DNA from: a virus
Virus record (IMG/VR): IMGVR_UViG_3300005563_000085
Coordinates: 1-29,148 of that record
Strand: one strand, 5' to 3'
DNA length: 29,148 nucleotides
This document shows, one piece after another, positions 1-29,148 of this stretch (its first letter is position 1; each line of letters opens with the position of its first letter). The notes under the pieces are model-generated. The model did no database searches. It was not told where the DNA came from and saw only the letters and a list, made by a program, of their open reading frames with translations. The position numbers were made by a program, and so were the translations under genes.

Positions 1-92
1 GTGGCAGTCCCTAGGGGACGGACACAGCCGAAGCTTTTCAACGCGAAAATTGTCTAACCGCCCAAGGAGCGCCCGAGAGGGCCGAAGCCCGA

Positions 93-1013
93 GTGTCTAA
101 CCCGCCCGACCCACGCCGCCGACTTCGCGACTTGATCCACGCGACCGTTATGGGCTCGCTGGAGCAGGTGAAGGATCTTGGCCGGGCGGACGTTGAGCTT
201 CTGGCCCGGCGTGTCGAGGAACTGGAGCTAGACGAACACGCCTGCGCGGGTGAGTTCGTGCCTTGGGCGATCAAGCGCATGAAGGACGATCTGCGCCAGA
301 AACGCGACTGGCTGGAGGATGCCATCGAGCAGTGCCGCACGGCCGAGCTATGCGTGTCGGAGGCCCAGCAGGTCGTCGCTGCTCTGGAACACCTCGAAAA
401 GGCGGCGATGTACGAGCCTGGCGGCCCGATCAATGAACGCTGGGACGCTGTAGCGGAAGACTATCGCGCGCGGGGCATGTTGCCGGAGCAGGAGGCAGCA
501 GCGCCTGTCGTCGAGGTCACAGAGCCGCCGCCCGAACCTGCACCGATGGCCCCCCCGATCAAGCCTGAGCCGGAGGTGCTGCCGGACAATCTGATCGCTC
601 AGCTCTCCAAGTCAGCGCAGGCCGCACTCAAGCCAGCCCCACCTACTCGCCTGCCCGGCCCGCTTTCGTACACCCGGCCTGGAGACGCGCTCACCGAGAA
701 GCAGGGCAACGTCTTCCGGGCAATCCTGAGTGCGGCGGACGCTCAATGGCGAGCAGTGATTTCGCAGGGCCGGATCGCCAAGGTCTCGGGCGAAAAGGCT
801 GGCGGCATGTGGGCGCATCTGGGCGCTCTGGAAAAGAAGGACTTCATTCGCATTCTCGACCGCGGCAACGCCACGACGCCCGGCTCCTACCTGATCTGCG
901 AGCGCGCGCGACCGGCCCGCGAGGCCCCGCCAAAGACGGATGCGGAACTGATCGCGGAGGCTATAGCTGCTGGGCGCGTGACGAAGGTCGAACCGCCGGG
1001 TGCCGTACACTAG
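93..1013 (+). CDS. Winged-helix domain protein of unknown function
   Basis: A 306-residue protein that I do not recognise as a named family. The N-terminal third (about residues 10-105) is charged and strongly helical. Residues 135-165 form a Pro/Glu-rich linker (EPPPEPAP type). Residues 200-270 read like a winged helix-turn-helix: LTEKQ opening, a recognition-helix-like stretch ending in WAHLGALEKKDFI, then a strand pair and SYLI. This layout resembles DNA-binding domains of the LexA/MarR type, so a regulatory role is an inference. The start is GTG at 93, with GAGAGG about 12 bases upstream. It is on the plus strand, opposite to the virion genes, and probably belongs to another transcription unit that enters the window from the left. 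It could be a phage regulator or an unrelated flanking gene. Confidence 0.75.
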   Translation: MSNPPDPRRRLRDLIHATVMGSLEQVKDLGRADVELLARRVEELELDEHACAGEFVPWAIKRMKDDLRQKRDWLEDAIEQCRTAELCVSEAQQVVAALEHLEKAAMYEPGGPINERWDAVAEDYRARGMLPEQEAAAPVVEVTEPPPEPAPMAPPIKPEPEVLPDNLIAQLSKSAQAALKPAPPTRLPGPLSYTRPGDALTEKQGNVFRAILSAADAQWRAVISQGRIAKVSGEKAGGMWAHLGALEKKDFIRILDRGNATTPGSYLICERARPAREAPPKTDAELIAEAIAAGRVTKVEPPGAVH

Positions 1014-1123
1014 CCCTCCGCCGTCGGCGCAGGACACCACTGAACGCCAGCCTCAAATCCCGGGACGCACTCAAACCGGCTTCCCGCTATAAGCTGGCAA
1101 GGTGAAATCGTCTGGAGGAACCC

Positions 1124-1372
1124 ATGCTCAAAGGCCCAGAAGACCAACCCCGCCAGCTCCTCCTCACCATCTCAGCAGAAGAATATGCAGCCTTGATGCA
1201 ATTCAGGGATCAGGACTTTCCAGGGGTAAGGCCAGAGACCTTTGCAAGGAAGTTGCTCAGAGATGGGCTTGTCGGAGCAGGATGGCCACGTTTCGAGCGT
1301 CGAACCTCTCATTGGCGCCCGCTGCCAGCCGCAGTCGCCGTCAGTCGAGTAACGGCGAGAGCGACGGCCTAG
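1124..1372 (+). CDS. Small ribbon-helix-helix-like protein
   Basis: An 82-residue protein preceded by a good ribosome binding site (GGAGG, 7 bases before the ATG). Residues 11-48 (QLLLTISAEEYAAL, then ETFARKLLRDGL) have the strand-helix-helix look of CopG/Arc-type DNA-binding proteins. The rest (from about residue 52) is Arg/Ala/Thr-rich and low in information. It follows the winged-helix gene by 110 bases on the same strand, and TATAAG at 1088-1093 could be a -10 element of its own promoter. It ends shortly before the convergent spanin gene. A small regulator is plausible but not proven; the C-terminal half may simply be read-through into poorly constrained sequence. Confidence 0.5.
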   Translation: MLKGPEDQPRQLLLTISAEEYAALMQFRDQDFPGVRPETFARKLLRDGLVGAGWPRFERRTSHWRPLPAAVAVSRVTARATA

Positions 1373-1411
1373 GCCCTCAGGTCGAACGGGCGTGGTCCCG
1401 GGAAGAACCAT

Positions 1412-1430
1412 GAAGACCGAGCCTGTCTTC
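1412..1430. terminator. Weak hairpin between convergent genes
   Basis: GAAGAC (1412-1417) and GTCTTC (1425-1430) form a 6-bp perfect inverted repeat with a 7-base loop, in the 78-base gap between the plus-strand gene ending at 1372 and the minus-strand spanin gene ending at 1451. Position suits a bidirectional terminator, but the stem is short and only TTC follows it on the plus strand. Confidence 0.3.
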
Positions 1431-1450
1431 TTCACCCAAGTGTGGTAGGG

Positions 1451-1990
1451 TTAGGGCTTCGACCACGCCTCACTTTGCGCGCGGTACCACGCCCGCCACT
1501 TCAGCGCTTCGGCCCGCCAGTCGTAGGCGACCCCGAAGTCTTCGACGGTTGTGGAGAGGATGGCAGAGAGCGGAACTCCCGAAGGGGGACCCCCAGATCC
1601 ACCGGGGGGTCGGGGAAGCGCTGCTTCACCACTTGCTGCTGCGTTGAACATGCTGACAAAGCCAGTCCCGACAGTGCAAGCAGCATCAGCCTTCGCATCG
1701 ACATAGACGGGTACCTTCTGGATGAGGGTCTTGGTGCGGGTCTCGATACGCACACGCTCCCCGGCCAACTCCGTTGAAGCCCTAGAGCTTATCCCTGCTG
1801 CTGTTGCTTCATGGGCTGAGACATCGGCCTTGGCTTTGACGAGGGCCTTTTCATCGGCCTTGCGGACGTGCTCAGCCCCCTTGTGCTGTCCGGCTCCGTA
1901 GATGGAGAGCAGGAGCAGGATCACAGCCAGTCCCGCCAGGACATTGCGTCCCAGCGGGGTTCTGGCGAAGGCGACGATGCCGGCGAGCAT
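1451..1990 (-). CDS. Rz: i-spanin (Rz-like inner-membrane spanin subunit)
   Basis: A 179-residue protein with one N-terminal membrane span (about residues 16-33, VLAGLAVILLLLSIYGAG) followed by a charged helical region rich in Ala, Lys and Glu (about 36-90) that would extend into the periplasm. This is the architecture of Rz-type i-spanins, which pair with a small outer-membrane lipoprotein to fuse the two membranes in the last step of lysis of Gram-negative hosts. The assignment is strengthened by a second reading frame inside it that encodes a lipoprotein (1501-1704). It is the last gene of the lysis cassette and starts in a TGATG overlap with the upstream gene. Sequence similarity between Rz proteins is low, so the call rests on architecture and context. 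Confidence 0.8.
   Translation of the reverse strand: MLAGIVAFARTPLGRNVLAGLAVILLLLSIYGAGQHKGAEHVRKADEKALVKAKADVSAHEATAAGISSRASTELAGERVRIETRTKTLIQKVPVYVDAKADAACTVGTGFVSMFNAAASGEAALPRPPGGSGGPPSGVPLSAILSTTVEDFGVAYDWRAEALKWRAWYRAQSEAWSKP
1501..1704 (-). CDS. Rz1: o-spanin (Rz1-like lipoprotein) nested inside Rz
   Basis: A 67-residue protein encoded entirely within the i-spanin gene in another frame. From the ATG at 1704 (or ATG at 1698) it reads MSMRRLMLLALSGLALSAC, a short signal sequence ending in the lipobox LSAC with Cys19 as the lipidation site. The mature part is proline-rich (PDPPVDLGVP, SSPQPSKTSGSP), as in lambda Rz1. It should be exported, lipidated and anchored in the outer membrane, where it binds the i-spanin across the periplasm. 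The open frame extends upstream to 1755, but the extra residues would spoil the signal peptide, so the inner start is preferred. Fully nested Rz/Rz1 pairs are known from lambda-like phages. Confidence 0.8.
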   Translation of the reverse strand: MSMRRLMLLALSGLALSACSTQQQVVKQRFPDPPVDLGVPLREFRSLPSSPQPSKTSGSPTTGGPKR

Positions 1991-2274
1991 CAGCCTTGCG
2001 GGAAGTTCGCGGCCGTGAAGTCCCGCACAGTCTGCTCATCGGCGACTTCCTGCGCCTGAGCAGCGCCAGCGGCCTTGGCTTCAGCTTCCGCAACCGCCTT
2101 GGCCTTGTCGGCGTCCGCAGCGGCTTTCAGTTCGTTCAGGGCATCGGTCAGCATGGTCTTGATCCTTCCTTCTAGGGTTGTGAGGAACGTCATCAGGGGG
2201 GTGCTCCCGCTGAAGTGGTGGTAGAGGTAGAGGGCGCCCAGCGTCGCGCCGACGCCGCAGAGGAAGTCGATCAC
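1990..2274 (-). CDS. Small membrane protein with coiled-coil tail, lysis cassette
   Basis: A 94-residue protein. Residues 3-20 (DFLCGVGATLGALYLYHH) form a plausible membrane segment. Residues 30-80 are a charged Ala/Glu/Lys/Asp-rich helix likely to be a coiled coil (KAKAVAEAEAKAAGAA). The gene overlaps its neighbours by 4 bases upstream and by TGATG downstream, so it is translated with the endolysin and spanin genes. One span plus a cytoplasmic or periplasmic helix fits a small holin, an antiholin or a spanin partner. I cannot choose between these from sequence, and I do not recognise the family. Confidence 0.75.
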   Translation of the reverse strand: MIDFLCGVGATLGALYLYHHFSGSTPLMTFLTTLEGRIKTMLTDALNELKAAADADKAKAVAEAEAKAAGAAQAQEVADEQTVRDFTAANFPQG

Positions 2275-2501
2275 GACGCGACACCCCCGCCTTGCAGAAG
2301 TGGGTCATCATCGTGCGCCCAGCCCATCCGCCCCATGTGCGCATCGCAAGCGCAGCACTGCATCAGGGGGAAGGTGTCTAGCTTGTCGAGCACGAGCCTG
2401 AACGTATTGTTGCGACAGTTCTTGCAGGCCAACAGCGCGCGTTCGTCCTCATCGACATGGGGCGACTTGAACGAAAGGTGGATTACATTTTCGCCGCTCA
2501 T
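2271..2501 (-). CDS. Small zinc-ribbon-like protein in the lysis cassette
   Basis: A 76-residue protein with Cys26-x2-Cys29 and Cys49/Cys50-x-Cys52 separated by about 20 residues (CKNC ... QCCAC), the spacing of a zinc ribbon. No membrane segment or signal is visible. It overlaps the endolysin stop by 4 bases (ATGA) and the next gene by 4 bases, so it is co-translated within the lysis operon. Zinc ribbons often bind nucleic acid or proteins; here the function is unknown. The location between endolysin and spanins is unusual for such a protein. Confidence 0.75.
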   Translation of the reverse strand: MSGENVIHLSFKSPHVDEDERALLACKNCRNNTFRLVLDKLDTFPLMQCCACDAHMGRMGWAHDDDPLLQGGGVAS

Positions 2502-3280
2502 GAGGTTTTTGCCTTCTGGTGGGAGATGACCATGGCCCCAACGGTCAGGGCCGCCATGCAGGCCGCCACAAGCGCCAGATGGTCAGAGATGCCCTGCACG
2601 ACCGCGGAGTGCCCCGCGTAAGGCGCTATGGCGTCTGACGTGCGGTCGATGACGCCTTTGACCTTGGGCGCATTCTCGGCCGCCACGCTGGCGCCCATTG
2701 AGCCCAGGCCGAGGACGTAGTGCCAGGTCTTCAGCAGCGGATTGCTGGCCGCCGCGCTCGCCGTGGGCGGGGTGTCCACCGTCCGGCTATAGGCGCTGGA
2801 CGGGTCCACAGGCACCGAGCCGGGCTCATCCGTGGACCACAGCTTCACCTCGTCGGCCCGGCGGTTCACGAGGCCCTGGAGCTTCTTCCCGCCGGCGTTC
2901 ACAAACCGCATCAACTCGGCGGGGATCTGATCGAACTTCTGCGCCTTGAGGAGCTGGCAGATGCGCCACTTCGGGTCGATCCCGACGTTGAAGACGAAGG
3001 ACAGCAGGGCGGCGTATTGGTTGGCCGTCAGCTCGGTGACGCACGCCTCTCCGACCGCGCTCTCCAGCCGTTGGGCGGCGGTCGCCAGGTCTTGCCGCAG
3101 GTAGTCGTCGGCCTGGTCCTGGGTGATCGTCTGGCCGAGGTGGACCGCGACTCCGGCGTGGCCATAGCCCACGGTCGGAACGCCTGCGCTGTCGAGGTAG
3201 GCGGTGAGCCGGCACCCCTCATGCGCCTGGACGAAGGAGAAGGCGGCGTCGGGTATCGGTCTTATTGCGGAAATCAGCAT
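2498..3280 (-). CDS. Endolysin, GH24 (T4-lysozyme type) with C-terminal membrane segment
   Basis: A 260-residue muramidase that should cleave the MurNAc-GlcNAc bond of peptidoglycan. The catalytic triad is Glu21 (HEG), Asp30 (YLDSAG) and Thr36 (PTVGYGH), with the same 9- and 6-residue spacing as Glu11/Asp20/Thr26 of T4 lysozyme. The catalytic domain covers about residues 10-150, with LVNRRADEVKLW as the typical end. A linker (150-185) leads to a moderately hydrophobic stretch and then a clear C-terminal hydrophobic segment (about 234-253, LALVAACMAALTVGAMVI) followed by a basic tail. There is no N-terminal signal-anchor, so this is not a classical SAR endolysin. The start is directly adjacent to the stop of the holin candidate, with GGGAAG upstream. 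The enzyme class is firm; membrane attachment is inferred. Confidence 0.95.
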   Translation of the reverse strand: MLISAIRPIPDAAFSFVQAHEGCRLTAYLDSAGVPTVGYGHAGVAVHLGQTITQDQADDYLRQDLATAAQRLESAVGEACVTELTANQYAALLSFVFNVGIDPKWRICQLLKAQKFDQIPAELMRFVNAGGKKLQGLVNRRADEVKLWSTDEPGSVPVDPSSAYSRTVDTPPTASAAASNPLLKTWHYVLGLGSMGASVAAENAPKVKGVIDRTSDAIAPYAGHSAVVQGISDHLALVAACMAALTVGAMVISHQKAKTS

Positions 3281-3748
3281 TCAGAACTTCCCTGTCAGGA
3301 TCACGTGGTTGAGGTTCTGAAGGAAGGTCCAGACACCCGGTCCGATGGCGATGGCGAAGCGGTAGAGCAGGATCAGGCCGCCCATGGCCGTCGCGGTAGC
3401 CCATACGTTACGCAGGAAGGCTTTCCGTGGGCTGGAGAGAGCCGCGACCTCCTTGCGCCCCTCGGTAAGACCCAGGGCGGATTTGATCGCCGTCACGTCC
3501 CTGCGGCCCGCAGCCGCCTCAATCCGCGCCGCCTCTGCCTTCGCCGCGACCCTGGCGACGGCGCGTTTTGTGACGCGCTTGCCGTCCTCGACGCACTCAT
3601 GGACCTGCACGATCAGCTTCAGCAGATCGTGGTTGGATGGGTCGTCAGTGGTGATCGGGTCAATTTCCACGGGCGCGAAGCTCCGAGGCTCCGGCGAGCG
3701 TTTGGGCGAACCGCTTGGCCCGCTCCGAGGGGAACCCTCGACGTTCAC
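3281..3748 (-). CDS. Putative holin or holin-associated membrane protein
   Basis: A 155-residue protein starting at GTG 3748 (a TGA lies two codons upstream in frame, so no earlier start is possible). The N-terminal 40 residues are Pro/Ser-rich, residues 40-105 are a charged helical region, and the C-terminus contains a hydrophobic segment of about 20-30 residues (roughly 113-140, ATAMGGLILLYRFAIAIGPG). A soluble helix followed by one C-terminal span, immediately upstream of the endolysin, resembles XhlA-like or single-span holin components. The Arg inside the hydrophobic stretch is atypical. An 8-codon ATG ATG CGT frame just upstream ends on the GTGA of this start, which could couple translation. 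Function is inferred mainly from position. Confidence 0.6.
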   Translation of the reverse strand: MNVEGSPRSGPSGSPKRSPEPRSFAPVEIDPITTDDPSNHDLLKLIVQVHECVEDGKRVTKRAVARVAAKAEAARIEAAAGRRDVTAIKSALGLTEGRKEVAALSSPRKAFLRNVWATATAMGGLILLYRFAIAIGPGVWTFLQNLNHVILTGKF

Positions 3749-3900
3749 TGCTCACGGCTTTCACGCATCATGGCGTCCTCTTGGTCATGGGGGCGTCTGA
3801 AAAAAGGGCTCGGCGGAGTCGCGCTATGCGTGTGGATGCTTGACACCGCGCCTTAGGGGGCGCTGCCTGCCTGGCTTGATCGCTGGGGAGTGATGACGAG

Positions 3901-4551
3901 ATGCGTAGCGTAGCTATTGCCGCCCTGTGCGCGGCGTCTGCGGTCTCTCTGGCGGGTGCCGCCAAGGCCGATACCTTCGTTCTCACCAACACCACGCACG
4001 ACAATTGCCGGCAGGAATTTCCCGGTCTTCCGCTCTCGATCGGTTGCGCCGATCTCAACGGCAACGGCACGGCCCAGGCGATCCCCGGCGGCTTCGTCAT
4101 CACCGGGCCCGACTTGTTCGACCCCTCACCCGTGGTCGATCCGAACACCGTGACACTCACCGCCACGGCGCTCTCCAACCAAATCCTTTCCTACAATTTC
4201 GACTATTTCACCGAGGACGACGCCAACTCCAACTTCGACGTGGCGGGCGTCATCCTGAACGGCACTGAAACCCGGTTCAGCGCCCCGAACCTCCAGCCGT
4301 TCGTTCACCAGACTGGTCACTTCACGATCAGCGTCCGCACGGGCGACAGCTATGGGTTCTACATCTTCTCGGGTGACAGCGCCGCCGGCCCTGCGGTCTT
4401 CACCGTCCAGCTAGCCGACACGACCACCACTCGGGGCCTTCCGGAGCCGGAGACCTGGGGCCTTATGCTCATGGGCTTCGGCGGCATAGGGGCCGTCCTT
4501 CGGCGGCGTCAGAGCCCCGACAGGATCGGCAGAGCGGTGTCGAAGTCGTAA
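3901..4551 (+). CDS. Secreted PEP-CTERM sorting-domain protein (moron)
   Basis: A 216-residue exported protein. Residues 1-23 are a signal peptide (basic start, hydrophobic core, AKA before Asp24). The mature part is rich in Thr, Asn, Asp and Gly and looks beta-stranded, with two Cys (36 and 49). The C-terminus carries the hallmark of PEPxxW-CTERM sorting signals: PEPETW at 181-186, a hydrophobic Gly-rich segment (GLMLMGFGGIGAVL) and RRR at 201-203. In known systems such tails are processed by a host exosortase and the proteins go to the cell surface or exopolysaccharide. It lies on the plus strand against the phage late genes, with GGGGAG 10 bases before the ATG. Thirteen extra residues follow RRR and overlap the end of the convergent spike gene by 43 bases. 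Its role in the phage is unknown; it is probably host-derived cargo. Confidence 0.9.
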   Translation: MRSVAIAALCAASAVSLAGAAKADTFVLTNTTHDNCRQEFPGLPLSIGCADLNGNGTAQAIPGGFVITGPDLFDPSPVVDPNTVTLTATALSNQILSYNFDYFTEDDANSNFDVAGVILNGTETRFSAPNLQPFVHQTGHFTISVRTGDSYGFYIFSGDSAAGPAVFTVQLADTTTTRGLPEPETWGLMLMGFGGIGAVLRRRQSPDRIGRAVSKS

Positions 4552-5507
4552 TTCCCGCCGCCGTTCGTGACCGTCACCACGTTGGCCCCGACGTGCGTCA
4601 GGTCATGATAGCCTGAGGACCCCTTCTGCAGGATGCAGTTGGTCAGGGTCACATTGACGTTGTTGTTGTTGGCCTTGCACTGGAACGTGTAGATGCCGGC
4701 GCTCGACGGGCAAAGGATGATGCAGTTGGTCAGCGTCACGTTGACCGTCGCACTGGTGGCCTCAAAGAAGATCGGGCCCGTCGCCGCTGCGGGGACTTGC
4801 GGCAATCCATAGCCCGGGTCGATCAGCACGCGGGTAAAGGTCCCTGTCCCGCCCAGGAACTGGATGGATTCGGTGTGGTCGCCGGTCGCGGTGTTCGTGG
4901 CGAACGCGCCTAACACCGTGTCGGTCATCGTCAACGCCAGAGAAGTAGTCGTTCCCCAATCAATCAGCGCCCGCGGCGAGTTGAGGATCTTGGAGTTGGC
5001 GACGGTGAGTTGCGAGGCGTTCAGGCCCGTTATCAGGGCGTGGCCGCCCGTGGTGTCCCCGTTCGTCATGTCGATGGTGACGTAGTGCAGGCTGGCGGCG
5101 GCCGAGCCAGAGGGGCTCGCCCCGGCGGTCTCTCCGAGCCAGAATCGCATACTCGAAGACGCCGGGATGGAGCAGTCCGTCAGGTCCAGCACGGTCCCGT
5201 TCAGGCAGAAGATGCCGGAACCGCCGAAGTCGATGTTGGAGCCGGTCCACGCTCCGTTGACAGTCACAGCCCCAGCCGCGCGCGTCACCGTGCCGGGGAC
5301 CGTGGCCGAGGCGATGGGCGTAAGCGACGCCTGCGCCACGCGGCATCCGGCGGTCGTGTAAAGGTCCCAGACGCCCCGCATGGTGGTCCCGCCCAGCGCC
5401 GTGTCGGCGGCGATCACCGCGGCGGGATAGCTCCCACCCGCCGGAGGTGGAGGCGGGGGCGGCGGTGGGCTCAGGATCGGGGCGTGCCCCTTCAGACGGA
5501 GCTTCAC
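4509..5507 (-). CDS. Putative tailspike or receptor-binding protein with beta-helix-like repeats
   Basis: A 332-residue protein. After a short basic N-terminus comes a run of nine prolines (residues 14-22), then a long region with parallel beta-helix character: recurring short strands and Asn/Thr ladders such as VNVTLTNCIILC and VNVTLTNCILQK, spaced 25-30 residues apart. Right-handed beta-helices are typical of phage tailspikes that bind or cut host polysaccharide. No catalytic residues can be identified. The N-terminal proline stretch may link it to the virion. It overlaps the upstream LamG-like gene by 4 bases and is the last gene of the adhesin block. The beta-helix call is from pattern only. 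Confidence 0.75.
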   Translation of the reverse strand: MKLRLKGHAPILSPPPPPPPPPAGGSYPAAVIAADTALGGTTMRGVWDLYTTAGCRVAQASLTPIASATVPGTVTRAAGAVTVNGAWTGSNIDFGGSGIFCLNGTVLDLTDCSIPASSSMRFWLGETAGASPSGSAAASLHYVTIDMTNGDTTGGHALITGLNASQLTVANSKILNSPRALIDWGTTTSLALTMTDTVLGAFATNTATGDHTESIQFLGGTGTFTRVLIDPGYGLPQVPAAATGPIFFEATSATVNVTLTNCIILCPSSAGIYTFQCKANNNNVNVTLTNCILQKGSSGYHDLTHVGANVVTVTNGGGNYDFDTALPILSGL

Positions 5508-7105
5508 TGGAGTATGAAGCTCAGCATGGCATTGGGGTTACCCGTGGCGCCCGAGACGCCGAACGTTCGCGTGCCCGTCGTTCCCGTGGCGTTGACCTTC
5601 TCGTCCACCACATAGGGGAACGGGCCACTCATCGCGTCGTCACCGCGCTTGTGGCGGATGCGCGAAGAGGCCGGCGGGGAGGGTGTGCCTTCGTTCGCCC
5701 AATCGAACACCGCTACCGCATTGACCAGGAGCGAAAGCGCCGATCCCGACGTGACGGCCGGGCAGACGAAGCCGCTCGCCGGGCTGGCCGAGCTGCTGGA
5801 GCACGCGCTGTCCTGAATGGCCGGGGACGTGCCCGTGTCGCTGCGGTAGTTCAGGAAGACGATGGAGGCGCTGATCAGGGCGCCCTTGGTCGTCCAGGTC
5901 ATCGTGGGACCCGTGGACCACTCAGACCCCGGGTTAGCCAGGAGCCCGGTGTCTCCGGCGCCCACGACCTTGTAGAAGGCCGCGAAGTCCCCCAGGCCCA
6001 GGGACTGCCGGGAATTGGGAACGAGGGTCCAGCCGGTGATGGACGGCAGGCGCGCGGTGCCCGACCCGGAGCTGAACTTGATGAGCGCCACCAGGAGATC
6101 GCCCGCCACGACCGGCTGGCCGTCATTGGTGAAGGACGAGTAGGTTCCGCTGCTCTCGGTGATCGCGGTCGTGGGCTGGGAGCCCGGGACGTTGTGGTCC
6201 CACCAGAGCAGATAGGGCCGGTCGGCACTGGCCCCGGGGTTCTTCGGCGCATCGAACAGCTTCTTGGAGTTGGCGTTCGTGCCGCCGACGACGGTTGCGA
6301 TGTTGCCGAGCGAGCCCTTGTTCGTGGCGAAGGTGGACGCATCGCCGTCGTGGAAGATGATGGGCTGGTGACCGAGCGGGAGAGAGCCGTCAGACCCGAA
6401 GTCCACCGGCCCGGCGTTGTAGAACTTGGTGATGTCGAAGGTGGCGTTGTTGGAGGCGTCGAGCGGCGTGGAGGACGGCGTGTCGAAGAAGAACTGCGCG
6501 CAGTCGAAGTCGCCGCGTACCTGGCCGGTGCCGAACGGGTTCAGGAAGAAGCCGTCGCCGCCGCTGTAGGAGGGGCTCGTCAGGGTGCCGTTCCAGGTCC
6601 CCTGATCGGTGATCCCGGTGGCGACCTGGACGCCATCAATCCAGAGGCTGGAGCGCTTGGTTCCGCTATAGTTGGTGTCCCACGCCCAGAGGTGGTGCTG
6701 GATCTTCTTGTTGATGACAGCGGGCGGCCCGTAGGTCGCAAGCGCGCTATGGTTCGTCCCGCCGGTGGAATCGTTGATGTTCAGACGGCGCAGGCCGCCC
6801 GAAAAGCCGCCGTCCATGGCGTAGTTCCATCCGTTGGCTTCGGCGTTCGCCTTGGCCGGATCGAACTGGCCAAAGGTGAGGCCGTTGCTACGGTTGTCGT
6901 ACATCGCCGAGTGGACGGAGGAGTTTCCCTGCGAGCAGAGCCAGACGCTCATGACCCCCCGCGGGGCGGCGGTGATAGAGCCGGCGGCGTACTTCAGCGA
7001 CACGTCCCGATGGAACGAGACCATGGAGGGCGAGAAGGTGCTGACGGCGTTCCCGCTGAGCGCGGCGAGCTGCGGGAGGCCGAGGCGAAGCGCGAGGATC
7101 GTCAT
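5504..7105 (-). CDS. Large virion adhesin-like protein with lectin-type (LamG-like) region
   Basis: A 533-residue protein rich in Gly, Ser, Thr and Asn with few charged residues, as in phage adhesins. Residues about 45-215 have features of a concanavalin/LamG-like jelly roll: HHLWAWDTNYSGTKRSSLWIDG followed by FFLNPFGTGQVRGDFDCAQFFFD is the usual 'display of a surface with an item drawn on it' pattern of these domains. The second half (about 300-530) is another beta-rich region (GDLLVALIKFSSGSG, LPSITGWTLV) of the type often seen in phage structural proteins. It overlaps both neighbours at start and stop, so it is part of one adhesin operon. Polysaccharide binding is a family-level inference. 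Confidence 0.75.
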   Translation of the reverse strand: MTILALRLGLPQLAALSGNAVSTFSPSMVSFHRDVSLKYAAGSITAAPRGVMSVWLCSQGNSSVHSAMYDNRSNGLTFGQFDPAKANAEANGWNYAMDGGFSGGLRRLNINDSTGGTNHSALATYGPPAVINKKIQHHLWAWDTNYSGTKRSSLWIDGVQVATGITDQGTWNGTLTSPSYSGGDGFFLNPFGTGQVRGDFDCAQFFFDTPSSTPLDASNNATFDITKFYNAGPVDFGSDGSLPLGHQPIIFHDGDASTFATNKGSLGNIATVVGGTNANSKKLFDAPKNPGASADRPYLLWWDHNVPGSQPTTAITESSGTYSSFTNDGQPVVAGDLLVALIKFSSGSGTARLPSITGWTLVPNSRQSLGLGDFAAFYKVVGAGDTGLLANPGSEWSTGPTMTWTTKGALISASIVFLNYRSDTGTSPAIQDSACSSSSASPASGFVCPAVTSGSALSLLVNAVAVFDWANEGTPSPPASSRIRHKRGDDAMSGPFPYVVDEKVNATGTTGTRTFGVSGATGNPNAMLSFILQ

Positions 7106-7659
7106 CAGGTGAAGTTCCCGATGCCGATGGCCGAGACGCTGGCGCCCGTGGTGATCGACCAGGCGCCCGCGACGCTCCGCAGCCCGAGCGGCACGTAGAA
7201 CGGCACCAAGTTGGAGAGGCTCGTCGTTCCGCCGGCGAAAATCGTGATGGCAGAACCAGCGCCGTCTTTGATGCTGACCGCCCCAGCGGTAACGTTGGCG
7301 GGAACGATCAGCACGCCGTCGAGGTCGTCACCCGCCGCCCCGGTGGCGCCCAGCACCTGGCCGGTCTGAGAGGCGGCCACGGTCTCATATTCCCGGCCCC
7401 GGATGCCGTTGATGACGACGCCTTGGTCTGACGTGTCGATGGAAGCGGCGTAGATGCCCGAGAGGTAGCCCAGCACGTCGGAGCCGCCGGTGGGGGGGTT
7501 GTAGGTGGTCCCCGCCCCTTGCGTGCCCAGCGGCAGTCCCTCGGTGCCGTCAGACTTGTTGATGGCGATGCGCTGCAGTTCGCGCGTTTCGCCGTTCTCA
7601 ACGACAAGATAGATCGCGACGTGGCCCCCGTTGAGGGACACGCTACCAGACGTGGGCAT
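7105..7659 (-). CDS. Putative virion-associated beta-rich protein
   Basis: A 184-residue protein, Gly/Thr/Ala/Val-rich and beta-stranded, with no signal peptide or membrane span. The N-terminus (SVSLNGGHVAIYLVVENGETRELQRIAINKSDGT) and the C-terminal VPFYVPLGLRSVAGAWSITTGASVSAIGIG segment look like those of small tail or head surface proteins in podovirus-type genomes, but I do not recognise the family. A GAGGA ribosome binding site precedes the ATG at 7659. Its stop overlaps the start of the LamG-like gene (TGATG), so it is probably the first gene of the adhesin block, possibly an adaptor or decoration for the adhesins. Confidence 0.7.
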   Translation of the reverse strand: MPTSGSVSLNGGHVAIYLVVENGETRELQRIAINKSDGTEGLPLGTQGAGTTYNPPTGGSDVLGYLSGIYAASIDTSDQGVVINGIRGREYETVAASQTGQVLGATGAAGDDLDGVLIVPANVTAGAVSIKDGAGSAITIFAGGTTSLSNLVPFYVPLGLRSVAGAWSITTGASVSAIGIGNFT

Positions 7660-7712
7660 GGGGATTTGTCCTCGGGATTGGAGGCGGAGGGCGGGTGTGC
7701 TAGGGTTGCTCG

Positions 7713-8033
7713 GTGGAACAGCCCGATTGGACTGACGCGCAATTCGCGCTCGTGAAGCCGGCTCGGCGCTTTGGCTTCAGGTCAGTGTTCTGGTGGGCGG
7801 TCTACGCCTGCGGTTTTGCCTGGGCTGCCAAGCAGGCCGGAGCCTCAGGCGAGGTGATCGTCTACGTCTTCGGGGCGTCGCTCATCGTCCCGGGAATGTG
7901 GTTCAGCGCCGAGGTTTTTCGCGCACTTGCTGAGCGGACAAGCGAGCAGGAAGCGTTGCAAGCGCGGTACCGCCTATTAGGCCGGGCCCCGACCATATGG
8001 GCAGAGCGGGCCGCCCGGCGAGGGCGAGGATAG
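7713..8033 (+). CDS. Opposite-strand two-span membrane protein (moron candidate)
   Basis: A 106-residue protein starting at GTG 7713. It has two hydrophobic segments, about residues 24-41 (FWWAVYACGFAWAAKQAG) and 48-69 (VIVYVFGASLIVPGMWFS), and a charged C-terminal tail (ALAERTSEQEALQARYRLLG). It fills a gap of 243 bases that has no minus-strand gene, which supports it being real. Its last 131 bases overlap the end of the convergent ejection-protein gene. Small membrane morons in phages often act in superinfection exclusion or host-envelope change; that is only a possibility here. The ribosome binding site is weak (TAGGG). Confidence 0.6.
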   Translation: MEQPDWTDAQFALVKPARRFGFRSVFWWAVYACGFAWAAKQAGASGEVIVYVFGASLIVPGMWFSAEVFRALAERTSEQEALQARYRLLGRAPTIWAERAARRGRG

Positions 8034-9762
8034 GCGACACAGGATCACTCACCTTTCCGCCAAGGGACATAAGGTCGAGCACTTTCTGCACTGACTTCTT
8101 GGTGCCGGCATTGGCCGCAAGCGTCGAAAGCATACCGGCGGGGGCCGTCACGAGGGGTGCATGGCCGCCGGTGAGTGCGCCAAGGAGCATGTTCGTAGTG
8201 CTGCCCAGGAGACTGCGCGGATCGAAGAAGCGGCTAAGGGTGTTCGTGACGCTCTGGCCCGCCGTCCCGTTGGCAAGCTTCCGCAGAGCCCCGCGTTCGT
8301 CGGGCGTCAGGTTGCGGATTTGCTGGGGGCTTTTCGGATCGACTAGCGGCCGCATCGCCGTCCGCGTCGGGCCGGTGATCCCGCCATTGAGTGGGGTCTT
8401 GAGGGATGCACTGTCGGCCCTGTCGCTGACTTCGCGCATCTTCATGAGGCGCGTGTACCAGTCGCGCGCCTCGCCCAAGACGGGATCGGACGCGCTTTGA
8501 ATCAAGCCCTCAAGCTTGTTCTTGATCACACCGCCGATGTCGGCCTCGTCACTCCCGGGGACGAGCAGCTTGCTGCCGATCTGCGAGCGGAGGCGGTTGA
8601 CCTGGGCGACGCTTAGCCCGTCGCTGTTTTCGGCGAGGCTGCTGATCCGGCGCACAAGGGGAGCCGCCTTCGGGTAAAGGTCGGCGCCGCCCTCGGCCTC
8701 GAAGTGATCGTTGATGTCCTGCGCGACAGCTTGCGCGTCGGCTTGGGGGAACCGATAGCCGGACTTATCGACAGCCTTCCACGCGGCGTCGGACTTGCCC
8801 TGAACCTCTTCGAGCGACAGAGGCTTGCGTGCGCCAATCGAACCGCGCAGCCCGGGCGCTTCGGGCATGGCGCCGGAGAGGGCCGTTCCGATGAGCCCCT
8901 CCGCGGCCGACTGCGGGTCAAGGGCCTGCGGAGCGGTCAGCGCCGGGCGGCCATTCCGCATCGTCAGTTGGGGCGCCTGGTAGGGCGTCGGCATGACGCC
9001 GGCCACGGCGCGAGCGGCGGGTTTGATCGCGGCTTGGACCGGCGCAGCCGCCAGCCCCAGGCCATCCGCCAGCATCCGGCCGGTATCGCCCAGGTCCCCC
9101 GTTGTCCGTCGCAACGCTTCCATGGGCGAAGGCAGCGGCTGCTGCGAACGGGCAGCAAGATCCCGGGTCCGCTGCATCACGTCATGGCCCAGCGTCTGGA
9201 ACGGGGACATAAACCCTGCGGCCGCATCCTGGGCAATCGTGGGCTTCTGGGGGGCAGACGCCGCCTGCGCTACCTGGGGAAGCCGTTGCGCGACCGCGGT
9301 GGGAGCGGAAGGCGCGGTGGGCTGGGACGGCGCCCCCTGCCCCGAATAGTCCATCCAGGGGGGCGTATTGTCCGCAGGCGCGACCGTATCGACGTAGTGC
9401 TGCGTTTCGCGATAGGGCGGGATGCCACCGTGGGCCCTCACAGCGCCAGGACCGGCGTTATAGGCCGCCGCCGCCAGGCGCGGATCGCCGAAGGTATCGA
9501 GCTGCTGCTTGAGATAGCCCACGCCGCCCTGGATGTTCTGTTGGAGGTCGCTGGGATCTACGCCCATGCCCTTCGCCGTGTCGGGCATCAGCTGCATCAC
9601 GCCCACCGCGCCCTTGGGCGAGACGGCCCCATGGTGCAAGCCGGATTCCTGGGTCGCGACGCGAAGCGCAAGGTCCGGCGGGACGCCTTGGCGCTGCGCC
9701 TCTGCAGTCACCATGGCCGCCACGTCGGAAGGCGCGGCGTAGTCCTCCCAGGGCCCGGTCAT
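7903..9762 (-). CDS. Ejection/internal virion protein with lytic transglycosylase domain
   Basis: A 619-residue protein. Residues 10-125 form an SLT-type lytic transglycosylase domain: catalytic Glu39 in the TQESG motif, GVMQLMP at 54-60, QNIQGGVGYL at 75-84 and AAYNAG at 99-104. Such enzymes cleave the MurNAc-GlcNAc bond to make 1,6-anhydro ends. The remaining 490 residues are Ala/Pro/Gln-rich and helical, with a Gly/Ala/Leu-rich hydrophobic segment near the C-terminus (LLGALTGGHAPLV). In short-tailed phages, proteins of this build travel inside the head or neck and are injected to open the peptidoglycan and help DNA cross the envelope. It overlaps the upstream gene by 4 bases and overlaps the convergent membrane gene at its 3' end. 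Confidence 0.9.
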   Translation of the reverse strand: MTGPWEDYAAPSDVAAMVTAEAQRQGVPPDLALRVATQESGLHHGAVSPKGAVGVMQLMPDTAKGMGVDPSDLQQNIQGGVGYLKQQLDTFGDPRLAAAAYNAGPGAVRAHGGIPPYRETQHYVDTVAPADNTPPWMDYSGQGAPSQPTAPSAPTAVAQRLPQVAQAASAPQKPTIAQDAAAGFMSPFQTLGHDVMQRTRDLAARSQQPLPSPMEALRRTTGDLGDTGRMLADGLGLAAAPVQAAIKPAARAVAGVMPTPYQAPQLTMRNGRPALTAPQALDPQSAAEGLIGTALSGAMPEAPGLRGSIGARKPLSLEEVQGKSDAAWKAVDKSGYRFPQADAQAVAQDINDHFEAEGGADLYPKAAPLVRRISSLAENSDGLSVAQVNRLRSQIGSKLLVPGSDEADIGGVIKNKLEGLIQSASDPVLGEARDWYTRLMKMREVSDRADSASLKTPLNGGITGPTRTAMRPLVDPKSPQQIRNLTPDERGALRKLANGTAGQSVTNTLSRFFDPRSLLGSTTNMLLGALTGGHAPLVTAPAGMLSTLAANAGTKKSVQKVLDLMSLGGKVSDPVSPILALAGRPALPIWSGPGLIGGTALATLPARLSAQQVREKPRR

Positions 9763-11315
9763 TGGGCGCGCGCCCAGCTTTTGGGATCGGCGGGGTTGCC
9801 GCCCAGAAACTTGTAGCCCTTCACGACGGCGCCCGGCTGCGGAACGCGCGGCGAGGGGTTGTTGTAGTTCGCTGTCGGCCGCGTCTGACCGGGCGTGGTC
9901 GGGCGGATGCCGCGGAACTGCGACTCGAACAGGTCATGGCGGGCTTGGTTGAGGGCGTCCAGTTGCGACAGGTGGCGGCGGACGGTGGCCTCGAACTGCG
10001 GGCCCGACTGGTCCTGATTGAGCGAGCCATTGATCTCGCCGAGCATCCGCGCCGTCTGATCGGTCATGCGGATAGACCCGCTGCCGCCATCCCCCGCCGC
10101 CGCAAGCGCGTTCTTGATCGCCTGCAGGGAGTTGAACGACGTGCCGTTGCGAACGGTCTCGATCTTCGCTTGCAGGTCCTTCGCTGGCTGGTTCAGGAAA
10201 GGAACGTGCTCAATCACGTCGGTGGCGGAGCCGGTCGATAGGTGCCCAATCATGCTGGGCTTTGTCTTCACCCATTTGCCCGTGTTGGGGTCCTGGGTCT
10301 CGCCGAGCATGTCGTGCAGGTTCTGGGCGATCATGTTGGTCTGATCGTCCACCTGTTGCATCGCCGCGCGTGCGCCCGAGATGTCGGTTTCGTTCTTGCC
10401 CTGCGTCGCGGCGCGGGCCTTGGCGAGCTCGACTTCCGCCGGTGACTGAGACACGCCAAACTGAGGGCCGCCCGCAGAAGCGCCACCGGCGCCGCCCGGG
10501 CCGCCGCCGCGCTGGGCCACTTGCGGGATCTGACCCAGGAGCATCTGGACAGCCTGCAGCCGCGGAACCTTGCGCGAGGTGCCGTCCGACTGCGGCACGT
10601 CCACCAAGTCGTAGGCCGCCTTGCCCTGCTCGGTGGCGCCCGACACCGCGCCGGCCATATCCGCGGCCGATTGCACAGCCCCGGGGAGGTTCTGGACACC
10701 AGACACCGCGCCCCCAGGCCCGAACGTGGGCGCCTGGCCCTTGTCGAGCGTCGGGAAGTATCGGCCCACGTTGGAGCCGTCCTTATCGTTGATCGCAAAG
10801 CCGTTGATGTTGGCGATGTGCGGCTGGGCCTTGTCCAGCAGGTCGAGGATGAACTTCGACTGGTCGGGCATGAACATGGCGGCCTGCGCCAGCGTGCGCT
10901 GGGTGTTGGGGTCGCTTAGGCTCGCCTGGCCGGTCGAGGTCACTTGCGGCGGCTGGTAGGTGTACGGCGCAGGAGCCGCGGGCGCAGGCCCAGGAGCCAT
11001 GGCGCCGGTGCTCTGGGCCACGGCGGCGGCCGGGTCCTCGATGGGGCTCTGCGGGCCGCCCACAGGCCCGGGCACAGCTAGGGCCGGCGCGGGGCCGTCC
11101 TGGTAGGAACGCTGGCCGCCGAAGAGGCCGTTGAGCTGGCCCATGGCCTGCATCTGAGCGTGCATCATCCCGCGCTGGGCGATCAGGTTGCGCGCGTTCT
11201 CCAGCGCGGTCCCCTGCGATCCCGGGGAGGCGTCCTTCAACGTCGCGCCGATGATGGACAGGACATCGCCGATCCCCTGGGGACCGCCGTACATGCCACC
11301 AATCATTCCAGCCAT
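9759..11315 (-). CDS. Putative internal virion/ejection protein
   Basis: A 518-residue protein, rich in Gly, Ala, Gln and Pro, with no enzyme motif. A Gly/Met-rich N-terminus (MAGMIGGMYGG) precedes a Pro/Ala linker region (about 75-125) and a long helical C-terminal half (from about residue 290) with many Gln and Ala residues and sequences such as QTNMIAQNLHDMLGE. This composition, and the position between a similar protein and the transglycosylase, fits a second ejection protein of a podovirus-type virion. It overlaps the transglycosylase gene by 4 bases. The family is not recognisable by eye. Confidence 0.75.
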   Translation of the reverse strand: MAGMIGGMYGGPQGIGDVLSIIGATLKDASPGSQGTALENARNLIAQRGMMHAQMQAMGQLNGLFGGQRSYQDGPAPALAVPGPVGGPQSPIEDPAAAVAQSTGAMAPGPAPAAPAPYTYQPPQVTSTGQASLSDPNTQRTLAQAAMFMPDQSKFILDLLDKAQPHIANINGFAINDKDGSNVGRYFPTLDKGQAPTFGPGGAVSGVQNLPGAVQSAADMAGAVSGATEQGKAAYDLVDVPQSDGTSRKVPRLQAVQMLLGQIPQVAQRGGGPGGAGGASAGGPQFGVSQSPAEVELAKARAATQGKNETDISGARAAMQQVDDQTNMIAQNLHDMLGETQDPNTGKWVKTKPSMIGHLSTGSATDVIEHVPFLNQPAKDLQAKIETVRNGTSFNSLQAIKNALAAAGDGGSGSIRMTDQTARMLGEINGSLNQDQSGPQFEATVRRHLSQLDALNQARHDLFESQFRGIRPTTPGQTRPTANYNNPSPRVPQPGAVVKGYKFLGGNPADPKSWARAQ

Positions 11316-11318
11316 GGG

Positions 11319-12263
11319 TCAGGAGTCCCCGGTGAAGATGTTATGGGCGCCGGGCAGGACAGCGCCGAGGCCGGGCAGGAAGCCCGCAAGGCCGCCGGAG
11401 GCCCCCAACGCGCCGGCGCCCATGAGCAGCGAGCCGATGGAGCCCAAGGGATCGCTCACCTTGGTGTTCGACGTGCCCTGGCTGTTCTCTGTGCCGTTCG
11501 TGTTCTGCCCGTGGAGGAGGCCGAGCGGCAGAGAGCCATACTGGCTGGTCTGGAAGTTCAGGAGGCTGAGCGGCGACGCCGCGCGCTGCTGTGCAAGCTG
11601 CTGCAGCATCTGGCCGATCTGGCCTTGGGTGTCCACGTTCGCCCGGGCGTCGTTGCCTTGCGCCGCCGCGTTGTTGGACGCCGCCTGCGCCGCCGCGATG
11701 CGCTGGGCCTGGGCCGTCGAGTCCAGTTGCCCCTGGCTGGTGGCGCCCTGCAGCGCGGTGTTGAAGCCTTGGCTGCGGAGCCCGCTTTCGAGCTGCCCGC
11801 GGGCAAGGGATTGCTGGCCGTGGGTCAGGGCATCGGTGATCGCCGCGCCAGATCCGCCGAAGGTCGTATCGTTGCCGAGGTTCAGCTTGTTCTGGGCGTT
11901 GGTGAGGGCCGAGTTCTGGTCGAAGCCGGCCAGCGACGAGTTCACCACGCTATCGGTGTAGGGGTTCATGAACCGCGAGAGCATGGACGAGATGTCCGGC
12001 GATCCGGCTTGCGTCGCGGCCTGCAGCGCCGAGGCGGCGTCGTTGAAGCCCTGCGGCGAGGTCAGGCCCGAAGCCGCGGTGCCGGCCTGCGTCTGCAGGG
12101 GGTCGGGTCCCGCGATGAAGCTGTACGGGTCGGCGTTGGTCAGGTCGTTGATCTTGCCGCCGATGCCCGCCAGGCCTTGGTCCACGAACGCCGGATTGGT
12201 CGGCGTCTGGGTCAGGTTCGTCTGGGTGTTCTGCGTGGTGGAGGTCTTGGAGGACTTGCCCAT
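11319..12263 (-). CDS. Putative internal virion/ejection protein
   Basis: A 314-residue protein with a Thr/Gln/Asn-rich N-terminus (KTSTTQNTQTNLTQTPTNP), a central helical Ala/Gln-rich part (about 75-225), and a hydrophobic Gly/Leu/Ala-rich C-terminal segment (about 270-305, LGSIGSLLMGAGALGASGGLAGFLPG) that could insert into a membrane. Such amphiphilic tails are common in phage DNA-ejection proteins that form a channel in the host envelope. It is followed 3 bases later by the next ejection-type gene. The assignment rests on composition, order and neighbours. Confidence 0.75.
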   Translation of the reverse strand: MGKSSKTSTTQNTQTNLTQTPTNPAFVDQGLAGIGGKINDLTNADPYSFIAGPDPLQTQAGTAASGLTSPQGFNDAASALQAATQAGSPDISSMLSRFMNPYTDSVVNSSLAGFDQNSALTNAQNKLNLGNDTTFGGSGAAITDALTHGQQSLARGQLESGLRSQGFNTALQGATSQGQLDSTAQAQRIAAAQAASNNAAAQGNDARANVDTQGQIGQMLQQLAQQRAASPLSLLNFQTSQYGSLPLGLLHGQNTNGTENSQGTSNTKVSDPLGSIGSLLMGAGALGASGGLAGFLPGLGAVLPGAHNIFTGDS

Positions 12264-12265
12264 CG

Positions 12266-12619
12266 TCAGATCGCCTTCACCAGCATGTCGTCACCCTCGA
12301 AACCGAACTTCCGCAGGACCCGTGCCCAGCCCTTGCGCCCGTTGACCGTCACCCGCTCGCAGCCCATCACCTTCGCCCACGCCAAGCCGCCGGGGAGCAG
12401 CTCCATGACCTTTGAAAGCCGCCCGCCCGCCAGGTAGAGGTGGAAGCTGGGCGGGTTGGCGGTGCATTCGGTGACGACCGCCGCGCCCTCGCCTTCCCAA
12501 AGCTGGGCGTGGCCGGTGAGTAGCGCGTTCAGGAGCTCGTCTTCCGTCACGTCCTCCAGGCTGGGCAGTAGCCATTCCCGGCAGCGGTTGAAGGCGTCGA
12601 AGATGGATTTGGTGCTCAT
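12266..12619 (-). CDS. Small GNAT-like virion-region protein
   Basis: A 117-residue protein starting at ATG 12619, which overlaps the TGA of the upstream gene (ATGA); a longer frame to 12688 exists but runs into the nozzle gene. The C-terminal part (about 80-115) reads like the end of a GNAT acetyltransferase fold: WAKVMGCERVTVNGRKGWARVLRKFGFE, where a helix, strand and KFGFE-type closing are typical. The acetyl-CoA loop (Q/R-x-x-G-x-G/A) is not evident, so catalysis is doubtful. Short GNAT-like proteins occur next to internal-core genes in other podoviruses (T7 gp13 is comparable in location), so an internal or assembly role is the best guess. Confidence 0.7.
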   Translation of the reverse strand: MSTKSIFDAFNRCREWLLPSLEDVTEDELLNALLTGHAQLWEGEGAAVVTECTANPPSFHLYLAGGRLSKVMELLPGGLAWAKVMGCERVTVNGRKGWARVLRKFGFEGDDMLVKAI

Positions 12620-14418
12620 TTCATCCCCGCCAGCTTGGCGTCGAAGATCGGCATTCCGATGCGGTTTTCTGCCGGCGCGGAGTTCCACGAGATCCGGATG
12701 CGGAAGAGCCGGCCCTTGGCCTTGAAGTCCGCTCTCGCCTGCCCCGGCGCCACGACAACCTGCGGATAGGTGGTCACCGGGCCTTGCGGGTAGATGCGGC
12801 TGGTGATGTCGAAGAACAGCGGCCCGATCTGGCGGGCGATGTCGGGCCAGAAGCCCCGCGTCAGGACCGTGTAGTTGTTGTCGAGGTAGATATCCGCCGT
12901 CTCGATAAAGCCGGTCAGGGCCGCGCCGTCCGCGGTGTTGCCCCGCTCGTGCCAGTACACATGCCCGTCGAACGTCGTCGCGCAGGGGTTGGAGGTCGGC
13001 CCCGCATCCACCATGGCCGTGCGCGGCTGCTGGCCCTTGTGCCAGGCCTTCGCCGGGTCCGCCGCAAGCATCTGTACGTCAGCGGAAATATAGCGCGAGT
13101 TCTCGTGGCCGTCACGACTATCTGGATAGTCGAAGCGGATTTCGTTATACTCCGACACCGACGAGGCGACGATCTTGTCACCTTGGCTGGCGGAGAGGTT
13201 CTCGGCGAACTCAACCCGGATCGGGCATCCGACCGACTGCACCGTTCCGCCTACCGTGTAGGAATGGATCTGGCGGTCGGGGCTGATCCAGTAGGCCGTG
13301 GAGCCCAGCACGACGGCGGCGTTGGGGCCGATCAGCCCGCACTTGTCGCCCACCTCATCGAAGGTCCAGACTTCGCCGATCTGGCCCACGTAGGAGGCGT
13401 AGAACAGCTTGTGCGAGGTCCAGACGAGGAAGTCCTTGCCCAGCGTCCGGCCGCCGACGATGCGGCCCCCTCCGGGCAGGATGTACTCACGCGAGGTCGA
13501 GCCCGACGTGATGTCCGTCGTCCAGCTTGTCGGGTCCTCAAGGCTCGAATGGCGGATGCAGAGCGGGTTGAAGGCCCCGCCCACTTCCTGGCTGCAGCCC
13601 AGCGCGAACAGGAACCGCCGAGCGACCAGCGAATAGGTGCAGATGGCCGGCGCGCCCGAGATCGCGACCGCCCGCTGGCTGGTGTCGTTGCTCCACTGGA
13701 ACAGCGTCTGGCCGCGCGGGTTGGCGATCAGGGTTTGGCCGTAGGGGGCCAAGGCGACCGTGCGCGGGTAATATTCCGCACCCGAGGGCTCGCCGTAGGG
13801 GCCCACGCCCCAGGCGCCTGCCCCGTAGCCATCCGACCCCGTACCGTCCACCGCGCCTGCCGCGAAGGCCCGCTGGGGCGTCACGACAACCGCCGAGCCC
13901 CCGCCCGTCGTGGTGGCGTTGGCGTTGGACCCCGCCGTGAAGGTCCAGGTGTTGGTGGTGACCGCCGTCACCGTCCAGGTCCCGTTGATGGTCACCGTGG
14001 CGACCGCAGACGCCCCGGAGATCACCTGCGAATCCCCGATGATGTAGGGATGGCCGGGCTGCGTGATGACGACGGTGGGCGAGCCGTTGGTGGTCGCCAC
14101 GGGATTGGCGCCCAAGGTCACGGCCGGAAGCGCCTTCGTCGGGGTGATGTCGTAGAGGACGCCGCCCTGGTAGAGCTGCAGGTTGGTGTGCGTCCCGAAG
14201 GCGATGTTCTGGGTGTTGGACTTGGAGTTGTCCGTCCAGCACAGGATGGAGCGGCAGACCCCCGTCAGGAGCGTGCCGACGACGCTTTCATAGCCGCCCT
14301 TGGCCTGCGGGCGGCCTTCCACGAAGCGGGCGTTGTCGCAATCCACCCACGCCGGAGAGGCCGCAAGGGTCGTGTCGTCGGTGTTGAGCCCCGGCGGGAT
14401 GTTGAGCGGGATCTTCAC
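12616..14418 (-). CDS. Tail nozzle/stabilisation-type protein
   Basis: A 600-residue protein that begins MKIPLNIPPGLNTDDT followed by WVDCDNARFVEGRPQAKGGYE. This opening, with an early 'N.RF..G...K..GY' pattern, is typical of the large tail-tube end or DNA-stabilising proteins of short-tailed phages. The body is beta-rich with repeated strand-turn units that suggest a beta-propeller (LFQWSNDTSQ, DFLVWTSHKLFYAS, AYWISPDRQIHSY). A Thr/Ala/Gly-rich insertion lies at about residues 95-180. It should form the distal part of the tail and hold the packaged DNA. It overlaps neighbours on both sides by 4 bases. The function is inferred from family resemblance and gene order. Confidence 0.8.
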   Translation of the reverse strand: MKIPLNIPPGLNTDDTTLAASPAWVDCDNARFVEGRPQAKGGYESVVGTLLTGVCRSILCWTDNSKSNTQNIAFGTHTNLQLYQGGVLYDITPTKALPAVTLGANPVATTNGSPTVVITQPGHPYIIGDSQVISGASAVATVTINGTWTVTAVTTNTWTFTAGSNANATTTGGGSAVVVTPQRAFAAGAVDGTGSDGYGAGAWGVGPYGEPSGAEYYPRTVALAPYGQTLIANPRGQTLFQWSNDTSQRAVAISGAPAICTYSLVARRFLFALGCSQEVGGAFNPLCIRHSSLEDPTSWTTDITSGSTSREYILPGGGRIVGGRTLGKDFLVWTSHKLFYASYVGQIGEVWTFDEVGDKCGLIGPNAAVVLGSTAYWISPDRQIHSYTVGGTVQSVGCPIRVEFAENLSASQGDKIVASSVSEYNEIRFDYPDSRDGHENSRYISADVQMLAADPAKAWHKGQQPRTAMVDAGPTSNPCATTFDGHVYWHERGNTADGAALTGFIETADIYLDNNYTVLTRGFWPDIARQIGPLFFDITSRIYPQGPVTTYPQVVVAPGQARADFKAKGRLFRIRISWNSAPAENRIGMPIFDAKLAGMK

Positions 14419-15668
14419 GGCGGCGAGCCCCGCACCAGGTCAACGATCACGTCTGCCGTGGCTGATGTGGCCCCGTCGCCGGCCGTGACCGTGAAGGTCG
14501 CGATGCGCTCGGTGTTGGCGCTCATGAAGCTGTCGGTGAACAGCGTCGTCGCGCTGGAGGGGCTGTTGGCGAAGATGCTCGGCGAGCCGCTCGTCCGCGA
14601 CCAGGAATAGCTGTAGGGGCCGCCCGTCCCACCCGTTGCGGTGGCTGTGACAGAGTTGGAGCTGACCGGCCCGGTGCCGCTTGGCCCATTGCCGTTAGCC
14701 GACCCCGGCGAAATCCCTACTGTCAGGGCGGAATAGGTGTTGGATAGGCTCACCGAAGCGGTGACGGTGGACACCACCTGGCCGTCCGCCGATGAGACCG
14801 TGCAGGTTGACGTTCCCGAGGCGCTGGCGCCCGAGGCGAGCGACTTGGAGAACGTCGTGGTGGCCGAGGACGCGGCGTCAACGGTGATGCCTGCGGGCGC
14901 GGACCAGGAATAGGTGTAGGGCGTCTGGCCGCCGGAAGGCGTTGCGGTGACGGAATTGGACGTGACCGTGGTGGGCGTGCCGCTGGCGACCGTTCCCGTG
15001 GCCGATCCGCCGCCCGAGGCCGTCAGGGTGGGCCAGCCGTTGTTTCCGAGCCCCACGGAGCAGGTGGGCGAGACGGTTGCCGCGGCGCTGTCGGTGATGA
15101 CGCAGGTGGCCGTGCCGATGGTTCCGCCCTGCGGGATCACGGAGGAAGAAAACGTGGTGGTGGCGCTGCTGGCCGAGTCCGCGCTGATCGGGTTGGCGTT
15201 GGTCGTGGAGGACCAGGAATAGGTGTAGGGCGGCGTACCCCCTGAACCGAAAGCCGTCACCGCGTTGGAGGTCACCGTAATGGCGGTGTGGCCGCTTCCG
15301 GTGCCCGAGGCGTTGCCGCTGATGCTGCCCGTGAGGCTGGCCGAGCTCGTCAGGCTGACGCCCACGGTGACCGGGAAGGTGTCGCCCGTGCCCAGGTCTG
15401 TGACGGTGCAGGTGGCTGTTCCGCTGAAGGTCTGGCCGGCGGTGAGCACCTTGGAAAAGGTCGTGGTGGCTGCGGTTGGCGACGTGGCCGTGAACGAAGG
15501 CGTGGACCAGCTATAGGAATAGGCGCCGCTGCCCTTGGCGGCGGTGACCGTGACGCTTCCCGACGTGGCCGTGCCGGCGCCGCCGATGTTGGTCGAGACA
15601 CTGGAAGGGCTGACCGTCGCCGTGAGCAGATGGCTGTCGGTCGGCGCGAACGCGAGGCCTCGGCTCAC
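14415..15668 (-). CDS. Ig-like tandem-repeat virion protein
   Basis: A 417-residue protein starting at GTG 15668, which overlaps the stop of the upstream gene as GTGA; the frame is open to 16052, but that extension is Arg/His-rich read-through of another gene. It consists of four tandem Ig-like repeats of about 100 residues. Each contains a YSYSWS or YTYSWS motif (near residues 50, 150, 253 and 354), then a Thr/Ser-rich strand and a FS-x-x-L/V-x-x-G-x-T/S-x-x-GTATC-type strand. Such Ig-like or PKD-like arrays decorate phage heads and tails and bind carbohydrates weakly. It is very poor in charged residues. Its place between the fibre-like protein and the nozzle suggests an appendage. Confidence 0.8.
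   Translation of the reverse strand: MSRGLAFAPTDSHLLTATVSPSSVSTNIGGAGTATSGSVTVTAAKGSGAYSYSWSTPSFTATSPTAATTTFSKVLTAGQTFSGTATCTVTDLGTGDTFPVTVGVSLTSSASLTGSISGNASGTGSGHTAITVTSNAVTAFGSGGTPPYTYSWSSTTNANPISADSASSATTTFSSSVIPQGGTIGTATCVITDSAAATVSPTCSVGLGNNGWPTLTASGGGSATGTVASGTPTTVTSNSVTATPSGGQTPYTYSWSAPAGITVDAASSATTTFSKSLASGASASGTSTCTVSSADGQVVSTVTASVSLSNTYSALTVGISPGSANGNGPSGTGPVSSNSVTATATGGTGGPYSYSWSRTSGSPSIFANSPSSATTLFTDSFMSANTERIATFTVTAGDGATSATADVIVDLVRGSPP
14590..15520 (-). repeat. Four tandem ~300-bp repeats encoding Ig-like domains
   Basis: A conserved block beginning GACCAG and encoding Y-x-YSWS/S recurs at 14599, 14902, 15211 and 15505 (plus-strand coordinates of the block's left end). Spacings are 303, 309 and 294 bases, all multiples of three. 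Blocks two and three share at least 20 identical bases, so part of the repeat is recent or under homogenisation. Confidence 0.8.
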
Positions 15669-16615
15669 GACCAGTTCTTCGCCGCGACGGTCAGGATCAC
15701 GTCGGCCCCGCCGTTGGGGGTGGAGAGGTGCAGCATGTGCTTGCCGTTGCCGAGCGTGGGCTGCGAGCCGCCGCCGTAGCGCGTGACCGCGGGCCAGGCG
15801 GGGATGGCGCCCGCCGAGATCGTGAGCCAGAAGGTCACCGACTGCGCCTGGCTCCCGGTGAAGCCGGAGTAGGTGAAGGTCGTATTGGCCGAGATGGACG
15901 CCGACTGCGTGTCGCTGGCCGAGAAGTCCACGTTGACGCCGGTGATCGGGACCGTGGTGAACTTGGTCGAGCCGGTCTGCGTCATGCCCCCGGTGATCAC
16001 CGGGGCATTGGACCCCACAGCCCCGATGGCGGCGGCGCTGATGGGGGCCCACGAGGCGGTCGTGCCGTTGGTGGTGAGGAACGAACCGTTATTGCCGGGC
16101 TGGCCGGGCAGGATGCCGGTGTTCAGCCCAAAGGCCGTGGCGTCCACATAGGCCTTGGTGGCGGCGTCCTGCGGGTTGGCGGGGTCGGAGACGCCCTGCA
16201 GCCGCTGGTTGGAGAAGTAGAAGCCCTGGACGCGCACCACGTTGGTCCCGTCGCAGATGAGGGTGACGATCTCCGAGCCCCGCACCTGGGCGGCGACGCC
16301 CGAGCCGGTGGAGAAGGTCGCGATCTGCGGGGTGGCGTTCCAGGCGTGGTAGACCTTGGACGTGGACGGGATGGTGATGGTGAAGTTGGCCGTGGGCGAG
16401 CCGGTGAGCTTGATCACCGCGCGCCGGGCCTCGTCGGTGACGAAGTTGGTAGCCGTCAGCGCATGGTCGCCGGTGACCACCAGGGACGTGACGCCGGCAA
16501 TGGCGTCGTCAATCAGGTCAAGGGCGGTGTCGAGAAGGTCGCCCCACAGGTTGACGTTGTTCCCCGCGCCCTGCTTGCGGACGCGGAGGCTGGAGGTTGC
16601 GGAGTCAGCGGTCAT
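15665..16615 (-). CDS. Putative tail fibre or appendage protein
   Basis: A 316-residue protein. The first 60 residues (VNLWGDLLDTALDLIDDAIAG and following) resemble the N-terminal attachment segment of many phage fibres. A fibre-type PQDAATKAYVDAT motif is at about 148-160, followed by a GSFLTTNGTTASW stretch. The C-terminal part is beta-rich (TTVPITGVNVDFSASDTQ, FTYSGFTGSQAQSVTFWLTIS). The DAATKAYVD motif is a well-known element of phage tail fibre proteins and supports the call. The gene overlaps the previous one by 4 bases and the Ig-repeat gene by GTGA, so they are co-expressed and may form one appendage. Confidence 0.8.
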   Translation of the reverse strand: MTADSATSSLRVRKQGAGNNVNLWGDLLDTALDLIDDAIAGVTSLVVTGDHALTATNFVTDEARRAVIKLTGSPTANFTITIPSTSKVYHAWNATPQIATFSTGSGVAAQVRGSEIVTLICDGTNVVRVQGFYFSNQRLQGVSDPANPQDAATKAYVDATAFGLNTGILPGQPGNNGSFLTTNGTTASWAPISAAAIGAVGSNAPVITGGMTQTGSTKFTTVPITGVNVDFSASDTQSASISANTTFTYSGFTGSQAQSVTFWLTISAGAIPAWPAVTRYGGGSQPTLGNGKHMLHLSTPNGGADVILTVAAKNWS

Positions 16616-16866
16616 ACGATCATGGCTCCGGTGTCCTCACGGTACCAATGGGCGCCGTTGGAGTGCGCCAGGACGTTCAAATCCGTTGCGTAAACCACGC
16701 AATTCACGTAGATTTTCGCGTTGGTCGTGTTCATCAGCGTCGAGGCCATGGGATAGGCCGGCTGGGGCTGTTTCGGCCCCTCGATCAGGGCCACGCGCCG
16801 GTCCAAATCGAGCAGGTAGTTGCGAAGGACGGCCTCGCCCGGAAGGATCGGGACCGAGAGGCTCAC
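16612..16866 (-). CDS. Small conserved-type virion-region protein
   Basis: An 84-residue protein without signal or membrane segment. It has an N-terminal helical stretch containing LRNYLLDLDRRVALIEG and a C-terminal strand-rich part (AKIYVNCVVYATDLNVLAHSNGAHWYREDTG). The latter resembles short fibre-associated or capsid-associated modules that name a position on a surface (GAHWYREDTG). Function unknown. It is joined by ATGA overlaps both to the adaptor gene upstream and to the fibre gene downstream, so it is probably part of the neck or appendage. Confidence 0.65.
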   Translation of the reverse strand: MSLSVPILPGEAVLRNYLLDLDRRVALIEGPKQPQPAYPMASTLMNTTNAKIYVNCVVYATDLNVLAHSNGAHWYREDTGAMIV

Positions 16867-17534
16867 ACCACGCCCCCGGGATAGGCCGCGGTCTGGATCG
16901 GGCCGGACATGCTGTCCTTGGCGTCGCGGGAGTTGATGTCGTCCAGCAGCGCCCCGAACCGCTGTCCGAAGCGGTCGGCGTTGTTGTCGTCTTCGAGGAA
17001 CTGATAGAGCGCCTCCAGGCCCCCGTAGAGGTAGAGGTAGGGGTACTTGGCCAGGACGACGTTCGTGTCCCCGTCGTTCACCAGGATCAGGGGCTCTTTG
17101 TAGTAGAGCATCTTGCCCGTGGCGGCGCCGGAGAAGAGCGGGGCCAGGTGGAACTCGCCCCCCTCAAGCGCCAGGCTGTCGGGATACTCCACGGTCGAGT
17201 ACATGGCGCACCGCTCAGCGGCCATTTCCGGGGAGATGACGTTCAGCGTGATCCGCGGCGAGGTGTCGAGGTAGCAGCGCTTCAGGGCCAGGAAACCCTC
17301 GGGCAGTGTCGCGCCCTCCCCGCCGAGCTCGCTCTGGAACAGGAGGTTCAGGCCGGTGCCGGAATCGCCCCCCACGACCACATCGGCCGTCGAGAGCAGG
17401 ACGTTGGAGCGCAGGCGGCGGCAGATCTCCTGATGAGCCCAGAAGGCGAAGTCATCGAGGCTGTCGGTCAGGTCCGACCGCGTGGCCCAGGAGGCCAGAG
17501 AGGCCTTCAGGCCGCCGTAGGTGCTCAGGCTCAT
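16863..17534 (-). CDS. Head-tail adaptor protein (SU10-adaptor-like)
   Basis: A 223-residue protein. Residues 1-45 (STYGGLKASLASWATRSDLT, then DDFAFWAHQEICRRLRSN) match the opening of adaptor proteins of the SU10/phiEco32 type and of related neck proteins in short-tailed phages. The C-terminal part (YPYLYLYGGLEALYQFLEDDNNADRFGQRF) is another typical segment of this family, a helical bundle that contacts the portal. It should form the ring between portal and nozzle. Position after the capsid block and before tail genes agrees. The call is by sequence resemblance and order. Confidence 0.8.
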   Translation of the reverse strand: MSLSTYGGLKASLASWATRSDLTDSLDDFAFWAHQEICRRLRSNVLLSTADVVVGGDSGTGLNLLFQSELGGEGATLPEGFLALKRCYLDTSPRITLNVISPEMAAERCAMYSTVEYPDSLALEGGEFHLAPLFSGAATGKMLYYKEPLILVNDGDTNVVLAKYPYLYLYGGLEALYQFLEDDNNADRFGQRFGALLDDINSRDAKDSMSGPIQTAAYPGGVV

Positions 17535-17869
17535 CGAAGGACCCCGTTCGATACGCCGACACGCCCGTCAGCGGTCCTGAGGTGCGCCCAATCGGGGTCG
17601 TTGAGCTTCTGGGCGAGCTTGTCGGAGCAGTCGGGATCGAGGAACCACCACCCCTCCTCGTTCAGCCACTTGAGGCCGATGATGTAGGGGATGGAGGCGA
17701 CCCGGCGCAGCTCGCGGGTGGCGGAATAGCCGTCGTTGTGGCTCCGCATCGCCTTGTTGCGCTCGATCACGGGGTCCGTGGGCGCGGTGGCGGCGAAGCG
17801 CGTTCCGGTCTCGTCCTCGACCATCGAATGGTCGATGCCGGCCGAGGACCGGAACAGGTGTGTCTTCAT
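17531..17869 (-). CDS. Conserved-type phage protein of unknown function
   Basis: A 112-residue protein with a phage-like central motif: IERNKAMRSHNDGYSATRELRRVASIPYIIGLKWLNEEG, followed by a Trp-rich stretch and DPDWAHLRTADG. I recall similar small proteins in other podovirus-type head modules, but no function is known to me. No membrane span or catalytic motif can be seen. It overlaps both neighbours by 4 bases, between the 136-residue head-region protein and the adaptor, which suggests a head-completion role. Confidence 0.7.
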   Translation of the reverse strand: MKTHLFRSSAGIDHSMVEDETGTRFAATAPTDPVIERNKAMRSHNDGYSATRELRRVASIPYIIGLKWLNEEGWWFLDPDCSDKLAQKLNDPDWAHLRTADGRVGVSNGVLR

Positions 17870-18276
17870 TGCATATAGGCTTCGGCTTCGGAGGCCTCAG
17901 CCTCCTCGCGGGCGCGGCGCTCGGCCTCCAGACGCGAGCGGGCGGCGTCCATGCGAACGCGCCGGTACTCCTCGGCCGCTTGCTTGGCGCCGTCGAAATT
18001 GACGTAGCCGCGTTCGTAGAGATTGATGGCCACGGGAAGCTGCAGGGAAGGCGTCTCGCCCTCTTCGTAGTAGGCGTCACCGATACCGCCGAAGTGCTCG
18101 CCCATGCTGACCTTGCCGTCGCCTTGGGGAAGCACGGTGCATTGCACGGTGGGAATCTCCTGGGCCTCGCCCTTTTCGCGCTTGGCCTGGCGGGCAGCGC
18201 GCTTACGCAGCGCCTCCATCTCGGCGAGCATGACTCGGCTTTCCGCCTGGGTGGCGGTCTTCGACAGTGACGGCAT
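17866..18276 (-). CDS. Putative head-region accessory protein
   Basis: A 136-residue protein with highly charged helical ends: residues 10-40 (EMEALRKRAARQAKREKGEAQE) and 95-135 (EEYRRVRMDAARSRLEAERRAREEAEASEAEA). A central strand-rich part lies between (IPTVQCTVLPQGDGKVSMGEHF). Coiled-coil ends around a small beta core do not match a family I know. It is the first gene after the hairpin that follows the major capsid gene, so it may be expressed at a lower level than the capsid. Confidence 0.7.
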   Translation of the reverse strand: MPSLSKTATQAESRVMLAEMEALRKRAARQAKREKGEAQEIPTVQCTVLPQGDGKVSMGEHFGGIGDAYYEEGETPSLQLPVAINLYERGYVNFDGAKQAAEEYRRVRMDAARSRLEAERRAREEAEASEAEAYMQ

Positions 18277-18293
18277 GAAATCCTCAGAAAGGC

Positions 18294-18319
18294 GGGGCCG
18301 CCCAAGACGGAGCGGCCCC
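18294..18319 (-). terminator. Hairpin terminator candidate after the major capsid gene
   Basis: GGGGCCGC (18294-18301) and GCGGCCCC (18312-18319) form a perfect 8-bp GC-rich stem with a 10-base loop, in the 59-base gap after the major capsid stop. On the minus strand it is followed by GCCTTTCT, a short T run. This is probably a partial (leaky) terminator or a 3'-end stabiliser for capsid mRNA. Confidence 0.5.
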
Positions 18320-18335
18320 TAGTTCAGGGGGAGAC

Positions 18336-19301
18336 TTAGGAGAGGTCGCGGATGGCGAAGTGGGCCTTCTCGTTGGCGACCACGAGGCCCTTCTCCATGG
18401 TGAGGAGGAACTTCATGTTGTCGCCGCTGGAGGCCAGATCCTTCGACTTCAGGCCGTCGAGGGTCGCCACCTTGGCCATCTTCGGGTTCACGCCCACCAC
18501 GTCGCGCGTCAGCCCGTAGGCGTGCGGGATCGCGGTCAGCTTGCCGAAGTCGGAGACGTAGACTTCCGCGGCGCCGTAGATGGTGGCCTGCGAACCGCCG
18601 GACACGTCGGCCCGGATGTCGGCAATGCCGGTGAAGGTAGAGAAGGTCTGCTTGGTGGACGGACCCATGTAGAGCTGGGTCGGCAGGTTGCCTGCGCCGG
18701 CGTTGGTGAAGGTGGTCGAGAGGACCGACTTCAGGATGGCCTCGGTGAAGGTGCGCTGCGTGCCGTTGGTCGCCGCAGCCACGATGCCGGCGGAGAAGCC
18801 GCCGTCCGAACCGCCCGCACCCTTGGAGGTGTTGGAGGTCAGGAAGGCGAGGATGCCGGCGGTCTTGCGGGTGGTGGCGCCCGATTCAGCGACGGAGGCG
18901 AAGTTGCCCACGACGCGGATTTCGAAGTCGCGCTTCATCTCGATGGTCTTGAGGACCTTCTGACGAGCGAGTTCCGAGGCGCGGCCGGCCTTGTCCACGA
19001 TCTCCTGGGTGCGGGAGACGCCGCCCGCCTTGGCCACGATCTGGACATAGTTGCCCAGGCGCGTGGTCAGGTTGGGCGAACCCAGCGTGTAGTCGTCGCC
19101 TTCCAGTTGGGCGTTGGTCGCCGAGGCCGCAGCCAGGGTTTCTGTCTGCCATTCGTGGAAGATGTTGGAGGCCTTGGTGGTGCCGATGTTGGAGGTGAAC
19201 GGGGTCTCCTCCGGGGCTACACGATAGATGGTGTCTTCCAGATCCTCGCGGACGCCGACGTTGGGCGTGGCGGAGGTGACGGTGTTGGTAGGCGCAGTCA
19301 T
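18336..19301 (-). CDS. Major capsid protein (SU10/DUF5309 type)
   Basis: A 321-residue protein with the recognisable opening of the SU10 major capsid family (DUF5309): REDLEDTIYRVAPEETPFTSNIG, followed by FHEWQTETLAAAS, the LGNYVQIVAKAGGVSRTQEIVDKAG stretch and the E-loop/P-domain helix LARQKVLKTIEMKRDFE. The family adopts the HK97 fold and forms the icosahedral or prolate shell. Gene order (scaffold directly upstream with a 4-base gap) and length (about 320 residues) are as expected. It is followed by a hairpin, which fits its need for high expression. Confidence 0.95.
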   Translation of the reverse strand: MTAPTNTVTSATPNVGVREDLEDTIYRVAPEETPFTSNIGTTKASNIFHEWQTETLAAASATNAQLEGDDYTLGSPNLTTRLGNYVQIVAKAGGVSRTQEIVDKAGRASELARQKVLKTIEMKRDFEIRVVGNFASVAESGATTRKTAGILAFLTSNTSKGAGGSDGGFSAGIVAAATNGTQRTFTEAILKSVLSTTFTNAGAGNLPTQLYMGPSTKQTFSTFTGIADIRADVSGGSQATIYGAAEVYVSDFGKLTAIPHAYGLTRDVVGVNPKMAKVATLDGLKSKDLASSGDNMKFLLTMEKGLVVANEKAHFAIRDLS

Positions 19302-19305
19302 GTAT

Positions 19306-20316
19306 TCAAGCCTTTCGGGCCAGAAGCAGGGCCACGGCGTCGTCTACGCTGCGGGTTTGTGCGAAGCGGTTGGCGACCTGGGTGGCCGTGCGTTGGGGGG
19401 AAGCCTGCGCTTGGGCGGCGGCGGGCCTTGCGGCGGCGCGCTGCTGGGCGACAGGTGCGGGTTTGGGGGTTTTCGGGGCCTTTTCGAGCGCCTTGAGCTC
19501 GCGCCATTGCATCGCGTCGTGGGCAATGCTCATCTCAGCGGCGGAGATGCGTGCAACTGCTTCCTGCGGGATGCCCCTCACCTCGATCAGGTGCTTAACG
19601 ACCTTCTGTCGAACGTCGGCCCCTTTCGTGGGGTCGGCGGGATCAGGGGCCAGAACCGGGTCGAGGGTGGAGAGCGCCTTCCATTCGGTCTGCACGAAGG
19701 CCTTGTGGGCTTCCTGCTGGGCCGTCTGTTCAGCTTGGGCGAGTTGGGCGAGCTGCTTCTGCTCGGTTTCGTACTGCGCCTTCAGGACGAACGCCTGTTC
19801 CGCGCCGTGCTCCTGTGCGACCTGCGCCCAATCCGGTTCGCCCCAGCGCTGCTGGAACGTCTTGACGGCTTGGGGCAGGAAATCCGCCAGTTGCGTGGCG
19901 AGGGCCTGGACGCCCGCGACTTCCTTCTGGGCAGCTTCCACCGCCTTGGCAGCTTCGGCCTTGGCCTTGGCGGCGGCTTCCTCACGCGGCCCTTCCTGGG
20001 CAAGCACGACGGCTTGCAATTCGGCGGGCAGCTTGGCGAAATCGGCCTTGGCTTCCTTTGACCAGTAGACAGGCGGCTCGACAGGCTCGACGGCCTCGGC
20101 TTCCGTGTCATCATCCCCCTCGGCGACGGTTTCGGCGTCGTCCTCGGGCTCTTCGGCGGGCTGGTCGGCCCCTTCGATCTCGTCTTGCTCCTCAGCGGCC
20201 TCTACGGGCGCTTCCGGGGCGTCGTTTTCCTCAGGCTCAGGCGCCGGCGCGACCAGGGACTCGATAGCCTGGTCAACGGACAGGGCGCCGCTCTCCGGCG
20301 AGGCGGATTCGGTCAT
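19306..20316 (-). CDS. Capsid scaffolding protein
   Basis: A 336-residue protein with the typical design of phage scaffolds. Residues 1-80 are extremely acidic (Glu/Asp/Ala/Pro, EPEENDAPEAPVEAAEEQDE). Residues 100-220 are a long Ala/Glu/Lys/Gln-rich helical and probably coiled-coil part (REEAAAKAKAEAAKAVEAAQ). The C-terminus (from about 280) is Ala/Gln/Lys/Arg-rich and basic, the part that usually binds the capsid. The gene lies immediately before the major capsid gene. Scaffolds direct procapsid assembly and leave or are degraded before packaging. No protease motif is visible. Confidence 0.85.
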   Translation of the reverse strand: MTESASPESGALSVDQAIESLVAPAPEPEENDAPEAPVEAAEEQDEIEGADQPAEEPEDDAETVAEGDDDTEAEAVEPVEPPVYWSKEAKADFAKLPAELQAVVLAQEGPREEAAAKAKAEAAKAVEAAQKEVAGVQALATQLADFLPQAVKTFQQRWGEPDWAQVAQEHGAEQAFVLKAQYETEQKQLAQLAQAEQTAQQEAHKAFVQTEWKALSTLDPVLAPDPADPTKGADVRQKVVKHLIEVRGIPQEAVARISAAEMSIAHDAMQWRELKALEKAPKTPKPAPVAQQRAAARPAAAQAQASPQRTATQVANRFAQTRSVDDAVALLLARKA

Positions 20317-20344
20317 TCAGACACCGTTTTGGTGGTTTCGGGGG

Positions 20345-20581
20345 TTAGTTCGCCTCGGCGATCGCTTCGGCCATCTGGCCGTCGCCTACCGCCAGGAAGA
20401 GCGCCTTGCGGACCATTTCCACGGTCCCGACGCATTGGTGCAGTCGCATGATCTCAGCCGGGTCAGTCGCGGCCAGCATCTCTTCGGTGTAGCGCTGCTT
20501 CACGGCCATGAACGCCTGTTCGGTCACCCGAAGCTCTTGGGTGGCGCGGCGACCGCGGGCGATGCGCTCTTCGTTGGTCAT
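20345..20581 (-). CDS. Small helical protein between portal and scaffold
   Basis: A 78-residue, almost wholly helical protein (ERIARGRRATQELRVTEQAFMAVKQRYTEEML ...). There are no membrane segments, Cys motifs or catalytic residues. It overlaps the portal stop by 4 bases (ATGA) and precedes the scaffold gene by 28 bases. Small helical proteins at this position occur in many podovirus-type head modules without a known role; head assembly is the most likely context. Confidence 0.7.
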   Translation of the reverse strand: MTNEERIARGRRATQELRVTEQAFMAVKQRYTEEMLAATDPAEIMRLHQCVGTVEMVRKALFLAVGDGQMAEAIAEAN

Positions 20582-22740
20582 CCGGGCTCACCGCCGACTT
20601 GCGGCTGCTGAACGCTGGCCTTCACCTTCGCCATGTTCATCTCGTGCGTTTGGTGGGCCTGGAGAAGCGCTACCTCCCGCTGAAGGGCGAGCTCCTGGGC
20701 GGCGATCTCACGGCGCATCTGAAGCTCGGCGGCGGCCTGCTCGGCCTTCTGCTGCGCCTCCATGGCGTTCTTCTCGCGCTGGAGCTGCAGTTGCGCCTGA
20801 GCCTGCACCGCATCCTGCTGAAGCTGGGCGGCGTGCTTGGCCTGGTCGAGCTGCATCTGCGATTGCGCGGCCTGGGCGTCGCCTTGGGTCTTGGCCTGCA
20901 CCTTGGCCTGCTCGATCTGCAGTTGACCCTGCACCTTGGCCATCATCGGGTCGGGCTTGGGCGGCGGCGGCGGCTTCGTCGGGTCGGACGGATCAGACCA
21001 GAACGCATCGGCCTTCTTCGATCCTGCAGCGCGCTCCCAATCCTCCAGGGCCGCATGGGCGTTGCCGGCGTCCACCAGCGGGCCTTGCAGCCCACCTTGC
21101 AGGCCGACCAGGGCCTGCATCATCTCCAGCCGCTGCGTGCCGATCATCAGCTCGTGCTCGCGGCCGGCGGAGCCCACGCCGACATGGACGTTCATGGCGT
21201 CGCGCTCGGGCCACTGGTTGGGCTGGACGGTCTGCCACTTCTTGCGGATCTTCGCGGTTGGCGGAACATGCTCGGCGGTCGATTGCGCCCGGTACATGGC
21301 GTGGACGCCGAGGAACAGATCCTTCAGGCCCGTCTCGGCGAAGATGCGGGCGATCATGCGCGTGCGGCGCTGGGCCATGGTCATCAGCGCCATGGCGCCC
21401 TTGGCCGTGTCGTGCAGCGTGTCGGGGTTCAGGCCCTGGGCGTTGCGGACGATGCCCGAGCGGCTCTCCGCCATCACCGAGGCGAACTCCAGGGCCTGCC
21501 ACGTATCGACGTTGAGAGGGCCCGCGGAGATGGGGCGCACGGCGTCGCCGGTCTTGGAGCGGACCGGGACGCCAGGCTCGTTCCGCAGAAGGTCCGCCAG
21601 GGTGTGCTCGCTGGCCGCCGCCTCGCTCACCTCCATGCGCTGATTGAGGCTGAAGTAGATGTTGTCCAGCCCGGCGCGAAGCAGCACGGTCTTGATCTTC
21701 TGAATCTCGATCAACTTGTCCGCGACGCTCTGGCCATAGAAGCGGTGCGGGATGATGTAGGGCGTCAGCGCCGCAAACGGGATCTGGCCGATTTCCTCCT
21801 TGTCGAGAAGCACGCGCTCCTCGGAGTCGGTCATGATCCGCCAGACGGTGAGCTCGGTCCCGTTGCCCGGCAGGCGGATGTAGTGGTCGCGCACCTCGAC
21901 AACCCGCAGGTCACCACTCTCGTCGCCCAGGTGCAGGTTGTTCTCGCCGGCCTCGTCGCGGGCTTTCTCGATGGTGTCGTTCTTGTGGTAGTAGCTCGGC
22001 AGCGCGCGGACCTTCTCCGCATCGGCCCCATCGGCGATCAGTTGTTGCACCCGAGGCCGAGAGCGCACGGCGCAATAGGTGGCCTCGCGCAGGTTCACCG
22101 TGTCGCGGGCGACCGTGAAGTCCTCCGGCGGGAACGCCTTGATGCACACCTTGCCGTAAAGTTTGGCCTCGGTGAGGTTGACCGAGCCGTCGTCCTGCTG
22201 GTCGGCGTCGAGGTCGTGACCGCCCATCTGCCCCATGGCCTGGAGCATCGGCGCCATCTCGGCCTGTTCGGCGCTGAGCGAGGCCTGAACCTCGTCCTTG
22301 GACTTCTCCTCCCACCACCAATGCAGGATGCCCGTGCGGACCAGGAGCGCGTCCTTCATGGCCGTGTAGAGGTTCAGGAACCCGGGGTTCTGAACCATCA
22401 CCACGTCAACGATGAAGTCGCTCTCGTCGCGGGCTGGGTCCTCGTCTTCCTCGCCCTGCGGGACGAAGGTGGCCACGTCATCCCCGCCGGTGAAGATCTC
22501 GATTACGTCCGGCAGCACGGTCTCGATGGCGTCGGCGACCGCGGTATCCACGGCGCTGGAGCGGTTGGGCAGCGACGGCACCCGATGCTCGGCGGAGACA
22601 TTGATCATGTCCCCCTTGGCGTAGGCCAGCGCGGTCTCGCGCTCAGCCGTCAGCTCGCCGGAATCGCCCTCGCCGAAGCCGATGGAGCGCTTGCGCTCCT
22701 CGCCAACGATGCGGAGGAGATCTTCGTCGCTGTAGGCCAT
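20578..22740 (-). CDS. Portal protein (P22-size, with coiled-coil barrel tail)
   Basis: A 720-residue portal, close in length to that of P22 (725). The N-terminal half contains the portal-type acidic and aromatic-rich segments (TGILHWWWEEKSKDE; EVRDHYIRLPGNGTELTVWRI; PFAALTPYIIPHRFYGQSVADKLIEIQ). A central helical region follows (ALEFASVMAESRSGIVRNAQGLNP, FAETGLKDLFLGVHAMY). Residues 590-720 start with PPPPPKPDP and continue as a Gln/Ala-rich helix (QAKVQAKTQGDAQAAQSQMQ) like the 'barrel' helices of P22-type portals. The dodecameric ring is the DNA gate and the docking point of the terminase. Minus-strand order terminase, small protein, portal, scaffold and capsid is standard. Confidence 0.92.
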   Translation of the reverse strand: MAYSDEDLLRIVGEERKRSIGFGEGDSGELTAERETALAYAKGDMINVSAEHRVPSLPNRSSAVDTAVADAIETVLPDVIEIFTGGDDVATFVPQGEEDEDPARDESDFIVDVVMVQNPGFLNLYTAMKDALLVRTGILHWWWEEKSKDEVQASLSAEQAEMAPMLQAMGQMGGHDLDADQQDDGSVNLTEAKLYGKVCIKAFPPEDFTVARDTVNLREATYCAVRSRPRVQQLIADGADAEKVRALPSYYHKNDTIEKARDEAGENNLHLGDESGDLRVVEVRDHYIRLPGNGTELTVWRIMTDSEERVLLDKEEIGQIPFAALTPYIIPHRFYGQSVADKLIEIQKIKTVLLRAGLDNIYFSLNQRMEVSEAAASEHTLADLLRNEPGVPVRSKTGDAVRPISAGPLNVDTWQALEFASVMAESRSGIVRNAQGLNPDTLHDTAKGAMALMTMAQRRTRMIARIFAETGLKDLFLGVHAMYRAQSTAEHVPPTAKIRKKWQTVQPNQWPERDAMNVHVGVGSAGREHELMIGTQRLEMMQALVGLQGGLQGPLVDAGNAHAALEDWERAAGSKKADAFWSDPSDPTKPPPPPKPDPMMAKVQGQLQIEQAKVQAKTQGDAQAAQSQMQLDQAKHAAQLQQDAVQAQAQLQLQREKNAMEAQQKAEQAAAELQMRREIAAQELALQREVALLQAHQTHEMNMAKVKASVQQPQVGGEPG

Positions 22741-22983
22741 CTAGAGGGGCTTGGCGCCGCAGATGTTGGTCGCCGTAGTGCCCGTGCTCATGATCCGCAC
22801 GAACACACCAGGCACGATCACGCCGGCCGGCACCGCCTTGAACAGCACCGAAGTCCCCGCAACGGACTGGACGGTCACGTCGCCCGTCACGCCCACGTAG
22901 AAGCCGATGTAGTTGACGAACGCAGTGTCGGAGGGGGTGTTTGCCTCCCACTGCGCCGGGATCATATCGTTGCGATAGCTCAT
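22741..22983 (-). CDS. Small head-module protein of unknown function
   Basis: An 80-residue, beta-rich protein with a start motif MSYRNDMIPAQWEA and short strands (AFVNYIGFYVGVTGDVTVQS, VPAGVIVPGVFVRIMSTG). It sits directly between large terminase and portal with no spacer on either side. Its strands and Gly/Thr turns resemble small phage decoration or head proteins. No signal peptide. It may be a decoration protein, or a head protein translated along with the packaging genes; I cannot assign a family. Confidence 0.65.
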   Translation of the reverse strand: MSYRNDMIPAQWEANTPSDTAFVNYIGFYVGVTGDVTVQSVAGTSVLFKAVPAGVIVPGVFVRIMSTGTTATNICGAKPL

Positions 22984-24270
22984 CTAGACAGCTCCAAAGG
23001 CGGGGATTTCGAGCCTGGCCGTCTTCTTGCGGGGCTCTTCGTAGGCCACAGCCATGATGCCGAACGCATCGGCTCCATGGCTTGACCAGTCGTGTTCTGG
23101 GCCGAGACCGACTTCGCGTTCGTCGTCTCGCTTCTCGTGATAGGCGGCCAGCGCGTCGCGCCCGGGCTCTGTCTTCACCTCGTCAAACCACATGCGCGGA
23201 AAGAGCCTGCGGCCCGCGTCCACACGCAGCATCGCCGCGCCGGGGCCTTGGTTGCGGATCACCTCAACGTCGAAGCCGGCGTCACGCGCCTGGTCCTCGT
23301 AGCTGAGGCCCGTGCTGCTTTCTGGCCCCACGCGAGAGCCATCGTGCGGCAGGTAGACCGTGCAACCCCGATAGCCCCGCTCCCGCAGGAGGGCGAAGTA
23401 GTACGCCGGCGGTTGGTTCGTGCCCTCGATGTAGTCCAGCACGCAGATCTTCTGGCCGATGAACTGCGCCACCCAGATCGCAGTGGCGTCCCTGCGCCCC
23501 AGGTCCCAGAAGGTCCGCACCGCCATGTTGGGATCGCGCGGAACAAAGCCGATGCGCCCATCGCGCTTGGCGTCGCTCAGGCTCGATGCGTAGTAGGCGC
23601 CCTCATGCACGGCTTTGAAGTCGCCTTCCCAGATGTGGTCGTACTGCTCCGGGCGCTCGCGCTGGTCCTTCAGCCGCTTGCGCTCCAGGATCGCGGGAAA
23701 CCACGGGTTGTCGCGCCAGTTCATCTCCACAATCCGCATCAGCGGGTCGTGCGCTTCGCGGAAGCGCTTGTGTGTCGGGCTGCGCTTGCTCTCGGGATTC
23801 CAGGTGACCCAGAGCTCGCTGTCCTCCTCGCGCAAGGTCGGGATCAGTTTGACCCAGGCCTCCTCCGTCACGGGCTCGGCTTCGTCCACCCAAGCCAGGC
23901 GGATGCGGGACTTCGACTTGATGCTGTCGATGTTGCGGTCCAGGCCGCTGAAGGCGTAGCTGATCCGGCCGCACGCCGTGGTGATGTACTTCTCGCCGAT
24001 GTCGAAGTGCGGCTTCAGCCAGTCTGTCTCGCGGATCGCCGCCTTGATCTCCTCCAGCGAGGAATCGGCGAGGGAGTTCATGAACTGGCGTCCGCAGAGG
24101 ACGATGCCCTCCTCGCCGGCTTGGGCCCACATATGGGCCTTCACCGCGGTCATCTTGGCGAAGGTTCGGGTCTTCGCTGAACCTCGGCCGCCGTACGATC
24201 CCCGGATATCGGCTTGGCCCTGAAAGACGGGGACTAGCTTATCGGGGATCTCAAGCCTTGCCGTCGCCAC
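22984..24270 (-). CDS. terL: Terminase large subunit (packaging ATPase/nuclease)
   Basis: A 428-residue terminase. Walker A is GGRGSAKT at 27-34 and Walker B is LAWVDEAE at 125-132, so Asp129/Glu130 should support ATP hydrolysis. The motor domain continues with WVTWNPES (coupling motif) and an NPWFP stretch. The C-terminal RNase-H-like nuclease begins at FWDLGRRDAT (about 248), an acidic residue that should hold metal, and ends in HDWSSHGADAFGIMA, a typical terminase closing motif with further acidic metal ligands. It cuts concatemeric DNA and pumps it through the portal. It overlaps the small-subunit-like gene by 20 bases. Family: phage terminase with an ATPase and an RNase H-like nuclease. 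Confidence 0.95.
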   Translation of the reverse strand: MATARLEIPDKLVPVFQGQADIRGSYGGRGSAKTRTFAKMTAVKAHMWAQAGEEGIVLCGRQFMNSLADSSLEEIKAAIRETDWLKPHFDIGEKYITTACGRISYAFSGLDRNIDSIKSKSRIRLAWVDEAEPVTEEAWVKLIPTLREEDSELWVTWNPESKRSPTHKRFREAHDPLMRIVEMNWRDNPWFPAILERKRLKDQRERPEQYDHIWEGDFKAVHEGAYYASSLSDAKRDGRIGFVPRDPNMAVRTFWDLGRRDATAIWVAQFIGQKICVLDYIEGTNQPPAYYFALLRERGYRGCTVYLPHDGSRVGPESSTGLSYEDQARDAGFDVEVIRNQGPGAAMLRVDAGRRLFPRMWFDEVKTEPGRDALAAYHEKRDDEREVGLGPEHDWSSHGADAFGIMAVAYEEPRKKTARLEIPAFGAV

Positions 24271-24538
24271 CCGGCCTCACGCCTATCAATTCGATGCGGC
24301 TGACCTGGGCCCTAATGTCCGCGTCGACATCGAGGCTTTGCTTGGCCTTGCCGTGCCCCCGGTCCAGCAGCTCCTTGATGGCTGCGACCTTGGCAGCATC
24401 GCTATCACTGGCCCTCATGATGGCCGCCAGCGCCTGAACCGCCTCCGAGGTATATTGCTGGGCGGCGGCCTTCACATCGGCTGTAGCCTTGTTCGGAGTG
24501 CCGGCGACGCGGCCTCCAGTCTTGCGGCCTGCAGCCAT
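24251..24538 (-). CDS. Terminase small subunit-like DNA packaging protein
   Basis: A 95-residue basic helical protein beginning AAGRKTGGRVAGTPNKAT, followed by a helical region (QYTSEAVQALAAIMRASDSDAAKVAAIKELLDRGHGKA). This N-terminal KTGGR-x-x-GTPN-x-T motif is common in short proteins directly upstream of phage large terminases and is usually taken as the DNA-recognition part. The 20-base overlap with the large subunit gene supports the role. It is shorter than most small subunits, so it may be a reduced form or a DNA-binding helper. No classic helix-turn-helix can be assigned with certainty. Confidence 0.6.
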   Translation of the reverse strand: MAAGRKTGGRVAGTPNKATADVKAAAQQYTSEAVQALAAIMRASDSDAAKVAAIKELLDRGHGKAKQSLDVDADIRAQVSRIELIGVRPGGDGKA

Positions 24539-24560
24539 ATCTATTTCCGTCTACTTTGGA

Positions 24561-24962
24561 TCAGAGCACCGGCAGCGCGTAGGTGATCACAACGGTGGCG
24601 TTGCCGACCGCAGTCGCGGTGCCGGACTGCACCACACGCAGGTTGAAAGTCAGGCCGCCGGGGTTCAGCCAGGTCGCAGCCGCAGCCGCAACACGGGTCA
24701 CCGCGGCGACGGCCAGCGCCTTGATGCTGAACGCGGCCACGTAATCCACGCCACCAGCCGTCGAGCCCACGCTGAGCTGAGCGTCAGTGCCGGCGGTGTA
24801 GGCCGTGGTGGTGAACACCGTCATGTTGGCGTCCACAGCACGAGCCGGGAAGGTGTAGGTAAAATCGGTGTTGGCCGTGGCCGTCACCGGAAGCGTGAGC
24901 GTCTCGCGGCAAGCAATGTAACCACCCGGGCGAGTGGCGAGCTTCTGGGCGACAGTCGCCAT
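24561..24962 (-). CDS. Beta-rich virion-like protein before the terminase genes
   Basis: A 133-residue, Thr/Ala/Val-rich protein with almost no charged residues and strong beta character (YIACRETLTLPVTATANTDF, FTYTFPARAVDANMTVF, GGLTFNLRVVQSGTATAV). There is no signal peptide. Its composition is that of a capsid decoration or tail surface protein, yet it lies before the terminase genes, not in the tail block. AAGGA precedes the ATG by 8 bases. It may start the late (packaging and morphogenesis) transcript, since a 225-base non-coding region lies upstream. Confidence 0.65.
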   Translation of the reverse strand: MATVAQKLATRPGGYIACRETLTLPVTATANTDFTYTFPARAVDANMTVFTTTAYTAGTDAQLSVGSTAGGVDYVAAFSIKALAVAAVTRVAAAAATWLNPGGLTFNLRVVQSGTATAVGNATVVITYALPVL

Positions 24963-25187
24963 GGCTTTGATCCTTGGGGTTTGTGGAAGGGGTAGCCCGC
25001 GCCGCTCTTGGGTCTAATGCGCTATGCGCTGACAGGGTGTTGTTCGGCGGGGCTGTTGGGTTGGCTGAGCGAGGCTCAAAGCCGAAGCGTCAGGCGCAAA
25101 GCGCCCGTTACCGTTTTCCATAGCAACGGTTGCGACCGAGCGCAAGCGGATTGCCCCAACTAATGGGGTGCGACATTTGTTCCAAGT
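24963..25187 (-). promoter_or_regulatory. Non-coding gap with a candidate late promoter and small hairpins
   Basis: This 225-base region is the longest non-coding gap in the right half and separates replication genes from packaging genes. On the minus strand TTGCGC (25140-25145) and TATGGA (25117-25122) are 17 bases apart, a weak sigma-70-like pair. Two small perfect stems are present: CCCCA/TGGGG (25154-25168) and GGCGC/GCGCC around AAA (25093-25105). No long T-tract follows either. The region is a sensible site for a terminator of the early block and a start of the late block, but the elements are weak. Confidence 0.35.
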
Positions 25188-25283
25188 CTATCGGTTGTGC
25201 TCAAACCACCAAATAGCCGCCCCAACGATGGCAAGTCCGATGAAGGCGCCAAGCTCCATCCACATCATCGCCGCATAGTTCAT
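25188..25283 (-). CDS. 31-residue single-span membrane peptide
   Basis: A mini-gene with ATG at 25283 that overlaps the TGA of the upstream gene (ATGA). It encodes MNYAAMMWMELGAFIGLAIV followed by GAAIWWFEHNR: one hydrophobic segment of about 17-20 residues (ELGAFIGLAIVGAAIWWF) with a short charged end. Start/stop coupling, a proper membrane segment and an immediate stop support it as real. Such tiny membrane peptides occur at the end of replication blocks in other phages; the role is unknown. Confidence 0.6.
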   Translation of the reverse strand: MNYAAMMWMELGAFIGLAIVGAAIWWFEHNR

Positions 25284-25930
25284 GCCGCTGCCTTCCGCTC
25301 AATCGCCGTATAGGCATCCCTGAGGTTGACGCAGGCGGCCCTCACCGCAGCGGCCTGGGCCTCGGTGTGTCGCTCGCCGGTGATGTAGTAGACGTGCGCC
25401 CTCCAGCCGAACAAGGCTGGGCCATATTCGAGGGAGCCGTCCGGGTTCTTCTTGGCAGGCTGGATACCGTCGCGTTCGAAGGGCGGGTCGATCAGCTCTG
25501 TCAGGAGCCAGAAGTCTCGCTGGGGGATGCGGTCCCTGATTTCATCGACGCGCTCTCCCGCGAATATAGCTCGATCCGCTGCGCCACGCTCGCCGTCCAC
25601 GCGCTCACCCAGAACCGCGCGATCTCCTCTTGAGAGTCGGGCCAGCAGGTCTCGCTCAAGCCTGCGGGCGGCGTCGTAGCATCCCGCGTCGAATCCACCC
25701 TTGAGCGCTTCGAAGGCGTCGAGCCGTCTGGCCGTGTCATGCTGGACCTTCTTGTCGTCTGTGGCCTTGGCGCGCTGTTCGCCGGCGCGGGTGATCTCGA
25801 TGTCCCGTTGCCTGGACAGGCTAGCAGCTTCCGGCGGAAGGTTCACCGCTTCCATGTCGTGGGCGCGCTTGAGGATCGCTTCGGCGGCGATCTGTTCGGA
25901 GGACTTGCGGGGTTTCCTCGGCTTAGCCAT
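25280..25930 (-). CDS. Helical early protein of unknown function
   Basis: A 216-residue protein starting at ATG 25930 (MAKPRKPRKSSEQIAAEAIL), where TGATG overlaps the upstream mini-gene; AGAGGTG lies upstream. A longer in-frame start at 26002 would add residues encoded inside that mini-gene and is less likely. The protein has a basic N-terminus, a strongly helical charged body (AEAILKRAHDMEAVNLPPEAASLSRQRDIEIT; ARRLERDLLARLSRGDRA) and a C-terminal part with GWRAHVYYITGERHTEAQAAAVRAACVNLRDAYT. It may bind nucleic acid through its basic N-terminus. I do not recognise the family. Confidence 0.75.
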   Translation of the reverse strand: MAKPRKPRKSSEQIAAEAILKRAHDMEAVNLPPEAASLSRQRDIEITRAGEQRAKATDDKKVQHDTARRLDAFEALKGGFDAGCYDAARRLERDLLARLSRGDRAVLGERVDGERGAADRAIFAGERVDEIRDRIPQRDFWLLTELIDPPFERDGIQPAKKNPDGSLEYGPALFGWRAHVYYITGERHTEAQAAAVRAACVNLRDAYTAIERKAAA

Positions 25931-26064
25931 CAGCGGACACCTCTGGTCGTGGGCTTCTCCCGGGATGAACCAGGCCTCTCCTGTCCATCTCGAAACAGAC
26001 ACTCACTACGGACTATGCAGGCAGGAGACGCACAGCCTCGGCATTGTTCGAAGGTGGGGGTCAT
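25930..26064 (-). CDS. 44-residue Cys-rich mini-protein
   Basis: A mini-gene with ATG at 26064 overlapping the upstream TGA (ATGA) and a stop that overlaps the next start (TGATG at 25928-25932), so it is perfectly embedded between two genes. It encodes four cysteines in a tight cluster, Cys8-x2-Cys11-x4-Cys16-x5-Cys22 (QCRGCASPACIVRSECL), followed by a basic, disordered tail. The spacing fits a small zinc or iron-sulfur site. The upstream neighbour is also Cys-containing. Function unknown. Confidence 0.6.
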   Translation of the reverse strand: MTPTFEQCRGCASPACIVRSECLFRDGQERPGSSREKPTTRGVR

Positions 26065-26285
26065 GCTTCCCCCGGCTCACTGCGCGTTTCCGTTCCGTCC
26101 GCGTGGACGGTGATCTGAATGCAGAACGGGCAACCGGCCATCATTGCCGCTTCTGCCTCGCTCCCATGAAGCGCGCAGCGGGGCGGTCCTTGGCACACAG
26201 TTATCAGCGGCTCGCTCTCTTCGGCCTGCGCCTCGGCGCGCATTGCCTCAAGAAGCTCTTCCGTGGTTCCGGGCTTGCAGCTCAT
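26061..26285 (-). CDS. Small Cys/His-containing protein, probably metal-binding
   Basis: A 74-residue protein with a helical acidic N-terminal half (EELLEAMRAEAQAEESEP) and a Cys/His cluster in the second half: Cys31-x5-Cys37-x2-His40, then Cys52-x2-Cys55 (GCPFC). This could be a small zinc-binding module. It overlaps both neighbours by 4 bases (ATGA) and belongs to the early operon. Function unknown; a regulator or inhibitor of a host protein would be typical for such early genes. Confidence 0.65.
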   Translation of the reverse strand: MSCKPGTTEELLEAMRAEAQAEESEPLITVCQGPPRCALHGSEAEAAMMAGCPFCIQITVHADGTETRSEPGEA

Positions 26286-26566
26286 GACGCCGCTCCTTCC
26301 GCTCGCTCTCGAATGTCCTTCAGAACCTCAGCGTTGACTTGGCCTGCCTGGGCGCAGTTGGGGGCGACCCTTTCAAGCTCCGTCATCGCCCGGCATAGCG
26401 AGGGCCAGACGGTGAAGATTCGCTCCAAGGCCTCCATGCGCTTTGCGAGGTCCAGCGTCGGCGAACTCGCGGCCAGCAGGTTGAACTGCAGCACGTTGCC
26501 GAACTGGCTGGCCTTGTGGGCGATGGAGCCGGGCTTGTCGGGGGCGTGGAGTTGGATCGCGCTCAA
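26282..26566 (-). CDS. Small helical early protein
   Basis: A 94-residue protein, mostly helical after the first 20 residues (LDLAKRMEALERIFTVWPSLCRAMTELERVAPN, then VLKDIRERAEG). No domain is recognised. It follows the helicase-loader-like gene with a 4-base overlap and precedes the Cys/His protein with another. Small helical proteins of this kind may act as partners of the replication proteins upstream, but this is only based on position. Confidence 0.65.
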   Translation of the reverse strand: MSAIQLHAPDKPGSIAHKASQFGNVLQFNLLAASSPTLDLAKRMEALERIFTVWPSLCRAMTELERVAPNCAQAGQVNAEVLKDIRERAEGAAS

Positions 26567-27042
26567 GGCAGCCGCTCCAGCGCCTTTGCAGCCCGGTTGG
26601 CCGCCATCCGAAGCGGGACAGCGTGACGATCGCAGATGGACTTGAGCGGGCCCGGCTTGGGGAAGAACTCCGACTTGGCGTCCGCCACGTACTCAGCGAC
26701 CCCTGCCCTCAGCGCTTCCGCCGGCAAGTCGCCCAGAGCGTCGATGTAGAACCCCCAGAACGCCTTGGCCTCGTTCTCCGACTTGTCAGCCACTCCGTAG
26801 AGGGTCAGCAGCGGGCCGAGGATCTGGACAACCTGGTGGGCGCCGCAGGGCTCGACATGACGGGCGAGGCGCAGGCTGGCGAGGCTGAGTTCCCCCCTCA
26901 GCACCGGGTCGCTCGCCAGGTCCGCCACCGCGTCAGCCCAGCTCAGATTTGCGTTCGTCAACCGCCGCCATAGCGCCGCGGAGCATTCGGCCGAGGCGGT
27001 CTTCGCGAGGGGTCGGGCTTCTGTCGTGGTGAGGTCGGTCAT
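26563..27042 (-). CDS. Putative replication accessory (helicase-loader-like) protein
   Basis: A 159-residue helical protein. Its C-terminal half has the pattern FWGFYIDALGDLPAEALRAGV, then EYVADAKSEFFPKPGPLKSICD. A helix pair followed by an FFP-x-PG motif is seen in phage proteins near replication genes, including small helicase-loading factors, which is the basis of the suggestion. No ATPase motif is present, so it is not a DnaC-type loader. It overlaps the end of the replication-protein gene by 110 bases, an unusually long overlap; a shorter start inside the frame is possible. Function inferred from motif resemblance and position. Confidence 0.65.
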   Translation of the reverse strand: MTDLTTTEARPLAKTASAECSAALWRRLTNANLSWADAVADLASDPVLRGELSLASLRLARHVEPCGAHQVVQILGPLLTLYGVADKSENEAKAFWGFYIDALGDLPAEALRAGVAEYVADAKSEFFPKPGPLKSICDRHAVPLRMAANRAAKALERLP

Positions 27043-27652
27043 TGGCTTTTCGGGGCTGGAGTTGGATCACTTCGCCGGGCTCGTCCTGCCATCGCTCGCC
27101 GTTGAGCCAGGTGGCGGCGTGCGGGATGAATTGGGCGTCCGTCCACGCCGCTTGGGCCCGCTCCAGACCCCCGGAAAGGATCAGCTCCTCCTCCATCGGC
27201 GGGAGCTTCCGCCAAGCCCTGGTGAAAGCCTTCCGGGCGTCAGCCTTCCCGACCTTGCGGGGGTAGGCCGACCAAAACCGACCGAAAGCCGCCTCCTCGC
27301 GCTCGCGTGACGCCCGTGTAGTTACACACTCACGGGTGGGGGTGGGTGGTTTGGGGGGTTCGGGGGGAAAGGAGGGAGGGGGCGGGTTGTCCGCGGACGT
27401 CCCTGGATTTCCGCGGATGTCCGCGGACGTCCTGCGGACACGCTTGCGCTGGGCGTCCTTTTCCTGCCGCTCCCGGCGGTTACGAAGCGCCTCATCCTCG
27501 CGCGCGCTCGCGACGGCAACCGCTTCCTCCAGGGTTGCGATCCGTGTTTCGTAGGTGACCGCTTCAAGGCGGCGTATTGCAGCGATCAGGGCCGGGCCCT
27601 CAACGCCGAGCGCAATCAGCTCCTCCAGGGCTTCCGTGAGAGGCAGGGTCAC
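26933..27652 (-). CDS. Putative phage replication-initiation/helicase-recruiting protein
   Basis: A 239-residue protein starting at GTG 27652, which overlaps the TGA of the GcrA-like gene as GTGA; the open frame extends to 27925, but that part is Arg/Pro-rich read-through. Residues 30-75 form a charged helix. Residues 89-106 are proline-rich (NPPPPSFPPEPPKPP). The C-terminal domain (124-190) contains GRFWSAYPRKVGKADARKAF and HAATWLNGERWQDE, a signature seen in many phage proteins of replication modules. Such proteins bind the origin or recruit the host helicase. A cluster of palindromic repeats lies inside the gene (27388-27432), as the lambda origin lies in gene O. The function is supported by motif and context, not by a catalytic site. 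Confidence 0.75.
   Translation of the reverse strand: MTLPLTEALEELIALGVEGPALIAAIRRLEAVTYETRIATLEEAVAVASAREDEALRNRRERQEKDAQRKRVRRTSADIRGNPGTSADNPPPPSFPPEPPKPPTPTRECVTTRASREREEAAFGRFWSAYPRKVGKADARKAFTRAWRKLPPMEEELILSGGLERAQAAWTDAQFIPHAATWLNGERWQDEPGEVIQLQPRKANDRPHHDRSPTPREDRLGRMLRGAMAAVDERKSELG
27313..27336. repeat. Inverted repeat beside the G-run tract
   Basis: CCCGTG (27313-27318) pairs with CACGGG (27331-27336), and inside it GTGTA (27316-27320) can alternatively pair with TACAC (27323-27327). It lies in the replication-protein gene, next to a G-run tract and 52 bases from the palindromic repeats. It might be part of an origin. Confidence 0.35.
27334..27386 (+). repeat. G-run tract with quadruplex potential
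   Basis: The plus strand has at least seven runs of three or more G within 53 bases (for example GGGGGG at 27353-27358 and 27362-27367). The minus strand codes for the proline-rich part of the replication protein. Codon choice alone may explain the runs, but together they exceed the usual G-quadruplex rule of four runs. Confidence 0.5.
27388..27432. repeat. Palindromic direct repeats, candidate replication origin iterons
   Basis: TGTCCGCGGACGTCC occurs exactly at 27388-27402 and at 27418-27432, with a third imperfect copy TTTCCGCGGATGTCC at 27408-27422. Each core contains CCGCGG, and the exact copies contain the perfect palindrome GTCCGCGGAC. Cores start at 27391, 27411 and 27421, so they are 20 and 10 bases apart, i.e. 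on one face of the helix. They lie within codons 73-89 of the replication gene. This fits protein-binding iterons of an origin; a coding-level repeat (SAD) is the alternative. Confidence 0.45.
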
Positions 27653-27963
27653 GCCGCGCGCTGCTCCCGCAAAGCCGCCAAGAGCAGGGTAAGGTGCAGA
27701 TGGTCGTCGTTCTCCCGGCGCTTGGGGATCTCGAACGGATGCCCGCCAAGCTTGGGATCGTTGGGGGATATCGGCCGGGCCGGACGCAGGGGCGCGTCTC
27801 TCTCCGTCCTCGCGAGCATGGCGCCGCCGTGACGGTCCACGTAGCCGCTCACCGCGGATCGGGTGATGCCCATGCGCTTTGCGATCTCGGCGAACGAGAG
27901 GCCGTCCAGCAGCAGCGCGAAGCATTGCGCGGACTTCTCGTCAGGCCAGGCTTGGGCGCCCAT
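27649..27963 (-). CDS. GcrA-like transcription regulator
   Basis: A 104-residue protein. Its N-terminus reads AWPDEKSAQCFALLLDGLSF, then AEIAKRMGITRSAVSGYVDRHG; this matches the GcrA pattern (W-T/P-DE, then a leucine-rich helix, 'GLSAxxIA', and 'G-x-T-R-N/S-AV-x-G-x-x-x-R'). The helix-turn-helix is at about residues 22-44. In Caulobacter, GcrA acts with sigma-70 at CcrM-methylated GANTC promoters and controls cell-cycle genes. The C-terminal half here is shorter and unlike the host protein, so sigma contact is not assured. It is in a compact operon (TGATG with the previous gene, GTGA with the next). A phage version may redirect host RNA polymerase. Confidence 0.75.
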   Translation of the reverse strand: MGAQAWPDEKSAQCFALLLDGLSFAEIAKRMGITRSAVSGYVDRHGGAMLARTERDAPLRPARPISPNDPKLGGHPFEIPKRRENDDHLHLTLLLAALREQRAA

Positions 27964-28235
27964 CAGGGCCTCCCGCGCCGGGAGTTGTGGATGACCTTCG
28001 CAGCCTCGCCGGCCGTGAACTGCTTGCTGCGCTTAAGGCGCATCCAGTCCTCAAGCTCGTGGTACTCGATGCCGAAGCGGTTCATCGCCGTCACGGTGTG
28101 GTGGTCCAGATCCTCGGGATAGGCGGTCACCCCCCCTTGGGGATCAGATGGCCCGTCCTGAATCCGGGCCGCGGCGGCCACGCTGCTGATCATGGCTTGC
28201 GCCTGGTGCTGTCGGTGAAGCGGTCGAAGGTTCAT
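27963..28235 (-). CDS. Small early protein of unknown function
   Basis: A 90-residue protein with a variable first part and a more ordered second half (YPEDLDHHTVTAMNRFGIEYHELEDWMRLKRSKQFTAGEAAKVIHNSRRG). The latter looks helical and basic and might bind nucleic acid. The start at 28235 overlaps the upstream stop by 4 bases; an internal ATG at 28193 is possible. The stop overlaps the GcrA-like start as TGATG. No family is recognised. Confidence 0.6.
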   Translation of the reverse strand: MNLRPLHRQHQAQAMISSVAAAARIQDGPSDPQGGVTAYPEDLDHHTVTAMNRFGIEYHELEDWMRLKRSKQFTAGEAAKVIHNSRRGRP

Positions 28236-28420
28236 TGCCCAAGCTCCAGTCGTTCGATCTGCGCTTGCTGCAGGTCCATGAGGGCTCGGCCATAGCCGCG
28301 GGTGTCTCCGCGCTGATAGGCGGCCTCTGCACGGTCCTTGGCTTCCTGGGCCCGGCGTTGGGCGTCGGTGAGAGCGGGCTTGCCGGTGAGCAGCGCCCAG
28401 AGTTGCGGCCAGCGGGTCAT
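28232..28420 (-). CDS. Small helical early protein
   Basis: A 62-residue protein: MTRWPQLWALLTGKPALTDA followed by a charged helix (QRRAQEAKDRAEAAYQRGDTRGYGRALMDLQQAQIERL). The pattern suggests a coiled coil. It is in ATGA overlap with the membrane protein upstream and with the next gene downstream. Not recognised; probably a small host-interaction or structural peptide of the early region. Confidence 0.65.
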   Translation of the reverse strand: MTRWPQLWALLTGKPALTDAQRRAQEAKDRAEAAYQRGDTRGYGRALMDLQQAQIERLELGQ

Positions 28421-28593
28421 GACCGCGCCCCGTCGATCAGGCGATCAGCGGCGGCCTTCAGCTCGGCGATCAGGTACAGCCCCGCGCCGCTCACCCAGTG
28501 GCAAATCAGCGAGGGGATCACCAGAAGGGCGATCAAGACCCATAGGAGACCAGCTCCTGAGTAGCGCAGTGACGCGCCCAGAATTTTCGTCAT
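28417..28593 (-). CDS. 58-residue membrane protein
   Basis: A small gene with ATG at 28593, preceded by AGGGCG at a good distance, and a TGA that overlaps the next ATG (ATGA). It encodes MTKILGASLRYSGAGLLWVL, then IALLVIPSLICHWVSGAGLYLIAELKAAADRL; residues about 14-32 are a strong membrane segment and a second weaker one is possible at 33-43. The last 15 residues form an amphipathic helix. It overlaps the HTH-like gene in another frame by 149 bases. It could be a holin-like or superinfection-exclusion peptide; no family is recognised. Confidence 0.6.
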   Translation of the reverse strand: MTKILGASLRYSGAGLLWVLIALLVIPSLICHWVSGAGLYLIAELKAAADRLIDGARS

Positions 28594-28903
28594 GTTGACG
28601 CCCTAGCTCGATGAGGAACTGGTCGGCCCCCTGGCTCAGAACCTTCGCCCCAACCGCGAAGAGGACCGGCCAGCCGCCAGCTTTTATGATTTGGTCGATG
28701 GTGGATTGAGATGCCCGGCCCGCAGCCGCGGAGCGCCCCTGGTCAACGCTGAGGTTGAACTGCCTGGCCGCCAGCTTGGCTGTGTTAGAGGGGAATATCT
28801 CCCGCAGGAACTCGGCAACCGCCGCCTGTGTCGTGCTGTCAAGCTTTAAGCTGCGCTGTAAAGCCCGTTTGTTGTGTCGGATTTCCACGTACGTCCCCGT
28901 CAT
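28445..28903 (-). CDS. Putative HTH-type DNA-binding protein
   Basis: A 152-residue protein. Residues 25-85 contain a helical pattern (AVAEFLREIFPSNTAKLAARQFNLSVDQGRSAAAG, then RASQSTIDQIIKAGGWPVLF) that looks like a helix-turn-helix of a small phage regulator. The C-terminal 50 residues (from about HDENSGRVTALLRSW) overlap the 58-residue membrane protein gene in another frame and look like low-information sequence, so the functional protein may be effectively about 100 residues. It is the first minus-strand gene visible at the right end, opposite a short plus-strand gene, as expected for a control gene at a divergent promoter. Confidence 0.6.
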   Translation of the reverse strand: MTGTYVEIRHNKRALQRSLKLDSTTQAAVAEFLREIFPSNTAKLAARQFNLSVDQGRSAAAGRASQSTIDQIIKAGGWPVLFAVGAKVLSQGADQFLIELGRQHDENSGRVTALLRSWSPMGLDRPSGDPLADLPLGERRGAVPDRRAEGRR

Positions 28904-28929
28904 GGTTGCGCTCGACGGGAGGCTGAATC
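28904..28929. promoter_or_regulatory. Short divergent intergenic region with a GANTC site
   Basis: Only 26 bases separate the HTH-like gene (minus) and the possible mini-gene (plus). It includes GGGAGG, a good ribosome binding site for the plus-strand gene, and GAATC at 28925-28929, a GANTC site of the type methylated by CcrM in alphaproteobacteria. A real promoter, if present, must extend into one of the coding regions. One GANTC in 26 bases could be chance. Confidence 0.3.
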
Positions 28930-29133
28930 ATGGAGGATCACGACGGACGGATTGCGGGAAGCCGATGCCTGGTAGCGGGGCTTCTCGCGGGTGATGATGA
29001 AACGGCGCGAGCGCTGTTCAGAGCGAGTGCGCGGTATTTTGTGAAGGGAACGGCGAGCGCTCGGGATGCAACGAGCGCTCGCCGCCTCATGCCCGAAGGA
29101 CTGGAGATCACTAGCGGGCGTGACGGATGCTAG
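28930..29133 (+). CDS. Possible small plus-strand protein
   Basis: A 67-residue frame with a good ribosome binding site (GGGAGG, 7 bases before ATG). The product (MEDHDGRIAGSRCLVAGLLA, then a helical GDDETARALFRASARYFVKG) has an unremarkable helical first half. The second half is encoded by a long inverted repeat (29051-29084), which gives the odd SAR-DAT-SAR sequence. So either the gene is short and its end holds a structured RNA element, or the frame is accidental. Divergent from the HTH-like gene, it could be the first gene of the other early direction. Confidence 0.4.
   Translation: MEDHDGRIAGSRCLVAGLLAGDDETARALFRASARYFVKGTASARDATSARRLMPEGLEITSGRDGC
29051..29084. repeat. 13-bp perfect hairpin at the right edge
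   Basis: CGGCGAGCGCTCG (29051-29063) and CGAGCGCTCGCCG (29072-29084) form a perfect 13-bp GC-rich stem with an 8-base loop. This is the strongest inverted repeat I can see in the window. A plus-strand T-tract is absent; on the minus strand TTCCCTT follows, which is weak. It may be a terminator for minus-strand genes further right, an mRNA structure, or an operator. Confidence 0.7.
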
Positions 29134-29148
29134 AGGCGACTGGCGATG

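Follow-up and report, generated by a model that had tools for sequence, protein, structure and literature searches.

A PEP-CTERM protein gene carried by a podovirus as putative lysogenic-conversion cargo

The lom and bor genes of phage lambda are morons whose products act on the surface of the host cell. Phage P22 has surface genes of lysogenic conversion in gtrABC and sieA (PMC10883804). On the bacterial side, the PEP-CTERM/exosortase (EpsH) protein-sorting system was described by Haft et al. in 2006 (PMC1569441), and its PEPxxWA-CTERM subtype is represented by the profile NF035944. Most proteobacterial PEP-CTERM genes carry a sigma-54-like site upstream.

Here we describe a gene of this kind in a viral DNA stretch of 29,148 bases (IMG/VR record IMGVR_UViG_3300005563_000085, in the following the window). 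The encoded protein resembles the substrates of the bacterial system in having a signal peptide, a PEP motif, a hydrophobic segment, a basic cluster and a threonine-rich body, and in being encoded by a single-gene unit. It differs in that the gene belongs to a phage and does not stand beside exopolysaccharide genes, and in that the protein has a longer C-terminal extension. Also, no sigma-54-like site (TGGC-N7-TGC) was seen upstream of the gene, a site that is not universal among PEP-CTERM genes. A scan for a sigma-70 promoter and a terminator belonging to the gene found neither, the sigma-70 consensus being a poor guide in this GC-rich group. The features of the window are collected in Table 1.

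Table 1. Features of the window, with position, strand and basis of assignment
Feature	Position	Strand	Basis or remark
Rz-like spanin candidate	1451..1990	-	phrog_4952, phrog_1403
Endolysin (phage lysozyme)	2498..3280	-	phrog_7, 160 bits; PF00959, 123 bits
155-aa ORF, possibly holin or spacer	3281..3748	-	Identical protein in contig L002; no family match
PEP-CTERM protein gene, putative lysogenic-conversion gene (moron)	3901..4551	+	216 aa; NF035944 and PF07589 above cut-off; purifying selection in comparison with L002
Predicted Sec signal peptide, residues 1-23	3901..3969	+	Hydropathy and A-K-A cleavage motif
Mature body, residues 24-180, Thr-rich, without Lys, probably beta-rich	3970..4440	+	A chromosomal Phenylobacterium protein is 36% identical over the alignment
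PEP-CTERM sorting tail, residues 181-203 (PEPETW, hydrophobic segment, RRR)	4441..4509	+	Sequence and profile matches
C-terminal extension QSPDRIGRAVSKS and stop	4510..4551	+	Antisense of the 3' end of the spike-like gene; correlation of extension with overlap
Convergent spike/tail-fibre-like gene, 332 aa	4509..5507	-	43-nt overlap; position
Second spike/tail-like gene, 533 aa	5504..7105	-	36% identical in L002, flanking proteins 81-98%
Opposite-strand ORF, 106 aa, hydrophobic segments; candidate second moron	7713..8033	+	Convergent with 7903-9762
Terminase large subunit	22984..24270	-	Placed the phage in its clade
GcrA-like cell-cycle regulator	27649..27963		PF07750, 36 bits, cut-off 26.9

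The most hydrophobic 15-residue segment of the protein lies at residues 4-18, and A-K-A followed by D at residues 21-24 is compatible with cleavage by signal peptidase I. By hydropathy and cleavage motif, the protein apparently carries a Sec-type signal peptide. Towards the other end, PEPETW (residues 181-186) is followed by a hydrophobic stretch (187-200), RRR (201-203) and 13 more residues. An earlier, sequence-only reading of this DNA had pointed out these same elements, all of which are present, and had taken the C-terminus for a PEP-CTERM tail. This assignment is confirmed by three profiles that score above their cut-offs: NF035944 (37.4 bits, cut-off 35), TIGR02595 (20.6 bits, cut-off 16) and PF07589 (26.1 bits, cut-off 20.7). 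Hydropathy reveals no strongly hydrophobic stretch, and hence no second membrane segment, between the signal peptide and the tail.

PEP-CTERM bodies are expected to be rich in threonine, serine and asparagine, low in cysteine and to have few basic residues. In the body of the window protein, threonine (13.3%), asparagine (7.0%) and the basic residues (lysine is lacking altogether) fit this expectation, while serine (6.3%) and cysteine (1.3%) do not clearly do so. The AlphaFold model (pLDDT 47) has no significant match to a fold in the PDB; being poor, it allows only a low-confidence statement that the body is probably beta-rich. There are no convincing sequence relatives in the PDB, and the protein matches no known phage family in PHROG and no defence family in PADLOC. 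The FxDxF-family profile NF038126 matches it partially, over residues 104-203, at 33.2 bits where the family cut-off is 50, and membership of this family was rejected.

The 3' end of the PEP-CTERM ORF shares 43 nt with the convergent minus-strand gene 4509-5507, which flanks it on one side, and the 13-residue extension falls in this common stretch. On the other side lie the 155-aa ORF and the lysozyme-type endolysin. The sequence-only reading had described a plus-strand insertion between tailspike and endolysin. The position is as it stated; the tailspike is a looser assignment, which we infer from the position of the gene and from weak fold matches. The 332-aa product matches no PHROG or Pfam family, and its model (pLDDT 45) resembles beta-helix/pectate-lyase folds weakly, none significantly. 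Across the phages considered below, the length of protein beyond the canonical PEP-CTERM end rises with the length of the overlap (rho 0.77). Continuation of the ORF to the nearest stop codon in foreign antisense sequence would produce such a trend; the relation is partly mechanical.

The reality of the junction can be judged from a second IMG/VR contig, L002, which has the same PEP-CTERM gene (98% amino acid identity) between the same flanking genes. The two contigs share 94% identity over window positions 2495-5506; the spike-like gene next to this stretch, 5504-7105, has diverged strongly. The low identity of this 533-aa tail gene between conserved neighbours suggests an exchange of receptor-binding modules. 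The C-terminal part of the endolysin (window 2498-2900) also diverges from L002, the remainder being identical; judged by sequence, this is likely to be a recombination joint. Outside the overlap, the PEP-CTERM gene differs between the two phages by 18 synonymous and three non-synonymous changes (p = 1.2e-8, with 451.7 of 606 sites non-synonymous), giving a dN/dS of about 0.05 for this single comparison of one pair of close relatives. In this pair, the PEP-CTERM gene is coding and under strong purifying selection.

A single bacterial-type gene in a metagenomic contig could also be an assembly artefact, or host DNA joined to a phage contig. However, the junctions on both sides are repeated in the diverged phage L002, and a like arrangement is encountered in the records G006/G007 and G033, so that this explanation is hardly credible. 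A chimera at 3.75-4.55 kb, which the sequence-only reading wanted to see checked by read mapping, is rejected on the shared junctions of this second phage instead. The pattern of substitutions, together with these junctions, disfavours a decayed passenger as well as a chimera.

The gene set of the window comprises a portal, a major head protein, a terminase, an internal virion lytic protein, an endolysin and a spanin. By terminase, the nearest named relatives are Rhizobium phage RHph_Y1_10 (63% identity) and Sulfitobacter phage pCB2047-A (56%), both of which have an integrase. No integrase is found in the window, which is probably a genome fragment, its relatives measuring 40-43 kb. The twin contig L002 encodes a PF00589 integrase, and integrases are present in both other PEP-bearing clade records, G006 and G033. 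By these sequence comparisons, the phage falls within a clade of temperate podoviruses of Alphaproteobacteria. Given the known distribution of GcrA, the GcrA-like regulator points to an alphaproteobacterial host, and a host within Alphaproteobacteria is probable. A GcrA-like regulator is also annotated in RHph_Y1_10.

Temperate phages have lytic cycles too, and the gene adjoins the lysis genes. Both facts would agree with a role in the lytic phase, in which the protein would alter the envelope ahead of lysis or shield the infected cell against superinfection, instead of acting in the lysogen. Such a role is nevertheless quite improbable, since the late genes are on the other strand and their transcription would yield RNA antisense to this gene, and since integrases are present in those PEP-bearing clade members whose available sequence is long enough.

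The sole bacterial homologue of the window protein to emerge from the collection scan is encoded in a Phenylobacterium metagenome-assembled genome, L083 (36% identity over the alignment). On inspection of the surrounding ORFs, the homologue is chromosomal and lies among housekeeping-type genes, which is consistent with the acquisition of a bacterial gene. The 13-residue tail had been read as the join of such an acquired gene, and this view fits both the chromosomal homologue and, allowing for its partly mechanical nature, the relation of extension to overlap. The same assembled genome has about 28 PEPxxWA-CTERM genes. Among 100 Phenylobacterium genomes, 35 have exosortase and PEP-CTERM genes, 52 have neither, 12 have PEP-CTERM genes only and one has exosortase only (p = 1.4e-15); some of the 12 may be explained by incomplete genomes. 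The sequence-only reading had made the case depend on exosortases in the likely hosts, and they occur in 36 of these 100 genomes, nearly all of which have PEP-CTERM genes. By analogy with the genus of the homologue, the host of the window phage would have an exosortase too.

Searching for hosts by terminase yielded one distant match in 385 alphaproteobacteria and, among 299 genomes of the Phenylobacterium family, matches in five; none has a PEP-CTERM gene in the stretches read. Genome G477, without a match to exosortase or PEP-CTERM, contains two relatives of the G033 phage as prophages, with no PEP-CTERM gene in the stretches read, a single case that is suggestive.

The gene might be a mere passenger, that is, a host PEP-CTERM gene that arrived by imprecise recombination and is tolerated because the late genes stay intact, with no benefit to the phage. 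The chromosomal setting of the closest bacterial homologue is in keeping with this, as is the resemblance of the C-terminal extension to a fusion joint, and with PEP-CTERM genes so abundant in Phenylobacterium, random capture would not be rare. Against it stand the strong purifying selection between the two phages and the finding that unrelated PEP-CTERM proteins have repeatedly been recruited to this site, and we consider it unlikely.

The sequence-only reading treated the locus as a single case, which proved wrong: PEP-CTERM genes recur in divergent members of the clade and in other phages. Within the clade, PF07589 is positive in four of 41 terminase-related records (that of L002, G006, G007 and G033). 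One PEP-CTERM protein is common to G006 and G007 and a different one occurs in G033, both with bodies unrelated to that of the window protein. The G006 gene converges on a 644-aa tail-end ORF, which it overlaps by 34 nt, and has an endolysin as its neighbour; the G033 gene converges on a 726-aa ORF with an overlap of 10 nt. Three divergent clade members therefore have a PEP-CTERM gene that overlaps the last tail gene convergently, by 43, 34 and 10 nt. When 43 further records, most of them short, were screened with NF035944, no other viral one emerged. The PF07589 search finds no PEP-CTERM gene in most clade records, and pCB2047-A has no annotated gene in the 229-nt gap between its spike-position gene and the endolysin.

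The constant proximity to the tail-spike gene could also mean that the product is a virion or assembly protein, such as a chaperone or decoration protein accessory to the spike, with an incidental PEP-CTERM tail. But virions assemble in the cytoplasm, and a protein with a signal peptide and a membrane tail is predicted to leave it; moreover, the gene lies on the opposite strand, the bodies differ between phages and the related pCB2047-A has no annotated gene at that site. We regard a virion protein as very improbable.

Five PEP-free relatives (L305, L307, L308, L322 and L331) have small hydrophobic proteins encoded convergently with long late genes. Taken together with the second opposite-strand ORF of the window at 7713-8033, where six synonymous and four non-synonymous changes from L002 give weak support, these cases suggest that opposite-strand morons in general tend to land at the 3' ends of long late genes. 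Other positions occur as well. In two related phages (L104:2240-3019 and L128:1406-2125), a PEP-CTERM gene lies directly 3' of the major head protein gene on the same strand, apparently at another insertion site; the major head protein there is 44% identical to that of the window. In a further related phage (L136:3197-3874), an opposite-strand PEP-CTERM gene is found between the terminase and portal genes.

Beyond the clade, degenerate DNA patterns for PEPxxW[AG]xM retrieved at least 127 unique PEP-CTERM ORFs from IMG/VR contigs, some of which may include host flanks. Among the matches listed, 21 of 127 overlap with their 3' end an opposite-strand ORF of at least 200 aa, and in 17 of these 21 the partner has at least 450 aa. 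The corresponding counts for a control set of 40 PEP-CTERM genes, all taken from Phenylobacterium genomes, are four and none; for the longer partners, 17 of the 127 listed compared with none of the 40 gives p = 0.013 (Fisher), with the reservation that the controls are imperfect, coming from one genus, having been picked by similarity to the window protein and being limited to 1.5-kb flanks. The bodies of 129 proteins (the 127 listed, the window's and that of G006) form 86 clusters, and the convergent ones are nearly all singletons, which indicates repeated acquisition. On the side away from the convergent partner, an endolysin adjoins the PEP-CTERM gene in L214, L275, L206 and G006, and L194 has a match of tail-lysozyme/endolysin type there; tail, connector and head proteins surround the gene in L280, L124, L207 and L171. 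The partner ORF matches a tail fibre in L164, and many other long partners have no PHROG match, so that a tail function is unproven for some of them. PF07589 recognises each of the nine other phage PEP-CTERM proteins tested, above its cut-off. On this evidence, phage-borne PEP-CTERM proteins form a recurrent class, in divergent clade members and in other phage types.

Several contigs of this set have features of their own. In L164 (5890-7359), the PEP-CTERM gene at the end of the tail-fibre region is followed by a HicB/HicA-like pair and an integrase-like gene. Eleven related PEP-CTERM proteins cluster together (L103, L130, L139, L177, L181 and others), several with LDxLSGTGD near the N-terminus, and one record has a tandem pair. 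Short related proteins that start with MALTPAQLALCSLIFGAG and end in a PEP-CTERM tail occur in L150, L160, L174 and L297; with an endolysin-like stretch near the gene in L150, these are possibly a lysis-linked protein with a sorting tail.

The explanation that we favour, and hold to be fairly probable, is that the window's PEP-CTERM gene is a lysogenic-conversion gene (moron) of a temperate podovirus that acts via the host exosortase. As a single gene antisense to the late operon, it would be transcribed independently of that operon, and this orientation suggests expression mainly in the lysogen. From what is known of the family, Sec would export the protein, the PEP-CTERM tail would anchor it in the inner membrane pending its processing by the host exosortase, and the probably beta-rich body would end up in the outer envelope or the exopolysaccharide layer. 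The sequence-only reading had likewise placed it on the host surface or in the matrix, during infection or lysogeny, where it might mask receptors, change the biofilm or block superinfection. There it might alter what other phages or neighbouring cells meet, and lysogens might thereby keep the prophage. The simplest benefit would be to hinder superinfection by phages with similar spikes, the alternative being an altered matrix or aggregation. The benefit is the least certain step; the position beside the spike gene makes superinfection exclusion matched to the spike attractive, though by itself it is no proof. A wider proposition is that unrelated temperate phages have repeatedly captured different host PEP-CTERM genes at a single site, antisense at the end of a receptor-binding gene, as spike-matched superinfection-exclusion factors in the exopolysaccharide layer, and that these form a general cargo class in exosortase-bearing Gram-negatives. 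As a whole, this is doubtful.

The sequence-only reading knew of no such class as established phage cargo, and the records searched agree. In named phages there is no match for the window protein, for two other phage PEP-CTERM proteins or for a consensus tail, whose 30-aa query makes a weak test. The open-access papers searched contain no report of PEP-CTERM proteins as phage cargo, and prophage annotations reading 'PEP-CTERM domain protein' could exist. If the favoured explanation is true, it adds a new delivery route to lysogenic conversion, in which prophages use the exosortase pathway to edit the surface and matrix of the host. Little is known of what PEP-CTERM proteins do, and a phage in which one is maintained by selection offers a small, testable system. 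The junction between spike and lysis genes is also suggested as an exchange site for surface genes.

Among described phages, pCB2047-A/C and RHph_Y1_10 are the closest parallels, being temperate and podovirus-type, with 56-63% TerL identity, an integrase and a comparable late gene order. Unlike the window phage, they have no annotated PEP-CTERM gene. The likeness to morons such as lom, bor, gtrABC and sieA lies in an accessory gene of a temperate phage for which expression from the prophage and action on the envelope are proposed. In contrast to these, the window gene convergently overlaps the spike gene, and its product would use a C-terminal exosortase tag and hence a sorting enzyme of the host. 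Both morons that alter the surface and bacterial PEP-CTERM proteins are already known; their combination as phage cargo appears to be new.
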